Assembly: GCF_037094685.1 (NCBI RefSeq)
Contig: NZ_CP146614.1
Coordinates: 3,410,001 to 3,474,000 of the forward strand
Reading direction: 5' to 3'
DNA: 64,000 bases
From: Massilia sp. METH4
GTDB taxonomy: Bacteria > Pseudomonadota > Gammaproteobacteria > Burkholderiales > Burkholderiaceae_D
The notes beneath the pieces were generated by a model. That model was given only the letters and a program-made list of their open reading frames with translations, did no database searches and had not been told where the DNA came from. Each line of letters opens with the position of its first letter. Within the stretch, counting starts at the first letter, position 1. This document shows positions 1 through 64,000 of the stretch, in pieces. The translations under genes and the position numbers were made by a program.

Positions 1-14
1 AGACTGGAAATAAC

Positions 15-128
15 GGTGTCTGACACCAGGCGGATCCGCTGGTGTAAATAAAGGTGCCCGGCACTGGGCGGATCCGCTGGTGTAAATAAAGGTGTCTGGC
101 ACTGGGCGGATCCGCTGGTGTCGTACAC
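15..128. repeat. 38-bp tandem repeat, three copies
   Basis: Three adjacent copies begin at 15, 53 and 91, each starting GGTGTC or GGTGCC and carrying GGCGGATCCGCT followed in the first two by GGTGTAAATAAA. The copies differ at a few positions. The third runs into the inverted repeat at 117-165. No gene is seen in 1-198. Confidence 0.85.
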
Positions 129-165
129 CATTTCGGGTGTCTCATCCGAAATGGTGTACGACACC
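117..165. repeat. Perfect 20-bp inverted repeat, 9-nt loop
   Basis: The arm at 117-136 (GGTGTCGTACACCATTTCGG) is exactly complementary to 146-165, around a loop at 137-145. It lies downstream of the stop of the minus-strand dioxygenase gene at 199, so it could act as a transcription end, but there is no T-run. It shares the GGTGTCG...CGACACC ends and the following GGTTTTC with the palindrome at 11654. Confidence 0.85.
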
Positions 166-198
166 GGTTTTCTCAAGAAGCCACCGGTTTTCCGTCGC

Positions 199-999
<801 letters not shown>

Positions 1000-1085
1000 A
1001 CCGGACTCCATCGTTTCAGGTATGAAGAATATACGGCCCGCGCCGCGCCGCCACAACCAGCAAAATCTCGATACTGATGTTCGAA

Positions 1086-1955
1086 TCAGTGCAAGTGATG
1101 CGGCCCGGCGTCGTCCCGCGCCAGCGCCGCCAGCGCGAACAGCCGCGCCATGCGCATCCAGGCCACGGCCAGCACGATCGCCTGCGCCAGCAGCAGCGCA
1201 CCCAGCGTGCCGGGCAGGCCGATGGCCGGCACATGCATCCTGGCCCATCCCAGCAGGGCGGCCAGCGCCAGGCCCGCAACGGACGGCACGGTCCATGCCA
1301 GCAGTGCACCGCCGGGCCGGCGCCACAGCAGGGCCAGGCCGGAAGCCCAGGCGCGCACTGCGCCGGTTCGGCGCCGGTCGATGGCCAGCATGGCGCGGCC
1401 GGCATCGACGGTGAGGTTCGCCAGCAGCACCAGGAGCACGGCGGCCGTGGCGGCGGCAATTTGCCAGGGCTGCGTGTCGGCATAGGTGATGGCCCGGGCC
1501 GCATGCTGCCGCGCCATGTCGGCCAACTCGCCGCCGAGCAGGGCGGCGGCGCCCAGCGGCACCACGGCCCACGCCAGCATGCGGAACATGCGCGGGTATT
1601 GTTCGCCGGCGCCCGACAGCAGCTCGCGCAGCCGCGGCGGTTGCGCCGCGCGCACGGCCGTCACCGCCGCCCCGGTCAGCAGCGGCGACAGTAGCAGCGT
1701 GAGGATGAGCGCCCCGACCCCCGCAGCCGTCAGCGCATCGCGCTCGCGCAGTACGGCCGTGCCCAGGTCGGTGAGGGCGATCATGTCGAGCGCACGCGCC
1801 AGCGCCGGCACATGCACGGAGTGGTCGAGTTCCCGCGCCAGCAGGAACCACACAGGCAGCGATGCCAGCACGGCCGGCAGCAACAGGCAGACCAGCCACA
1901 GAAGCAGCAGGCGCCATTGCAGCGCCACGCCGGCCGCGTTCAACAGGCGCTTCAT
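1086..1955 (-). CDS. Multi-pass membrane protein of unknown function
   Basis: A 289-residue hydrophobic protein with about six predicted membrane segments, the first at residues 15-40, and a C-terminal helix rich in Ala and Leu. Its ATG overlaps the TGA of the upstream M1 peptidase gene (ATGA, 1952-1955), so the two are almost certainly translated together. I do not recognise a family. Some bacterial M1-type peptidases are fused to or paired with ABC-2-like permeases, so a permease-like partner role is possible, but no motif proves it. The tail ends with two histidines just before the stop. Confidence 0.75.
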   Translation of the reverse strand: MKRLLNAAGVALQWRLLLLWLVCLLLPAVLASLPVWFLLARELDHSVHVPALARALDMIALTDLGTAVLRERDALTAAGVGALILTLLLSPLLTGAAVTAVRAAQPPRLRELLSGAGEQYPRMFRMLAWAVVPLGAAALLGGELADMARQHAARAITYADTQPWQIAAATAAVLLVLLANLTVDAGRAMLAIDRRRTGAVRAWASGLALLWRRPGGALLAWTVPSVAGLALAALLGWARMHVPAIGLPGTLGALLLAQAIVLAVAWMRMARLFALAALARDDAGPHHLH

Positions 1956-4060
1956 AGCGCCGCCACCAGCGCGAGCAAAGCCTGGGTCACGGCGGCGAAG
2001 TCGAACGTCCAGCGGCGCGTGGCCGCATCGTCGGCTTCGACCGTGCGCGTGTCGTCGAGCTTGTTCGTGTCGAGCAGGTGGCGGCGTTGCGGGTCCAGCT
2101 CCGCCGACACGGCTTTGGCGCGCTTGACCCATTCGAAGCGCTTCCATGGTTCGTCGCCGTTCCATTGCACGGTCTCGCGGCTGCCGTCCGCGAATGTCAC
2201 CACGAGGGTCTGGGGAACGGCCGCGCCGCGGCGGCGCACCACGACCTTGGTCTTGAACGGCCGAGCTCCACCCGGCTCCAGCATGGCCGGCGTCAGTTCC
2301 ACCAGCTTGCCCTGCCGCGTCGCGTAACCCGGCTGTGGTGACAAGGCTTCGCTGGTGAGCGAGGCGATGCGGTCGTCCACTTTTTGCACCGCGTACACCT
2401 GCTGGGCGAAGACGGTTTCCACCAGCGCCCGCTTGCCGCTGACCTCGGCAAGCGTCTCCCGCAGGTCGGCCACGCTGGGGTGCCGGAAGCGCCAGCGCCG
2501 GTAGTACTCGCGAAAGGCCCGGTCCATGACCTCGGTCCCCAGTTGCGCCTGCAGGTCGTGCAGCATCACGGCCGTGCGCGAATAGGCGGGGCCGACGCCG
2601 TCGAGCCGTTCCCAGGTGTTCGCGCCGATCGGGTCGGCCGGTTCCTCGCGCGGCGCGTCGAGCCGCTCGCCCGGGAAGCCGCCGAACGCGAAGGCTCCCG
2701 CACCCTCGAGCAGGGTTGCCAGCACGGGCAGCGAAGCGGGCCGCTGGCCCAGCATGCGCACATTCCAGTATTCGTTCAAGCCTTCGTCCAGCATCGGTTC
2801 CTCGAACTCGTTGCTGGCCACGATGCCGTGCAGGTACATGTGCGCGAATTCGTGCACGGTGACGAAATCGAGGTCGTAGCGGTCGCGCGTGCCGGGCGCG
2901 GGATCGAGCACGCTGTCGGTGGTGAAGAAGGTCGGGTATTCCATGCTGCCCGCGTGGGCGGCATTGTACGGCGCGATCACCACCGTCAGGGTATCGTAGG
3001 GATAGGGGGCGAACTTGTCGGCGAAATAGGCCAGCGAGCGTTTCGTCATGTCCAGCACGGGGGCGGCGTTCGACGCATAGTCCGGCGGGTACAGCACCGT
3101 GATCGCCACCGGCCTGCCGCCGGGTGACGACCAGGTGCTCCGCAGCGGCGGCGCCGTGCGATTGTCCGCCGTCCACGCGAAATCGTGCACGTCGCCCTGC
3201 GCGTAATGATGGGTGACGAGGCCGTCGCGCTCCACCGGCTTGCCTTGCAGGGCGCCCGTGGCGCCCACGGTATAGCCCTTCGGCACCGTCAGCTTCACGT
3301 CGTAGTGGCCGAAGTCGGCGTAGTACTCGGAATCGGTATGGTACTCGTGGACGTTCCAGCGCACTTCGGTGGCGCCGCGTTCGCCCGGCAGTTCCAGCAC
3401 GCCGATCTTCGGGAACCACTGCGCCACCAGGTGGAAGGTGCCGTAGTGGCCGGTGCGTGCCGTCACGCGCGGCAACTGGTCAAAGAAGGCGATGTCGAGC
3501 GTGGTGCTGGCACCCGGCGGCACACCGCGCGGCAAGTCCAGGCGCACCACGGTGCGGTCGGTCTTCGGGCCGCCATCCGGTTGCACGAACGTCCACGGCA
3601 CATCGGTCCCGCCCTGGCGCACGTGGCGCAGGTCGGTGTAGCCCCATTCGCCTTCGCCCGTGCCGTCGGCCAGGCCTTGCGCGCGCAGCTCCGTCATGAA
3701 GGTACTGTCGCCATTGCGAAAGGCGTTCAGGTACAGGTGCAGGTAGACACTGTTCACCGTGCGGTCGCTGCGATTGCGCCAGATGAGCTGCTGCCGGCCC
3801 TCGACCGTGTGCCGCACCGGGTCGAGCGCGGCTTCGATGCGGTAGTCGGCCACCCGTTCGGACAGCGTGGCTTCCGCGCCGGTACGGATACCGCCCCAGG
3901 CACCGGGGCTGCTGGGCGTTTGCACGGCCGCTGCGTGCGCCGATGCGAACGGGATTTCCTGTGCCGGGCCGGAACGGGCGACCTGCGCCAGCGGCGCCGG
4001 CTGAACCAGCAGCGCGGCCGCCGCCGCGGCCACCACCACGATCGATTGCAGGACGTGCAT
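1952..4060 (-). CDS. M1 family (gluzincin) metallopeptidase, secreted
   Basis: This 702-residue protein carries the full M1 zinc site: HEFAH with His403, Glu404 and His407, then Glu426 exactly 18 residues later in LDEGLNEYW. The exopeptidase motif is present in altered form as GSMEYP instead of GAMEN. A signal peptide is likely at the N-terminus (hydrophobic residues 7-20), followed by a linker and an N-terminal beta domain (residues 60-330). The ATG at 4060 has AAGGAG seven bases upstream. M1 enzymes remove N-terminal residues from peptides; the altered GAMEN motif makes its specificity uncertain. It overlaps the downstream membrane protein gene by four bases. Confidence 0.88.
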   Translation of the reverse strand: MHVLQSIVVVAAAAAALLVQPAPLAQVARSGPAQEIPFASAHAAAVQTPSSPGAWGGIRTGAEATLSERVADYRIEAALDPVRHTVEGRQQLIWRNRSDRTVNSVYLHLYLNAFRNGDSTFMTELRAQGLADGTGEGEWGYTDLRHVRQGGTDVPWTFVQPDGGPKTDRTVVRLDLPRGVPPGASTTLDIAFFDQLPRVTARTGHYGTFHLVAQWFPKIGVLELPGERGATEVRWNVHEYHTDSEYYADFGHYDVKLTVPKGYTVGATGALQGKPVERDGLVTHHYAQGDVHDFAWTADNRTAPPLRSTWSSPGGRPVAITVLYPPDYASNAAPVLDMTKRSLAYFADKFAPYPYDTLTVVIAPYNAAHAGSMEYPTFFTTDSVLDPAPGTRDRYDLDFVTVHEFAHMYLHGIVASNEFEEPMLDEGLNEYWNVRMLGQRPASLPVLATLLEGAGAFAFGGFPGERLDAPREEPADPIGANTWERLDGVGPAYSRTAVMLHDLQAQLGTEVMDRAFREYYRRWRFRHPSVADLRETLAEVSGKRALVETVFAQQVYAVQKVDDRIASLTSEALSPQPGYATRQGKLVELTPAMLEPGGARPFKTKVVVRRRGAAVPQTLVVTFADGSRETVQWNGDEPWKRFEWVKRAKAVSAELDPQRRHLLDTNKLDDTRTVEADDAATRRWTFDFAAVTQALLALVAAL

Positions 4061-4255
4061 GCTGCTCCTTGTGCAGGGACGATGGGGCCACTATAGCGAG
4101 GCTCATGCATGGATGGCAATGCCCGCGGCATCTTAAATCCGGCTTAACAAGGACATAAGGAGGACTTGGGCTTACACACCGTTACTTACGCTGACGCAAA
4201 AAATGGTAATCTCCCGGCGTTTGCATTTACCACCGACCCAACGAGAAGGAAGATC
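4061..4255. promoter_or_regulatory. Divergent intergenic region, M1 peptidase / dsbA
   Basis: These 195 bases separate the minus-strand peptidase from plus-strand dsbA and must hold both promoters. AAGGAG precedes the peptidase and AAGGAAG precedes dsbA. I see no clear operator or palindrome. Confidence 0.4.
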
Positions 4256-4909
4256 ATGCGTCCACTGCGCCGCCTCATGCTTGCCGCCACCGCCATGCTG
4301 GCCTTGACCGCCACCGCGTCCCAGGCGGCCGGGCCGGGCTACACGACCCTCTCCACGCCGGTACCCGCGACCGCGCCTGGCAAGAAGGTCGAGGTCATCG
4401 AATTCTTCATGTACACGTGCCCGCACTGCTACGCGCTCGATCCGCTGCTGGAAGAGTGGGTCAAGAAGCAGGGCGACCGCATCGTGTTCAAGCGCCTGCA
4501 CTTCGCCCAGGGCCCGACCGACCCGCTGGCGCATGCGTATGTGACGCTGGAGGCGATGGGCCAGACCGAGCTCGTGCACAGCAAGATCCTGCGCGCCATC
4601 CATGGCGAGCGCCAGCGCATCTATCGCAGCGACGAGCAGATGAAGGAATTCCTGGTCAAGAACGGCGTCGACAAGGCCCGCTACGAACAGCTCTTTAATT
4701 CGTTCAGCGTACAGACTAAGATGAAGTCACTGGCCAACACCATCGGCAAGTACCAGGTCACGTCGGCACCCACGCTGGTCGTGGACGGCCGCTACATGAC
4801 GTCGCCGACGATTGCCGGCGGGCCGGGGGCCTCGGAAGTGCAGGCCGGCCGCCAGACGATCGCCGTGCTGGACCAGCTGGTGGCCAAGGCCGCGGCGGAA
4901 AAGAAATAA
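4256..4909 (+). CDS. dsbA: Periplasmic thiol:disulfide oxidoreductase DsbA
   Basis: DsbA introduces disulfide bonds into exported proteins. The 217-residue product has a cleavable signal peptide (residues 1-25), a thioredoxin fold with the active site CPHC at residues 55-58 inside FFMYTCPHCY, and the cis-proline loop SAPTLVVDG near residue 170. The ATG at 4256 is chosen over the upstream in-frame start because AAGGAAG sits just before it and the signal peptide begins there. It is followed after 24 bases by a small membrane protein gene and then a terminator, suggesting a two-gene transcript. Confidence 0.95.
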   Translation: MRPLRRLMLAATAMLALTATASQAAGPGYTTLSTPVPATAPGKKVEVIEFFMYTCPHCYALDPLLEEWVKKQGDRIVFKRLHFAQGPTDPLAHAYVTLEAMGQTELVHSKILRAIHGERQRIYRSDEQMKEFLVKNGVDKARYEQLFNSFSVQTKMKSLANTIGKYQVTSAPTLVVDGRYMTSPTIAGGPGASEVQAGRQTIAVLDQLVAKAAAEKK

Positions 4910-4933
4910 TCATCGAGCTGTAGAGAGGTTGTC

Positions 4934-5245
4934 ATGAGCGATCGCGAAAAAGGCATCATGGAAGCGTTCAACGCGCTGGAGCCGGATGAAAAGCGGCTCT
5001 TTTCCGTCAGCAACGTCAACCATCTGGCATGGAGCCTCGTGGTCGTGCTGCTGGTCCTGGCCGGCTGGCTGGCCGCGGCGCTCGTCAATGCCGAGAACCA
5101 GCGCCATGCGCTGATGACGAAGCAGTGCCAGGACCGCGTGTTCAAGGAAGAGGTCGACAAGATGTGCCTGCTGACCGTGCGTTCCCGCGAGCACTGGTGG
5201 CAGCACCTCACCTACGGCATGGGGCACCTGTCGCCGGAGAAGTGA
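4934..5245 (+). CDS. Small single-pass membrane protein, function unknown
   Basis: A 103-residue protein with an acidic N-terminal stretch (residues 1-30), one strong membrane helix (about residues 33-52, WSLVVVLLVLAGWLAAALV) and a charged C-terminal part with two cysteines (QCQDR and MCLLT). It lies 24 bases after dsbA on the same strand and ends before the terminator at 5263, so it is probably co-transcribed with dsbA. The paired cysteines would fit a link with disulfide chemistry, but this is only inference. I do not recognise a named family. Confidence 0.7.
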   Translation: MSDREKGIMEAFNALEPDEKRLFSVSNVNHLAWSLVVVLLVLAGWLAAALVNAENQRHALMTKQCQDRVFKEEVDKMCLLTVRSREHWWQHLTYGMGHLSPEK

Positions 5246-5262
5246 TGGCGTTGCTTGAGTAG

Positions 5263-5289
5263 AAAAAGCCCGCGGATGCGGGCTTTTTT
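5263..5289 (+). terminator. Rho-independent terminator after dsbA operon
   Basis: The stem AAAAAGCCCGC (5263-5273) pairs with GCGGGCTTTTT across a four-base loop and ends in a T-run. It is well placed to end the dsbA transcript. Confidence 0.92.
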
Positions 5290-5297
5290 GTTGCCTT

Positions 5298-5322
5298 GAA
5301 AATAGGGACGTACCCCATTTTC
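5298..5322. repeat. Dispersed palindrome, GGG-N5-CCC type
   Basis: GAAAATAGGG faces CCCCATTTTC around ACGTA, with one unpaired base on each side. It lies 11 bases past the stop codon of the minus-strand GH3 gene and between convergent genes. The following TTTCAAG resembles the tail seen after the copies at 29317, 35064 and 57760. Confidence 0.7.
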
Positions 5323-5333
5323 AGAGCAATATT

Positions 5334-7733
5334 TCAAGAAGTTACCGTCAATTTCGCCGACTTCAGCCGCACGCTGTCCGGTCCCGCGTGGATCGTGAAG
5401 CTGCCCGGCTCCACCACGCGCTTCATGTCCACGTTGTAGAACCACAGGTCCGAAGGCTTGATGTCGAACACCAGCGTCTTCTTCTCGCCCGGCTGCAGGG
5501 TCACGCGCCGGAACGCCTTCAGTTCCAGCACGGGCCGCGTGACGGACGAGATGTCGTCGCGGATATAGATCTGCACGACCTCGTCGCCAGGCACGGAACC
5601 CGTGTTGGTCACGTCCACCTCGACCCGCGTCGATTCGCTTGGCCGGATCGTGGCCTTCGCCAGGCGCGGCGCCGAGATGTCGAACGTGGTGTACGACAGC
5701 CCGAAGCCGAACGGGAACAGCGGCTTGGTACTGCCGTCGATGTAGCCGCGCCGCGCCGAAGGCTTGTGGTTGTAGAAGATGGGCAGCTGGCCCACGCTGC
5801 GCGCGAACGACACGGGCAGCTTGCCGCCCGGGTTGACGCGGCCGAACAGCACGTCGGCAGCCGCGTTGCCCGTTTCCTGGCCCAGGTACCAGCCCTCGAT
5901 GATGGCGTCGGCCCGCTCGGCGATGAAGTTGATCGCCATCGGCCGGCCGTTCAGCAGGAACACGACGGTGGGCTTGCCCAGGTCGAAGATGGCTTTCGCC
6001 AGGTCGTTCTGCTGGCCCAGCAGGTCCAGCGTGGCGCGGTCGCCCAGGTGCTGGTCGGCCCAGGCCTCGCGGCTGGTCTGTTCGTTGTCGCCCAGGACCA
6101 TCACGATGGTGTCGGCCGATTTCGCCGCGGCCACCGCCTCGGCGATCAGCCGCGCGTTCACGTCCGGCGCGGTCCAGCGAATCTCGTCCTTGCCCCAGAT
6201 GCGCTCCTCGGTGATGCGCACGCCCTCGCGGTAGTCGAAGCCGAAGCCCTGCGCCTTCGCCTCGGCCTGCAGCGCGTCGTGGATCGAGACGACCTTGCGG
6301 GGAATGTCCGAATAGCCGCCGATCGGCGTGTCCTTCGCGTGGGTGCCGAGCAGCAGCAGCTTGCCCGTCTTCGCGGGGCGCAGCGGCAGCACGCCCTTGT
6401 CGTTCTTCAGCAGCACCACGGAGCGGCCGGCCGCTTCGCGCGCGAGCGCCACGTCGCTTGCCGTGGCGGTTTGCGCGTCGGCCCGCGCCGCGTCGGCATA
6501 CGGGTTCTCGAACAGGCCGGCCAGGAATTTCAGCTCCAGGATGCGGCGCACCATCGCGTCGATCTCGCTGACCGCGACCTTGCCCTCCTTGACCAGCTCG
6601 GCCAGGTGGCGGTAACCGTGGCCATCGGGCGTTTCGATGTCCACGCCCGCCTTTACCGCGTAGTAGCCCGCTTCCTTCGGCGTGGCGGCCAGCTTGTGGC
6701 GCGTGACCAGCTCGCGGATGCCCATGTAGTCGGACACCATCACGCCCTTGAAGCCCCATTCCTTGCGGGCCACGTCGTTGAGCATCCACCGGTTCGCGTG
6801 CGATGGAACGCCGCCGATCTCGTTATACGAGGGCATGATGGCGGCTACCGTCGTCTCCTTCACGATGCGCTCGAACGGCGGGAAGAATTCCTCGCGCAAG
6901 GTCCGCTCGGATACTTCCGCCGGGCCGATGTTCGTGCCCGATTCCGGCTGGCCATGACCCGTCATGTGTTTCAGCGTCGCGAGGACCTTGTCCTTGGCGA
7001 GCTGGCGCGTGGTGCCGGAAAAGCCGATCACGGCCGCCTTGCCGATTTCCGCGGTCAGGTGCGGGTCCTCGCCATAGGTTTCCTCGATCCGGCCCCAGCG
7101 CGGCTCGCGCGCCACGTCGATGACGGGCGCCAGCGCGAAGTTCGCGCCGCGCGCGCGCATCTCGCGCGCCGCGACCGAGAACACGCGCGTCACGAGGTCC
7201 GGATCGAACGAAGAAGCCAGCCCGATCGCCTGCGGGAAGGACGTGGCGTCGAGCGCCGCATAGCCGTGCAGGGCTTCCTCGTGCATGAACAGCGGAATGC
7301 CCAGGCGCGTCTGCTCCAGCGCCCATTTCTGCGCCGCGTTCACGTAGTTCGCCGTCTCCAGCGCGCCGCGGTTCGGGCGCGCGCCATCGTCGCCGGCCGC
7401 CGCCGCGCTGCCCGCCTCGGACTTGCCCTGACGGTCCGACGGGCGCGCCAGCATGCCGATGCCGTGCGGGTATGCCTTCGAGGCCTTGGCGGCCGAGAAG
7501 GCGCCGTTGTCCTCGATCTTGCCCTTTTCGTTCCACACGCAATCCATCTGCGCGATCTTTTCCTCGAGCGTCATGCGCTTGATCAGGTCCTCGACGCGCT
7601 TCGGTACCGGTGCCGCCGGGTCCTTGTAGACCGGGCGGGCGGCCGTCGCGGCCATGGACAGGGAAGGGGCGGCGCCTGCCGCGGCCATCGTGGCCAGGAA
7701 GCGCCGGCGGCCGTTGTTCGAATCGTGTTGCAT
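5334..7733 (-). CDS. bglX: GH3 beta-glucosidase/beta-xylosidase, Tat-exported
   Basis: A 799-residue glycoside hydrolase family 3 enzyme of BglX type, which releases terminal glucose or xylose from oligosaccharides. The N-terminal barrel, the alpha/beta sandwich and the C-terminal fibronectin-III-like domain (last 80 residues) are all present. The nucleophile is Asp335 in VMVSDYMG. The N-terminus NGRRRFLATMAAAG is a twin-arginine signal, so the enzyme should be exported folded. The ATG at 7733 has AGGAG upstream. Downstream of xylFGH on the same strand with an 88-base gap, it may supply xylose to that transporter. Whether glucose or xylose is preferred cannot be told from sequence. Confidence 0.9.
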   Translation of the reverse strand: MQHDSNNGRRRFLATMAAAGAAPSLSMAATAARPVYKDPAAPVPKRVEDLIKRMTLEEKIAQMDCVWNEKGKIEDNGAFSAAKASKAYPHGIGMLARPSDRQGKSEAGSAAAAGDDGARPNRGALETANYVNAAQKWALEQTRLGIPLFMHEEALHGYAALDATSFPQAIGLASSFDPDLVTRVFSVAAREMRARGANFALAPVIDVAREPRWGRIEETYGEDPHLTAEIGKAAVIGFSGTTRQLAKDKVLATLKHMTGHGQPESGTNIGPAEVSERTLREEFFPPFERIVKETTVAAIMPSYNEIGGVPSHANRWMLNDVARKEWGFKGVMVSDYMGIRELVTRHKLAATPKEAGYYAVKAGVDIETPDGHGYRHLAELVKEGKVAVSEIDAMVRRILELKFLAGLFENPYADAARADAQTATASDVALAREAAGRSVVLLKNDKGVLPLRPAKTGKLLLLGTHAKDTPIGGYSDIPRKVVSIHDALQAEAKAQGFGFDYREGVRITEERIWGKDEIRWTAPDVNARLIAEAVAAAKSADTIVMVLGDNEQTSREAWADQHLGDRATLDLLGQQNDLAKAIFDLGKPTVVFLLNGRPMAINFIAERADAIIEGWYLGQETGNAAADVLFGRVNPGGKLPVSFARSVGQLPIFYNHKPSARRGYIDGSTKPLFPFGFGLSYTTFDISAPRLAKATIRPSESTRVEVDVTNTGSVPGDEVVQIYIRDDISSVTRPVLELKAFRRVTLQPGEKKTLVFDIKPSDLWFYNVDMKRVVEPGSFTIHAGPDSVRLKSAKLTVTS

Positions 7734-7775
7734 GGGTCTCCTTGATTTTCTTTAGCTTCACTTGCTGCCGAGCCC

Positions 7776-7802
7776 GTGTCATGGTGCCTGACCCCATGAC
7801 AC
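7776..7802. repeat. Short inverted repeat between bglX and xylH
   Basis: GTGTCATGG at 7776-7784 is complementary to CCATGACAC at 7794-7802, with TGCCTGACC in the loop. It belongs to the GTGTC/GACAC palindromes seen elsewhere in the window and lies between two genes of the same strand. Confidence 0.7.
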
Positions 7803-7821
7803 GAACCCAGCCGTGCCGCGG

Positions 7822-8964
7822 TCAGCGCTTGCCGGTCCGCGTCGCCACGTCCACCCACACGGCCAGCGTCAGGATCGCGCCCTTGACGATCATCTGCCAG
7901 TACGTATCCACGTCCAGCATCGACATGCCGTTATCCAGGCTCGCCATGACCAGGGCGCCGATCAGGGCGCCGTACACGGTACCGGAACCGCCGCGCATCG
8001 AGGTGCCGCCGATGAAGCAGGCGGCGATCGCATCGAGTTCGCCGGAAGTGCCGGCCGACGGGGCGCCGGCGGCCAGGCGGGCAGTGTTGATCAGGCCGGC
8101 CAGCGCGCACATCAGGCCCATGATGCCGAAGATCCACAGCTTCACGGCCTTGACGTTGATGCCGGAAAGGCGCGTCGCTTCCATGTTCGAGCCCACCGCG
8201 TAGATGCGGCGGCCGAACACGGTCTGCGTCGTCATGTAGGTGAAGATGCCCAGCAGGGCGAGCAGCAGCAGCACGGGCAGCGGAATGCCTTCGTAGCTGT
8301 TCAGCGTGGTGACGAAGCCGGCCAGCACGGCGCCGATGATGGCCAGGCGCAGCCCGTCGCGCCACACCGGTGCCTGTTCCAGGCCGTGGTGCGCACGGCT
8401 CTTGCGCTGGCGCCAGGTGAGCGAGATGGCGATCACGAACAGCGTGATGCCCAGCACGATCCCCCATTGCGGCGGCAGGTAGCCCTGGCCGATGTAGACG
8501 AAATTGTCCGACACCGGGGCGATCGTCACGCCATCGGTCACGCCGAGCAGGATGCCGCGGTAGGCCAGCATGCCACCCAGGCCCACGATGAACGAGGGAA
8601 TGTGCAGGTAAGCCGTCAGGTAACCGTTGAACAGGCCGATGAACAGGCCCACGGCCAGCACGGCGACCATGTTGACGGGCAGGCTCATGCCGTGCGTGAC
8701 GTCCAGCACGGCCGCGATGCCGCCCAACAGGCCCAGCAGCGAGCCGACGGACAGGTCGATCTCGCCGGCGATGATCACCAGCGACATACCGCAGGCGAGA
8801 ATGCCCGTCACCGCCATCTGCCGCATCAGGTTCGACATATTGCGCGGCGTGAGGAAGCCGCCTTCCGTCATCCATGTGAAGAAGCCCCAGATCAGCACGA
8901 TCGCGACGAGCAGGGCGAGCATCTTGTACTGCGTGAACAGCTTCTTGAATTGATTGCTTTTCAT
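7822..8964 (-). CDS. xylH: Xylose ABC transporter permease XylH
   Basis: The 380-residue integral membrane protein belongs to the ribose/xylose permease family (BPD_transp_2), with about ten membrane helices. The stretch IIAGEIDLSVGSLLGL is the family signature that contacts the ATPase. It forms the inner-membrane channel of the xylose importer with XylG, fed by XylF. The gene starts at ATG 8964, 10 bases after the stop of xylG, and the order xylF-xylG-xylH matches the E. coli operon. No frameshift or truncation is seen. Confidence 0.93.
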   Translation of the reverse strand: MKSNQFKKLFTQYKMLALLVAIVLIWGFFTWMTEGGFLTPRNMSNLMRQMAVTGILACGMSLVIIAGEIDLSVGSLLGLLGGIAAVLDVTHGMSLPVNMVAVLAVGLFIGLFNGYLTAYLHIPSFIVGLGGMLAYRGILLGVTDGVTIAPVSDNFVYIGQGYLPPQWGIVLGITLFVIAISLTWRQRKSRAHHGLEQAPVWRDGLRLAIIGAVLAGFVTTLNSYEGIPLPVLLLLALLGIFTYMTTQTVFGRRIYAVGSNMEATRLSGINVKAVKLWIFGIMGLMCALAGLINTARLAAGAPSAGTSGELDAIAACFIGGTSMRGGSGTVYGALIGALVMASLDNGMSMLDVDTYWQMIVKGAILTLAVWVDVATRTGKR

Positions 8965-8974
8965 GAGTCTCGGT

Positions 8975-10504
8975 CTAGTGAAGCGGTTGCGCCAGGGCGG
9001 CGGCCAGCAGGGTTTCCTGCGTGAGGTTGTCGTTGACGAAGTCGCCGCGCAGCTGGCCTTCGCCGATCACGAGCACGCGGTCGGACACGCCCAGCACTTC
9101 CTGCAATTCGGACGACACCATGACGATCGAGATCCCCTCGGCAGCCAGGTTCAGCATCAGCTGGTAGATCTCGAACTTGGCGCCCACGTCCACGCCGCGC
9201 GTGGGTTCGTCCAGGATCAGGATCTTCGGTTTCGTCAGCAGCATCTTCGACAGCACGGCCTTCTGCTGGTTGCCGCCGGAGAGGCCGGTGATCGGCAGGA
9301 AGGGGCTGGCCGTCTTCAGTTTCAGGCGCCCGATCTCGCCGCGGATCACCTTCAGCTCCTCGTCCTGGTCGATGCGGCTGCCGTGCGAAAACTGCTGGAG
9401 GATGGCCATCGTCATGTTCTGGCCCACCGACAGGTCCGGCACGATGCCATGGTGCTTGCGGTCTTCCGGCACCATCGCCAGCCCGGCGCGGATCGATTTC
9501 AACGGGTTGCCGGTATCCCAGCGCTGCCCGTGGTACCACACCTCGGCCTCGTACTGTCCCTCGTACGAGCCGAAGATGGCCGACACCAGCTCCGTGCGCC
9601 CCGCGCCCACCAGGCCGGCGATGCCGAGTATCTCGCCGCGGCGCAAACTGAACGACACGTCGTCCACGCGCTTTCTTTGCGGGCTGTCCGGGTCCCAGCA
9701 CGTCACATGCCTGGCCTCGAAGATGACTTCACCCGGCGTGTGCCGCTTTTGCGGATACAGCTGGTTCATCTCGCGCCCCACCATCTGCGCGATGATCTTG
9801 TCGACGCTCATGTCGCGCATCGGGGTGGTGGCGATGTGCTGGCCGTCGCGGATCGTCACGATCGTGTCGCAGATCGCCTCGATCTCGTCGAGCTTGTGCG
9901 AGATGTAGATGCACGTGACGCCCTTCGCCTTCAGCTGGTGGATGATGTCCAGCAGGATGCGGATCTCGGACGTGGTGAGCGACGACGAGGGCTCGTCCAG
10001 GATCAGGAGCCGGGCATTCTTGTTCAGGGCCTTGGCGATTTCGATCAGCTGCTGGTGCCCGCCGCCGTACTGCTTCACCGGCAGCACCACGTTCACGTCG
10101 CGGATGTTCAGGCCGGCCAGCAGTTCGCTGGCGCGCCGATTCATCGTGTCGTAGTCGAGGCGCCCGCCGGGCAGGGTGATCTCGTTGCCAAGGAATATGT
10201 TTTCCGTCACCGACAGTTCCGGCACGAGCATCAGTTCCTGGTGGATGATGACGATGCCGGCGGCTTCCGTTTCACGGATCGAGGTGGCTTTCAGCGGCGC
10301 GCCGTCCCAGTAGATCTCGCCGTCGTAGGTGCCGTGCGGGTAGACCCCGGACAGTACCTTCATCAACGTCGATTTTCCCGCGCCGTTCTCGCCGCACAGG
10401 CCGACGCATTCGCCGGCCTTCACCTTGATGTCGATGCCGTTCAGTGCGCGCACACCGTCGAACTGCTTGACGATGCCGCGCATCTCGAGAAGATAATCGC
10501 TCAT
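8975..10504 (-). CDS. xylG: Xylose ABC transporter ATP-binding protein XylG
   Basis: A 509-residue protein with two fused ABC ATPase domains, as usual for sugar importers of the Rbs/Xyl class. The first has the Walker A motif GENGAGKST; the second has the signature LSGGNQQKA followed by the Walker B stretch [14 protein letters not shown]. The ATG at 10504 gives [10 protein letters not shown], which matches the usual start of XylG. An upstream TTG at 10522 is possible, but no good ribosome site supports it. The gene begins 21 bases after the xylF stop and drives xylose import with XylH. Confidence 0.93.
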
Positions 10505-10525
10505 GCGCTTAATTGCGTGCAATCA

Positions 10526-11536
10526 TCAGTTGGCGCTCAGCTGGGCCTTCGAGTAAAAACCGTCCTCCGCCAGCACCTGCACATTGGCCTTCGTGAGCGG
10601 GATGGGTTTGAGCAGCAGCGTGGGTACCTGCTTGGCGCCGTTGTTGTACTGGGAGTTGAAGGCGGGCTTCTCGTTGCGCACCAGCTGCACGGACAGTTTC
10701 GCCGCCTCGGTGGCGATCAGCTTCAGCGGCTTGTACACGGTCATCGCCTGGGTGCCGGCGATCACCCGCTTCACGGCGGCGAGATCGGCATCCTGGCCGG
10801 ACACCGGTACCTTGCCCTGCAGCTTCTGCGACGTCAGCGCCTGGATCGCGCCGCCGGCCGTGGCATCGTTCGACGCCACGATGGCGTCGATCTTGTTGTT
10901 GTTGGCGGTCAGCGCGTTCTCGACGATGGCCATCGCTTCCGAAGCGCTCCAGTCCTTCACCCACTGCTTGCCGACGACCTTGATGTCGCCCTTGTCGATC
11001 AGCGGCTGCAGCACCTTCAGCTGGCCTTCGCGCAGCATCTTGGCGTTGTTGTCGGTGGGCGCGCCGCCCAGCAGGTAGTAATTGCCCTTCGGCTTGATGG
11101 CCTTGATCGCCTCGGCCTGCAGTTCGCCCACCTTCTGGTTGTCGAACGAGATGTAGGCATCCACGTCGGAGTTCAGGATCAGGCGGTCGTACGACACGAC
11201 CTTGATCTTGGCCTTCTTCGCCTCCCGGATCGCGTTGTTCAGCACCGTGGCGTTGTAGGGCACGATCACCAGCACGTCGACGCCGCGCGAGATCAGGTTC
11301 TCGATCTGCGAGATCTGGCGCTGTTCGCTGGCGTCGGCCGATTGCACGTAGACCTTGGCGCCGAGTTTCTCGGCTTCCTTGACGAAGTAATCGCGGTCGC
11401 GCGTCCAGCGCTCCAGGCGCAGGTCGTCGATGCAGAAACCGATCTTGGGGTTCTTGGCATCGGCCAGGGCGGCGGTGGAAGTGAGGGCGAGCAGGGCCGC
11501 TGCCGCGGTGAGCTTCAGTGCTGCTTTGAATTGCAT
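10526..11536 (-). CDS. xylF: Periplasmic D-xylose-binding protein XylF
   Basis: The 336-residue protein has a Sec signal peptide (residues 1-25, ending ALA) and the two-lobed fold of periplasmic sugar-binding proteins. Residues IGFCIDDLRLERW near the mature N-terminus and VSGQDADLAAVKR further on are typical of XylF. It captures xylose for XylGH. AGGAG lies upstream of ATG 11536. The 265-base region upstream carries two palindromes but none of the GCGCTAACA half-sites that precede the other xylan genes, so its regulation may differ. Confidence 0.93.
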   Translation of the reverse strand: MQFKAALKLTAAAALLALTSTAALADAKNPKIGFCIDDLRLERWTRDRDYFVKEAEKLGAKVYVQSADASEQRQISQIENLISRGVDVLVIVPYNATVLNNAIREAKKAKIKVVSYDRLILNSDVDAYISFDNQKVGELQAEAIKAIKPKGNYYLLGGAPTDNNAKMLREGQLKVLQPLIDKGDIKVVGKQWVKDWSASEAMAIVENALTANNNKIDAIVASNDATAGGAIQALTSQKLQGKVPVSGQDADLAAVKRVIAGTQAMTVYKPLKLIATEAAKLSVQLVRNEKPAFNSQYNNGAKQVPTLLLKPIPLTKANVQVLAEDGFYSKAQLSAN

Positions 11537-11653
11537 GGTTGTCTCCTAAGATGGGTGGCCTGTGGCCTGTTGTAGTTATCTTGGAACGTTGGGAATCTGG
11601 TTAATTCATAGTGTCGCTTGCAATTGGCACGGCCACTTGCGCGCCGCCTCAAT

Positions 11654-11697
11654 GGTGTCGCACACATTTTTCGCCTGCGGAAAATGTGTGCGACACC
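11654..11697. repeat. Perfect 17-bp inverted repeat, GGTGTCG family
   Basis: GGTGTCGCACACATTTT at 11654-11670 is exactly complementary to 11681-11697. The outer ends and the following GGTTTTCCC match the palindrome at 117-165, while the inner part differs on both arms in a matched way. Confidence 0.85.
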
Positions 11698-11753
11698 GGT
11701 TTTCCCGACCGGAGTCGGTGCTGCACAAGAAAACCGGTCGGTCCGCCGCAGCG

Positions 11754-11793
11754 GTCAGACACCTTTTTCCCCGCAGGGAAAAAGGTGTCTGAC
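11754..11793. repeat. Perfect 18-bp inverted repeat, 4-nt loop
   Basis: GTCAGACACCTTTTTCCC at 11754-11771 pairs fully with 11776-11793 around CGCA. It lies just past the stop of xylD on the minus strand and may serve as its transcript end. Confidence 0.85.
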
Positions 11794-11801
11794 ACCGAAC
11801 A

Positions 11802-13568
11802 TCAGTGGTTATGCCTCGGCACCACATCCCGCAAATTGCGGTACTCCAGCGCCAGCTCCATGCAGGCGCCGCTCTGCATCTGCCCCACGGTCGAACGGTA
11901 GATCTGCTGCCACGGCGTCTGGCTCGCCGGGAAGGCGGGAATGCCATCGGCCTTGCGCCGCTCGATCTCGGCATCGTCGACCAGCATGTTGGCGCTGCCG
12001 TTGTTCAGGTCGATGCGCACGATGTCGCCGGTGCGGATCCATGCCAGCCCGCCACCAACAGCCGATTCCGGCGAGGCGTTCAGGATCGACGGGCTGTCCG
12101 ACGTGCCGGACTGGCGGCCGTCGCCCAAGGTCGGCAGGTTCTTCACGCCGCGCTTGATCAGCGCATCGGGCGGTTGCATGTTCACGACTTCGGCCGAGCC
12201 GGGCCAGCCGATCGGGCCGGCGCCGCGGATCACGAGGATGCAGTCCTCGTCGATATCGAGCGACGGATCGTTGATGCGCTTGTGGTAATCGTCCGATCCG
12301 TCGAACACGATGGCGCGGCATTCGAACACGCCTTCGTTGCCCGGCTGGCTCAGGTAGCGGGCGCGGAATTCTTCCGAGATCACCGACGTCTTCATGATCG
12401 CGAAGTCGAACAGGTTGCCCGACAGGACGAAGAAGCCCGCCTTTTCCTTCAGCGGCGCCGCGAACGGCCAGATCATCTCGCGGTCGTTGGTTTCCTTGCC
12501 GACCAGGTTTTCCTTCATCGTCTTGCCCGTGACGGTCGGGCGATCGGAGCGCAGCAGGCCGTTCTGTTCCAGTTCCCACATCACGGCCGGCACGCCGCCG
12601 GCGCGGTGGAAACGCTCGCCCAGGTATTTGCCGGAAGGCTGCATGTTCAGAAGCAGCGGCACGTCGTGGCCGTACTTCATCCAGTCCTCGGTCCTGATCT
12701 CGACGCCGGCGTGGCGCGCCATCGCCATGATGTGCTGCTGGGCGTTGGTGGAGCCGCCGATCGCCGCGTTCGTGACGATCGCATCGAGGAACGCGCCGCG
12801 CGTGAGGATGGAAGACGGGCGGATGTCCTGCTTCGCCAGCTCGACGATGCGGCGGCCCGTGTCGTAGGCCATCTGGCCGCGCTCGCGGTACGGCGCGGGA
12901 ATGGCCGAGCAACCGGTGAGCGACATGCCGAGCGCTTCGGCGATGGCGTTCATCGTCGAGGCGGTGCCCATCGTGTTGCAGTGGCCGGCCGATGGCGCCG
13001 ACGCGGCGGCGATCTCGAGGAATTTCTCGTTGTCGATCTCGCCGGCGGCCAGGCGGCGGCGGCCCTTCCAGATCGCCGCGCCGGAGCCGACCAGCTCACC
13101 ATCGAGCCAGCCATCCAGCATCGGGCCGCCGGACAGCACGATGGCCGGCAGGTCCATCTGGGCGGCGGCCATCAGCTGCGACGGCGTGGTCTTGTCGCAG
13201 CCGGTGGTCAGCACCACGGCGTCGATCGGATAGCCGTGCAGGATCTCGATGAGGCCCATATAGGCCAGGTTGCGGTCGATCGCGGCGGTGGGGCGGCGGC
13301 AGTTCTCGAAGATCGGGTGCAGCGGGAATTCCATCGGAATGCCGCCCGCATCGCGGATGCCGTCGCGCACGCGCTTGGCCAGCTCCAGGTGGATGCGGTT
13401 GCAGGGGCTGATGTCGCTGCCCGACTGGGCGATGCCGATGATCGGCTTGCCACTGCGCAGCTCGTCGGGAGTGATCCCGTAATTCATGAAGCGCTCCAGG
13501 TACAGCGCGGTCATGTCGATGTGGTCCGGATTGTCGAACCAGTCCTGGGAACGGTAACGGCGGGTCAT
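11802..13568 (-). CDS. xylD: D-xylonate dehydratase XylD (IlvD/EDD family)
   Basis: A 588-residue dehydratase of the IlvD/Edd family. The iron-sulfur cysteines are Cys56 (ISPCNR), Cys124 (TTGCDKTTPS) and Cys197 (AGHCNTMG). Length and context point to XylD, which converts D-xylonate to 2-keto-3-deoxy-xylonate in the oxidative xylose route, rather than to branched-chain IlvD or L-arabinonate dehydratase, which are close relatives. Its ATG overlaps the stop of xylC by four bases, so it is the last gene of the gudD-xylX-B-C-D run. The cytoplasmic cluster would be oxygen-sensitive if it is a 4Fe-4S type. Confidence 0.87.
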   Translation of the reverse strand: MTRRYRSQDWFDNPDHIDMTALYLERFMNYGITPDELRSGKPIIGIAQSGSDISPCNRIHLELAKRVRDGIRDAGGIPMEFPLHPIFENCRRPTAAIDRNLAYMGLIEILHGYPIDAVVLTTGCDKTTPSQLMAAAQMDLPAIVLSGGPMLDGWLDGELVGSGAAIWKGRRRLAAGEIDNEKFLEIAAASAPSAGHCNTMGTASTMNAIAEALGMSLTGCSAIPAPYRERGQMAYDTGRRIVELAKQDIRPSSILTRGAFLDAIVTNAAIGGSTNAQQHIMAMARHAGVEIRTEDWMKYGHDVPLLLNMQPSGKYLGERFHRAGGVPAVMWELEQNGLLRSDRPTVTGKTMKENLVGKETNDREMIWPFAAPLKEKAGFFVLSGNLFDFAIMKTSVISEEFRARYLSQPGNEGVFECRAIVFDGSDDYHKRINDPSLDIDEDCILVIRGAGPIGWPGSAEVVNMQPPDALIKRGVKNLPTLGDGRQSGTSDSPSILNASPESAVGGGLAWIRTGDIVRIDLNNGSANMLVDDAEIERRKADGIPAFPASQTPWQQIYRSTVGQMQSGACMELALEYRNLRDVVPRHNH

Positions 13569-14446
13569 TTGATAAATCCAATCATATGCTGCGGCAGGCC
13601 CGGCACGTCGACGGGGAAGGCGAACACGCCGCCCGCGAGCGGGGCAGCGGCGCGTTCCTCGGGCGTGAGGCCTTTCGTGGCGGTCGTGGCAAAGGCGGTC
13701 TTCAGGTCCGGGCCGCCGAAGGCGATCTTGGTCACGTTCGGGACCGGGAAGGCGATGGTGTCGACCAGGTCGCCTGCCGGAGAATAACGCAGGACGCGGG
13801 CGCCGCGGAACACGGCTACCCAGACATGGCCGGCCGAATCGACGGCCGTGCCGTCGGGCCAGCCCGGTTCGCCGATCGTGACGAACACGCGCTTGTTGGC
13901 GAGCGTGCCGTCGTCCTGAACGTCGAATGCGTAGACGGTCTTGCCGAACGTGTCGGTATGGTAGAAGGTCTTGCGGTCCGGGCTGAACGCCGGGCCGTTG
14001 GTGATGATGATGCCGTCGTCATGTTTCGACAATGTGCCGTCGTAGCGATAGAGGGCGCCGCTGGCCGACTCTTCGGCATTGTCCATGGAACCGAACCACA
14101 GGGCGCCGTCGTGCGCCACGTGGCCGTCGTTCAGGCGGTTGCCGGGGCGGTCCTGCTCGAACGCCGTCACCGGCGTGAACGCGCCGCTGGCGGGGTCGAA
14201 GTGCACCAGCCTGCCGGCCAGGCCGCAAACGAAGCCGCCGGACGCGGCCGGCAGCGCGAAGCCCGTTTCACCAGGCATGTCCCACGTACGGCGGTTTTCG
14301 CCTTGCGCATCGCAGCGGTGCAGCTTGTGCTGCTTGATGTCCACGAAGTACAGCATCTGCTCGGCCGGATGCCACACCGGGCCTTCGCCCAGCGTGGCCT
14401 CCAGCGGCCAGATGCACGCTGGCGCTGCATTGGCCGCGGAAGTCAT
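13565..14446 (-). CDS. xylC: Xylonolactonase XylC (SMP-30 family)
   Basis: The 293-residue protein is an SMP-30/gluconolactonase-type six-bladed propeller. Typical elements are LGEGPVWHPAEQ near the start (metal-binding Glu), RLNDGHVAHDGALWFGSMD in the middle, and PDGTAVDSAGHVWVAVF towards the end. In this operon it should hydrolyse xylonolactone to xylonate between XylB and XylD. It overlaps its neighbours by four bases on both sides (ATGA junctions at 13565 and 14443), indicating tight translational coupling. Related gluconolactonases look alike, so the assignment rests on context. Confidence 0.87.
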   Translation of the reverse strand: MTSAANAAPACIWPLEATLGEGPVWHPAEQMLYFVDIKQHKLHRCDAQGENRRTWDMPGETGFALPAASGGFVCGLAGRLVHFDPASGAFTPVTAFEQDRPGNRLNDGHVAHDGALWFGSMDNAEESASGALYRYDGTLSKHDDGIIITNGPAFSPDRKTFYHTDTFGKTVYAFDVQDDGTLANKRVFVTIGEPGWPDGTAVDSAGHVWVAVFRGARVLRYSPAGDLVDTIAFPVPNVTKIAFGGPDLKTAFATTATKGLTPEERAAAPLAGGVFAFPVDVPGLPQHMIGFIK

Positions 14447-15240
14447 TTACCGTCTCCGTACCAGCCGGCGTCAACGAAGTAGTCGCGGCCCGTGCAGCGC
14501 GAAGCCTGATTCGACGACAGGAACAGCGTCAGCGCCGCCACGTCGTGCGGCTCGATGCGTTCCTTGAGCAGCTGCGAAGCCATGATCTGCGCCTCGCCTT
14601 CCGGCGTGTACCACAGGGCCATCTGCTTCGGCGTCTTCACCGAGCCGGGGATCACCGTGTTGACGCGGATACCGTCGTTGCCCAGGTCGCGGGCCAGGCC
14701 GCGCGTCAAGCCTTCGATGGCCGCCTTGGCGGTCATGTACAGCGTGAGGTTCGGCAGCGCCAGGTACCAGGAGATCGAACCGAAGTTCAGGATCACGCCG
14801 CCACCATTCTTCTTCATGCCGGGGGCCACGGCCTGGGCGCAGAAGAACTGGTGGCGCAGGTTCACGGCCAGGCTGTCGTCCCAGTACTGGGGCGTCACGT
14901 CGGCCACCGCGTGGCGGTGGTCGTTGGCCGCATTGTTGATCAGGATGTCGACACCGCCGATATCGCGCTCGATGTCTGCAAACGTTTTCTTGAGTTCTTC
15001 GACATTCGTCATGTCGCAGTGCACGAAGCGCGGCTGGTGCGCCGCGTCCGGGTAGCTGGCTGCCAGCTGCTGCGACGGTTCGTCGGCGATGTCCAGGAAC
15101 ACCACCTGCGAGCCTTGCCTGACGTAGGCATCGACGATGCCGGCGCCGATGCCCGTGCCGCCGCCCGTGACGACGACACGCTTGTTCTTCAAATCCGGAT
15201 AGGTGGCGTATTCAAACGCAATTTCCACTTCGCCAGCCAT
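14443..15240 (-). CDS. xylB: D-xylose 1-dehydrogenase XylB (SDR family)
   Basis: A 265-residue short-chain dehydrogenase with the cofactor motif TGGGTGIG near residue 27 and the catalytic Ser-Tyr-Lys set (GSISW and YMTAK). It should oxidise xylose to xylonolactone with NAD+ as the first step of the pathway. Two adjacent ATGs exist at 15243 and 15240; the second is chosen because GGAGG lies six bases before it but only three before the first. The stop of xylX overlaps this start. The SDR family is broad, and the call depends on the neighbours. Confidence 0.85.
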   Translation of the reverse strand: MAGEVEIAFEYATYPDLKNKRVVVTGGGTGIGAGIVDAYVRQGSQVVFLDIADEPSQQLAASYPDAAHQPRFVHCDMTNVEELKKTFADIERDIGGVDILINNAANDHRHAVADVTPQYWDDSLAVNLRHQFFCAQAVAPGMKKNGGGVILNFGSISWYLALPNLTLYMTAKAAIEGLTRGLARDLGNDGIRVNTVIPGSVKTPKQMALWYTPEGEAQIMASQLLKERIEPHDVAALTLFLSSNQASRCTGRDYFVDAGWYGDGK

Positions 15241-16433
15241 CATTTACCTCCATTACCCAGCAAGCCGCGGCGCGCGAGATTGCCGTACAGGGCGCGAACG
15301 CCGAAAGTCCACGGCGCGATCTCGTCGCTGCGGTGGACGTGGTTGATCAGGGCCCCCAGTGCCGGGCTCGCGATGGTGACGCGGTCGCCCTTGTGGTGCG
15401 TGAACCCGCCGCCCTTGGCGTCGCGGTCCTTGATTGGGGAGAACATGGTACCGAGGAACAGCATGAAGCCGTCCGGGTACTGGTGGTGGGCGCCGCAGGT
15501 CTGGCCAATCAGGTCCAGCGGATCGCGGCTGATCTGCTTCATCAGGCTTACGCCGTCCAGCACGAAGTCGTCGTCCACGCCTTCGATCGTCAGGCGTACC
15601 TCCGCGTTGCGCACGGTGTCGAGCGAGAACTTGTCGTCGAACAGGCGGATGAACGGGCCGATCGCCGTGGAACCGTTGTTGTCCTTGGCTTTACCGAGCA
15701 GCAGGGCACTGCGGCCTTCGATGTCGCGCAGGTTCACGTCGTTGCCCAGCGTGGCGCCGACCGGCTTGCCCTGGCTCGTCACCGCCAGCACGATTTCCGG
15801 TTCCGGGTTGTTCCACTTCGATTCCGGGTGCAGGCCCACGTCGGCGCCGAAGCCCACCGCCGACATCGGCTGCGACTTCGAGAACACCTCGGCATAGGGA
15901 CCGATGCCCACTTCCATGTACTGCGACCAGGCGCCGCGGCTGATGAACTCCTTCTTGAGCTGTTCGGCCTGCGCCGAGCCGGGCTTGATGCTGGAGAGGT
16001 CGGCACCGATCGATGCCAGCAGTTCGCCGCGCAATTGCTCGGCGCGCGCGGGATCGCCGCCGGCCTGTTCTTCGATCACGCGCTCCAGCAGGCTGACGGC
16101 GAACGTGACGCCGCAAGCCTTGATGGCCTGCAGGTCGTTCGGTGCCAGCAGGCGCGGCACGTCGGCCGCCGGATTCGGCGACAGCGCATTCTCGAGCAGC
16201 GTCTCGACACGGCCCAGCGATTCGCCCGGCGCGGAACGCACGATGGCGACCAGGTCGTCGCGCTCGAACAGGTCGGACACGGTCGCGGCATGGCGCGTGA
16301 TGTCGAACACTTCGCCGTTGCGCACGGCCACCACGGCCGGTCCATCGATATCACCGGTCCGCCACACGCGGCCCACGAGCAGTGCCTGCGGCAAATCGGC
16401 AGGCAACAGCGACACAGCTGGCGCTTCCTTCAT
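15240..16433 (-). CDS. xylX: 2-keto-3-deoxy-xylonate dehydratase XylX (FAH family)
   Basis: The 397-residue protein belongs to the fumarylacetoacetate hydrolase fold family, with the core AVGFGADVGLHPESKWNNPEPE carrying acidic metal ligands. Length and position match Caulobacter XylX, which dehydrates 2-keto-3-deoxy-xylonate to alpha-ketoglutarate semialdehyde. Its stop overlaps the xylB start, and AGGAG precedes ATG 16433. The last Weimberg enzyme, the semialdehyde dehydrogenase XylA, is not in this window. An aldolase-type branch (Dahms) is not encoded nearby either. Confidence 0.85.
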   Translation of the reverse strand: MKEAPAVSLLPADLPQALLVGRVWRTGDIDGPAVVAVRNGEVFDITRHAATVSDLFERDDLVAIVRSAPGESLGRVETLLENALSPNPAADVPRLLAPNDLQAIKACGVTFAVSLLERVIEEQAGGDPARAEQLRGELLASIGADLSSIKPGSAQAEQLKKEFISRGAWSQYMEVGIGPYAEVFSKSQPMSAVGFGADVGLHPESKWNNPEPEIVLAVTSQGKPVGATLGNDVNLRDIEGRSALLLGKAKDNNGSTAIGPFIRLFDDKFSLDTVRNAEVRLTIEGVDDDFVLDGVSLMKQISRDPLDLIGQTCGAHHQYPDGFMLFLGTMFSPIKDRDAKGGGFTHHKGDRVTIASPALGALINHVHRSDEIAPWTFGVRALYGNLARRGLLGNGGK

Positions 16434-16473
16434 ATGAGTCTCCTCTTGTTCTGGTTGGGGATGAGCTGCTTGT

Positions 16474-17898
16474 TCAGCGGCCGAGGCTGGGAAGCTTCGG
16501 TGAATACGTCCATCCGGGAATTAAGTACTGCATGGCCATCGCATCGTCGCGCGCGCCGGTGCCGACTCTCTTGTACAGCTCGTGCGCGGCCGCGATGCGG
16601 TCCAGGTCCGGCTCGATGCCCAGGCCGGGGCGATCGGGTACCGCCACTTCGCCGCCCACGATCTGCAGGGGATCGCGGGTCAGCCGCTCCTGGCCTTCCT
16701 GCCAGATCCAGTGCGTGTCGATGGCCGTGATGCGGCCCGGCGCGGCGGCCGCCGCGTGGGTGAACATCGCCAGCGATACGTCGAAGTGGTTGTTGGAATG
16801 GGAGCCCCATGTCATGCCCCATTCCTGGCACAGCTGGGCAAGGCGCACCGAGCCCTGCATGGTCCAGAAGTGCGGATCGGCCAGCGGGATGTCCACCGCG
16901 TTCAGCAGGTGCGAATGCGCCATCTGCCGCCAGTCGGTGGCGATCATGTTCGTTGCGGTGGGCAGGCCCGTGGCACGCTTGAATTCGGCCATGATCTCGC
17001 GGCCGGAGTAACCGTTCTCGGGGCCGCACGGGTCTTCCGCATAGGCCAGCACGTGGCCCTGGTTGCGGCACAGGCGGATCGCTTCTTCCAGCGACCAGGC
17101 GCCGTTCGGGTCCAGCGTCACGCGCGCATCGGGGAAGCGCTGCTTGATGGCGGTGACGGCGGCGATCTCGTCCTCGCCGCGCATCACGCCGCCCTTCAGC
17201 TTGAAGTCGCGGAAGCCGTAGCGGGCCACCGTGGCCGCGGCCTGGTCGGCGATCGCCTCGGCGGTGACAGCCTCCTGGTGACGGATGTGGTACCAGTCGT
17301 CCTGCTTGCCGGAGCGGGCGAGGTAGGGAAGATCGGTGCGGCTGCGGTCGCCGATGTAGAACAGGTAGGCCAGCATCGGCACCTTGTCGCGCTGCTGGCC
17401 GCTGCCGAGCAGTTCGCACACGGGCACGCCAAGGTGCTGGCCCAGCAGGTCGAGCAGCGCCGCTTCGATCGCCGTCACGACGTTCTCGAGGCGCAGGTTG
17501 ATTTCATGCGGTTGCTTCAGCACCGCTTCCTCGGCGGCCGAGGTGACCTGGTGCTGCAGGGTCTGCGGGGCGCGCATGTCGCCCGATGTTTTGCCGGCGA
17601 TGCCTTCCCGCACCGAATTGAGCGTGCGGTTGAAGCGGCCGATCTGCGTGCCGACCACGCGCGGAATCGAATTTTCCAGCGCGCGGTTGATGCCGGCGCC
17701 GCCAGGCACTTCGCCGATGCCCGTATTGCCCGCACTATCCTTCAGCAGCACCAGCGTGCGGATGAAGTAGGGCGCGTGGGCGCCGCACAGGTTGAACAAC
17801 ATGCTGTCGTGGCCGGCAACGGGAATCACCTGCATCGAGGTGATCACGGGTGTTTTTGTCTCCACATTCGTCTCGTTATTATATGTTGCCTGTACCAT
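16474..17898 (-). CDS. gudD: D-glucarate dehydratase GudD
   Basis: A 474-residue enolase-superfamily dehydratase. It has the DFKLKGG catalytic lysines, metal ligands in TLDPNGAW and YAEDPCG, the [10 protein letters not shown] segment and THWIWQEG, all typical of glucarate dehydratase, which makes 5-keto-4-deoxy-glucarate. It heads the operon, 40 bases before xylX, with a xyl-box-like site directly upstream. This placement suggests that glucuronate released from xylan side chains is oxidised to glucarate and handled together with xylose. A relaxed-specificity relative (GudX type) cannot be excluded. Confidence 0.88.
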
Positions 17899-17914
17899 CG
17901 GCTTAACCTAAAAT

Positions 17915-17928
17915 GAATAGCGCTAACA
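17915..17928. promoter_or_regulatory. Xyl-box-like LacI-family operator, gudD side
   Basis: GAATAGCGCTAACA matches the xyl box described for Xanthomonas (TGGTAGCGCTAACA) at 11 of 14 positions, with a perfect right half. It sits 17-30 bases from the gudD ATG, a position suited to repression. The likely binder is the LacI-type protein at 28156. Confidence 0.6.
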
Positions 17929-18011
17929 TTTTGCAGTGTGCGCGAATTAACGGAGCAAGTCAACATATCCCCCGTGTAAAAATCGGCAAAACGATCGGCA
18001 GGGCGGGATGG

Positions 18012-18027
18012 TGAAGATAGCGCTACA
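18012..18027. promoter_or_regulatory. Second xyl-box-like site, hydrolase operon side
   Basis: The palindromic core TAGCGCTA at 18018-18025, in GATAGCGCTACAG, lies about 85 bases before the esterase start. Its outer positions fit the consensus less well than the other sites. Confidence 0.45.
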
Positions 18028-18107
18028 GCAAGCGCTGCCCGCTGCAACCGAAAAATGCGAACAAAGTGCCCAGGGGTAACTCCAGGCGCGATAAGAACGG
18101 AGACAAT

Positions 18108-19376
18108 ATGCAGACAATGCATCAGCGCCTCGCCGCGTTCGCGGCGGGCTTGCTGCTGGCCGCCACCGCTGGCGCCGCGGACGCCAATGCCAACGCCAAC
18201 GGGAACTGGCACTGGGTGGCTTCATGGGGCTCGGCCCAAATGATCCCCGAAGGCCAGAACGAACTGCCGCAGGAGCACTGGCGCGACAGCACACTGCGCC
18301 AGGTCGTGCGCGTGGCGCTGGGCGGCGAAAAGCTGCGGGTACGCATCAGCAATACGTTCGGCACCACGCCGATGGTCGTGGAGGCGGCCGGCATCGGCCT
18401 GGCGAAAGCCCCCGGCAGCCCCGATATCGATCCGCAGTCGGCGAAGGCGCTGACCTTCGGCGGTCGTCCCTCGGTCATGATCCCGGCCGGCGCGGAATAC
18501 TACAGCGACGTGGTCGCGCTGCCGCACAAGGCCGGCGCCGACCTGGCCATCTCCCTGTACTTCAATGGCGCGCCATCGAAGCAGACCGGCCACCCTGGTT
18601 CGCGCACGACCAGCTTCGTGGCCAAGGGCCAGCGCACGCTCGATGCCGCCTGGAGCAATGCCGAGAAGATCACCCGCTGGTACATGCTGTCGGACGTCGA
18701 AGTGCAGGCGCCGCGGGACGTGGGCGCCGTGGTGGCCGTGGGCGATTCGATCACCGATGGTTACGGCACCACGACCGATGGCAACGACCGCTGGCCGGAC
18801 GTGCTGGCCGGCCGCATCCAGAGATCCGGCAAGGCGATGGGCGTGGTCAACGTGGGCATCGGCGGCGGCCGCATGCTGCGCGATGGCCTGGGCCCTAACC
18901 TGGCCTCGCGCTTCGACCGCGACGTGATCGGCCGCGCGGGTGCCACGCATGCGGTGGTGATGATCGGCGTGAACGACTTCGGCAGCCAGCGCCGCAGCGG
19001 CGAGGATATTCCGGCCGCGCGCGCCAAGCTGGTCGAGGACTTGCAGCTGGCGCACCGACAGCTCGTGGAGCGCGCCCATGCGCATGGCATCTGCGTGATC
19101 GGCGGCACCGTCACGCCGTATGCCGGCAGCGATTACTACCGCCCGTCCGCCGCGAACGAGGCGGACCGCCAGCAACTGAACGCGTGGATCCGCAAGTCCG
19201 GGGTGTTCGACGCGGTGGCCGACTTCGACGCCGCGCTGCGCGACCCGCAGCAGCCGGATCGGCTGAAGAAGGAATACGACAACGACGGGCTGCATCCATC
19301 GATCGCCGGCCTGCGCGCGATGGCGGAAGCGATCCCGCTGAAGGCGCTGCAAGCGCGCTGTGGAGCGGCCAAATGA
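18108..19376 (+). CDS. Secreted SGNH/GDSL esterase, probable acetylxylan esterase
   Basis: A 422-residue SGNH hydrolase with a signal peptide (residues 1-23). The catalytic serine is Ser214 in VGDSITDGYG, the block with glycine is GIGGGRM, the asparagine is in IGVNDFG, and Asp393 and His396 are in DGLHPS. An N-terminal beta domain (residues 25-200) precedes the hydrolase domain. As the first gene of an operon with GH43 and GH115 enzymes, it most likely removes acetyl groups from xylan; a rhamnogalacturonan-type esterase is the alternative. The ATG at 18108 has GGAG upstream. The stop overlaps the next start (ATGA). Confidence 0.87.
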   Translation: MQTMHQRLAAFAAGLLLAATAGAADANANANGNWHWVASWGSAQMIPEGQNELPQEHWRDSTLRQVVRVALGGEKLRVRISNTFGTTPMVVEAAGIGLAKAPGSPDIDPQSAKALTFGGRPSVMIPAGAEYYSDVVALPHKAGADLAISLYFNGAPSKQTGHPGSRTTSFVAKGQRTLDAAWSNAEKITRWYMLSDVEVQAPRDVGAVVAVGDSITDGYGTTTDGNDRWPDVLAGRIQRSGKAMGVVNVGIGGGRMLRDGLGPNLASRFDRDVIGRAGATHAVVMIGVNDFGSQRRSGEDIPAARAKLVEDLQLAHRQLVERAHAHGICVIGGTVTPYAGSDYYRPSAANEADRQQLNAWIRKSGVFDAVADFDAALRDPQQPDRLKKEYDNDGLHPSIAGLRAMAEAIPLKALQARCGAAK

Positions 19377-20932
19377 GGGCCGCCCTGTTTGTCGGCGCGC
19401 TGCTGCTGGCCGGCGCAGCGCAGGCCGCGGATACCTACCGCAATCCCGTCATCCCCGGCTTTCACCCAGACCCCAGCATCTGCCGCGTGGGCAAGGATTA
19501 CTACCTGGCCAACAGCACGTTCGAGTACTTCCCCGGCGTGCCCATCTTCCACAGCCGCGACCTGGTGAACTGGAAGCTGATCGGCCACGCGCTCACGCGC
19601 GAATCGCAGTTGCCGCTGAAGGGCCAGCGCGCCTCGCGCGGCATCTACGCGCCCACGCTGCGCTGCGAGGGCGGTACCTTCTACATGATCACCACGAATG
19701 TCGAGACGGGCGGCAACTTCATCGTCCATACGAAGGACCCGGCCGGCGAATGGTCGGAGCCGATCTGGCTGAAGGAAAAAACGCCGTGGATCGACCCTTC
19801 GCTGTTCTTCGACGACGATGGCACCGTGTACTACACGCGGCACGACGGCGGCGAGAAGGGCGGTGTCGTGCAGGCCCGTATCGATGTGAAGACCGGCAAG
19901 CTGCTGGACGAGCCGAAGCGCATCTGGAACGGCACGGGCGGCGTGTGGCCCGAAGGGCCCCACCTGTACAAGGTGGATGGCTGGTACTACCTGATGATCG
20001 CCGAAGGCGGCACGTCGTATGACCACGGCATCACGGTGGCGCGCGCGAAGTCGCCGTTCGGGCCTTTCGAGGCGCACAAGGGCAACCCGATCCTGTCGCA
20101 TCGCAATGCCCCCGATTTGCCGATCCAGGCCACCGGCCACGGCGACCTGGTGCAGACCGAGGATGGCAAGTGGTGGATGGTGCTGCTGGGGATCAGGCCC
20201 CATCAACGCAAGCACCATCTCGGCCGCGAGACGTTCCTGGCGCCGGTGACGTGGAAGGATGGCTGGCCCGTCGTCAATGACGGCAAGCCGCTGGCGCTGG
20301 AAATGAGCGCGGCCGGACTGCCGCCGCGCGTGCCGCTGCCGAAGGCACCCGTGCGTACGGAATTCGACGGATCGAAGCTCGACCAGTACTGGACCTTCGT
20401 GCGTGGACCGTCGACCGGCCTGTATTCGCTGGCGGAGCGGCCCGGCTTCCTGCGTGTGAAAGGGAACGCCGCCACGCTCGAGGACATCGCCACGCCTGCC
20501 TTCGTGGCGCGGCGCCAGCAGCACCTGAACGCGCGCATCGCCACGCGGACCGATTTCGCGCCGAACGGCCCGGACCAGTTCGCTGGCCTGGCGCTGCGGC
20601 AGAACGAGGCCAATCACTACCAACTGCGCATCGGCGGCAACAAGGTGGCGCGCAGGATCGAGCTCGTCACGCGCGTGAAAGGCGAGACGAAGGTGGTGGC
20701 ATCGGCGGCGCTCAAGCCCGGGCCCGTGGACCTGGAAATCCGTGCCTGGCCGGACCGCTACCAGTTCAGCTACGCGCAGGAAGGCAGACCCGCCGTGGTG
20801 CTGGGTTCCGCGCCGACGGCGGCGCTGTCCTCCGAGGATGCGGGCGGCTTCACTGGCGTGTTCGCCGGCATGGCGGCCACCGGCGCGCCGGCCGATTTCG
20901 ACTGGTTCGACTACCAACCGCTGGGAGAGTGA
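19373..20932 (+). CDS. GH43 beta-xylosidase/alpha-L-arabinofuranosidase
   Basis: The 519-residue protein has a signal peptide (residues 1-19) and the five-bladed GH43 propeller. The expected catalytic carboxylates are visible: Asp33 in FHPDPS, Asp141 in PWIDPS and Glu194 in WPEGPH. A C-terminal beta-sandwich (residues 325-519) follows, as in large GH43 enzymes with a DUF1349/GH43_C2-like domain. It should cleave xylose or arabinose from xylo-oligosaccharides in the periplasm. It overlaps the esterase by four bases and the GH115 gene by one base, so all three form one translational unit. Confidence 0.9.
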   Translation: MRAALFVGALLLAGAAQAADTYRNPVIPGFHPDPSICRVGKDYYLANSTFEYFPGVPIFHSRDLVNWKLIGHALTRESQLPLKGQRASRGIYAPTLRCEGGTFYMITTNVETGGNFIVHTKDPAGEWSEPIWLKEKTPWIDPSLFFDDDGTVYYTRHDGGEKGGVVQARIDVKTGKLLDEPKRIWNGTGGVWPEGPHLYKVDGWYYLMIAEGGTSYDHGITVARAKSPFGPFEAHKGNPILSHRNAPDLPIQATGHGDLVQTEDGKWWMVLLGIRPHQRKHHLGRETFLAPVTWKDGWPVVNDGKPLALEMSAAGLPPRVPLPKAPVRTEFDGSKLDQYWTFVRGPSTGLYSLAERPGFLRVKGNAATLEDIATPAFVARRQQHLNARIATRTDFAPNGPDQFAGLALRQNEANHYQLRIGGNKVARRIELVTRVKGETKVVASAALKPGPVDLEIRAWPDRYQFSYAQEGRPAVVLGSAPTAALSSEDAGGFTGVFAGMAATGAPADFDWFDYQPLGE

Positions 20933-23775
20933 TGAAACACGCAATCATCGTGCTGGCGCTGCTGCTCCAGCTGTCGACGGCTGCCCATGCCCTGGGCAAC
21001 AAGCCGTTCATCGCCTTCGAACGGGAGAACGCGGATGCCGTGGAACTGCTGGCCAGGGGCCGCGCGGCACCGATCTTCATCGATGCGAACGATCACGCCG
21101 GCGTGCGGCGCGCCGCAGGCGACCTGCAGGCCGATATCGGCCGGGTGGGTGGCGCGAAGCCGGCATTGCGCATGGACGCGCCGACCGGCGTCGATGTAAT
21201 CATCGCCGGCACGGTCGGCAAGAGCGCGCTGATCGACGGGCTGGCGAAGTCCGGCATGCTCGACGTGGCGCCCATCCGCGGCAAGTGGGAGGGTTATATC
21301 GTTCGTACCTTGCGCAACCCGATGCCAGGCGTGCAGCGCGCACTCGTGATCGCCGGCAGCGACAAGCGCGGCACCATCTACGGCATTTACGAAGTCTCGG
21401 AGCAGATCGGCGTGTCGCCATGGTACTGGTGGGCCGACGTGCCGCCGGTGAAGCGCAAGGCCCTGTACGCGCAGGCCGGCACGCAGGTGCAGGATGCGCC
21501 GGTGGTGCAATACCGCGGCATCTTCCTGAACGACGAGGCGCCGGCGCTGACCGGCTGGGCGAAGGAACGCTACGGTGGCTACAACAGCAAGTTCTACAAG
21601 GGCGTGTTCGAGCTGATCCTGCGCCTGCGCGGCAACTACCTGTGGCCGGCGATGTGGGACGCGGCCTTTTTCGACGACGATCCGGAAAACGGCCGCCTGG
21701 CCGACGAATACGGCATCGTGATGGGCACCTCGCACCACGAGCCGATGATGCGCGCCCACAAGGAATGGTCGCGCTACGGCAAGGGGCCGTGGGACTACAG
21801 CCGCAACGAGGCGGTGCTGAAGGACTTCTGGCGCGACGGCCTGAAGAAGACGCGCGAGTACGAGAAGTTCGTCACGCTGGGCATGCGCGGCGATGGCGAC
21901 GAGCCGATGTCGCGGGATGCCAACGTCGCGCTGCTGGAAAAGATCGTTGCCGACCAGAGGAAGATGATCGCCGAGGAGCTGAACCCGGACGTGACGAAAG
22001 TGCCGCAGGCCTGGGCGCTCTACAAGGAAGTACAGGACTACTACGAGCAGGGCATGCGCGTGCCGGACGACGTGCTGCTGCTGTGGTGCGACGACAACTG
22101 GGGCAATATCCGCCGCCTGCCCACGCGCGAAGAACGCAGGCGCGCCGGCGGCGCCGGCGTGTACTACCACTTCGACTACGTGGGCGGCCCGCGCAACTAC
22201 AAGTGGCTGAACGTGACGCCGCTGCCGAAGGTGTGGGAACAGATGCACCTGGCGTGGAAGTACGAGGCGACGCGCATGTGGATCGTCAACGTGGGCGACC
22301 TGAAGCCGATGGAAGTGCCGATGGAGTTCTTCCTTGCCTACGCCTGGAACCCGGCCGCATGGCCGGCCGACCGCCTGCAGGAGTACCTGCGCCTGTGGGC
22401 GACGCGCGAGTTCGGCGCGCGGCACGCGGTGGACGTCGCCGACATCGTTTCGAAGTACGCCAGATACAACGGCCGCCGCCGCCCCGAGATGCTGGAACCG
22501 GACACGTACAGCCTCGTGAACTATGGCGAATCGGCGCGCATCGTGGCCGAGTACCGTGCGCTGGAGGAGCGGGCCGAACGCATCTTTGCCGCCCTGCCGA
22601 AGGAACGCCGCGACGCGTTCTACCAGCTGGTGCTGCACCCCGTGAAGGCGGGCGCCACCGTCAATGAGCTGTATGCGACGGCGGGCCTGAACCGGCTGTA
22701 TGCGAAGCAGGGCCGTTCGGCCACGAACGACATGGCCGAACGGGTGCGCAGGCTGTTCGCCGACGATGCCGCGCTGACCCGCCGGTACCACGCCATCAAT
22801 GGCGGCAAGTGGAACCACATGATGGCGCAGACGCACCTGGGCTATACGTACTGGCAGCAGCCGCCGCGCAATGTGATGCCGGCCGTGAGCGAGGTGCAGG
22901 TCCCCAAGGCCGGCGAGCTGGGCATCGGCGTGGAAGGCAATGAACAGGTGTGGCCGGAGGCACAGGGCCTCAGGACGCCGGCGCTCGATGCCTTCGAGCG
23001 CCAGCCGCGCATCGTCGAGCTGTTCAACCGCGGCGGCACGCCATTCAAGTATTCCGTGCGCGCGAGCGAACCGTGGATCGTGATCGACAAGCCGGCCGGC
23101 ACGGTCGACAAGGTGGAGCGCATCGCCATCGATGCCCGGTGGGACCAGGTGCCGCCGGGCGCGAGGAGCGCCACGCTTGTCGTCACCGGCCCGGCGGGCG
23201 AGGCGAGGATCGAGGTGCCCGTGCACAAGCCAGCCGACGCGTCGCCGGTGCGCGGCTTCGTCGAGACGCATGGCGTCGTGGCGATCGAGGCCGAGCACTA
23301 TGCACGCGCCGTCGCGGCGCCGGGCCGCGAGTGGCTGAACGTGCCCGATCACGGGCGCACGCTGTCGGGCATGACGACGTTGCCCGTCGATGCGCCGACG
23401 CTGTCGCCGGCCGATGGCATGCGGCTCGAATACGACATGCACCTGTTCAGCAGCGGCAAGGTGAAGGTGCAGGTCACCGTCGCGCCCACGCTGAAGTTCC
23501 AGCCGGGGCAGGGCTTGCGCTACGCCGTGGCGTTCGACGACGAGGCGCCGCAGGTCGTCAACCTGCATGCCGATGCGTCGGAAAAATTCTGGGAAAAGAT
23601 CGTGGGCGATGGCGCCGCCGTGTTCACCACGCGGCACGCGGTCGGCAAGCCGGGCGCGCACGTGCTGAAGATCTGGGCGCTCGACCCGGCCGTGGTGCTG
23701 CAGAAGGTGGTCGTGGATGCGGGCGGCATGAAGGCCAGCTACCTGGGGCCGCCGGAAAGCCCGCGGATCAGATAA
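20932..23775 (+). CDS. GH115 xylan alpha-1,2-glucuronidase
   Basis: A 947-residue protein with a signal peptide (residues 1-22) and the layout of GH115: an N-terminal domain (residues 25-170), the catalytic barrel with NYLWPAMWDAAFF and GTSHHEPMMRAHKEW, the DDNWGNIRRLP segment, and a C-terminal beta domain (residues 760-947). GH115 enzymes remove (methyl)glucuronic acid from internal xylose residues of polymeric xylan. The ATG at 20932 follows GGGAGAG directly and overlaps the GH43 stop. The same locus also encodes GH67, which acts only on terminal residues of oligomers, so the two should be complementary. Confidence 0.92.
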   Translation: MKHAIIVLALLLQLSTAAHALGNKPFIAFERENADAVELLARGRAAPIFIDANDHAGVRRAAGDLQADIGRVGGAKPALRMDAPTGVDVIIAGTVGKSALIDGLAKSGMLDVAPIRGKWEGYIVRTLRNPMPGVQRALVIAGSDKRGTIYGIYEVSEQIGVSPWYWWADVPPVKRKALYAQAGTQVQDAPVVQYRGIFLNDEAPALTGWAKERYGGYNSKFYKGVFELILRLRGNYLWPAMWDAAFFDDDPENGRLADEYGIVMGTSHHEPMMRAHKEWSRYGKGPWDYSRNEAVLKDFWRDGLKKTREYEKFVTLGMRGDGDEPMSRDANVALLEKIVADQRKMIAEELNPDVTKVPQAWALYKEVQDYYEQGMRVPDDVLLLWCDDNWGNIRRLPTREERRRAGGAGVYYHFDYVGGPRNYKWLNVTPLPKVWEQMHLAWKYEATRMWIVNVGDLKPMEVPMEFFLAYAWNPAAWPADRLQEYLRLWATREFGARHAVDVADIVSKYARYNGRRRPEMLEPDTYSLVNYGESARIVAEYRALEERAERIFAALPKERRDAFYQLVLHPVKAGATVNELYATAGLNRLYAKQGRSATNDMAERVRRLFADDAALTRRYHAINGGKWNHMMAQTHLGYTYWQQPPRNVMPAVSEVQVPKAGELGIGVEGNEQVWPEAQGLRTPALDAFERQPRIVELFNRGGTPFKYSVRASEPWIVIDKPAGTVDKVERIAIDARWDQVPPGARSATLVVTGPAGEARIEVPVHKPADASPVRGFVETHGVVAIEAEHYARAVAAPGREWLNVPDHGRTLSGMTTLPVDAPTLSPADGMRLEYDMHLFSSGKVKVQVTVAPTLKFQPGQGLRYAVAFDDEAPQVVNLHADASEKFWEKIVGDGAAVFTTRHAVGKPGAHVLKIWALDPAVVLQKVVVDAGGMKASYLGPPESPRIR

Positions 23776-23791
23776 CCGGAAGCGGCGGGCG

Positions 23792-24364
23792 TCATTCGGC
23801 GTCCGCAGGCCGCGGCCACGAGCGCGGCAGCTCGATGCCGACCAGGCGCCAGGTCGCGAAGCCTTCGTGGGCGAGCACGAAGCCGATATCGGGCTCGCCC
23901 TTGCCGTCGAGCGCCTTGGCAACGACCACGTCCAGGCTGCGGCGCTCGAAGGCCCACTGCTTTTGCTTGCCGCCCGCGGCCGTCTCCACCGGCGAGTCGT
24001 CGGGAGCGATGTCGCGCATTTTTCCCTCGTCCATCGCATCGGCGAGGCGCTCCGGCGAGATCAGCACGTTGACGGCCGCGTCGGTGAAGACGTTAGCCAG
24101 TCTGGCGCCGAGCTCCGCGCCGGCCCGCGCCAGTTCGCCGCCGCCGGCCGCGCGCGCCAGCGTGTCCTTGGTCTTCGCATGCAACTGCCGCTTCAGGCTG
24201 TCACGCACCTTCGGGAAGTCGACGTGCCGCGCCAGCGCCTGCGTATCGCGCGCCTGCGCCGCGCTGCGCATCGCATGCAAGGTCAGATAGGGGGAGAAAT
24301 ACCAGTAGACGCCGAGCGCGAGCAGCAGGGCGATGAAGAGGGCGATGAGGCGGGGGCGGGACAT
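23792..24364 (-). CDS. DUF2939-like membrane-anchored protein
   Basis: A 190-residue protein with one N-terminal hydrophobic helix (residues 5-26) directly followed by YFSPYLTLHAMRSAAQARD, the usual beginning of DUF2939 proteins. The rest is a soluble, probably periplasmic domain in which DFPKVRDSLKRQL recalls the family. No function is known for the family. It converges on the GH115 gene with a 16-base gap and shows no link to xylan use. The ATG at 24364 is the first sensible start; longer versions would run into the palindromes upstream. Confidence 0.75.
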   Translation of the reverse strand: MSRPRLIALFIALLLALGVYWYFSPYLTLHAMRSAAQARDTQALARHVDFPKVRDSLKRQLHAKTKDTLARAAGGGELARAGAELGARLANVFTDAAVNVLISPERLADAMDEGKMRDIAPDDSPVETAAGGKQKQWAFERRSLDVVVAKALDGKGEPDIGFVLAHEGFATWRLVGIELPRSWPRPADAE

Positions 24365-24448
24365 GGCGCGGTACTGTGGTGGAAAACCGCCACTATACCC
24401 GGCGCGATGGCATTTCCGAAGCATGCTACGGCTGACCCCGTGTCCCCT

Positions 24449-24477
24449 TGTCTCGTAGTGCCAGGCACCACGAGACA
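24449..24477. repeat. Palindrome with GTGCC-A-GGCAC core
   Basis: TGTCTCGT at 24449-24456 pairs with ACGAGACA at 24470-24477 around the inner pair GTGCC/GGCAC. It is one of two related palindromes in the gene-free stretch 24365-24577. Confidence 0.8.
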
Positions 24478-24527
24478 CGGACTCGACCATTGTTACCGCG
24501 TCGTTACCGGGTATTGATTGACGAGCT

Positions 24528-24561
24528 CGTGTCCCTCGGTGCCTGGCACCACGGGGACACG
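24528..24561. repeat. Palindrome with GGTGCC-T-GGCACC core
   Basis: CGTGTCCC at 24528-24535 pairs with GGGACACG at 24554-24561 around GGTGCCTGGCACC. It shares its core with the copy 80 bases away but has different outer arms that are again complementary. It lies just past the stop of the minus-strand GH10 gene. Confidence 0.8.
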
Positions 24562-24577
24562 GGCTCAACCATAGACG

Positions 24578-25696
24578 CTAGGCGCTGCGTGCCGGCATCG
24601 CACGCAGCGAGGCGGCGATGGCGTCGCGCAGCGGCTTGGCGCGCAACTGCGCGTCATAGGGGCAGGGGCGCTGCGGCAGCTTGTCCTTGCGCGGCGCTTC
24701 GTCCCAGGTCTGCAGCCAGCTCACATTGTCGGACAGGCCCCACAGCAGGAAATCCTTCACCTGGCGGTAGGAGAGCGTCACGTCGAGGAAATCCCTGGCC
24801 AGCGCGGCCACGCCGGCGTCGCGCATCGTGATGTCGGCCGGCAGCATGCGGTCGTTCACGTCGAATTCCGTGATGAGGAGGTCGTAGCCCATGCCGGTGA
24901 CTTCGTCGAGGAAGGCGCGCCAGTCGCGGATCGGGTCGGTCTGCTGGCGCACGTCGTCCCACGAACCGATGTGGCTCTGGATGCCCAGCGCGTGCACGGG
25001 CGTGCCGCGCTTCTTCATTTCGGCCAGCATCTTCAGCACGCCGGCGCGGTGCTTCGCGCTGCCGGCATCCTCGCGCATGTAGTCGTTGTAGACCAGCTGC
25101 GCATGCGGCGCCTGCTCGCGCGCCACGCGGAAGGCGAAGTCGATCTGCTCGATCGCGCCCATGCGCTCCGTGAACACGTTCTTGCGCATCTCGCCGGTCT
25201 CCGGTTCGACCGCCTCGTTGACGACGTCCCAGCTGTAGATGCCGGTGCCGTAGTGCTTGCAGACGGTGGTGATGTGCTCGCGCAGCAGCCGCTCCGCTTC
25301 CTTCGAGCCCTGCCCGAAGTCGTGCGCCGTGACCCAGCCGGGCAGCCATTTCGCCGGTTGCCACACGAGGTTGTGGCCGCGCACCTGCATGCCTTGCTTG
25401 CGCGCCCACGCATACATCTCGTCGGCCGGGCCGAAGTTGAACTGCCCCCGTTTCGGCTCCAGCGCCGGCCACTTCGTTTCGTTCTCGGCCACGATGACAT
25501 TGCATTCGCGGGCCATGAGCGCGCGCTGCGCGGGGTCCTTGAAATAGCGGTAGCCGAGTGCGTTACCGAAGCGCATGCCCTTGGCGGCGGCGATGGCTTT
25601 CAGCGGTTCGGAATCGGCGGCAAACAGCGGGGGAAGGGCGGCGGCGCAGGTGGTGCCGGCCAGAAGGCGCAGCATGTCGCGGCGGGTCGTGGTCAT
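24578..25696 (-). CDS. GH10 endo-1,4-beta-xylanase, Tat signal
   Basis: The 372-residue enzyme is a single-domain GH10 xylanase that cuts the xylan backbone. The acid/base is Glu161 in WDVVNEAV and the nucleophile is Glu277 in LLITEFDV; the RGHNLVW and IGIQSHIG-like segments are also present. The N-terminus TTTRRDMLRLLAG is a twin-arginine signal, so export of the folded enzyme is expected. There is no carbohydrate-binding module. It is divergent from the GH67 gene across a 114-base region with two xyl-box-like sites. Confidence 0.94.
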   Translation of the reverse strand: MTTTRRDMLRLLAGTTCAAALPPLFAADSEPLKAIAAAKGMRFGNALGYRYFKDPAQRALMARECNVIVAENETKWPALEPKRGQFNFGPADEMYAWARKQGMQVRGHNLVWQPAKWLPGWVTAHDFGQGSKEAERLLREHITTVCKHYGTGIYSWDVVNEAVEPETGEMRKNVFTERMGAIEQIDFAFRVAREQAPHAQLVYNDYMREDAGSAKHRAGVLKMLAEMKKRGTPVHALGIQSHIGSWDDVRQQTDPIRDWRAFLDEVTGMGYDLLITEFDVNDRMLPADITMRDAGVAALARDFLDVTLSYRQVKDFLLWGLSDNVSWLQTWDEAPRKDKLPQRPCPYDAQLRAKPLRDAIAASLRAMPARSA

Positions 25697-25748
25697 ATCG
25701 TCTCCAGTGGGGCTCGATGGCCGTTTTTAGTTGTAGCGTGCCCGCGAA

Positions 25749-25762
25749 GGTTACGCTAACAT
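25749..25762. promoter_or_regulatory. Xyl-box-like site, GH10 side
   Basis: GGTTACGCTAACAT has the dyad GTTA-CGC-TAAC, one base shorter in the centre than the other sites. It lies 53-66 bases upstream of the GH10 start. Confidence 0.45.
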
Positions 25763-25778
25763 CGCAGAAGGTGCAAAC

Positions 25779-25791
25779 GGTTGCGCTACCA
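25779..25791. promoter_or_regulatory. Xyl-box-like site, GH67 side
   Basis: GGTTGCGCTACCA reads on the other strand as TGGTAGCGCAACC, matching the left half of the xyl box fully. It lies about 20-32 bases before the TTG start of the GH67 gene. Confidence 0.5.
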
Positions 25792-25810
25792 AAAAACAAC
25801 GGAGACTAAT

Positions 25811-27979
25811 TTGCGAGTTCTGAAAGGTGCGCTGGCGGCAGTGGTGTCGCTGGTCGTCGTGCTGGCGCCCGCGCATGCGGTGGAAGAGGATGGCTATCAG
25901 CTCTGGTTGCGATACCGCCCCCTTGCGAACGCTGGCCAGGCGCAGCAGGCGGCCAAGGCGATCGTCTATCCGGACAAGGCAACGCCGACGATCCAGGCGG
26001 CCATCGATGAACTGCGCCGCGGGCTGCAAGGCTACACCGGCAAGGCGCCCGCCACCGGTACGCAGGTGAGCGCCGGCGCCATCGTGCTGGCAAAGGCGGG
26101 GCAGCTGCCGCAGGGCTTCGCCGCCGACGCCCTGGCCGACCTTGGCCGCGAAGGCTACCTGCTGAAAAGCGCCACCGTGCAAGGCAAGCGCGTGACGGTC
26201 ATCGCCGCCAACGAAGACATCGGCCTGCTGTACGGCGCTTTCGGCCTGCTGCGCGCACTGGGCACCGGCAAGCAGCTGGCCGCGCTGGACGAACGGTCGA
26301 CGCCGAAACTGCAACTCCGGGTACTGAACCACTGGGACAACCTCGACCGCACGGTGGAGCGCGGCTATTCCGGGCAGTCGATCTGGAACTGGTGGGAATT
26401 GCCGGCCATCCGCGAGCGACAGTATGTCGACTATGCGCGCGCCAATGCCTCGCTGGGCATCAACGGCACGGTGCTGAACAACGTGAACTCGAAGGCCGAG
26501 ATCCTGACCGCGCCGTGGATCGCCAAGGTGGCCGCGCTGGCGGACGTGCTGCGCCCGTACGGCATCAGGGTCTACCTGTCGGCACGCTGGTCCACGCCGC
26601 TGGAGCTGAACGAAACGAAGACGGCCGACCCGCTCGCGCCCGAGGTGGCGGCGTGGTGGCGTGCCAAGGCGGACGAGATCTACCGCGCCATCCCCGACTT
26701 CGGCGGCTTCCTCGTCAAGGCCAATTCGGAAGGGCAGCCGGGCCCGCAGGACTATCACCGCACGCATGCCGACGGCGCGAACATGCTGGCCGCCGCGCTG
26801 GCGCCGCACAAGGGCATCGTGATGTGGCGCGCCTTCGTCTACGCGGCCGAGAAGCCGGACGATCGCGCCAAGCAGGCCTACGACGAATTCAAGCCGCTGG
26901 ACGGCAAGTTCGCCCCGAACGTGCTGGTGCAGGTGAAGAACGGCGCCATCGACTTCCAGCCGCGCGAGCCGTTCCACCCGCTGTTCGGCGCCATGCCGGG
27001 GACACCCCTGATGATGGAATTCCAGATCACCAAGGAATACCTGGGCTTCGCCATGCACATGGCCTATCTGGGCCCCCTGTTCGAGGAAGTGCTGAAGGCC
27101 GACACGATGCAGCGCCCCGGCGGCCTCACCGTGGCGCAGGTACTGGAAGGCGAGGACCATGGTCCGGGCGAACACGGCCAGCGCCCGACCGGCATGGCCG
27201 GCGTGGCCAATATCGGCAGCTCGCGCACGTGGAGCGGCTCGCACTTCGACCAGGCCAACTGGTATGCGTATGGCCGCTTCGCCTGGGACCCGCGGGGCAG
27301 CGCGCGTGCTTTCGCCGACGAGTGGGCGATGCAGACGTTCTCGCGCGACCGGCAGGCCGTCACGCGCATCGTCGACATGATGATGCGCTCGCGCGAGGCG
27401 GTGGTCGACTACATGACGCCGCTCGGCCTGCACCACCTGATGGATACCGGCCACCACCACGGCCCCGGCCCCTGGGTGGACAACCTGGGCCGGCCCGACT
27501 GGAACCCTACCTATTACCACAAGGCGGACAAGGGGGGCATCGGCTTCGACCGCACCGCCACCGGTTCCAATGCGCTCGCGCAGTACGCGCCGGACGTTGC
27601 GCGGCGCTGGGCCGATCCGCGCACCACGCCGGAAGAGCTGCTGCTGTGGTTCCACCACCTGCCATGGGATTACGCGATGCCGTCCGGCCGCACGCTGTGG
27701 GCCGAGCTCGTGGCACGCTACGACCGCGGCGTGGCCGAGGCCGAAGGCTTGCGCATGCGATGGCAGCAACTGAAGCCGGCCATCGACGAGCGGCGCTTCG
27801 ACGAGGTGGCGCAACGTCTCGACCAGCAGGTGAGCGAAGCGCAATGGTGGCGCGACGCATCGGTGGCGTATTTCCAGTCCGTGTCCGGCCTGCCGCTGCC
27901 GCCGGGCACCCGCGCGCCCGCGCGCACGCTGGAACAGTACAAGGCCATCAAGTTCCCCTACGCCGCCGGGCACCACTGA
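25811..27979 (+). CDS. GH67 alpha-glucuronidase
   Basis: A 722-residue family 67 enzyme, which removes (4-O-methyl)glucuronic acid from the non-reducing end of xylo-oligosaccharides. Family segments include LNHWDNLDRTVERGYSGQS, the barrel region around GGFLVKANSEGQPGP (acid residue), and HHLPWDYAMPSGRTLW near the C-terminus. The TTG at 25811 is taken as start because GGAG lies six bases before it and a hydrophobic signal-like stretch (residues 6-23) follows at once. An earlier in-frame TTG at 25781 would overlap the operator. Many GH67 enzymes are cytoplasmic, so the export signal is notable. Confidence 0.9.
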   Translation: MRVLKGALAAVVSLVVVLAPAHAVEEDGYQLWLRYRPLANAGQAQQAAKAIVYPDKATPTIQAAIDELRRGLQGYTGKAPATGTQVSAGAIVLAKAGQLPQGFAADALADLGREGYLLKSATVQGKRVTVIAANEDIGLLYGAFGLLRALGTGKQLAALDERSTPKLQLRVLNHWDNLDRTVERGYSGQSIWNWWELPAIRERQYVDYARANASLGINGTVLNNVNSKAEILTAPWIAKVAALADVLRPYGIRVYLSARWSTPLELNETKTADPLAPEVAAWWRAKADEIYRAIPDFGGFLVKANSEGQPGPQDYHRTHADGANMLAAALAPHKGIVMWRAFVYAAEKPDDRAKQAYDEFKPLDGKFAPNVLVQVKNGAIDFQPREPFHPLFGAMPGTPLMMEFQITKEYLGFAMHMAYLGPLFEEVLKADTMQRPGGLTVAQVLEGEDHGPGEHGQRPTGMAGVANIGSSRTWSGSHFDQANWYAYGRFAWDPRGSARAFADEWAMQTFSRDRQAVTRIVDMMMRSREAVVDYMTPLGLHHLMDTGHHHGPGPWVDNLGRPDWNPTYYHKADKGGIGFDRTATGSNALAQYAPDVARRWADPRTTPEELLLWFHHLPWDYAMPSGRTLWAELVARYDRGVAEAEGLRMRWQQLKPAIDERRFDEVAQRLDQQVSEAQWWRDASVAYFQSVSGLPLPPGTRAPARTLEQYKAIKFPYAAGHH

Positions 27980-28036
27980 CCTGCACTGCAAAAAAACATT
28001 TCCTGGGCAACATTAGCCGGGGCGGCGATTGACCCA

Positions 28037-28050
28037 TGTGTGCGCTAACA
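28037..28050. promoter_or_regulatory. Xyl-box-like site before LacI-type regulator
   Basis: TGTGTGCGCTAACA has a perfect right half (GCGCTAACA) and a diverged left half. It lies about 105 bases before the regulator start, consistent with autoregulation. The gap 27980-28155 holds no gene. Confidence 0.5.
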
Positions 28051-28155
28051 ACGCCGTTGCGGCGATGTTAGAATGACAGATGCGTGACAGATACGTGTCC
28101 TGGGCGGACGCGCTATGCTAGAGTCCGCCGATAACTATTCCATAAGCAAAGTCCG

Positions 28156-29280
28156 ATGACGAAATTACAGGCGAAAGCGCACGGCGCGCCGGCGGATGCG
28201 CCGACGGCGCGCAAGGGCGAGAAGCCCGGGGTGCCCACGATGTCCGACGTGGCCAAGCTCGCCGGCGTGTCGCCGATGACGGTGTCGCGTGTGATGAACG
28301 GCGACCCGAACGTGCGCCCGGCCACGCGCCGCAAGGTAGACGAGGCCGTGGCCGCGCTGAACTATGTGCCGAACCAGGCCGCGCGCCGTCTCGCCGGCGC
28401 GCGGGCGATACGCATCGGTTTCCTGTACTCGAACCCGTCGGCAGGCTACCTGAGCGAATTCCTCGTGGGCCTGTTGAACCAGGCCAGCATCCACAACGTG
28501 CAGCTCGTGGTCGAGAACTGCGAGGATGGCCACACGTGGGAAGCGCATTCGCGCCGGCTGATCGATAACGGAGTCGACGGCATCATCCTGCCGCCGCCGC
28601 TGTGCGATACGCCGGAATTGATCGAGCTGATCGCGCAGGCCGACATGCCGGCGGCCGTGGTCGCCTGCGGCCAGCCGGACCTGCGCGTGGGGGCCGTGTC
28701 GATCGACGACTACCAGGCCGCCTACGACATGACGAGCCACCTGATCTCGCTGGGCCACCACCGCATCGGCTTCGTCATCGGCCATCCGAACCAGACGGCT
28801 TCGGCCCGTCGCCTCGAAGGTTACAAAGCCGCGATCGCCGACAGGGGCGCCGACGCTTCGCCCGAACTGGTGGTGCAGGGCATGTTCACGTACCGCTCCG
28901 GCCTCGATGCGGCCGAGATCCTGCTGGGGCTGGAACAACGCCCGACGGCCATCTTCGCCAGCAACGACGACATGGCGGCCGCGAGCGTGGCCATCGCCCA
29001 CCGCCTGGGCCTGGATGTGCCGGGCGACCTTACCGTGGCCGGCTTCGACGATACCGCGCTGGCCACCACGATCTGGCCCGAGCTGACGACCGTGCGCCAG
29101 CCGATCGCCCAGATGGCGGAGACGGCCGTGCAATTCCTGGTGCGCCAGATCCGCGCCCAGCGCGACGGCGCGGCCGAGCAGCCGGAACATATCGTGATGG
29201 ACTTCTCGCTGATCCGGCGGCAGTCCGATGCCGCGCCGCGGCGGCGGCCCAAGCTGGCCGGCAAGACCGTCGAGGCATAA
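28156..29280 (+). CDS. LacI-family regulator, probable XylR of the xylan regulon
   Basis: A 374-residue regulator with an unusually long N-terminal arm (residues 1-27) before the LacI helix-turn-helix TMSDVAKLAGVSPMTVSRVM and hinge region AARRLAGAR, then a periplasmic-binding-like sensor domain (residues 88-350). It sits at the end of the xylan island, and GCGCTAACA-type sites, which suit a LacI-family dimer, lie before itself, GH67/GH10 and gudD. It may therefore repress these operons until a xylose-derived ligand binds. The specific ligand is unknown. A GntR-like gluconate regulator is the main alternative. Confidence 0.83.
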   Translation: MTKLQAKAHGAPADAPTARKGEKPGVPTMSDVAKLAGVSPMTVSRVMNGDPNVRPATRRKVDEAVAALNYVPNQAARRLAGARAIRIGFLYSNPSAGYLSEFLVGLLNQASIHNVQLVVENCEDGHTWEAHSRRLIDNGVDGIILPPPLCDTPELIELIAQADMPAAVVACGQPDLRVGAVSIDDYQAAYDMTSHLISLGHHRIGFVIGHPNQTASARRLEGYKAAIADRGADASPELVVQGMFTYRSGLDAAEILLGLEQRPTAIFASNDDMAAASVAIAHRLGLDVPGDLTVAGFDDTALATTIWPELTTVRQPIAQMAETAVQFLVRQIRAQRDGAAEQPEHIVMDFSLIRRQSDAAPRRRPKLAGKTVEA

Positions 29281-29316
29281 CGGGGCAAACCCCATCCTCC
29301 CGAAAACATTGCCGGG

Positions 29317-29339
29317 AAAATGGGGACAGACCCCATTTT
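29317..29339. repeat. Palindrome AAAATGGGG-N5-CCCCATTTT between convergent genes
   Basis: Nine-base perfect arms at 29317-29325 and 29331-29339 surround ACAGA. The right arm touches the stop codon of the minus-strand HlyD gene and the left arm lies 36 bases after the LacI gene. A-rich and T-rich edges would let it end transcription from both sides. Confidence 0.8.
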
Positions 29340-30224
29340 TCAGGCAACTTTTTTCCGCGCCGGCGCCGGCACGATCGTCACCGTACACGTCGTCCCCGCC
29401 ACCAGCGGCACATCCTTCGGCACCGCATCGAGGGCGATCCGCACGGGAATGCGCTGCGCCAGCCGCACCCAGTTGAAGGTCGGGTTTACGTCGGCCAGCA
29501 GTTCGCGGCCGGTGGCGGCGTCGCGGTCGGTAATGCCGCGGGCGATGCTTTCGATATGGCCGCGCAGCGCCACGCCATCCATCAGCTGCACGTCGACCGC
29601 AGCGCCCGCTTTCAGCATGGGCAGGCGGGTTTCCTCGAAATACCCCATCACGTAGTACGAGGCGCTGTCGATCAGCGCCAGCTTCGGTGCACCCACGGCG
29701 GCGAAGTCGCCCGGGTGCACGAGCAGGTTCGTCACGTAGCCGGAGACGGGCGCGCGCACCACCGTGCGCTCCAGGTTCAGCTTCGCCAGGCGGCGCGCGG
29801 CCTGGGCGCCGCGGTACTGGGCGACGGCGGTGCCCACCGCGTAGGTGGCCGATTCGCGGCTTTCGGCGGGGATCACGTCGTCCTCGAGGGCCGCGCGCCG
29901 CTGCGCCTCGCTGCCGCGGCGCGTGCGTTCCACCTGCTGGGCGGCCAGCGCGGCGTCGGCGGCGGCCAGCGCGTTGGCATAGCGTTCGTCGTCGACCACG
30001 AACAGCACCTCGCCCTTTTGCACGAACTGGTTGTCACGCACGCGCACCTCGGTCACGATGCCGGCCACGTCGGCGCCGATCGTCACCACGTCGGCGCGCA
30101 CGCGGCCGTCGCGCGTCCACGGCGACTCCATGTAATGGTCCCATCCCGCCTTGCCGGCATACAGCGCGGCGATGGCGAGCAGCAGGGTGACGGAGATGCG
30201 AAAGAGCTTGGCGACGAGAGGCAC
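29340..30224 (-). CDS. HlyD-family periplasmic adaptor (AaeA-like)
   Basis: The 294-residue membrane fusion protein has an N-terminal helix (residues 6-22), then ESPWTRDGRVRADVV, the hallmark of AaeA/EmrA-like adaptors, a lipoyl-type domain split by a short coiled hairpin (residues 85-130), and a beta-barrel region. It would link the FUSC pump to an outer membrane channel. The GTG at 30224 (PLVAKLF) is preferred because upstream codons overlap the DUF1656 gene; its ribosome site is weak. It is the last gene of the efflux operon. Confidence 0.88.
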   Translation of the reverse strand: MPLVAKLFRISVTLLLAIAALYAGKAGWDHYMESPWTRDGRVRADVVTIGADVAGIVTEVRVRDNQFVQKGEVLFVVDDERYANALAAADAALAAQQVERTRRGSEAQRRAALEDDVIPAESRESATYAVGTAVAQYRGAQAARRLAKLNLERTVVRAPVSGYVTNLLVHPGDFAAVGAPKLALIDSASYYVMGYFEETRLPMLKAGAAVDVQLMDGVALRGHIESIARGITDRDAATGRELLADVNPTFNWVRLAQRIPVRIALDAVPKDVPLVAGTTCTVTIVPAPARKKVA

Positions 30225-30270
30225 GGTGGGTTTTCCGGTTGGGTGGAGGACGATGGTCAAGGGTTGAGAG

Positions 30271-30471
30271 TTACGGGTAAAGGGTGGCGGTGAGGCCGCC
30301 GAAAATGCAAACGAACAGCGCAAGCCGCGCCAGCGCGGGGTGCCACAGGCGGCGATAGATGCCGGCGGCGCCGAGCAGCCGGTCCAGCGCGCCCTGGAGC
30401 AGCACGCTGGCCAGGAACAGGGGCAGCAGCGTCGGGATCAGCAGGCCGAAAATCGAAAGTTCACGTGGCAT
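30271..30471 (-). CDS. DUF1656 small membrane protein (AaeX-like)
   Basis: A 66-residue protein with two membrane helices (residues 8-28 and 46-64). The start MPRELSIFGLLIPTLLPLF is typical of DUF1656/AaeX, found between FUSC and HlyD genes. It overlaps the FUSC gene by 11 bases and precedes the adaptor, the same order as in aaeXAB-type operons. Its role in the pump is unknown. Confidence 0.85.
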   Translation of the reverse strand: MPRELSIFGLLIPTLLPLFLASVLLQGALDRLLGAAGIYRRLWHPALARLALFVCIFGGLTATLYP

Positions 30472-32575
30472 CGGGAGTTCCGTCGAAGTGATGCTGTGGC
30501 ACCTGGTCCAGCAGCGAGGTGTGGATGGAATGCAGGGCGGTCAGCGCCAGCCGCAGGCGCTGCGCTTCGTCGCCGGCGGCGTGCTCCAGTGCGCTGCGCA
30601 CTGCCGGGCCGGCGTCCTTCAGCACATGGATCGCGGCGGTACGGGTATCCTCGCGCGGCGCCGCGAGGTAGGCGGCGATCGCCTGCAGCGTGGCCGCCAG
30701 CACGCGGCCGCTGGCGCCATCGCCGATGTCGCGCGCGAGGCCGCGCAGCTCGATCACGGAATGACCCATTTCAAGCAAGGTCAGGCCCTGTCGCACCACG
30801 GCGCGTGTCTCGGGCGAGGGGGCCGGTCCGGCGGCCGCGTTCAGCTGTGCCAGCAGGTCGCGCACCCGGTTATCGAAGCGGTGCCGCAGCCGTCCGCCGT
30901 CCTTGCGCAGCCGCGCCGTGCAGGTGCCTTCCGCTTCGCGCCACAGCGCGGCCGCGACGTACGCGCGGCTGCCCATCGTGTGCCCGGGCAGCACCACCTG
31001 GAAGATCACGAAGGCCAGCAGCACGCCGCCCACCTGGCCCAGCATATTGTTGATGACGGCGCCGGCGTCGTGGTGCATCACGTTCATGGGCGCCAGGAAC
31101 TGGCTGCTGAACATGGCCATGCCTACGCCCATGCCGGTGCGTTTCGGATTCGTCATCAGCCAGGCGGCGAAGGCCAGCAGCGGCGCCGCGGCCAGCATCA
31201 GCATCGGATAGCCATCGGCGCGGGCGACCAGCAGGAATTCGGTGGCACAGGTGAGCGGCGCACCAAGCATGAAGCCGGCAAGCACCTGCTTCACCATGGC
31301 CGTCGGGCGCGGCGAGCTGGAAGCCAGGCCGCAGAAGATCGTCGTCATGACCAGCGCGTTGGCCAGCGGCGCCCACGCCAGCCAGTACCACAGGGCGCAA
31401 GCGGCCACCATGGCACAGGCCGCGCGCGCGCCGCTGGCCAGCACGATGGCGGGCGGCGTTTTCGGCGCGTAGGCACGCGGTTCGGTGACCTGCATGCGCC
31501 GCCGCTGCGCCAGCTCGTCGTGGATGGCCACGAACGCGGCCAGGTCGCCGGCAAAGCGCGCGGCCAGTTCCACCGCGGTGTCGAAGTCGATACGCCAGCG
31601 GTGCGCGGGGTCCGCGGGCAGCCTGGCCCGGCCCGCGGCGGCCGCGGCCGCGATGGCCTGGGGCAGCGCGGGGAGCGCGGCCGGGTCGCCCAGCGCGCCG
31701 GCCAGCAGCGCCTCGATCGGCTCGACCAGCGCCGGCACGGGCGAGGCGGCTTCGTGGCGCTGGCGGTGCAGCAGGCGGTGCAGCGTGTAGAACGTGGTCA
31801 GCGCCGCCATGAATGCGGCGTTGAAGGCGTGCAGCTGGCGCGTGCGCGCCGGCCCCGCTTCGAAGAACGCGGCGGCGCGGCCCGATTCGAGGGCGGCGAT
31901 ATCGGCGGCGAAGCGCAGGTGATTGAGTTCCGCGTCGGCCGGCGGCAGGCGGTGTTCGAGCACCTGCCGGCAAAAGCCCAGGAATCGCTCATAGCGCGCC
32001 TGCACGGTGCGCATCACCTGGTGGCCGTGGGAGCGGGGCAGCAGCACGTCGTGCACGGTCGCCGCCGCCAGGACGCCGATGCCCACCTCGGTGGTGCGCG
32101 TGATGGCCAGCGCGAACACGCTGGCCGGCGCGTCGAGGGCCGGCACGATGATCATGGCGGCCGTGTAGCCGGCCAGCACGAAGCTGTAGGATTGCTGGTT
32201 GCGGTGCATGGCGGCGCCCGCGGTGCACAGCGCGATCCACAGCGCCAGGCCGGCGAACAGCGGCGGCGCCTGCTGCGGAAACAGGGCGACCAGCGCCAGC
32301 GCAGCGGTGCAGCCGACGATGGTGCCGAGCAGGCGATACAGCGCCTTTTCCAGCACCATGCCGGACGAGGGGAGGGCCAGCACGAAGGTGGTCGTCATCG
32401 CCGTCATCGGCGAATCGAGGCCCAGACGGAAGGCCAGCCACAGGGCGCCGAAGGCAGCGGCCAGCGTGCGCTCCACGAACAATACGCGTTCGCCGTCGGA
32501 AGCGGCCCAGCCGCGCAGTTCGCGCGCGAGCCAGAGGTGGAGGGGGAGCGGGGCAGCTGCGGGTTCGGGGGTCAT
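30461..32575 (-). CDS. FUSC-family efflux protein (AaeB-like)
   Basis: A 704-residue inner-membrane protein with two blocks of about five membrane helices (residues 25-165 and 365-510), separated and followed by soluble helical regions, the usual FUSC/AaeB layout. Such proteins export aromatic carboxylic acids or fusaric acid-like compounds, working with an HlyD adaptor. Here the partners lie directly downstream. The MarR gene 35 bases upstream probably controls it. The substrate is unknown; aromatic acids released from plant material are a reasonable guess given the xylan island next door. Confidence 0.88.
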   Translation of the reverse strand: MTPEPAAAPLPLHLWLARELRGWAASDGERVLFVERTLAAAFGALWLAFRLGLDSPMTAMTTTFVLALPSSGMVLEKALYRLLGTIVGCTAALALVALFPQQAPPLFAGLALWIALCTAGAAMHRNQQSYSFVLAGYTAAMIIVPALDAPASVFALAITRTTEVGIGVLAAATVHDVLLPRSHGHQVMRTVQARYERFLGFCRQVLEHRLPPADAELNHLRFAADIAALESGRAAAFFEAGPARTRQLHAFNAAFMAALTTFYTLHRLLHRQRHEAASPVPALVEPIEALLAGALGDPAALPALPQAIAAAAAAGRARLPADPAHRWRIDFDTAVELAARFAGDLAAFVAIHDELAQRRRMQVTEPRAYAPKTPPAIVLASGARAACAMVAACALWYWLAWAPLANALVMTTIFCGLASSSPRPTAMVKQVLAGFMLGAPLTCATEFLLVARADGYPMLMLAAAPLLAFAAWLMTNPKRTGMGVGMAMFSSQFLAPMNVMHHDAGAVINNMLGQVGGVLLAFVIFQVVLPGHTMGSRAYVAAALWREAEGTCTARLRKDGGRLRHRFDNRVRDLLAQLNAAAGPAPSPETRAVVRQGLTLLEMGHSVIELRGLARDIGDGASGRVLAATLQAIAAYLAAPREDTRTAAIHVLKDAGPAVRSALEHAAGDEAQRLRLALTALHSIHTSLLDQVPQHHFDGTPDAT

Positions 32576-32610
32576 CTTTTATTCAACGACCCCGCCGCAG
32601 CAAGGGAGCG

Positions 32611-33105
32611 TTATATATTGTCCAAGTTTTCCAGCTGCCGGGTGAACAGCTGCTCCTGCAATTTCAAGTCTTCCGGCGCGAACCCGTCATAGGCGCGGGT
32701 GGTGCGGCCCCACACTTCCGGCATCACCTGCTCGATCAGGGTACGGCCGTTATCGGTCAGCGAGATCATCACGCAGCGGCGGTCGCCCGGGCGATTGCCC
32801 CGCGTGATCAAGCCCTGCGCTTCGAGGTCGTTGCACACCCGCGTGAGGTTGGCCGGCTTTTCCATGCAGGCCTCGCCCAGGTTGGACGCCGTCGACGTCT
32901 CGCCGTCCGAACCGTACAGCACCGCCAGCACCATGTAGCTGGCATCGACCAGGTCGTACTTGCGCAGGACCGCGTTCGACAGGTCCTTCATCCGTTTCTG
33001 CACGTGGTACGTCATGCGGAGCAAGCGCATCAAGTCTTCCGGGAAAGCCGGAATCCGTTCGTGGATCGTCTTCAGGCGCTTGTTCGTCGCGTCGAAACTG
33101 CTCAT
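32611..33105 (-). CDS. MarR-family transcriptional regulator
   Basis: A 164-residue winged-helix regulator. The recognition region STASNLGEACMEKPANLTRVCNDLEAQGLITRG and wing GDRRCVMISLTDNGR are clear. The ATG at 33105 is chosen because AGGAG lies seven bases upstream; a longer in-frame form has no support. It is the first gene before the FUSC-DUF1656-HlyD genes and likely represses them in the absence of a phenolic ligand. Palindromic sequences lie just upstream at 33133-33163. Two cysteines in the DNA-binding domain could make it redox-sensitive, which is speculative. Confidence 0.9.
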   Translation of the reverse strand: MSSFDATNKRLKTIHERIPAFPEDLMRLLRMTYHVQKRMKDLSNAVLRKYDLVDASYMVLAVLYGSDGETSTASNLGEACMEKPANLTRVCNDLEAQGLITRGNRPGDRRCVMISLTDNGRTLIEQVMPEVWGRTTRAYDGFAPEDLKLQEQLFTRQLENLDNI

Positions 33106-33132
33106 TGGCGCACTCCTGTGCAATAAATCTGT

Positions 33133-33163
33133 CAATACATGGATTGTACTAGTGGTTGCACAA
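33133..33163. promoter_or_regulatory. Palindromes upstream of marR, possible operator
   Basis: CAATACATGGATTG (33133-33146) and an overlapping pair TTGTAC...GCACAA (33144-33163) are imperfect dyads in the 71-base gap between nodT and marR. MarR proteins often bind such elements next to their own gene. Confidence 0.3.
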
Positions 33164-33176
33164 TGGTAAATTGTTT

Positions 33177-34619
33177 TTAGATGTCATCGCCCTGCTTGAC
33201 ACCCCCTCCCAACGCTGTCATCAGGCTCGCGAAATTGTCCAGCCGCTCGCTTTCCACGCGCAGCAATTGCTCTTCTTCACCCAGCAGTATCAGCTGCTTT
33301 TGCAGGGCGTCCGTGGCATCCGTGATGCCGGCCTGGTATGCCTTCGCGGCGAGTTCATGAGCCCGTCTGGCGGTCGCCAAAGCCCGTTCCGCCAGGCTTT
33401 GCTGCTCATCCGAGGACTGTATCTTTGCTACAACATCGGCCACTTCGGCCAGCGCGCCGACCAGGATACCGTTGTACTGCTCGACCGCCGCGTCATAGGC
33501 CGCCGTGTCGGCAGTCAGCTGGCTGCGCAGGCGGCGGCCCTCGAACAGTGGCAGGCTGAACGCGGGCGTGACGCCGAGCGTGCGCGCCGAAGCGTCGAAG
33601 AAGCGCGTAAAGCCGAACGATTGCAGGCCTGCGAAGGCCACCAGATCCAGGTTCGGATAGAACGCCGCGCGGGCGCCGTCGACGCGCTTGCCGGCCGCTT
33701 CCACGCGCCAGCGCATGGCGGCCACGTCCGGCCGGCGGCCCAGCAATTCCGCCGGCAGCGCGCTCGGCAGGGCGGCGGCTTGCCGCAGGGCCGGCACCGG
33801 CCGGGCGATCCTCTCGGCGTCGCCCGGTCCCTTGCCGACCAGTGCCGCCAGCTGGTTGCGTAGCACGGCGATCGATTCACCGATCCGCTCGTGCTCGCGC
33901 CGGCCAGCCGGCAGCGTGTTTTCCACCGTGGCCACGTCGATCATGCTGGCCAGGCCGGCGGCCTGGCGGCGGCGCACGATGTCGAGCATCTTCTGCCGCT
34001 GCGCCAGGCTCTCGGCGATGCTGTCCTGCTGCGCGTGGCGGTACCACAGCTGGACATAGGTGCGTACCACGGCCGACTGCAGCGACAGGCGCGCCATCTG
34101 CGCTTCGGCCGCGGCGGCACGGGCGTCGCCGAGGGCCGCCGCCAGCATGTCGTGATGGCGACCCCACAGGTCGAGATCGTACGAGCCGTTCAACGTTGCC
34201 GAGTTGTACCAGGCCCAGTTGCCGGCAAGTGGCGCGGGAACGCTGCCGTGCGCCGGGAAGCGGTCGCGGCTCGTGCTCGCACTGACGCTTGCCTGCGGCT
34301 GGTGCGCCGCCTCGACCACGCCGGCCAGCGCTTCGGCCTGGCGCACGCGCGAGCGTGCCGCCTTCAGGCCGGGATTGCGGGCCAGGGCGGCCTCCATCAG
34401 GCGGTCGAGCTGCGGGTCCCCGAAGGCATGCCACCACTGTTCGTTCGGCCATTGCGCATCGGGCGCCACGGCGGAATCGATCGCGCTGCCTGCCGCCAGG
34501 TCGCCGGCCGGCAGGCGGCGCGCTTGCGGCTGCACACTGCCCATGTCGGCACAGCCGGCCAAGGCGGCGGCGAAGGCGGCGGCCAGGGCGATGGCGGCAG
34601 CGCGGCGCGTACGCGTCAT
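33177..34619 (-). CDS. NodT/OprM-type outer membrane efflux lipoprotein
   Basis: The 480-residue protein is an RND-type outer membrane factor. It has a lipoprotein signal with lipobox LAGC near residue 22 and two repeated OEP domains rich in long helices (around residues 60-250 and 270-470), with LGRRPDVAAMRWRVEAA as the family landmark. It provides the outer membrane exit for the HlyD/FUSC pump. The ATG at 34619 is chosen; a GTG four codons earlier is possible. It lies 19 bases after the DUF4148 gene and 71 bases before marR, on the same strand. Confidence 0.9.
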   Translation of the reverse strand: MTRTRRAAAIALAAAFAAALAGCADMGSVQPQARRLPAGDLAAGSAIDSAVAPDAQWPNEQWWHAFGDPQLDRLMEAALARNPGLKAARSRVRQAEALAGVVEAAHQPQASVSASTSRDRFPAHGSVPAPLAGNWAWYNSATLNGSYDLDLWGRHHDMLAAALGDARAAAAEAQMARLSLQSAVVRTYVQLWYRHAQQDSIAESLAQRQKMLDIVRRRQAAGLASMIDVATVENTLPAGRREHERIGESIAVLRNQLAALVGKGPGDAERIARPVPALRQAAALPSALPAELLGRRPDVAAMRWRVEAAGKRVDGARAAFYPNLDLVAFAGLQSFGFTRFFDASARTLGVTPAFSLPLFEGRRLRSQLTADTAAYDAAVEQYNGILVGALAEVADVVAKIQSSDEQQSLAERALATARRAHELAAKAYQAGITDATDALQKQLILLGEEEQLLRVESERLDNFASLMTALGGGVKQGDDI

Positions 34620-34638
34620 CAGCTCAGGCACGTCCCGT

Positions 34639-34905
34639 TCAGTTCGCGTAGTGCTTGCGGGTCTGCGCCACGTCCATGTCGGCTTCGGTTTCGATCAGCG
34701 TGCCATTCTTGCGCGCTTCGATGACCTGGGCCTGCACTTCGGCGCGGGTCAATCCGCGCTGCTTCGGCGCCTGTTGGGTGGTCACGGCGGCGACCGCGGT
34801 GGCCGTGCTGGCCGCGGCGGTCGCCGTGGCGTTGTCTTCGGCAGCGAAAGCGGTGCCGGCGGCGGCAAGGGTGACGGCGGCGATAAGGGTGTAAGCGGTT
34901 TTCAT
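34639..34905 (-). CDS. DUF4148 small secreted protein
   Basis: An 88-residue protein with a signal peptide (residues 1-22, ending AFA), a low-complexity Ala/Thr linker, and the C-terminal segment LTRAEVQAQVIEARKNGTL, characteristic of DUF4148 proteins that are common in Burkholderiales. The ATG at 34905 has AGGAGG six bases upstream, so the longer in-frame extension is rejected. It leads the efflux cluster, 19 bases before the outer membrane lipoprotein gene. The family has no assigned function. Confidence 0.85.
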   Translation of the reverse strand: MKTAYTLIAAVTLAAAGTAFAAEDNATATAAASTATAVAAVTTQQAPKQRGLTRAEVQAQVIEARKNGTLIETEADMDVAQTRKHYAN

Positions 34906-35018
34906 GATGAGTCCTCCTGTTCGATGGACTAAGTATATGCCTGAAATATTCATTAGTGAAATAAGATGTTCTGATAAGTGGAATTCAGCGACGAAATATT
35001 TCGACAAACCGTGTTGCC

Positions 35019-35045
35019 AAAAATCGGGGTCTGACCGCGATTTTT
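35019..35045. repeat. Dispersed palindrome AAAAATCG...CGATTTTT
   Basis: AAAAATCG (35019-35026) pairs with CGATTTTT (35038-35045) around an inner GGT-CTG-ACC, with one mismatch in the stem. It is followed by GGAAATGTTT, like the tail of related copies. Confidence 0.75.
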
Positions 35046-35063
35046 GGAAATGTTTCTCAACAT

Positions 35064-35078
35064 CGGGGTCGGACCCCG
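35064..35078. repeat. Dispersed palindrome CGGGGTC-G-GACCCCG
   Basis: Seven-base perfect arms around one base, followed by GTTTCAGGAAATATTG. The same tail follows the copy at 57783 (GGAAATGTTG), suggesting a repeat unit larger than the palindrome. Confidence 0.75.
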
Positions 35079-35217
35079 GTTTCAGGAAATATTGTGGATT
35101 GCAGCTCGGGAGGAGGGTGCCTTCGGCGCAGCTTCCTTGGGTGCGACGCCGTTCGGGACGGGCTGTTAAAGTCTTTGCAAGGCCGCGCAGGCGGCGATGC
35201 AATCACAGGAGGCAGTC

Positions 35218-35613
35218 ATGTCAGGAAGCAGCACACTCGACCCCGATAACTTCCCCACGGCGCCAGACCGCGTGGTGGGGCGGGGCCACGGCACGGGCGC
35301 CCTCGGCCCCAGCGACACGTCCGATTCGGGCAGCGATATCCAGGGCGGCTCGGGCCTGGCGCAGCAGATCGAGGAAAACTACCTCGATGGCGGCACGAAC
35401 GAGGATCTGGATGAAAACACGGCGGGCGGCACAGCCGGCCCGGACGTTGGTGATGCCGACCTCGACAGTGATACGGACGCGGGCGGCACGGGCGAGCGCG
35501 CCACGGTCGGCCGCGATACGACGGCGCCGGATGGGGCCGACATCAACGTCGACCATATCGAAACGGTGCCGCTCTCGGGCCGCGATGCCGATGACATAGA
35601 ACGCGGCGCGTAA
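35218..35613 (+). CDS. Acidic, probably disordered protein of unknown function
   Basis: A 131-residue protein very rich in Asp, Gly, Thr and Glu, with almost no hydrophobic core and no cysteine or tryptophan. It has no signal peptide or membrane helix. Stretches such as GGSGLAQQIEENYLDGG and TAPDGADINVDHIE stand out but match no domain I know. AGGAGG precedes ATG 35218, codon use resembles the neighbours, and a strong terminator follows at 35631, so it is very likely a real single-gene transcript. The composition would suit a stress-related or hydration-type protein, but this is a guess. Confidence 0.78.
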   Translation: MSGSSTLDPDNFPTAPDRVVGRGHGTGALGPSDTSDSGSDIQGGSGLAQQIEENYLDGGTNEDLDENTAGGTAGPDVGDADLDSDTDAGGTGERATVGRDTTAPDGADINVDHIETVPLSGRDADDIERGA

Positions 35614-35630
35614 GCAGGGCGAAGCAAGGA

Positions 35631-35653
35631 AACGGGGCCGTGAAGGCCCCGTT
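35631..35653 (+). terminator. Hairpin terminator after acidic protein gene
   Basis: AACGGGGCC (35631-35639) pairs perfectly with GGCCCCGTT (35645-35653) around GTGAA. It lies 17 bases after the stop and just before the end of the convergent transporter gene, so it may work in both directions. Confidence 0.75.
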
Positions 35654-35685
35654 GTCATTCCTGCGGCAAGCCGCGTCAGGCCGCG

Positions 35686-37044
35686 TCAGGCCGCGACTGC
35701 CGTCTTCACCACCGGTTTCGAGAACTCGAAACGCTTGATTTCACCCACCAGGAACAGATAGCACAGCACCGTCACCAGGGCATTGCCGCCCACGAACACG
35801 AGCGCGCCGTAGAACGAGCCCGTGGCCTGGAGGATGAAGCCGATCACGATGGGCGTGGTGATGCCGGCCACGTTGCCGAACATATTGAACAGCGAACCAC
35901 TCATGCCGCCGGCCTGGCTGGGCGACGTGTCGCCGACGACGGCCCAGCCCAGCGCGCCGATGCCCTTGCCGAAGAAGGCCAGCGCCATCACGGCCACCAC
36001 CACCCAGTCCTGCTCCACGTAATTGCACAGCACCATCGTGGTGGCCAGCAGCATGCCGCCAATGATCGGCGTCTTGCGCGCCACCGAGGTGCTGTAGCCG
36101 CGCTTGATCATGCGGTCCGAGATGATGCCGCCCAGTACACCGCCGAGGAAGCCCGCCACGGCCGGCAGCGCGGCCACGAAGCCGGCCTTCAGGATCGTCA
36201 TGTGCCGTTCCTTCACCAGGTAGACCGGGAACCACGTGAGGAAGAAGTAAGTCAGCGTGTTGATGCTGTACTGGCCGATGTAGATACCCAGCAGCATGCG
36301 CGACGACAGCAGCTGCTTCAGGCAAGACCACGTGTCGATCCGCGGCCGGTCGGCCGGCAGCAGGCCCGTCGTTTCCAGGTCGACCAGCGCGCCGCCCTTT
36401 TCGATGTGCTGCAGCTCGGCGGCGTTGGCGCGCGGGTGCTGGCGCGGGCCGTGGACGAACTTCAGCCATGCCAGCGCCATCACGATGCCGAGCGAACCCA
36501 TCACGAAGAACACGCTTTCCCAGCCGAACGAGTGGACGAGCCAACCCATGATCGGCGCGAACAGCACCGTGGCGAAGTACTGCGCCGAGTTGAAGATCGC
36601 GGCCGCCGTGCCCCGCTCGGCCGTCGGGAACCACGAAGTCGTCAGACGACTATTGCCCGGGAACGACGGCGCCTCGGCCGCGCCGACGATCAGCCGCAGC
36701 GTGAACAACATCATCACGGCCGCGCCGCCGCTGAAGAAGCCGACCCAGCCCTGTGCCAGCGTGAACAGCGACCAGAAAAAAATCGAAAAGAAATACACGA
36801 TCTTGGTGCCGAAGCGGTCCAGCAACCAGCCGCCGGGCAGCTGGCACAGCACGTAGGACCAGGAAAAGGCCGAGAAAATCAGGCCCATCTGGACGGGCGT
36901 CAACCCCAACTGCTTGCTCAGCTCGGGGCCAGCGATCGAAATCGTGGCGCGGTCGGCGTAGTTGATCGTGGTGACGATGAACAGGATCGCGAGAATCGTC
37001 CAGCGTACGTTGGTGGCCTTGATGGCCGGGATGTGCTTGCCCAT
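35686..37044 (-). CDS. gudP: MFS transporter, glucarate/galactarate type (GudP-like)
   Basis: The 452-residue protein has 12 membrane helices and the anion:cation symporter motifs: NYADRATISIAGPEL near the start, QLPGGWLLDRFGTK between helices 2 and 3, and WFPTAERGTAAAIFNSA. It fits the hexuronate/glucarate branch (GudP/GarP/ExuT). The product of such uptake would enter GudD, encoded 18 kb away. The ATG at 37044 has GGGAG five bases upstream. A related substrate such as galactonate or glucuronate cannot be ruled out. Confidence 0.8.
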   Translation of the reverse strand: MGKHIPAIKATNVRWTILAILFIVTTINYADRATISIAGPELSKQLGLTPVQMGLIFSAFSWSYVLCQLPGGWLLDRFGTKIVYFFSIFFWSLFTLAQGWVGFFSGGAAVMMLFTLRLIVGAAEAPSFPGNSRLTTSWFPTAERGTAAAIFNSAQYFATVLFAPIMGWLVHSFGWESVFFVMGSLGIVMALAWLKFVHGPRQHPRANAAELQHIEKGGALVDLETTGLLPADRPRIDTWSCLKQLLSSRMLLGIYIGQYSINTLTYFFLTWFPVYLVKERHMTILKAGFVAALPAVAGFLGGVLGGIISDRMIKRGYSTSVARKTPIIGGMLLATTMVLCNYVEQDWVVVAVMALAFFGKGIGALGWAVVGDTSPSQAGGMSGSLFNMFGNVAGITTPIVIGFILQATGSFYGALVFVGGNALVTVLCYLFLVGEIKRFEFSKPVVKTAVAA

Positions 37045-37262
37045 GGAGTCTCCCAAAGCCCCCTTGACGGTTTTTGGAGGGAAATGTTGTCAGTCGTCGT
37101 ACAACTACGAGCAGTATAGCGATCGAAATCCGAGCAGTGCAAGTGTTTTAACGATAAATATTTGACTGATGAATTATGTGGGATGGGCCATCGGTGCCGG
37201 CGAAACGGGGCCAGCAAAAAGGGCTGCCGAGGCAGCCCTTCACAAGCACGCGGCGGTAGCGC
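37045..37262. other. Upstream region of gudP-like gene
   Basis: The region holds the promoter of the minus-strand transporter and the terminator of the next gene. GTTGT and ACAAC flank ten bases near 37089-37108, an arrangement seen in some GntR-type operators, but the evidence is weak. No xyl-box-like site is present. Confidence 0.3.
37219..37240 (-). terminator. Terminator of the SDR gene
   Basis: AAGGGCTGCC and GGCAGCCCTT form a perfect ten-base stem with a two-base gap, and A-residues at 37216-37220 give a T-run on the minus strand. It lies 22 bases after the SDR stop at 37263. Confidence 0.88.
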
Positions 37263-38291
37263 TCAGCTGTTCTTCTGTTCCCCGGTGCCGTTCTGCCTGG
37301 ACAGCATCCACGCAGCGGCCGCCAGCACGCCGCCGCCCAGCAGCGCATAGCGCAGCGGCTTCGAGCGCGTCACGCGCGTATAGGGCGAGGTTTCCGCGAC
37401 GTCGCCCATGCCGAGGCGTTGTTGCAGCTCGGCTTTCTCGTCCGGCGAATGGAGCGCATCGCGGCGCAGCCAGCGCGACGGTTTCTTGCTGCGCTGCTGT
37501 TCCCACATCTGTGTTTCGCCCATCTTGTCGAACAGGCGCGGCAGGTGGAACGCGCCCACCGCATTGGCCTTCGCGGCACCGCCCACGTAGACGTCGCGTT
37601 TCGGGTTTTGCGCGGCGTCCAGGATCGCCTCGGCCACCAGCTCAGGGGCGTAGATCGGCGGCGGCAGCTTCGGTTCCACGTCCATGTAGTTCTTCGCGTG
37701 CACCGTGAACATGGTGTCGATCGCCGCCGGCTTGACGAGCGTGACCGAGATCGGCGCGCCTTCCTTTTCCAGTTCCATGCGCAGCGCATCCGTGAAGCCC
37801 TTCACGGCGTGCTTGGAGGCCACGTACATGCCCTGCAGCGGCACGGCCGCCTCCGACACTTCGCTGCCCAGGTTGATCAGCGCGCCGCCTTCCTTGCGCA
37901 GGTGTTTCACGGCTTCCGTGGAGCCGTTCACCACGCCCCAGAAATTGGTCTGGAACAGGCGGTGGGCATCATCCTCGGAGACGTCCTCGATGCGGCCGAA
38001 GATCGACACGCCGGCATTGTTGACCCAGGTATCGATGCGGCCGAAGCGCTTGATCGCCGCCTGGGCGAGTGCCTTGACTTCATCCTTGCTGCCGACATCG
38101 GTGGGCACCACGAGTACCTCGGCGCCGCGCTGGCGCATCTGGTCTTCCAGGTCTTGCAGTGCCTGTTCGGCGCGGGCCGCCAGCACCAGTCTGGCGCCGC
38201 GCGAGGCGGCCATGCGCGCCGTCGTCAGGCCGATGCCGCTGGTGGCGCCCGTGATCACGATCACCTGTTGCGAAAGGGTTTTCAAGCGCAT
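37263..38291 (-). CDS. SDR oxidoreductase with C-terminal membrane anchor
   Basis: A 342-residue short-chain dehydrogenase. The cofactor site TGATSGIG is at residues 15-22, the Ser in INLGSEVSE and the YVASKHAVKG active site follow. Beyond the usual 250 residues there is an extension of about 90 residues ending in a hydrophobic helix (LRYALLGGGVLAAAAWML), suggesting attachment to the inner membrane. The substrate is unknown. The ATG at 38291 has AAGGAG upstream. A LysR-type gene lies 122 bases upstream on the same strand, and a terminator follows. Confidence 0.85.
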   Translation of the reverse strand: MRLKTLSQQVIVITGATSGIGLTTARMAASRGARLVLAARAEQALQDLEDQMRQRGAEVLVVPTDVGSKDEVKALAQAAIKRFGRIDTWVNNAGVSIFGRIEDVSEDDAHRLFQTNFWGVVNGSTEAVKHLRKEGGALINLGSEVSEAAVPLQGMYVASKHAVKGFTDALRMELEKEGAPISVTLVKPAAIDTMFTVHAKNYMDVEPKLPPPIYAPELVAEAILDAAQNPKRDVYVGGAAKANAVGAFHLPRLFDKMGETQMWEQQRSKKPSRWLRRDALHSPDEKAELQQRLGMGDVAETSPYTRVTRSKPLRYALLGGGVLAAAAWMLSRQNGTGEQKNS

Positions 38292-38413
38292 GCTATGCTC
38301 CTTGATCTGTCGAATATTGGAATGGTTGGTCGGGTTATCGTACCGGCACTGCCATTCCGGCGTCACACCATTCCACCAGTCAATACCGAGCCGGGCCGAT
38401 ACTTCCGCACTCG

Positions 38414-39307
38414 TCAGGAAGCGGGTGCCATCACTTCGGCCAGCCAGTCGGCGAACACGCGCACCCGCGGCGATAGTTGCCGCTGGCGTGGATACAGCAC
38501 ACTGACCGGCAGGGCGGGCGGCGGCCACGCCGGCAGTACTTCGCGCAGCGCGCCCGACGCCAGCAGATCGCGCACGTGGTAGCGCGGCAGCTGAGCCAGG
38601 CCCAGGCCGCCGGCGCAGCAGGCGACATAGGCTTCGCCGCCGTTCACGCTGACCCGCCCGGGCAACTGCAGCGTGCGCAGTACCCCATCGACGATGAATT
38701 CGAATGGCAGGTTGCGGCCGCTGGCGGCCGAATACCAGTTGACGGCCTGGTGGTGCCGCAGTGCCTCCAGCGTGGCCGGGGTGCCGTGCCGCTCCAGGTA
38801 GGCCGCGCTGGCGCAGGTGGCTTGCGCCAGCGTGGCCACGCGGCGGCCCACCATCGAGGAATCGGCCAGTTCGCCCACGCGCAGCACGCAATCGACGCCT
38901 TCGCCCACCAGGTCCACGTGGCGGTCGCCCATGCCTACCTCCACGTCGATGCCCGGGTAGCGGTCCATGAATTCGTGCAGCCGCGGCAGCACGTAGAAAC
39001 GGCCCAGCGTGGGCAGGTCGACCCGCAGCCTGCCCTTCGGCAGCACGCCGCGGTGGCCGAAGCCCGCCTCGGTTTCCTCCACGTCGGCCAGGATGCGCAG
39101 GCAGCGCTGGTAATAGGCCTGGCCATCGGTGGTGGGCGACACCTTGCGCGTGGTCCGGTGCAGCAGTTGCACGCCAAGCCGCGCTTCGAGCTGGCGGATC
39201 GCATGCGTGGCCGTGGCGGCCGGCAGCTTCAGGTCGTCCGCCGCCTTGCTGAAATTGCCCAGCTCGACGATGCGGACGAAGAGTTTCATGGCATCAAATC
39301 GGTCCAA
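38414..39307 (-). CDS. LysR-family transcriptional regulator
   Basis: The 297-residue protein has the LysR winged helix (residues 1-65, with FSKAADDLKLPAATATHAIRQLE and LLHRTTRKVSPT) and a substrate-binding effector domain. A TTG at 39307 giving MDRFDAMKLFVRIVELGNF is chosen, since this N-terminus is usual for the subfamily; the ATG at 39289 would remove six residues. It is divergent from an SDR gene at 39427, the classical arrangement for a LysR regulator and its target. Confidence 0.88.
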   Translation of the reverse strand: MDRFDAMKLFVRIVELGNFSKAADDLKLPAATATHAIRQLEARLGVQLLHRTTRKVSPTTDGQAYYQRCLRILADVEETEAGFGHRGVLPKGRLRVDLPTLGRFYVLPRLHEFMDRYPGIDVEVGMGDRHVDLVGEGVDCVLRVGELADSSMVGRRVATLAQATCASAAYLERHGTPATLEALRHHQAVNWYSAASGRNLPFEFIVDGVLRTLQLPGRVSVNGGEAYVACCAGGLGLAQLPRYHVRDLLASGALREVLPAWPPPALPVSVLYPRQRQLSPRVRVFADWLAEVMAPAS

Positions 39308-39426
39308 GATTATCGCGGTCCATGATTATTGTTAAAAATTGAATGATGCATGCAAGAGTATCGTATTTATCGTCTGCGCTGCATGATCCATACTGGCCGC
39401 ATCGAAACCAGCCAGGAGTGCAGGAC

Positions 39427-40167
39427 ATGAACACGAACGAACAGGTCGCCATCGTCACCGGGGCATCGCGCGGCATCGGCGCCGCCATCGCGCGCCGCCT
39501 CGCCGAGGACGGCTACGCGGTGATCGTCAACTATGCGGGCAGCGCGACCGAGGCGGCCCAGGTGGTCGCGGACATCGAAGGGAAGGGCGGCCGCGCGGCC
39601 GCCGTGCAGGCCGACGTGGCCGACCCCGTGGCCGTGCGCGCGCTGTTCGACGCGGCGATCGAACGCTTCGACCGCGTGGATGTGCTGATCAATAATGCCG
39701 GCATCCTGCCGTCTCGGCTGCCGCACCTTGCCGACACGGACGACGCCACCTTCGACCGGCTGCTGGCCGTGAATGTGAAGGGCACGTTCAACGCGCTGCG
39801 CGAAGCGGCCACCCGCCTGCAGCGCGGCGGGCGCATCGTCAATTTCTCGACCAGCGTGGTCAAGCTGGCGCTGCCCGGCTATGCGATCTACGCGGCCACC
39901 AAGGCCGCCGTGGAAACGATGACGAACATCCTGGCGAAGGAATTGCGGGGCAAGGAGATCACCGTGAACGCGATCGCGCCGGGTCCCACGGCCACGGACC
40001 TGTTCCTGAACGGGAAGAGCGACGAACAGGTCGCGCGGCTGGCGAACATGGCGCCGCTGGAACGCCTGGGCCGCCCCGAGGATATCGCCGAAGGCGTGGC
40101 GTTCCTGGCGCGGCCCGGCGGCTGGGTCAACGGCCAGACGCTGCGCGCCAACGGCGGCATCGTCTGA
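39427..40167 (+). CDS. SDR oxidoreductase (FabG-like)
   Basis: A 246-residue classical short-chain dehydrogenase with TGASRGIG near residue 13, NNAG, the catalytic Ser in FSTSV and YAATKAAVE, and the closing [11 protein letters not shown]. The basic residue after the second glycine-rich strand suggests NADPH use. The ATG at 39427 has AGGAG nearby. It is transcribed away from the LysR gene, 119 bases apart, and is its probable target. The substrate cannot be told from sequence. Confidence 0.87.
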
Positions 40168-40203
40168 CCGGAGGCATGGCCCCTCCGCCGGCCTGCATCG
40201 CGG

Positions 40204-42810
40204 TCAGCCAGGACCGCCCAGCGTGATGCAGAGCTTCACTTTCCGCCCGCCCTCGAGCAGCAGGCAGGCGTCGGAGCTCGCCCCGTTGGGTGGCACGAGG
40301 CGCAGCCGCAGTTGCGTGACTCCGGCCTTGTTGATCGCGGCCAGCCCGGCCGCCGAGAAATCGGTGGAGCGCGTGGTGCCCGCACCGAAGCTGACGATGT
40401 GCGCCGCGCCCTGCGCCGTGGCAGCGGCGTCCCAGTCGTCGGCATGAAGCGCGAGGGATGAACTGAAGTGCCCACGCTGCACGTCGATCGCGACGGTGCC
40501 GCCGCCGGCCCAGGGATCGCCCGATGCGCCTGGCGAGCTCACTTCCAGGCAGGCATGGTTGATCGCCGCGTTATCGGGCAGCGACGATGTGTCGAAGTGC
40601 AGGATGGCGCGCGCCTCGCCGCCCTGGCCGGCGCCGATCCGCAGCAGGCTGCCCGTGCCGACCACTACCCGGGCGCGCCCGGCTTCGCCAGGGCGGCGGG
40701 CGACCAGGTTGCCGGTCCGGCGCGGGTCGCTGTCGAACACGAGCTGGTCGGGCGCCAGGTGCACCACGAACAGGGCGCTGCGTACCGGTTCGAGCTTGCC
40801 GCCGTGCCCCATCGAACGGAAACGCAGGCGGGCGGAGCGTTCCAGCACGATGGGCGCCGCGTAGGTTTCGCCGTTCGTCTCCGTCGGCTCGCTGCCGTCG
40901 AGCGTATAGCGGGTCCACGCGATCGGTTCCAGCACGTCCAGCTCGATGCGCACCTTGTGGATGAAGCTGCCTCCCGCCGACGGCGCGATGCGCGTCTCCG
41001 GGTAGTCGCGGTCGTCGATCCGCCAGCCGAAGGCCTGCACGGCTTCATTGCCGGCATCGTCCTTCGCATGGCAGAGGAGGGCGTGCGGGCCGTTGCCGCG
41101 CAGGGTGAACACCTTCCTGCCGGCGAACGAGCGGCGCGCCGGATTGCGCGCGCTCGAGGGATCGGAGCCGTCTTCGGTGTAATGCACGACCATGCCGTCG
41201 GGCGCGGACAGCACGGCATCGAAGCCCTGCGCATACACGCCGCCCGGCTTGTCGCACGCTACCAGTGCGTGCCGCGCGGCCGCGCCGGCCGGCAGCACGG
41301 GTTCCACCCGCGGCGCGGCCGGATCGCGCACCCATTCGCCGTCGATGAAATACAGGATGATGACGGCGTTGGCACCCAGTTCGAGCGTGAGCGACACGTA
41401 TTCGTCCACGTCCAGCCGTTGGGCGATGAAGTGTTCCGTCAGCGTGGCCTTCACGAAGGGCACGGCCTTCTTCTCGTAGGACCGCTGCACGATCGGCGAG
41501 GGCAGCCCGTCGCCATCGATGGCAATGAAGTACAGCGTGCTCGTTTCATGGATCACGGGATTGGACTCGGCGAGCCAGCGCGTCCTGTCGGTGCTGTGGA
41601 AGACCGTTCCCTTGTTGCTCGACGCCTTCACTTCGAGGCTGCCTTCGAACGGCGGGCCGCCTTCCGGCGGCAGGACGATCAGCTCGGGAAGCAGGACGTT
41701 GACGCCATAGGTTCGCTCGGTCGCCGCGCCGCTGCTCGCGCTGAAGCGCACGTCCCATGCGCCATCGGTCGCCAGCGTGAGCGATTGGCCGTTCGTCAGC
41801 GCGCCCTCCAGCGTCTCTGCCACGCTCTCGACGAGGAAGCCCGCTTCCACGGCCTTCGTCACGCGCCTGGCCACGAAGGTGACCGCGGCATCGGCCGGCG
41901 TCGCGGTAACGGTCACTTGCAGGTCCGCGCCGTAGTTGCCGCTTGCCTTGTCGACCGAGAAGATGATGGGGGGAGCCGGCGGATAGCGGTTCAGGTAGCC
42001 CCGAAAAGCGTCGAACACCGCCTGGTTCTTGATGACCTTCTCGTGGCCGTCCGTGCCGGCGCCCACGTTGACCACCTTGTTCAGGTCGGCGCCGTTGCGC
42101 CGGCTCGTGTCCGGGTACTGCTGGTCGACGAAGTCGCCGCGCGCGATGACGGCGACATACGACAACTGGTCGTCGTCCAGCGCGGTGGTGCCGGTCCACG
42201 CCTCGTTGGGGGCTTCCTGCCGGGCCCGGTCGGCCGCGCCGGCCGGCGTGTCCTCGCTGGCGACGGCGCCGAAGCGGTGCGACTGCACCTCGAATTCGCT
42301 GCCCGTCTTGAATTCGTAGATGCTGTTCGGACCCAGGCCGTAATTGGCGCCCGCGATGCAAACGAACGTACCCGTCGCATCGAGGCGGTGGTCGGCGTTG
42401 TTCCATTCCCCCGTGCCCTGCAGGCCGCGCAGGTAACCGTTGACCATGCCGCAGCCCAGCGAGTGCGCGATGAAGTCGACCCGCTGCACGCCCAGGTAGG
42501 CGCGCACGTCGTCGATGAAATCGCGTACGACATCGATGTGATCGCGATGTACGTCGGGCAGCACGGGGGTGCCGTTGTTCTCGCCCAGGTAGTCGCACGA
42601 CCAGATCTCGCAATCCTGCCAGCCGGCCTCCTTGAGGAAAGCCTTCATCGCCAGCATGCCGTACCTGGGGTCGGCCGAATGGCTGGCGTTGCCGTGCATG
42701 AGGATCACCGGGCATTTGCGCAACTGCGCGCGGTGGCCGGGCTGGTCCAGGTTCGGGTCGCCGCCGAAGCCGGTGAGGGTATGGGGAAAGTCCTGCGGGA
42801 ACTGGTTCAT
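40204..42810 (-). CDS. PhaZ7-like alpha/beta hydrolase with C-terminal beta domains
   Basis: An 868-residue multidomain protein. Residues 30-275 form a lipase-like alpha/beta hydrolase with nucleophile Ser117 in AHSLGCG and likely partners Asp226 (ARGDFVDQ) and His256 (GTDGHEKV). The AHSxG variant recalls PhaZ7 poly(3-hydroxybutyrate) depolymerase and some lipases. Then come chitobiase-C-terminal-like repeats (VHYTEDGSDPS and RYTLDGSEPTE near residues 530 and 640) and a DNRLRE-like C-terminal domain (about 700-868). The ATG at 42810 has AGGAG upstream, but no Sec or Tat signal follows. Substrate could be polyester or lipid. Confidence 0.78.
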   Translation of the reverse strand: MNQFPQDFPHTLTGFGGDPNLDQPGHRAQLRKCPVILMHGNASHSADPRYGMLAMKAFLKEAGWQDCEIWSCDYLGENNGTPVLPDVHRDHIDVVRDFIDDVRAYLGVQRVDFIAHSLGCGMVNGYLRGLQGTGEWNNADHRLDATGTFVCIAGANYGLGPNSIYEFKTGSEFEVQSHRFGAVASEDTPAGAADRARQEAPNEAWTGTTALDDDQLSYVAVIARGDFVDQQYPDTSRRNGADLNKVVNVGAGTDGHEKVIKNQAVFDAFRGYLNRYPPAPPIIFSVDKASGNYGADLQVTVTATPADAAVTFVARRVTKAVEAGFLVESVAETLEGALTNGQSLTLATDGAWDVRFSASSGAATERTYGVNVLLPELIVLPPEGGPPFEGSLEVKASSNKGTVFHSTDRTRWLAESNPVIHETSTLYFIAIDGDGLPSPIVQRSYEKKAVPFVKATLTEHFIAQRLDVDEYVSLTLELGANAVIILYFIDGEWVRDPAAPRVEPVLPAGAAARHALVACDKPGGVYAQGFDAVLSAPDGMVVHYTEDGSDPSSARNPARRSFAGRKVFTLRGNGPHALLCHAKDDAGNEAVQAFGWRIDDRDYPETRIAPSAGGSFIHKVRIELDVLEPIAWTRYTLDGSEPTETNGETYAAPIVLERSARLRFRSMGHGGKLEPVRSALFVVHLAPDQLVFDSDPRRTGNLVARRPGEAGRARVVVGTGSLLRIGAGQGGEARAILHFDTSSLPDNAAINHACLEVSSPGASGDPWAGGGTVAIDVQRGHFSSSLALHADDWDAAATAQGAAHIVSFGAGTTRSTDFSAAGLAAINKAGVTQLRLRLVPPNGASSDACLLLEGGRKVKLCITLGGPG

Positions 42811-42951
42811 GGAAACTCCTGCTCGAAATGGGTGGAAGGCTTGCAGGTTGCGAGCCAATGTAATCGATGCAGACTGCGGAAAAGCGAGCGGAAGTGGCGA
42901 TGACGTTTTGATTTAAATCAAAAGTGCGTCATGCCAGCGATCCAAAAATGC

Positions 42952-42978
42952 ACACGGCCCGCGCGAGGCGGGCCGTGT
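42952..42978 (-). terminator. Terminator of sodB
   Basis: An 11-base perfect stem (ACACGGCCCGC / GCGGGCCGTGT) with a five-base loop is followed on the minus strand by TTTTT. It lies about 50 bases after the sodB stop. Confidence 0.88.
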
Positions 42979-43029
42979 TGTCGATCATGCGCCGGTCAGT
43001 TCAGGCGCATGTCGCGGGAATGGCGGAAC

Positions 43030-43608
43030 TCAGGCGAAGTTCTGGTTCACGAATTCCCAGTTGACCAGGTTCCACCACGATTCCACGAATTTCGGACGGG
43101 CGTTGCGATAGTCGATGTAGTAGGCGTGTTCCCAAACGTCCACGGTCAGCAGCGGCTTGTTTTCCGTGGTCAGCGGGGTGGCGGCGTTGGACGTGTTGAC
43201 GATGTCCACGGAGCCGTCCGGCTTCTTCACCAGCCAGGTCCAGCCGGAACCGAAATTGCCCACGGCCGACTTGCTGAACTCTTCCTTGAACTTGTCGAAG
43301 GAGCCCCACTTGGCGTTGATCGCGTCCGCCACCGGACCGGTCGGCGCGCCGCCGGCGTTCGGTGCCATGCAGTGCCAGAAGAACGTGTGGTTCCACACCT
43401 GCGCGGAGTTGTTGAAGACGCCGCCGGAGGACTTCTTGATGATTTCTTCCAGGGACAGGTTCTCGAACTCGGTGCCCTTGATCAGGTTGTTCAGGTTCGT
43501 GACGTAAGCCTGGTGGTGCTTACCGTAGTGGAATTCCAGCGTTTCAGCCGAGATGTGCGGTTGCAGTGCGTCTTTCGCGTACGGCAGCGGCGGCAGGGTA
43601 TGTTCCAT
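43030..43608 (-). CDS. sodB: Iron superoxide dismutase SodB
   Basis: The 192-residue protein matches iron-type superoxide dismutase throughout: [38 protein letters not shown] and [14 protein letters not shown]. The metal ligands are the histidines in FHYGKHH and WNHTFF, and Asp/His in DVWEHAYY. It removes superoxide in the cytoplasm. The ATG at 43608 lies seven bases after AAGGA; the ATG two codons earlier is too close. It is a single-gene unit with its own terminator. Confidence 0.96.
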
Positions 43609-43723
43609 GTGCATTTCCTTATGAGGGGACAAAAGAATCAACGTTTTCAAAACGCCCATCATTGTAATGCGTTGCCCGCCGGCCTGCCGAAATCCCCCGT
43701 AAATAGTGAGGCTACCCGAACGG

Positions 43724-44797
43724 CTATAAGGGGCCTGCGTCACGCGGCCGCGTCGTTTCCCGCACCACCAGTTCCACCGGCGGCACGCGCGTGGGTACGC
43801 GGTCGCCGCTGATCAGGCGCAACAGGGCGGTGATCGCCGTCAGCCCGATGTCGTACAGCGGCTGGCGCACCGTCGTCAGCGGCGGCGTCGTGAAGGCGGA
43901 GCCGGGCAGGTCGTCGAAGCCCACCAGCGACACGTCTTCCGGCACCTGCACGCCCTTGCGGTACAGGGCCAGGCGCACGCCGTAGGCGCTCTGGTCGTTG
44001 GCCGCGAAGACGGCGGTGAAATCCTGGCCGGTCTCGAACAGGTGGTTCACCGCCAGCAGGCCGCTGTTCTCGTGAAAGTTGCCTTCCACCACGAGGGCCG
44101 GGTCGACCGGGATGCCGGCCGCTTCCAGCGCCTTGCGGTAGCCGCGCAGGCGGCTCGAGGCATCGGCATGGCTGGGCGGGCCGGACACGAAGGCGATGCG
44201 CCGGTGCCCCAGTTCGATCAGGTGTTGCACGGCCAGGAAGGCGCCGTGCTCGTTGTCCATCGTGAAGCCCAGCGCGTTCTGCGCATCGAGGGCGCGGCCG
44301 GTGACGACGATGGGGCGCTGGGTGGCGAAGTGCAGCAGCTGGTCGTCCGGCAGGTTGCCGGACAGGAGCACGATGCCGTCGACCTTGCGCGCCAGCAGCA
44401 GGCGGATGCGGTCCGCCTCTTCCAGCGCGCTCCAGTGCCCGGTGACGATGACCGAGGCGTAGCCGGTGCCTTTCAGGCCGTCATCGACGCCGTGCAGGAT
44501 CTCGTCGAAGAACGGCGAGGAAATGTCCTGCACGATGATGCCGATCGTGTGCGTGCGGCCTTTCTTGAGGCCTTGCGCCATCAGGTTCGGCGCGAAATTG
44601 GTGCGCTCGATCGCCTTCATCACGGCTTGCCGCTTGTCGTCGGAGACGCGGGCGGTGCCGTTCAGGATGCGCGACACGGTCGAGGGTGAGACGCCCGCTT
44701 CCCGGGCGACGTCGAGCAGGGTCGAGGGCCCCGCGGGCGTAGATGGATTTGTCAATTGTTGTTTTTCCACGTTGTCGGACCGGGGCAAGAGTACCAT
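43724..44797 (-). CDS. LacI-family transcriptional regulator
   Basis: A 357-residue LacI-type regulator with helix-turn-helix [21 protein letters not shown], hinge [10 protein letters not shown] and a sugar-binding sensor domain. ATG 44797 is used; a GTG at 44770 is also possible, as neither has a strong ribosome site. Neighbours (sodB and a PEP-CTERM protein) give no hint of a target, so its sugar ligand is unknown. It differs clearly from the LacI protein of the xylan island. Confidence 0.85.
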
Positions 44798-44834
44798 ACC
44801 GCCCCGGTCGAAGGCAGCCGCCGGTGCTTGCGGG

Positions 44835-45380
44835 TCAGCCGCGGCGCGCGCGGCGCGCCGCGGCGCCAGCGGCGAGAAGGCCAGTGCCCAGCATCAGCCA
44901 CGTGGCCGGTTCGGGAACGACGCTGACCGTGAACTGGGTATCGGCGCCGAGGGCATAGTGCTCATCGATCGGATAATCGTTGTAGATGATGCCGCCGTCG
45001 GGCAGGTTCCAGTACTGGCTGCGGGTGTATTGCCCTGGTACGTTGTAGACATGCCAGGCCGAATAGAAGACGCCCGCAATTGTGTATTTCTCGAAGGTCG
45101 CGCCGCAACTGGTGTATTCCTGGACTGCGCACCTGTCCGCCTGAAAACCGTTGGCGACGAACTTGCTGACCTCGCTTGCGACGATCGTGCCGTCGCCGTC
45201 GACATCATCGCCGATGAAGTAGCCCCTCCACGCGCGCGAGGCGTCCCACACCCACTCGTCCCCCATCAAGGTATGGTTGTACCAGGCCCCCTCGTATTCG
45301 AACACGTATTTCTTTTCGTAGGCCTGCGCGGATGACGCGGCAGTGGCGAGCAGCGCCGCTGCAATGACGCGGATGTGCAT
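44835..45380 (-). CDS. PEP-CTERM protein with an EF-hand loop
   Basis: A 181-residue exported protein. It has a signal peptide (residues 1-20), a globular part rich in aromatic residues, and the sorting tail VPEPATWLMLGTGLLAAGAA followed by RRARRG, which exosortase recognises. Residues 59-70 (DVDGDGTIVASE) match the calcium-binding EF-hand loop at all key positions. The ATG at 45380 has AGGAG upstream. The role may lie at the cell surface or in biofilm, as for other PEP-CTERM proteins, but no enzyme motif is seen. Confidence 0.87.
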   Translation of the reverse strand: MHIRVIAAALLATAASSAQAYEKKYVFEYEGAWYNHTLMGDEWVWDASRAWRGYFIGDDVDGDGTIVASEVSKFVANGFQADRCAVQEYTSCGATFEKYTIAGVFYSAWHVYNVPGQYTRSQYWNLPDGGIIYNDYPIDEHYALGADTQFTVSVVPEPATWLMLGTGLLAAGAAARRARRG

Positions 45381-45507
45381 GACAATCTCCTGGTGATGTT
45401 GGACGGCCGCGGTCGCGGCCATTGATGAGCCTATCACTGGAAAGGTGTGCGGCGAAGGGCGCCGGGCCGCAATGCGTTATAAGCGCGACACTATTGCAAT
45501 GCAAGCG

Positions 45508-46872
45508 TTACCGGTCCAACTGCGGCTGGACGTTCGACACCGTCAGGTCGGCGCTGCCTTCGGCCAGGCGCACATTGTATTTCCGGCGCGGTTGCAGCTG
45601 GTCCGGCGAGCGCAGGATCGCGCCACGGCTGTCGGTGACGATCGCGTAGCCACGCTCCAGCGTGCGCTGCGGATTGAGCAGTTCGAGCTGCGCGGCCAGC
45701 GCGCCCAGCGCCTCGCGCTCGCGCCGCACGCACGCGGCGATGTTGACGGCGCAGCGATGCTGCAACGCAGCCAGGTGGGCACGCACGGCGCGCGTGTCGG
45801 GGCGCTGCGCGGCCAGCCGGCCAGCCAGCTTGTCCAGCGTGTGGCGCGACTGGTTCAAGGGCGCGCGGTTGGCGTGCATCAGCGCCGTCGACAGCGCCAG
45901 CAGGGCCAGGCGCTGCTGGCGGATGCGCGCCGTGGGGCTTAGCAGGCGGCGGCTGTGGTGGTCCAGCGTCTGCGCGGCGTCGTTCAGCGTGCGTCGCATT
46001 GCGCGGCGCAGGTCGGTGGCGTCGGCGCGCAGCGAAGCGAGCCAGTCGCCGCGCGGCGTGGCGGCCAGCTCGGCGGCCGCCGTGGGCGTGGCGGCGCGCA
46101 GGTCGGCGGCGAAATCGGCAATGGTGAAATCGGTCTCGTGGCCCACGCCGGAAATCACCGGCATGCTGCATTCCGCGATCGCCCAGGCCACCATCTCGTC
46201 ATTGAAGCACCACAGGTCTTCCATGCTGCCGCCGCCGCGGCAGACGATCAGCACGTCGCACTCGGCCCGCTTCGATGCCGTGCGGATCGCCCGGGCGATC
46301 TGCTCGCCGGCGAACTGCCCCTGGACGAGGGTCGGGTAGAGCACCACGTTCACGTGCGGCGCGCGGCGACGCAAGGCGATCAGCACGTCGCGCAGCGCCG
46401 CCGCCTGAGGGCTCGTGACGATGCCGATGGTGCGCGCGAACAGGGGCAGGGCGCGCTTCCTGTCCTCGTCGAACAGGCCGGCCGCGGACAGCTTCTCCTT
46501 CAGCCGCATGAACGCCTCGAACAGCGCCCCCACGCCGGCGCGGCGGATCGCTTCGACATTGATCTGATAGTCGCCGCGCGGACCATACAGCGTGACGAGC
46601 GCGCGGACTTCGACCTTGTCGCCTTCGCGCGGCACGAAGCCGGCGTATTGCGCGCGGCCGCGGAACATCACGGCGCGCACCTGGGCCGCATCGTCCTTCA
46701 GCGTGAAGTACCAGTGGCCCGACGCGGCACGCGTGAAATTGGAGATTTCCCCAGCGATCCAGGTCAGTGGAAAACTACGCTCGAGCAGCCGCGATACGGC
46801 CTGGTTCAGCGCGCTGACGGTGATCACGGCGTTCTGGCCGGGGGCGGAATCGGGGCGGTCGAAGGTCGGCAT
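45508..46872 (-). CDS. xseA: Exodeoxyribonuclease VII large subunit XseA
   Basis: The 454-residue protein has the N-terminal OB-fold ([27 protein letters not shown]), the catalytic domain with [15 protein letters not shown], the [12 protein letters not shown] motif and [13 protein letters not shown], and a long helical C-terminal part. It degrades single-stranded DNA with XseB. ATG 46872 is preferred; a GTG at 46887 would extend it by five residues and lie within the first degenerate DnaA-box-like element. The large repeat array begins directly upstream. Confidence 0.94.
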
Positions 46873-47228
46873 CAGGGAACTGTCCACAGAGTCATCAAGC
46901 GGTCATGCTTATGTCATATCTCGCCCAAAACAGCAAGGTGTTTTTCCAAGATACTGATTTATAAAGATAAAACCGGCTGCTTCATTCGTGTGCATCGTAA
47001 GAATATTCTTACAAATCAAGGACTTCGCTGAGGCCGGTCATTCTTACGCACAAAGATATCCACAGAATTTGTGGGGAACGTGAACAAGTGGCGGAAGCAG
47101 TGCCGAAAATTTCCGCAGGAAAAGTTTCTCTTTGTAAATCAGGTACTTGGCATGCCTGACTCGCGCTTCCCCACAATTTTATCCACAGAAGTTGTGCAGA
47201 ACCGCACGGCCATCCGGCGCCCCTCCAG

Positions 47229-47263
47229 CAGGCAACGAGAAGGGATCGGGCTGCCTGTTTTTT
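47229..47263 (+). terminator. Terminator-like hairpin inside repeat array
   Basis: CAGGCA (47229-47234) pairs with TGCCTG (47252-47257) and is followed by TTTTTT. The loop of 17 bases is long for an intrinsic terminator. Confidence 0.45.
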
Positions 47264-47380
47264 GTGCGTGGGCATTTTTTCCTTTTAAATCAACGTGCTT
47301 GGAAGGTCGTGTCACCCTTGCGCACAATATTGTCCACAGTTTTTGTGCAGAAGGACGACCGATGGCAAGACGGATGAGGA

Positions 47381-47413
47381 AAACGGGCAGTCTCGCGTCG
47401 CTGCCCGTTTTTT
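47381..47413 (+). terminator. Intrinsic terminator inside repeat array
   Basis: AAACGGGCAG (47381-47390) pairs perfectly with CTGCCCGTTT (47401-47410), followed by more T. No protein gene ends nearby, so it suggests short transcripts arising within the array. Confidence 0.8.
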
Positions 47414-47879
47414 GAGCTCGGCTGATTTTTCCTGTGAAATCAACGCTCTTCCACCGTCTCCGGCGCCTTGCCAACAGTCTTATCAACAATTACTGTGCAG
47501 AAGCACTGCTGGGTAGAACCGCATATTTGGCTGTACTGCAAGTTTTTTGCGCATTGAAATAATTTCCTTTCGGATCAAGGACTTGACGAGGTCATGGGCC
47601 CCTTGCCAACAATTTTGTCCACAGAAATTGTTGAGAATGCCGCCGCAGCGGATGCCGAGGTGGTTGCACAAAAAATGGGCTTCGCCATAAATTCTATTGA
47701 AATCAATGACTTGTGCGAGACTTCGCGCCTTGCGCACATTCTTTTCCACAGAATTTGTGAAGAACACGCGTCGGCGCGCCTGGGCCGCGCGCTTGCACCG
47801 GTCCACACTTGCCGCGATGCCGGCAACACGCTACATTGCGCGTCTGCGCCTGTGTCGGGCTTTCATAAAGGAGTAAGTT

Positions 47880-48485
47880 TTGCTCGCCATCTTCCAAGCT
47901 GCCGGCTGGCCGATCTGGTTGCTGCTGATCGCTTCCATCGTCGCCACCGCCTTGATCATCGAACGCCTGATGACCTTGCGCCGCGCCCGGATCCTGCCGC
48001 CTAACCTGCTCGACGAAGTGGTGGGCGTCTACCGCAGCGGCAACATCACGCCGGATATCCTGGGCAAGCTGGAAACGAGTTCGCCGCTGGGCGTGGTGCT
48101 GTCGGCCGCGCTGCGCAATGTGAACGCGCCGCGCGAGGTGATGAAGGAATCGATCGAGGAAGCGGGCAGCGGTGTCGCGCACACGCTGGAGCGTTTCCTG
48201 ACGACGCTGGGCACGATCGCCACGCTGGCGCCGCTGATGGGGCTGTTCGGCACCGTGGTCGGCATGATCGAGATCTTCGGCGCCCAAAATCCCACCGGTG
48301 CCAATCCGGCGCAGCTGGCGCACGGCATTTCCGTGGCGCTGTACAACACCGGCTTCGGCCTGGCCATCGCCATGCCCACGCTGGTGTTCTACCGCCACTT
48401 CCGCGCGCTGGTCGACAGCTTCGTGATCCAGATGGAGCAGCAGGCCGTGCGCTTCGTCGACGTCGTGCACAACTCCCGTCAGTAA
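47880..48485 (+). CDS. exbB: ExbB/TolQ-family proton channel protein
   Basis: The 201-residue protein has three membrane helices: residues 4-24, about 118-140 and about 155-178. TLGTIATLAPLMGLFGTVVGMIEIF is the ExbB/MotA signature. With ExbD it forms the proton channel that powers TonB-dependent uptake or similar transport. The start is TTG at 47880, with AAGGAG six bases before it; no ATG is available at the right place. It is 10 bases before exbD, and both lead the lpxK-kdsB-adk cluster, as is common in Burkholderiales. Confidence 0.92.
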   Translation: MLAIFQAAGWPIWLLLIASIVATALIIERLMTLRRARILPPNLLDEVVGVYRSGNITPDILGKLETSSPLGVVLSAALRNVNAPREVMKESIEEAGSGVAHTLERFLTTLGTIATLAPLMGLFGTVVGMIEIFGAQNPTGANPAQLAHGISVALYNTGFGLAIAMPTLVFYRHFRALVDSFVIQMEQQAVRFVDVVHNSRQ

Positions 48486-48495
48486 GGGCAGGGCG

Positions 48496-48918
48496 ATGAA
48501 TTTCCGCAAGGGCCAGCGCCGGGAAGACCCGGAGATCAACCTGATCCCGTTCATCGACGTGCTGCTGGTGATCCTGATCTTCCTGATGGTGTCGACCACC
48601 TACAGCAAGTTCACGGAACTGCAGATCACGCTGCCCACCGCCGATGCGCAGAAGGCGACCCAGCAGCCGGACCAGATCGACGTGACCGTGGATGCGAAAG
48701 GCAACTACACGATCAACGGCGAGCCGGTATCGTTCCGCGACGTGGCCGGCCTGGCCTCGGTGCTGAAGGCGGCCGCGCAGCCGGGCAGCGACCCGGTGGT
48801 GGTCGTCAATGCCGACCAGTTCGCCATGCACCAGATGGTGGTCAACGTGATGGAAGCGGCGCGCATCGCCGGCTTCGGCAAGTTGACGTTCGCGGCGCAG
48901 ACGGGGAGCGGGAAGTAG
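48496..48918 (+). CDS. exbD: ExbD/TolR-family biopolymer transport protein
   Basis: A 140-residue protein with one membrane helix near the N-terminus. INLIPFIDVLLVILIFLM contains the conserved membrane Asp that carries protons in ExbD/TolR. The rest is the periplasmic domain with the typical GEPVSFRDV region. It pairs with ExbB, encoded just upstream. It starts at ATG 48496 and ends before the nested inverted repeat at 48940. Confidence 0.92.
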   Translation: MNFRKGQRREDPEINLIPFIDVLLVILIFLMVSTTYSKFTELQITLPTADAQKATQQPDQIDVTVDAKGNYTINGEPVSFRDVAGLASVLKAAAQPGSDPVVVVNADQFAMHQMVVNVMEAARIAGFGKLTFAAQTGSGK

Positions 48919-48939
48919 GCGTGATATTTTCCTCTCAGA

Positions 48940-48999
48940 CCCCGGAGCAAGACCTGGGGACGGACGCGACGGGTCCGTCCCCAGCACCTGCCTCCGGGG
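48940..48999. repeat. Nested inverted repeat between exbD and lpxK
   Basis: The inner arms CTGGGGACGGAC (48954-48965) and GTCCGTCCCCAG (48973-48984) are perfect. An outer pair CCCCGGAG (48940-48947) and CTCCGGGG (48992-48999) encloses them. The element occupies half of the 121-base gap and belongs with the GGGGAC palindromes elsewhere. Confidence 0.8.
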
Positions 49000-49039
49000 C
49001 AAGGATGTGTTGCCGGCTGTTCCGGCTATTCCTTACCCA

Positions 49040-50065
49040 ATGACCCTCGAATCCACCCTCACCCGCGCCTGGCAGAAGCGCGGTCCGCTCGCCTGTGCGC
49101 TGTACCCCGTGTCGCTGCTGTTCCGCGCGCTGGCCGCGCTGCGCCGCCGCCTGTACCGCGGCGGCATCCTGAAATCGACGCGCCTGCCGGTGCCCGTGGT
49201 GGTGGTCGGCAATATCTATATCGGCGGCACCGGCAAGACGCCGTTGACGATCTGGCTGGTCGAGCGCCTGCGCGCCGCCGGCTTCCAGCCCGGCGTGATC
49301 TCGCGTGGCTTCGGCAGCCAGGGCGACGCGCCGCGGCCCGTGACCGCGCTGTCCACTCCGGCCGAGGTGGGCGACGAGCCCGTGCTGATCGCCACGCGCG
49401 CCGCGTGCCCCGTCTTCGTGGGCCGCAACCGCGCCGCGGCGGGGCTGGCGCTGCTGGCCGCGCACCCCGAAGTGAACGTGATCGTCACCGACGACGGCTT
49501 GCAGCACTACGCGCTGCAACGCGACGTGGAAGTGGTGCTGTTCGATGGCCGCGGCGTGGGCAACGGCTGGACCTTGCCCGCCGGCCCGCTGCGCGAGCCG
49601 CCTTCGCGCCGTCGCGATGTCACGGTGGTCAACGCGCCGGCGCTGACGCCGCGGCTGGCCGCCAAGGTCGGCGGCCAGCCGCACCTGATGACCCTGGAGG
49701 GCGAGTTCGCCGAACGCCTCGCCGACCGGCGCGAGCGCGTGCCGCTGCGCTATATCGGCGGCCGGGGCAGGGTGGCCGCCGCCGCCGGCATCGGCAACCC
49801 GAAGCGCTTTTTCCGCATGCTGGCCGACGCCGGCCTGCAGTTCCAGGAACTGCCGCTGCCCGATCATCACGATTTCCTCGACCGGCCGTTCGCGCGGGTG
49901 GACGCGGAGGTGATCTTGATGACCGAGAAGGATGCAGTAAAATGCGCACAAATCGAAGAACTCAGAAACGATCCGCGGCTGTGGGTCGTTCCGGTCGGCG
50001 CGCAGCTCGATGCGGCGCTGGCCTCGCACATTGTGGAGAAATGCCGTGGACGCACGTTTGCTTGA
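49040..50065 (+). CDS. lpxK: Tetraacyldisaccharide 4'-kinase LpxK
   Basis: The 341-residue enzyme phosphorylates the lipid A disaccharide at the inner membrane. The N-terminal membrane-associated helix is at residues 13-35, and the P-loop is in [30 protein letters not shown] is the other family landmark, with the catalytic Asp. The ATG at 49040 gives [11 protein letters not shown], a usual start, although the ribosome site is weak; GTG or TTG starts at 49007-49010 lie closer to AAGGA. The 3' end overlaps the Trm112 gene by 20 bases. Confidence 0.92.
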
Positions 50066-50222
50066 CATCCTGGTCTGCCCTGTTTGCAAGGGCCCGCTGG
50101 AATACGATAAGAAAGCCCAGGAAATGATCTGCCGCGGCGACCGCCTGGCCTATCCGATCCGCGACGGCATCCCGATCATGTGGGCAGACGAAGCCCGCAC
50201 GCTGCAGGATACCGTGGAATAA
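50046..50222 (+). CDS. Trm112/YcaR-family small protein
   Basis: A 58-residue protein with [16 protein letters not shown] and IRDGIPIM, the standard outline of the Trm112p-like UPF0434 family. Members bind zinc or act as partner proteins of methyltransferases; the bacterial role is unclear. The GTG at 50046 follows GGAGAAATGCC and overlaps lpxK. Position between lpxK and kdsB is conserved in many proteobacteria. Confidence 0.9.
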
Positions 50223-50242
50223 GCGGGTGGAATGAGCCGATC

Positions 50243-50992
50243 GTGAGCTTCACCGTCATCATTCCCGCGCGGCTGGCGTCGACCCGCCTGCCGAACAAAC
50301 CGCTGGCCGACCTTGGCGGCAAGCCGATGGTCGTGCGCGTGGCCGAGCGGGCCGCGCTGTCCGGCGCGGCCCGCATCGTCGTGGCCACCGACCACCCATC
50401 GATCATGGAAGCCTGTGCCGCGCACGGCGTCGAAGCGCGGCTGACGCGCGCCGACCATCCGTCCGGCACCGACCGCATCGCCGAGGTGGCGCAGGCGCTC
50501 GGCCTGCCGCCCTCGGCCGTGGTCGTCAACCTGCAGGGCGACGAGCCGCTGATCGACCCGGCGCTGCTGGCCGACTGCGCCGCGCGCATCGATGCGGGCG
50601 TGCCAATGGCCACCTGCGCCCATCCGATCGACGACGCTGCCGATGCCTTCAATCCGAACGTGGTCAAGGTAGTCCTGGACAAGGCGGGCCGCGCGCTGTA
50701 CTTCAGCCGCGCCACGATTCCCTGGGCGCGCGATGCCTTCGCGCAGTCCAAGGATGCGCTGCCTTCCGGCTATGTGCCGTTGCGCCACATCGGCCTGTAC
50801 GCCTACCGCAACGATTTCCTGCAAGCCTATCCGCGGCTCGACGTGTCGCCGCTCGAGACCATTGAGGCCCTCGAGCAGCTGCGCGTGCTGTGGCATGGCC
50901 ATCCTATCGCCGTGCACGTCACCGGCGCCGCGCCGGCACCCGGCGTCGATACTCCCGAAGACCTGGAACGCGTTCGCGCTCACTTCGGCTGA
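50243..50992 (+). CDS. kdsB: CMP-KDO synthetase KdsB
   Basis: The 249-residue enzyme activates KDO with CTP for lipopolysaccharide core assembly. The nucleotide-binding motif [15 protein letters not shown] and [21 protein letters not shown] and HIGLYAYR are all conserved. The start is GTG 50243, 20 bases after the Trm112 gene; no ATG fits. The neighbours lpxK and Trm112 confirm the lipopolysaccharide context. Confidence 0.94.
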
Positions 50993-51073
50993 GCGTTTGG
51001 CGTTTTTGCACGTCGGCGCCATTCCCGAAGTGGCGTTGGGCCAGCCTTTTGTGGTAAGTTTCGTCACAACTGA

Positions 51074-51772
<699 letters not shown>

Positions 51773-51782
51773 GAAACACGAG

Positions 51783-51809
51783 ACGGGCCCGCGCGGTCCG
51801 TTTTTTTTT
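51783..51809 (+). terminator. Rho-independent terminator after adk
   Basis: ACGGGCC (51783-51789) pairs with GGTCCGT (51795-51801), with one G-T pair, around CGCGC, and is followed by nine T residues. Confidence 0.9.
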
Positions 51810-51962
51810 GCCGGCCCCCTTTTGGCCGCACAGCCGTACGCCTTGCCGTACGCAGGTATTCGCAAGCATCGTTTCGTCTGCATCGTTTCGTTTGCCGCTA
51901 GCGCGGCGTGATGAAGTCCGATTGGCACCATTCGACAACGTTGGTTCATAAAGGGGGGAGAT

Positions 51963-54116
51963 ATGGCAGCAGGTCTGTGGTTTGCGGTGGCGTGTGGCGT
52001 CATCGCGGTGATATACGGGCTGTACTCGCGCAACTGGATCCTGGGGCAGGACGCGGGCAATGCCCGCATGCAGGAGATCGCCCTGGCGATCCAGCAGGGC
52101 GCCAGCGCCTACCTGACGCGGCAGTACCGCACCATCGCCATCGTTGGCGTCATCCTCCTCGTTGCCATCTTCCTCCTGCTCGGCGTGCAGACCGCGCTGG
52201 GCTTCCTGATCGGCGCGGTGCTGTCCGGCGCCTGCGGCTTCATCGGCATGAACGTGTCGGTGCGGGCCAATGTGCGCACGGCGCAGGCCGCCTCAAGAAG
52301 CTTGAACGACGCGCTCGACGTGGCCTTCAAGAGCGGCGCGATCACCGGCCTGCTCGTGGTGGGCCTGGGCCTGCTGGGCGTGGCCCTGTTCTACTGGATG
52401 CTGACGGCCTTTGCCGGCAGTGCGTATCCTTCGCCAGGGCTGTCGCCGCACGACGTGATCAAGCCGCTGATCGGCCTGGCTTTCGGCGCGTCGCTGATCT
52501 CGATCTTCGCCCGGCTGGGCGGCGGCATCTTCACCAAGGGCGCCGACGTGGGCGCCGACCTGGTGGGCAAGGTGGAGGCGGGCATCCCGGAGGATGACCC
52601 GCGCAACCCGGCCGTGATCGCCGACAACGTGGGCGACAACGTGGGCGACTGCGCCGGCATGGCGGCCGACCTGTTCGAAACCTATGTGGTGACCCTGATC
52701 GCCACCATGCTGCTCGGTGCGCTGATGGTTACCGACGCCACGGCCGAGGCGATCCTGTACCCGCTGCTGCTGGGCGGCGTGTCGATCCTGGCGTCGATCG
52801 TCGGCTGCCTGTTCGTCAAGGCCAAGCCGGGCAAGAAGATCATGTCTGCGCTGTACACGGGGCTGTGGTGGGCGGCGATCCTGTCGCTGATCGGCTTCGC
52901 CATCGTCACGTGGCTGGTGTGGACCGACTACACGATGCGCTGGCAGATGATTGGCGCCACGCTGGTGGGCATCGTGCTCACGGGCCTGATGGTGTACATC
53001 ACCGAGTTCTACACGGGCACCGATTTCAAGCCGGTGCGTCACATCGCCGAAGCGTCGACGACCGGGCATGGCACCAACATCATCGCCGGGCTGGGCGTGT
53101 CGATGAAATCGACCGCATACCCCGTGCTGGCCGTGTGCATCGCCATCCTGGTGTCCTATGAGCTGGCCGGCCTGTACGGCATCGCGATCGCCGCCACCTC
53201 GATGCTGTCGATGGCCGGCATCATCGTCGCGCTCGACGCCTATGGGCCGGTGACCGACAACGCCGGCGGCATTGCCGAGATGTCCGGCATGCCCGATTCC
53301 GTGCGCGCCATCACCGACCCGCTCGACGCCGTCGGCAACACCACAAAGGCCGTCACGAAGGGTTATGCGATCGGTTCGGCCGGCCTGGCGGCGTTGGTGC
53401 TGTTCGCCGATTACACCCATGCGCTGGACGCGCGCAACATCAGTATCGCATTCGACCTGTCCAATCCGATGGTGATCGTGGGCCTGTTCATCGGCGGGCT
53501 GATCCCCTACCTGTTCGGCGCGATGGCGATGGAAGCGGTGGGGCGGGCGGCTGGCGCGGTGGTGGTCGAGGTGCGCCGGCAGTTCCGCGAGATCCGCGGC
53601 ATCATGGATGGTACCGGCAAGCCGCAGTACGACAAGGCGGTGGACATGCTGACGGCATCGGCGATCCGCGAAATGATCCTGCCCTCGCTGCTCCCCGTGA
53701 TCGTGCCCATTCTCGTCGGCATGCTGCTCGGGCCGGCCGCGCTGGGCGGCATGCTGATGGGCACCATCATCACCGGCCTGTTCGTGGCGATCTCGATGAC
53801 GACCGGCGGCGGCGCCTGGGACAATGCCAAGAAATACATCGAGGACGGCAACCACGGCGGCAAGGGCTCGGATGCGCACAAGGCGGCGGTAACCGGCGAC
53901 ACGGTGGGCGACCCGTACAAGGACACGGCCGGCCCCGCCGTCAACCCGCTCATCAAGATCATCAACATCGTCGCGCTGCTGCTGGTGCCGCTGCTGCCGG
54001 CAACCGGCTGGCTGGCGGTCACGCCCGACCCGGTGCAGGCGCGGGCGAAGGTGTCGCACCAGGTGGCCAACGGCACGCCGCAGGCGGCGCCGTCGGTGCC
54101 GGCCGCGCCGCGCTGA
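51963..54116 (+). CDS. hppA: Membrane-bound proton-pumping pyrophosphatase HppA
   Basis: A 717-residue protein with about 16 membrane helices. It couples pyrophosphate hydrolysis to proton export. The catalytic stretch [20 protein letters not shown] and [19 protein letters not shown] is intact. Lys462 in [10 protein letters not shown] replaces the alanine of potassium-dependent pumps, which places this protein in the potassium-independent class. A Shine-Dalgarno run GGGGGGAG precedes ATG 51963. The C-terminus has an extra Ala/Pro-rich tail (last 25 residues). A 34-bp minisatellite begins two bases past the stop. Confidence 0.95.
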
Positions 54117-54118
54117 GA

Positions 54119-54296
54119 CGGCACAGCGGTGCAGGGGGCGGCACAGCGGTGCAGGGGGCGGCAGCGCTAAGGCGGCACAGCGGTGCAGGGGGCGGCAGCG
54201 CCAAGGCGGTGCAGCGGTGCAGGGGGCGGCAGCGCCAAGGCGGCGCAGCGGTGCAGGCGTGTGGCAGCGCTGAGGCGGCGCAGCGGTGCGGCATGG
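54119..54296. repeat. 34-bp minisatellite, about five copies
   Basis: Units beginning CGGCACAGCGGTGCAG start at 54119 (short, 20 bp), 54139, 54173, 54207, 54241 (35 bp) and 54276 (partial). Copies differ at scattered bases. No gene is supported over this stretch. Confidence 0.88.
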
Positions 54297-54361
54297 CACG
54301 GGCGGCCCGGCGTATCATGGATGCGCCGATGCCGTCCGGGGCCTGCCATGCCGCCATTCCG

Positions 54362-54529
54362 TTTGCCGAATCGTTCGCCAGTTCGTTCGCCAGCTCGTTC
54401 GCCGATTTGTTCGCCGATTCCTTGGCCAATCCGTTGGGCAATTCGTTCGCGGATTTGTTCCTTGATTCGTTCCCCCGCTTGTTCCCCGGCTTGTTCCCCG
54501 ATTCATTCGTTGATCAGTTCGCTGATGCT
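54362..54529. repeat. 12-bp tandem repeat, 14 units
   Basis: Fourteen consecutive 12-base units derived from TTCGCCGATTCG fill 168 bases without a gap. Divergence rises towards both ends; the last unit holds the ATG proposed as start of the next gene. Since 12 is a multiple of three, reading frames run through it: one gives the tetrapeptide FADS, another RSPI. Confidence 0.9.
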
Positions 54530-55031
54530 TGCCGCCGCGCTGATCCCCGCGCTTGCGAGCGCGCGGCAGGACGCCGTCGCCGAGCGCGAAGCGTACGCCA
54601 ATCTGCCCGTGTGCCGGCTCGGCCCGGACCGGCGCAGTCTCGAGATCGAACCCTGCCGCACCGCGCCGGCGCAGCGGCCGATGCCGCGGCGGCCCGTGCC
54701 GCGGCAGGATGACGCTGACCGCATCGGCCCTCCCGATACGATGCCGCCTTCGGCTGCCGGACGGCCCGTGCTGCCTTCGGCCACGCTCGGCCAACGTTCT
54801 CCCTATCCGGCGGCACCGGTGGCCCCGGTACCGCCCTTGGTGAATCCGTCGGCCAACCCGTCCGCGTCGCCACCGGACAGGGCCATTACCCGGCCGTCAC
54901 CCACCACCTGCGTGGGCGGCGTGTGCCGCGATACCAACGGCAACACGTTCCAGCAAGGCGGCACCGGCGTGACGCGCACCCCGGCGGGGCGCCACTGCAC
55001 CACCGTCGGGGGCTTTGTCCGCTGCATGTGA
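54525..55031 (+). CDS. Small exported Pro-rich protein with C-terminal Cys motif
   Basis: From ATG 54525 the product has 168 residues: a short signal-like stretch (MLAAALIPALASA), a segment with NLPVCRLGPDRRSLEIEPC, a Pro/Arg-rich low-complexity middle, and the C-terminal pattern CVGGVCRDTNG ... HCTTVGGFVRCM with four cysteines. The reading frame is open upstream through the 12-bp array to ATG 54348, adding an RSPI-type repeat region; neither start has a good ribosome site. I recognise no function. It follows hppA and the minisatellites and precedes an SDR gene. Confidence 0.65.
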   Translation: MLAAALIPALASARQDAVAEREAYANLPVCRLGPDRRSLEIEPCRTAPAQRPMPRRPVPRQDDADRIGPPDTMPPSAAGRPVLPSATLGQRSPYPAAPVAPVPPLVNPSANPSASPPDRAITRPSPTTCVGGVCRDTNGNTFQQGGTGVTRTPAGRHCTTVGGFVRCM

Positions 55032-55051
55032 TTCCGCTACAATGCCGTTGG

Positions 55052-55074
55052 TTGACGCTTACGTAAACGTAAAG
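55052..55074. promoter_or_regulatory. Dyad TTACGT-AA-ACGTAA, possible LiuR-type operator
   Basis: The perfect dyad at 55059-55072, preceded by TTGACGC, lies 16 bases before the hydroxyacyl-CoA dehydrogenase start. It resembles, from memory, sites of the MerR-type regulator LiuR that controls branched-chain amino acid and fatty acid breakdown in proteobacteria. Confidence 0.4.
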
Positions 55075-55087
55075 TAGAGGAGACGGC

Positions 55088-55846
55088 ATGCAGATCAGGG
55101 ATAACGTATTTATCGTCACGGGCGGCGCTTCGGGCCTCGGGGCGGCGACGGCGCGCACGCTGGCGGCCAGCGGCGGCAAGGTCGTGCTGGCGGACGTGCA
55201 GGTGGACGCCGGGCAGGCGCTGGCCGAAGAATTGGGTGGCCGGTTCGTGCGCTGCGACGTCACGCAGGAAGCCGATGGCCTGGCGGTGGTGGCGGCAGCG
55301 CAGGAGCTGGGGGCCTTGCGCGGCATCGTCAACTGCGCCGGCATTGCCCCGGCCGCGAAGACGGTCGGCAAGGAAGGCCCGCACCCGCTCGATGCGTTCG
55401 CGCGCACGATCACCATCAACCTGGTCGGCACCTTCAATATGTGCCGCCTGGCCGCCGATGCGATGAGCCGGCTGGAGCCGCTGGAGCATGGCGAACGGGG
55501 CGTGATCGTCAACACGGCCTCCGTGGCGGCATTCGACGGCCAGATGGGGCAGGCGGCCTACGCGGCGTCGAAAGCCGGCGTGGCCGGCATGACGTTGCCG
55601 ATGGCGCGCGACCTGTCCAGGAGCGGCATCCGCGTGATGACGATCGCCCCCGGCATCTTCGAGACGCCGATGTTGCTGGGCATGCCGGCCGAGGTGCAGG
55701 AAGCGCTCGGCAAGATGGTGCCGTTCCCGCCGCGGCTGGGCAAGCCGGACGAATACGCGCACCTGGCCAAGGCGATCATCGAGAACGTGATGCTGAACGG
55801 CGAGACGATCCGCCTGGACGGTGCGATACGGATGCAGCCGAAATAG
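55088..55846 (+). CDS. SDR-type 3-hydroxyacyl-CoA dehydrogenase (HSD10-like)
   Basis: The 252-residue protein is a short-chain dehydrogenase with TGGASGLG (residues 12-19), ADVQVD indicating NAD+, NCAGIAPA, the Ser in [10 protein letters not shown] and YAASKAGV. The ending [16 protein letters not shown] and [13 protein letters not shown] is typical of the type II hydroxyacyl-CoA dehydrogenase branch, which oxidises short branched acyl intermediates. AGGAG lies before ATG 55088, and an operator-like dyad lies just upstream. General FabG-like activity is the alternative. Confidence 0.87.
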
Positions 55847-55914
55847 AGTAGCATTCGTGCATCATTGAACGAACGCGCGACCCGGTCGCGCGTTTTGCTT
55901 TTCAGGGGGAACCG

Positions 55915-57693
55915 ATGACACGACTTTATTCCATTCCGCTGGCCGCGCTGCTGTGCGCGGCGCTGCCTGCCCCGGCCCAGGAAGCGGCCACGCTGCAGCG
56001 CGCGCCCGAGATCGCCACCGGCTATGCCGAGAAGCAGGGCGCCCATGCGCAGCACTACATGGTGGCCGCGGCCAATCCGCTGGCCACCGAGGCGGGCTAC
56101 CGCATGCTCAAGGCGGGCGGCAGCGCGGTCGATGCCGCGATCGCCACGCAGATGGTGCTGACCCTGGTGGAACCGCAATCGTCCGGCATCGGCGGCGGCG
56201 CCTTCCTGATGCTGTACGACGGCAGTAAGGTGCACTCCTACGACGGCCGCGAGACGGCGCCGATGGCGGCCACGGAGCGGCTGTTCCTGGACAAGGATGG
56301 CAAGCCGGTGTCGCGCGAGCAGGGCATCGTGGGCGGCCGCTCGACCGGCGCGCCGGGCGTGGTGCGCATGCTGGCGCTGGCTCATGAAAAGCATGGCAAG
56401 CTGCCTTGGGCAAAGCTGTTCGAGCCGGCGATCGAGCTGGCCGACCGGGGCTTCGCCGTCAGTCCGCGCCTGCACGCGTTGCTGCAATACGACCGCAAGC
56501 GGCTGCCGCGCGATCCCGTCGCGGCGGCCTATTTCTACGACAAGGATGGCGAGCCGCGCCCGGTCGGCTACGTCCTGAAGAATCCGGACCTGGCGCGGAC
56601 GCTGCGCGAGATCGCGCGCGGCGGCGCGGATGCCTTCTACACCGGCCGGATCGCCCGCGACATCGCGGCCAAGGTGGCGAACCACCCCACCAATCCCGGC
56701 CTGCTGACGGCGCGCGACATCGCCGACTACCGGCCGAAGGAGCGCGACCCGGTGTGTGCGGACTATCGCCAGTGGAAGGTGTGCGGCGCCCCGCCGCCAT
56801 CTTCCGGCGGCATCGCGATCGCGCAGATGCTCGGCATCCTCGAGCGCACGCCGATCGCCTCGTACAAACCGGTGGCGGGCAAGCTCGACGCCGAGGCGAT
56901 CCACCTGTTCTCCGAAGCGGGCCGGCTGGCCTACGCGGACCGCAACCGCTACGTGGCCGATACCGACTTCATCCCGCTGCCGGGCAAGGGCATTGCCTCG
57001 ATGCTGGACAAGGGGTATCTCGCGCAGCGCGCTTCGCTGATCGGCGAGAAGTCGATGGGCAGCGCCCAGGCGGGCACGCCGCAAGGCATGCAGGTAGCGT
57101 GGGGCACCGACACGGCGCTCGACCGCCCGTCGACCTCGCACCTCGTGGCCGTGGACCAGTACGGCAACGGCCTGTCGATGACGACGTCGGTGGAAGACGC
57201 GTTCGGCTCGCGGCAGATGGTCGACGGCTTCATGCTGAATAACCAGCTGACCGACTTCTCGTTCGACGCCGCCGACGAGAACGGCCCGATCGCCAACCGC
57301 GTGCAGCCGGGCAAGCGCCCGCGCAGCGCCATGTCGCCCACGCTGGTCTTCGAGCGCGCTTCGGGCAAGCTGGTGCTCGCCACCGGTTCGCCGGGCGGCT
57401 CGTCGATCATCAACTATGTGATGAAGGTGCTGGTGGGCACGCTGGACTGGAACCTCGACGTGCAGCAGGCGATCAGCCTGCCCAACTTCGGCAGCCGCAA
57501 CGGCCCGACCGAACTGGAAGCGGGCCGCCTGGACGCCGACGTGATCGCCCGGCTCAAGGCCAAGGGCCACGAAGTGCGCGAGTTCGAGCAGAACTCCGGC
57601 CTGCAGGGCATCCAGCGCATCCGGCAGGGCGGCAAGGACATGTGGTTCGGCGGCGCCGACCCGCGCCGCGAAGGCATCGTGCGCGGCGACTGA
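55915..57693 (+). CDS. ggt: Gamma-glutamyltranspeptidase
   Basis: A 592-residue periplasmic enzyme with a signal peptide (residues 1-21) that cleaves glutathione and related gamma-glutamyl compounds. It is made as one chain and cuts itself before Thr407 in RPSTSHLVAVD, which becomes the nucleophile of the small subunit. VEPQSSGIGGGAFLM, GRSTGAPGVVRML and ATGSPGGSSIINYV are family segments. The start at 55915 is 68 bases after the SDR stop, and GGGG precedes the ATG. Confidence 0.93.
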   Translation: MTRLYSIPLAALLCAALPAPAQEAATLQRAPEIATGYAEKQGAHAQHYMVAAANPLATEAGYRMLKAGGSAVDAAIATQMVLTLVEPQSSGIGGGAFLMLYDGSKVHSYDGRETAPMAATERLFLDKDGKPVSREQGIVGGRSTGAPGVVRMLALAHEKHGKLPWAKLFEPAIELADRGFAVSPRLHALLQYDRKRLPRDPVAAAYFYDKDGEPRPVGYVLKNPDLARTLREIARGGADAFYTGRIARDIAAKVANHPTNPGLLTARDIADYRPKERDPVCADYRQWKVCGAPPPSSGGIAIAQMLGILERTPIASYKPVAGKLDAEAIHLFSEAGRLAYADRNRYVADTDFIPLPGKGIASMLDKGYLAQRASLIGEKSMGSAQAGTPQGMQVAWGTDTALDRPSTSHLVAVDQYGNGLSMTTSVEDAFGSRQMVDGFMLNNQLTDFSFDAADENGPIANRVQPGKRPRSAMSPTLVFERASGKLVLATGSPGGSSIINYVMKVLVGTLDWNLDVQQAISLPNFGSRNGPTELEAGRLDADVIARLKAKGHEVREFEQNSGLQGIQRIRQGGKDMWFGGADPRREGIVRGD

Positions 57694-57697
57694 CGCC

Positions 57698-57802
57698 GGG
57701 GACAGTCCCCTGCAGTAAAGCAACCAAATCCCGGCGCTTTTCGGTTGTTTTGCAACACCGGGGACAGTCCCCAATTTTTGACCCCGGTTTTAGGAAATGT
57801 TG
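57698..57802. repeat. Pair of GGGGAC-A-GTCCCC palindromes
   Basis: Identical 13-base palindromes at 57698-57710 and 57760-57772 bracket a region containing CAACC and GGTTG. The second is followed by GACCCCGGTTTTAGGAAATGTTG, close to the tail at 35074. The pair sits between ggt and the patatin gene. Confidence 0.8.
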
Positions 57803-57869
57803 CAGGGGGGCCATGCTGGTGGTGTCGCTGGCATGTCCTTCCCCTGGGCTGCCGTGTTACCCTTAGTAA

Positions 57870-59039
57870 ATGGGCATGAAAAAAAAGACTGGCCTGATCC
57901 TGACCGGAGGAGGCGCGCGGGGCGCTTACCAGGTCGGGGTACTGCAGGCGATCGCGGAGATATTGTGGGATGAGGGCTGGGCGCCGGCGCGCAGTCCGTT
58001 CCAGATCATCTGCGGCACCTCGGCCGGCGCCATCAATGCCACCGCGCTGGCCTGCCGGGCCGACAATTTCGGCGAGAGCGTCGCCAAGCTGATGGATGTG
58101 TGGTCGCACATCACCGTCGAGCAGGTGTACCGCGCCGATTCGCTGGGCGTGCTGCGCTCTGGCGCGCGCTGGCTGTCCCTGCTGTCGTTCGGCTGGCTGC
58201 TGCGCAAGTGGCGCGCGGCGCCGCCCACCTCGCTGCTCAACAACACGCCCCTCGTCAACCTGCTGCACCGCATGCTGGACCTGCCGCGCCTCGATGGCGT
58301 GCTGCAGGAAGGGCTGCTGCATGCGCTGGCCGTGACCGCGTCGTCGTACACGGGTGGCCAGCACATCACCTTCTACCAGACCGCCGCCGAGATCGCGCCG
58401 TGGGTGCGCATGCAGCGCGTGGCGCTGCAGGACCAGATCGGCGTCGAGCACCTGCTGGCCTCGTCCGCGATTCCGTTCATCTTCCCGGCCACGCCGCTGT
58501 ACGTGAGCGGCCGGCGGGAATATTGCGGCGACGGCTCGATGCGCCAGCTGGCGCCGATCTCGCCGGCGATCCACCTGGGCGCCGCGAAGGTGCTCGTGGT
58601 GGGCGCCGGCCGCCTGACCGAACAGGCGCGCAACGGCGTCGACATGGCGAGCTACCCCAGCCTGGCGCAGATCGCCGGCCATGCGATGTCCTCGATCTTC
58701 CTGGACGGCCTGGCGATGGACATCGAGCGCCTGAACCGCATCAACAACACGCTGTCGATGCTGCCCGCCGACCTGCTCGAGAAGACGCCGCTGCGCCCCG
58801 TCGAGCTGCTCGTGATCGCGCCTTCCGAACGGCTCGACGACATCGCCGCGCGCCACGTGGGCAGCCTGCCGGCGCCGATCCGCGCGATGCTGTCGGGGAT
58901 CGGCGCGACCGAGGCGCGCGGCGCCGCGCTGGCGTCCTACCTGCTGTTCGAGTCCAGCTACACGAATGAGCTGATCCGCCTGGGCCAGCGCGACACCCAC
59001 GCCCGCCGTGCCGACGTGCTGGCCTTCTTCGGCAATTAG
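57870..59039 (+). CDS. Patatin-like phospholipase
   Basis: The 389-residue protein has the patatin fold: oxyanion loop [15 protein letters not shown] at residues 10-24, nucleophile Ser51 in [11 protein letters not shown] and catalytic Asp221 in YCGDGSMRQ. It should hydrolyse phospholipids or related lipids in the cytoplasm or at the membrane; no signal peptide is seen. ATG 57870 or 57876 could be used, as no clear ribosome site helps. A short gap of nine bases leads to the sensor kinase gene. Confidence 0.88.
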
Positions 59040-59048
59040 GGGGTCTGG

Positions 59049-62000
59049 GTGCGCCATCTCCTGCTGTGCCTCCTGTTGCTGTGCGGGCTCGCCGCCGCGG
59101 CGCCGTCGCGCACGCTGCGTTTCGAGCAGCTGAGCGTGCAGGACGGCCTGCCGCAGGAATCGGTGCTGGCGATTGCCCAGGACCGCCAGGGCTTCATCTG
59201 GTTCGGCACCCAGGGCGGCCTGGCCCGCTACGACGGCTACCGCACGGTCATTTACCAGCATGCGCTGTCCGACCCGCACAGCCTGTCGCAGAACTGGGTG
59301 CGCGTGCTGCATGTCGACCCGTCTGGCCGGCTGTGGGTCGGCACCGACAATGGCCTGGACCTGTTCGACCCGCTGGCGCAGCGCTTCGCGCACTATCTGC
59401 CCCTGGAACCGGAAGAGCGGGGCAACGGCAACCGCCACGTGCGCGCCATCGTCGACGATGGCGCCGGCGGTCTGTGGATCGGCACGGCCGACGGCCTGCA
59501 GCGCTTCGACCCTGCCACCGGCGGCTTCACTATTTACCACCGCGCGGTTGGCGATCCTGGCAGCCTGGCGCACGACCAGGTCAATGCGCTGGCGCGCGAC
59601 GCGGCCGGCCGCCTGTGGATCGGTACCCCGGCGGGCGTGAGCATGCTGGCGCCGGGCGCCGCGCGCATGGTGCACTTCACCATCCGGGGGGCCGCCGGTA
59701 CCGCGCCGGTGGCCGTGCAATCGCTGCTGGCCGACCGCGACGGCACGCTGTGGGTCGGCACGCATGCCGGCATGGAACGCTGGCGGCCGGCCCCCGGCGG
59801 CAGTGCGTTGCGCCGCGAGCGCCTGCCCGACAGCGCGGGCCTGCCCCCGGGCACCGTGATGAACATCTACCAGGACCCCGACGGGACCGTGTGGGTCGGC
59901 ATGCGCAACGATGGCCTGTACCGCTGGCGGCCGGAGGCTGGCCGCTTCACCGGCTACCGGCATGAACTGGGCGACCCGCACAGCCTGGCCGACGACTATG
60001 TCTCGGCGCTGTTCCGCGACCGCACCGGCACGTTCTGGGTGGGCACGTGGTTCAACGGCGTCAGCCGGGTCGACCTGTCGAGCGGTGGCTTCGCCCGGCT
60101 CGTGAAGAACCCCGACCAGCCGGGATCGCTCAGCGACAACCGCGTGCGCGCGATCGCCGATGCCGGCCACGGCAAGCTGTGGGTCGGCAACGACCATGGC
60201 CTGTCCCTGTACGACCCGGTCAGCGGCGCGGCGCGGCTGTACCCCCTGCCGCAGGACGGCAACGACACCGGCCTTGCCAACGTGACGTCGCTGTGGCGCA
60301 CGAACGGCAGCCAGCTCTGGGTCGGCAGCCGCGCCGGCGTGCGCACCTTCGATCCGGGCACCGGCCAGTTCGGCCCTCTGCTGCTCTCGCGCGGCAACCC
60401 CGAGCTGGACATGGTGCGCTACCTGTACGGCGACCGCGGCGGCATGATCTGGGTCTCCAGCAAGGCGGGCCTGTACCGGATCGACCCGGCGGACGGTTCG
60501 ATCCGCGCCTTCCGCCACGATCCCGGCAATCCGGCCAGCCTGGCCGACGACATCGTCCGCCCCGTGCTGGAAGACAGCCGCGGCAACCTGTGGGTCGGCA
60601 CCTTCAACGGCCTGGGGCTGCTGGACCGGCGCACCGGCCGCTTCCGGCATTTCCGGCATGACCCGCGCGATCCCGGTAGCCTGTCGCACAACGAGGTGCA
60701 CTACCTGCACGAAGATGCACAGGGCACGCTGTGGGTCGGCACGGCCTCGGGCCTGAACCGCATGCGCCGCGGCGCCGACGGCATCTCGTTCCGCCGCTAT
60801 ACCCGGCAGGACGGCCTGGCCGACGACGCGATTGCGGCGATCCTGCCCGACCGCGAGGGCAAGCTGTGGCTGTCGACGAACAGCGGCCTGGCCAGCCTCG
60901 AGCCCGCGACGGGGCGCGTGCGCAATTACTCGGGCGCGGACGGCACGATCGAAGGCGCGTACTTCGACGGATCGGCCTTCGCCGCGCCGGATGGCACGCT
61001 GTACTTCGGCGGCTTCAATGGCGTCACCGCGTTCGATCCGGGCGCGGTGCGGCCCAACACCATCGCGCCGGTGGTGGCGATCACCGACTTCCAGATCTTC
61101 AACCGGTCGGTGCGGCCGGGCGAGAAGCGGCCGGACGGCCACGTGATCCTGCAGCGCGCCATCGAGGGAACGAACGCGATCACCCTCGACAGCGAGGATT
61201 CCGTTTTCTCGCTGGAATTCGCCGCGCTCCACTTCGCGTGGCCGCAGAACAACCGCTTCGCCTACCAGCTCGAGGGCTTCGACCGCGACTGGGTCGGCAC
61301 GGGTGCCGGCAAGCGCTTCGCCACGTACACGAATCTCGACGCCGGCCGCTACGTGTTCCGCGTGAAGGCCGCCAACAAGGATGGCGCGTGGGGCGAGCCG
61401 ACCGAGCTGGTGATCACGATCCTGCCCCCGGTCTGGAAGACCTGGTGGTTCCGCACGCTGGCGATCGTGCTGGTGCTGGGCGGCGCGTTCGGCATGTACC
61501 ACACGCGCATGCGCGTGCTGCGCGGCCAGCGGCTGCGGCTGGAGCAGCAGGTGAGCCTGCGCACGGCCGAGGTGGAGATGAAGAACCGCCAGCTGATGGA
61601 GCAGACGCGCGAGCTGGAACAGCGCGACGAGCGGCTGCGCCACGCCGCCCAGCGGGCCGAGGACGCGACGCGGCAGAAATCCGAATTCCTGGCCAATATG
61701 AGCCACGAGATGCGTACGCCGCTGGCCGGCGTGATCGGCATGCTGGGCTTCGCGCTGCGCGACCGCTCGTTGCAACCCGTCACCCGCGAGCAGATCGAGC
61801 GCGGGCAGGCCAACGCGCAGTCGCTGCTGTCGATCATCAACGACCTGCTCGATTTTTCCAAGATCGAAGCGGGCAAGCTCACCGTCGAGAAGATCGACTT
61901 CGCGCTGGCGGCCGCCGTGGAAAACGTGGCCAGCCTGTTCGAGGAGCAGTCGGCCGCCCAGGGCGTGGAGTTCCGTATCGAATACGGGCGCGACCTCCCG

Positions 62001-63257
62001 CACTTCGTGGTCGGCGATCCCACGCGGCTGCGGCAGGTACTCGTAAACCTGGTGGGCAACGCATTCAAGTTCACGCAGCGCGGCCATGTCACGCTGCGCG
62101 TGGAGCGCGCCGGCAGCAGCGAACGAGGCTGCGCGGTGATCCGCTTCACGGTCGAGGATACGGGCATCGGCATTCCGCCCGCCGAGCTGCCGCGGCTGTT
62201 CGAGAAATTCGAGCAGGCCGACGCGACCACCACGCGGCGCTACGGCGGCACCGGCCTGGGATTGGCGATCTGCCACCAGCTGGTGGACCTGATGGGCGGC
62301 GACATCAGTGCCCACAGCACGCCGGGCGAGGGCAGCGTGTTTTCGTTCACGCTGCCGCTGTGCGACGGGGTGCCGCCGCCGCTTGCGCCGCAGGTGGCGC
62401 GAACGCCGCATACGCACAGGCTGAAGGTGCTGTGCGCGGAAGACTTCCCGACCAACCAGATCATCATCCGCATGATGCTGGAAGACCTGGGGCACGGCGT
62501 GGACATCGTGGGCAACGGCGCACTGGCGGTGGCGGCCTGCGCGCAGACCCGCTACGACCTGATCCTGATGGATGGCCGCATGCCGGAGCTGGATGGCGCT
62601 ACCGCCACCCGTGCCATCCGTGCCGGTGGCCCGCCCGGTGCACCGGTGTGCGACCGCGACCTGATGATCGTGGCGTTGACGGCCAATGTCAGCGAGGAAG
62701 ACCGCAGCCGCTACCTCGCCGCCGGCATGGACGATTTCCTGACCAAGCCGATCGACGAGGGCGCGCTGCACCGCCAGCTGGCGCGTGCCATCGAGCGCCA
62801 GCTGGCGCGCGGCGTGGTGCTCGACCCGATGCCGTCGGTGGTGCCGCCGCACGGCGCCGGGGCGCGGCCCAGCGTGGCGGAGCTCGATGCCATGTTCGGC
62901 ATCGACACTGGCTTGCCACCATTGCCCCCGGCGCAGCCGCTGCCGGGCGCGCCCGTCGACGCGGCAGTCGCGCTGCGCCTGCGGCTGCGCGACGCCTTCG
63001 TGGCCGACCTGCCCGGCAAGCTCAATGAACTCGATGCCGCCCTGGCCGCCGCCGACGCGGATGGGGCGGGACGGCTGTTCCACGGCCTCAAGGGCAGCGC
63101 CGCCTACTTGCAGGAGATGGAGCTGCACGCGCTGTGCGCCGAACTCGAACGCGCCGCCGACCGCGCGCTGTGGCCGGCGATCCGCCACAAGCTGCCGCGG
63201 CTCCATGCGCAACTGGGACGCCTGCTCGCACCGGTGGAAAACGGCGACGGCCGTTGA
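59049..63257 (+). CDS. Hybrid sensor histidine kinase with propeller and Y_Y_Y sensor
   Basis: A 1402-residue signalling protein. In order: signal peptide (1-18), periplasmic two-component propeller repeats (about 30-670, many LWVGT motifs), Y_Y_Y domain (about 700-795), one membrane helix (about 799-820), coiled coil, HisKA with His886 in NMSHEMRTPL, ATPase domain (NLVGNAFKF, GTGLGLAI), receiver domain with Asp1175, and HPt domain with His1345 in FHGLKGSA. It resembles Bacteroides hybrid sensors but lacks their DNA-binding domain. The start is GTG 59049, five bases after AGGGGG. A response regulator gene begins at 63941. The ligand may be a carbohydrate. Confidence 0.92.
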   Translation: MRHLLLCLLLLCGLAAAAPSRTLRFEQLSVQDGLPQESVLAIAQDRQGFIWFGTQGGLARYDGYRTVIYQHALSDPHSLSQNWVRVLHVDPSGRLWVGTDNGLDLFDPLAQRFAHYLPLEPEERGNGNRHVRAIVDDGAGGLWIGTADGLQRFDPATGGFTIYHRAVGDPGSLAHDQVNALARDAAGRLWIGTPAGVSMLAPGAARMVHFTIRGAAGTAPVAVQSLLADRDGTLWVGTHAGMERWRPAPGGSALRRERLPDSAGLPPGTVMNIYQDPDGTVWVGMRNDGLYRWRPEAGRFTGYRHELGDPHSLADDYVSALFRDRTGTFWVGTWFNGVSRVDLSSGGFARLVKNPDQPGSLSDNRVRAIADAGHGKLWVGNDHGLSLYDPVSGAARLYPLPQDGNDTGLANVTSLWRTNGSQLWVGSRAGVRTFDPGTGQFGPLLLSRGNPELDMVRYLYGDRGGMIWVSSKAGLYRIDPADGSIRAFRHDPGNPASLADDIVRPVLEDSRGNLWVGTFNGLGLLDRRTGRFRHFRHDPRDPGSLSHNEVHYLHEDAQGTLWVGTASGLNRMRRGADGISFRRYTRQDGLADDAIAAILPDREGKLWLSTNSGLASLEPATGRVRNYSGADGTIEGAYFDGSAFAAPDGTLYFGGFNGVTAFDPGAVRPNTIAPVVAITDFQIFNRSVRPGEKRPDGHVILQRAIEGTNAITLDSEDSVFSLEFAALHFAWPQNNRFAYQLEGFDRDWVGTGAGKRFATYTNLDAGRYVFRVKAANKDGAWGEPTELVITILPPVWKTWWFRTLAIVLVLGGAFGMYHTRMRVLRGQRLRLEQQVSLRTAEVEMKNRQLMEQTRELEQRDERLRHAAQRAEDATRQKSEFLANMSHEMRTPLAGVIGMLGFALRDRSLQPVTREQIERGQANAQSLLSIINDLLDFSKIEAGKLTVEKIDFALAAAVENVASLFEEQSAAQGVEFRIEYGRDLPHFVVGDPTRLRQVLVNLVGNAFKFTQRGHVTLRVERAGSSERGCAVIRFTVEDTGIGIPPAELPRLFEKFEQADATTTRRYGGTGLGLAICHQLVDLMGGDISAHSTPGEGSVFSFTLPLCDGVPPPLAPQVARTPHTHRLKVLCAEDFPTNQIIIRMMLEDLGHGVDIVGNGALAVAACAQTRYDLILMDGRMPELDGATATRAIRAGGPPGAPVCDRDLMIVALTANVSEEDRSRYLAAGMDDFLTKPIDEGALHRQLARAIERQLARGVVLDPMPSVVPPHGAGARPSVAELDAMFGIDTGLPPLPPAQPLPGAPVDAAVALRLRLRDAFVADLPGKLNELDAALAAADADGAGRLFHGLKGSAAYLQEMELHALCAELERAADRALWPAIRHKLPRLHAQLGRLLAPVENGDGR

Positions 63258-63385
63258 GGCGCGCGGAGCGCGCTTTGTCCCTATTGGGTTTTCGCCACAG
63301 TTGGATATTTGCCGGTCGTGGCAGTTGACTCCGCTTGCACGGGTGTTATGCTTTTTCGACAACAACCGTGTCCAAGGAGAGATGC

Positions 63386-63895
63386 ATGATGAAAGCGTTC
63401 CTGCACAAGCTGGTCGGCGCGATTTGCCTGTCCGTCTCCAGCATCGCATCGGCCGATATCGAGATTTCGATGTGGGGCGAATTCGAGCACGAGTTGAATC
63501 CTTCCGGCATGTTCAGTTTCACGATTCTCCTTCCCGACTTCCCGACCGCCCCCATCTACGATATGCCGGTCAGTTCCCCAGGATGCACCATCTGTTTCGA
63601 GGCCACCATCGTTCCGGACGTCAGGCAGACGCCGTGGTGGTCCGATGGACGGGAGGCATTGATCGCCGTTGCCATAGCGGAAGGGGAGGGCGAATGGGTA
63701 AGGCGGCGCTTCTATTACTTCGATGAAGGCGCGCTGGGCCAGTTCGGCACCTATCGCAGTCTCGACTCCTTCGATGCCACGCTCACCATCAGCCCCGTCG
63801 GCGCGGTCCCCGAGCCGGCATCCGCGTACCTGCTGCTGGCCGGCGCAGCCGGCCTGGCGGCATGGCGCCGGCATGCGGGAAAGCGCAGCGCCTGA
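63386..63895 (+). CDS. PEP-CTERM sorted exported protein
   Basis: A 169-residue protein with a signal peptide (residues 1-21), a central domain with two cysteines (SPGCTICFEA) and the C-terminal sorting signal VPEPASAYLLLAGAAGLAAW followed by basic residues. Exosortase would cut at this tail and place the protein at the surface. The ATG at 63386 follows GGAG by six bases. It is a separate unit between the hybrid kinase and the response regulator. No function is recognised. Confidence 0.85.
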   Translation: MMKAFLHKLVGAICLSVSSIASADIEISMWGEFEHELNPSGMFSFTILLPDFPTAPIYDMPVSSPGCTICFEATIVPDVRQTPWWSDGREALIAVAIAEGEGEWVRRRFYYFDEGALGQFGTYRSLDSFDATLTISPVGAVPEPASAYLLLAGAAGLAAWRRHAGKRSA

Positions 63896-63940
63896 GTGGT
63901 TATAATCCCAGCGCTGGCACGGGGCCAGATTGGGAGAGTG

Positions 63941-64000
63941 ATGAAAGTCTTGGTAATCGACGACGACGTGGTGTCGCGCATGATGCTGATGCACCTGATC
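63941..64000 (+). CDS. Response regulator, cut by the window end
   Basis: Only the first 20 residues are visible, MKVLVIDDDVVSRMMLMHLI, the typical beginning of a receiver domain with the acidic pair IDDD. GGGAGAG precedes the ATG at 63941. Its place after the hybrid kinase suggests it receives phosphate from that kinase's HPt domain. The output domain lies outside the window. Confidence 0.85.
   Translation, partial: MKVLVIDDDVVSRMMLMHLI

Follow-up and report, generated by a model that had tools for sequence, protein, structure and literature searches.

The window analysed here is a stretch of 64,000 nucleotides from the chromosome of Massilia sp. METH4, in which the intergenic gap between xseA and exbB (46888..47879) holds the whole of a six-unit array of DnaA-box-like sequences. 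The initial annotation had placed six nonamer cores in this setting, which is upheld by Pfam, at 47056, 47179, 47330, 47480, 47615 and 47742; these starts are correct, the cores share one direction, and their spacing (123, 151, 150, 135 and 127 bp) lies within the claimed range of 123-151 bp. The cores had been described as exact or with one mismatch, and only that at 47179 is exact, the other five each carrying one mismatch. A degenerate match at 46880, CTGTCCACA, indeed has two mismatches and overlaps the called start of xseA. As was also reported, dnaA is not local, being found about 2 Mb away at 1460042 of the same chromosome (G000:C1:1460042).

A five-site module in six tandem units

The repeat had been recorded as a series of single boxes, and these are present, but the real unit is a larger, five-site module: each core is followed at 14 bp by an inverted box and preceded at 12 bp by a further forward box, both of which had been overlooked. 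With the core (box II) set at 0, each unit has a Fis-like site at -77, an IHF consensus-like site at -42, box III at -12 and the inverted box I at +14, the frame of unit 6 being shifted (IHF at -41, Fis at -76). The box order and the offsets -12/0/+14, with box I inverted, hold in six of six units. The letters of boxes III and I are partly degenerate, and several boxes are weak in this genome, with one to three mismatches in box III and one mismatch in box II in five of the six units. The features are as follows (mm, mismatch).

45508..46887, minus strand: xseA, exonuclease VII large subunit, left neighbour (Pfam PF02601)
46947..46959, minus strand: outer IHF-like site of unit 1, CAAGATACTGATT, 1 mm to reversed WATCAANNNNTTR, at about -110
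46979..47078, plus strand: unit 1; Fis-like 46979-46993 (1 mm), IHF 47014-47026 (1 mm), box III 47044-47052 TTACGCACA, box II 47056-47064 ATATCCACA, inverted box I 47070-47078
47102..47201, plus strand: unit 2; Fis-like 47102-47116 (2 mm), IHF 47137-47149 (1 mm), box III 47167-47175, box II 47179-47187 TTATCCACA (exact), inverted box I 47193-47201
47253..47352, plus strand: unit 3; Fis-like 47253-47267 (1 mm), IHF 47288-47300 (2 mm), box III 47318-47326, box II 47330-47338 TTGTCCACA, inverted box I 47344-47352
47403..47502, plus strand: unit 4; Fis-like 47403-47417 (1 mm), IHF 47438-47450 (2 mm), box III 47468-47476, box II 47480-47488 TTATCAACA, inverted box I 47494-47502
47538..47637, plus strand: unit 5; Fis-like 47538-47552 (2 mm), IHF 47573-47585 (1 mm), box III 47603-47611, box II 47615-47623 TTGTCCACA, inverted box I 47629-47637
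47666..47764, plus strand: unit 6; Fis 47666-47680 GCACAAAAAATGGGC (exact), IHF 47701-47713 AATCAATGACTTG (exact), box III 47730-47738, box II 47742-47750 TTTTCCACA, inverted box I 47756-47764
47832..47837, plus strand: TACATT, possible -10 element of an exbB promoter as read from the sequence, downstream of the array
47880..48485, plus strand: exbB, right neighbour (Pfam PF01618)
48496-48918: exbD, downstream of exbB (Pfam PF02472)

The IHF site lies on the box III side of the core, with at most one mismatch in four of the six window units and two in the other two. A Fis-like site is present in every unit at -77 or -76 with zero to two mismatches (at most one in four of the six). The outer IHF-like site at about -110 is absent from units 2-6, where at least four mismatches are found; many relatives whose gaps have one or two units carry it at the same position. 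The genome encodes IHF alpha, Hda and a Fis homologue, the best Fis match falling under the NCBI cut-off (86.7 of 99 bits).

Counted alone, the boxes do not stand out. With at most one mismatch, TTATNCACA occurs 17 times in the window against 11.5 expected, a number that 12 of 100 shuffles reach, and genome-wide the exact nonamer has 29 matches against 54 for the reversed control, that is, no enrichment; eleven of the 17 window matches fall within 721 bp. The signal lies in the arrangement of the boxes: the plain nonamer count is near chance, and clustering and layout are far from it.

Conservation in place and helical phasing

One scan for relatives of exbB returned 80 loci, of which 73 had xseA upstream and were kept, giving 74 gaps with the window; seven were dropped because xseA was not found upstream (L029, L038, L049, L061, L077, L092, L097). 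Gap edges were taken from tblastn, which probably makes some of the gaps (L056, L069) overlong. Three or more cores are present in 40 gaps, one or two in 22 and none in 12, and all 40 gaps with three or more units belong, by name, to Oxalobacteraceae, with arrays of three to nine modules over up to 1.5 kb. By eye, seven of the 12 gaps without a scored core retain two of the three boxes and five have no element (three Herbaspirillum, L052 and L093). In the three Herbaspirillum loci (L074, L076, L080) the gap is short, 173-221 bp, with no DnaA box at up to one mismatch. The array is thus kept between xseA and exbB in relatives, the comparison that had been proposed for it, and the expectation that none of the candidate elements would be found here fails at the level of the clade, because the element occupies xseA-exbB through most of the sampled family and occurs there in one or two copies in other Burkholderiales.

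The layout itself stands out in these gaps. Of 323 arrangements counted over the 74 gaps, -12/+14 comes first with 255 instances; the runner-up has 63, and the median arrangement 1. At a looser threshold, 282 core matches (both strands) were found in 57,977 bases of gap DNA, against none in 417,922 bases of flanks, which are mostly coding, and 0.2 per shuffled replicate. This loose scan alone is not specific, because over 73 gaps the -12/+12 layout still scores 110 against 252 for -12/+14, and because one E. coli datA site and a second site in rppH-mutH also pass. Within the METH4 genome, the core pattern at up to one mismatch has eight matches and its reversed control none; the loose scan of 60 stretches (1.2 Mb, some picked for containing known sites) gave 13 matches in five samples and none in the other 55, the array accounting for six of the 13.

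The flanking sites are conserved to different degrees. An IHF consensus match with at most one mismatch lies at -44..-39 in 165 of the 235 array units with enough flank. Gaps that have one or two cores supply 22 units, of which four have the match there; reversed IHF matches in these units number 13 at their four most frequent positions, from -112 to -108. The exact Fis consensus occurs at -77 in 24 of 235 array units against a mean of 0.39 per position, while Fis matches with up to one mismatch are uninformative, because positions +4 and -10 score higher from the box letters alone. Elsewhere in the gap, a TACATTCTGC-like element lies within the last 140 nt in 34 of 73 relatives, and 12 of the 73 have TGTCCACAG somewhere between -40 and +60 relative to the start of xseA, which may be compared with CTGTCCACA at 46880-46888 of the window.

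The spacing between units is mostly phased to the helix. When the same interval of the same array plan is compared between genomes, its length often differs by about 11, 21 or 32 bp: among the eight arrays of the window's group, interval 2 measures 107, 118, 150-151 or 162-163 bp, and Janthinobacterium arrays read 158-149(150)-160-170-136-150 against 158-159-171-181-136-150. With values within 3 bp merged, positional orthologues yield 35 spacing differences, of which 29 come within 2 bp of a whole multiple of 10.5 and six do not fit (59.5, 6, 14, 6, 34 and 6). The mean cosine of the 35 differences peaks at 10.5 bp (0.63), a value reached by none of 5000 jittered sets; the resulting P value is only a guide, because grouping was manual and covered 33 of 40 arrays (all but L032, L034, L041, L046, L054, L056 and L072) and the genomes are related. 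This comparison supersedes the periodicity of the raw spacings (peak at 10.9 bp, R 0.46; 0.41 at 10.5). For E. coli DARS2, a passage of the published shift experiments reports that a 5-bp shift was worse than a 10-bp one in two of three comparisons, namely when IHF was moved towards Fis or Fis towards IHF, and that moving the IHF site towards the core was harmful at both 5 and 10 bp (PMC4245941). The spacing steps of the array are in keeping with those experiments.

Likeness to DARS and the rival readings

The core of each unit has the layout of the E. coli DARS cores. In E. coli K-12 we take bioD-uvrB to be DARS1 and rppH-mutH to be DARS2, from their positions together with the published description of the core and not from published letters. 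The cores lie at 708+, 722- and 734- in bioD-uvrB (L109) and at 636+, 650- and 662- in rppH-mutH (L108); DARS1 in uvrB-ybhK and DARS2 in mutH-ygdQ or ygdQ-ygdR were also considered and rejected, those gaps containing no core. In both cores box II stands at +14 and box III at +26 from box I, on the strand opposite to it, which read from the other strand gives III at -12, II at 0 and inverted I at +14, so that the layout equals that of the array unit. DARS1 therefore shares core offsets and orientation with the unit, and DARS2 is in addition alike in its intergenic place and its IHF site(s) on the box III side, and may be alike in its Fis sites. A review, in the part concerned with DARS, likewise gives box I as opposite to boxes II and III, with the same spacing in DARS1 and DARS2 (PMC5742627), and DARS2 is described as activated by IHF and Fis in a portion of PMC4245941. 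The regulatory half is not identical, because the repeated inner IHF site is at -42 here and E. coli DARS2 has one near -98. Moreover, E. coli DARS2 is a single module whereas six stand in tandem here, and the neighbours differ, rppH/mutH for DARS2 and bioD/uvrB for DARS1 against xseA/exbB for the array.

The position of the array in the chromosome was read from a KOPS-type motif, GGGNAGGG, counted per strand in 60 samples of 20 kb. The majority strand switches twice, once within about 1.62-1.68 Mb and once within 5.18-5.50 Mb; to the left of the first switch, the samples at 1.42 and 1.48 Mb are contrary to the trend. A dif-like site is found at 5.287 Mb. The use of dnaA as the exact origin was discarded, the switch lying about 0.16-0.22 Mb away, so that oriC may not adjoin dnaA in this genome. 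At 3.457 Mb, the array lies at 0.50 of the replichore with the origin at 1.65 Mb (0.52 with the origin at dnaA), about 1.8 Mb from the KOPS switch and about 0.26 of genome length from the origin; the corresponding value for E. coli DARS2 is similar, 0.21, as read from a statement on yafJ in one part of PMC5010248. In relatives, with the origin taken as dnaA, arrays lie at about 0.57 (G006) and 0.65 (G275) and a single core at about 0.78 (G095); three array genomes thus fall at 0.50-0.65, and with G095 at about 0.78 a mid-replichore position is not universal among relatives.

The initial annotation had left a datA-like locus, a DARS-like element and a secondary origin unranked. DARS is favoured by the geometry of the three boxes, by the IHF and Fis-like sites and by the location at mid-replichore, with datA fitting less well and a secondary origin disfavoured. 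We consider it probable, from these sequence features, that the locus is a tandem, helically phased array of six DARS2-like modules that recharge ADP-DnaA under the control of IHF and Fis. Binding of DnaA, IHF and Fis, release of ADP and cooperation between modules are what we infer from the module. ADP-DnaA would bind boxes III-II-I, the inverted box I setting two DnaA molecules head-to-head, an arrangement that, in a passage of PMC8682772, promotes ADP release. Bending of the DNA by IHF and Fis would then let ADP leave, and the freed DnaA would take ATP. Helically phased repeats could allow neighbouring modules to stack in one large complex, which might give a stronger or more switch-like rise in ATP-DnaA, and a place midway along the replichore would fix the dosage of the array with respect to oriC, an argument already made for E. 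coli DARS2. The probable source of the array is a single ancestral module, which is still seen at xseA-exbB in other Burkholderiales. A bolder version, in which up to nine modules in helical register form a cooperative machine that recharges DnaA in bulk, the array having evolved by tandem growth of one module and its unit number tuning initiation timing across the family, would amount to a new DnaA-control architecture and is offered as a tentative proposal that may well not hold.

The main alternative is DnaA titration or a datA-like locus, in which DnaA is soaked up or IHF bending between same-direction boxes triggers ATP hydrolysis. In datA, according to part of a review, the essential boxes 2, 3 and 7 share direction and an IHF site lies between boxes 2 and 3 (PMC5742627); the six strong boxes of the array are likewise co-directional with an IHF-like site between successive ones. 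In E. coli datA, too, a strong box (slice position 106) is preceded at a distance of 12 bp by a weak forward box (position 94), a site that passes the loose scan, and tandem boxes in number would titrate DnaA in any case. This reading fits less well because the conserved third box of the array is inverted at +14, as in DARS, so that boxes II and III alone follow the datA rule of shared direction, whereas the inverted box of datA is +12 from its partner (268 and 280). In addition, datA lies near oriC and, as a section of the same review states, loses its function when moved to ter in rich medium (PMC5742627), while the array is at about 0.50 of the replichore. We judge titration or a datA-like role unlikely. 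The two readings differ in what deletion of the array would do, more initiations being predicted for datA or titration and fewer for DARS. Chromosomal DnaA-box clusters of B. subtilis and Streptomyces coelicolor, which can be likened to the array by description, repress untimely initiation according to part of PMC5742627.

Alternatively, DnaA might act through the array to regulate exbB-exbD and the genes that follow, or xseA, and so tie their transcription to replication. The array fills the divergent gap and ends 115 bp before the called exbB start, and DnaA regulates promoters in E. coli, as one passage of PMC5742627 notes; but an array of three to nine phased modules, up to 1.5 kb long, is more than a promoter usually needs, the TACATT element is present (by eye) in the three Herbaspirillum loci without an array, and the same core layout occurs between priA and hemE and beside a Ku gene, all of which makes this role improbable.

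We consider it highly improbable that the units encode a family of small RNAs in tandem, each made up of a 5' hairpin and a terminator. Units 2 and 3 do fold into a hairpin with a terminator-like stem and T run downstream of it (the latter at window 47225-47264 and 47380-47415), unit 3 folds better than shuffles (z -2.17), and 18 of 193 spacers over all gaps are terminator-like, although the contrast of 18 with 0 in the control is overstated because a plain letter shuffle breaks T runs. Some of these stems may be due to the Fis-type site, whose T-run is flanked by GC arms. Apart from unit 3, no unit folds clearly better than its shuffles (z -1.48 to 0.50), Rfam has no match for the units as an sRNA family, and helically phased spacing is not expected for RNAs. 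The arms of the hairpin consist of the CACA/TGTG termini of boxes III and I; pairing of the arm columns over 258 units is little above shuffles (z -0.4 to 3.0), which gives no covarying stem, and the columns just inside the arms (-3/+13 and -2/+12) are complementary in only 29% and 38%. A scan for sigma-70 promoters and terminators gave nothing above shuffles.

Clustering of DnaA boxes in a gap whose GC is below that of the surrounding genome (0.33-0.65 in relatives' gaps, 0.63-0.70 in the window) would suit a secondary replication origin, but such an origin is scarcely credible between xseA and exbB with KOPS polarity constant across the array, the + strand exceeding the - strand in 27 of 27 samples of 20 kb from 1.80 to 5.16 Mb.

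Distribution of the core and significance

The exact core pattern, CACA N3 TTNTNCACA N5 TGTG, was found in 224 of 300 sampled Burkholderiales genomes, with one reversed-control match in the 300, and in 119 of 149 genomes of the class, with no reversed-control match seen. In 29 other matching genomes, read at one locus each, the core lies at xseA-exbB in 17 (two identified from xseA alone), at priA-hemE in three and elsewhere in nine. The 17 xseA-exbB loci span five families, three of them being in the window's own family, to which all three priA-hemE loci belong. The presence of the core in many genomes and at varied loci indicates that the layout is widespread, while tandem xseA-exbB arrays occur, among the loci read, only in Oxalobacteraceae.

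The METH4 genome has further cores, two at priA-hemE, one beside the Ku gene at 4.766 Mb and one at 6.314 Mb. The priA-hemE gap (G000:C1:1553038-1553600; L011, L021), some 0.1 Mb from the inferred origin, contains two DARS-type cores as well as IHF-like sites, and a core is found at the same locus in three further genomes of the family (L141, L145 and L146). A separate cluster at G000:C1:1833728-1834362 (L022) has four exact TTATCCACA boxes in 635 bp, set in two similar AT-rich blocks, followed by a gene that is presumably nitropropane-dioxygenase-like; the sample containing it has two loose core matches, and it may represent a further DnaA site or belong to the origin region. In other genomes, a core pair about 2.5 kb apart lies near an IS1595-type transposase gene (L143; G249:C7:258228 and 260763) and a pair of similar distance at G055:C1:4202553/4205070, and core-layout matches adjoin a gyrase-B-type gene (L126) and a TrwC relaxase gene (L130) or fall between lpxK and a dnaB-type helicase gene (L131).

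The DARS2 core is described as conserved specifically in gamma-proteobacteria related to E. coli in part of PMC4245941, and in beta or gamma in a passage of a review (PMC5742627). In the open-access literature of PMC, we found no report of a DnaA-reactivating sequence in betaproteobacteria or Burkholderiales, of a tandem DARS or DnaA-box array, or of DnaA in connection with xseA-exbB; broader open-access searches gave no such report by title among the matches listed. The DARS work seen was in E. coli, where these sites set the rise in ATP-DnaA that triggers replication.

Kept in place in relatives, the array suggests an unrecognised form of replication timing control. If the reading as DARS2-like modules is true, DARS-type control would extend across Burkholderiales at a recurring xseA-exbB locus in five sampled families, with a second DARS-type locus, priA-hemE, inside the window's own family. 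Evolution would then have performed a natural spacing experiment, in which modules were mostly shifted by whole helical turns, and the arrays of varied size would offer a ready dose series for relating DARS strength to initiation timing.
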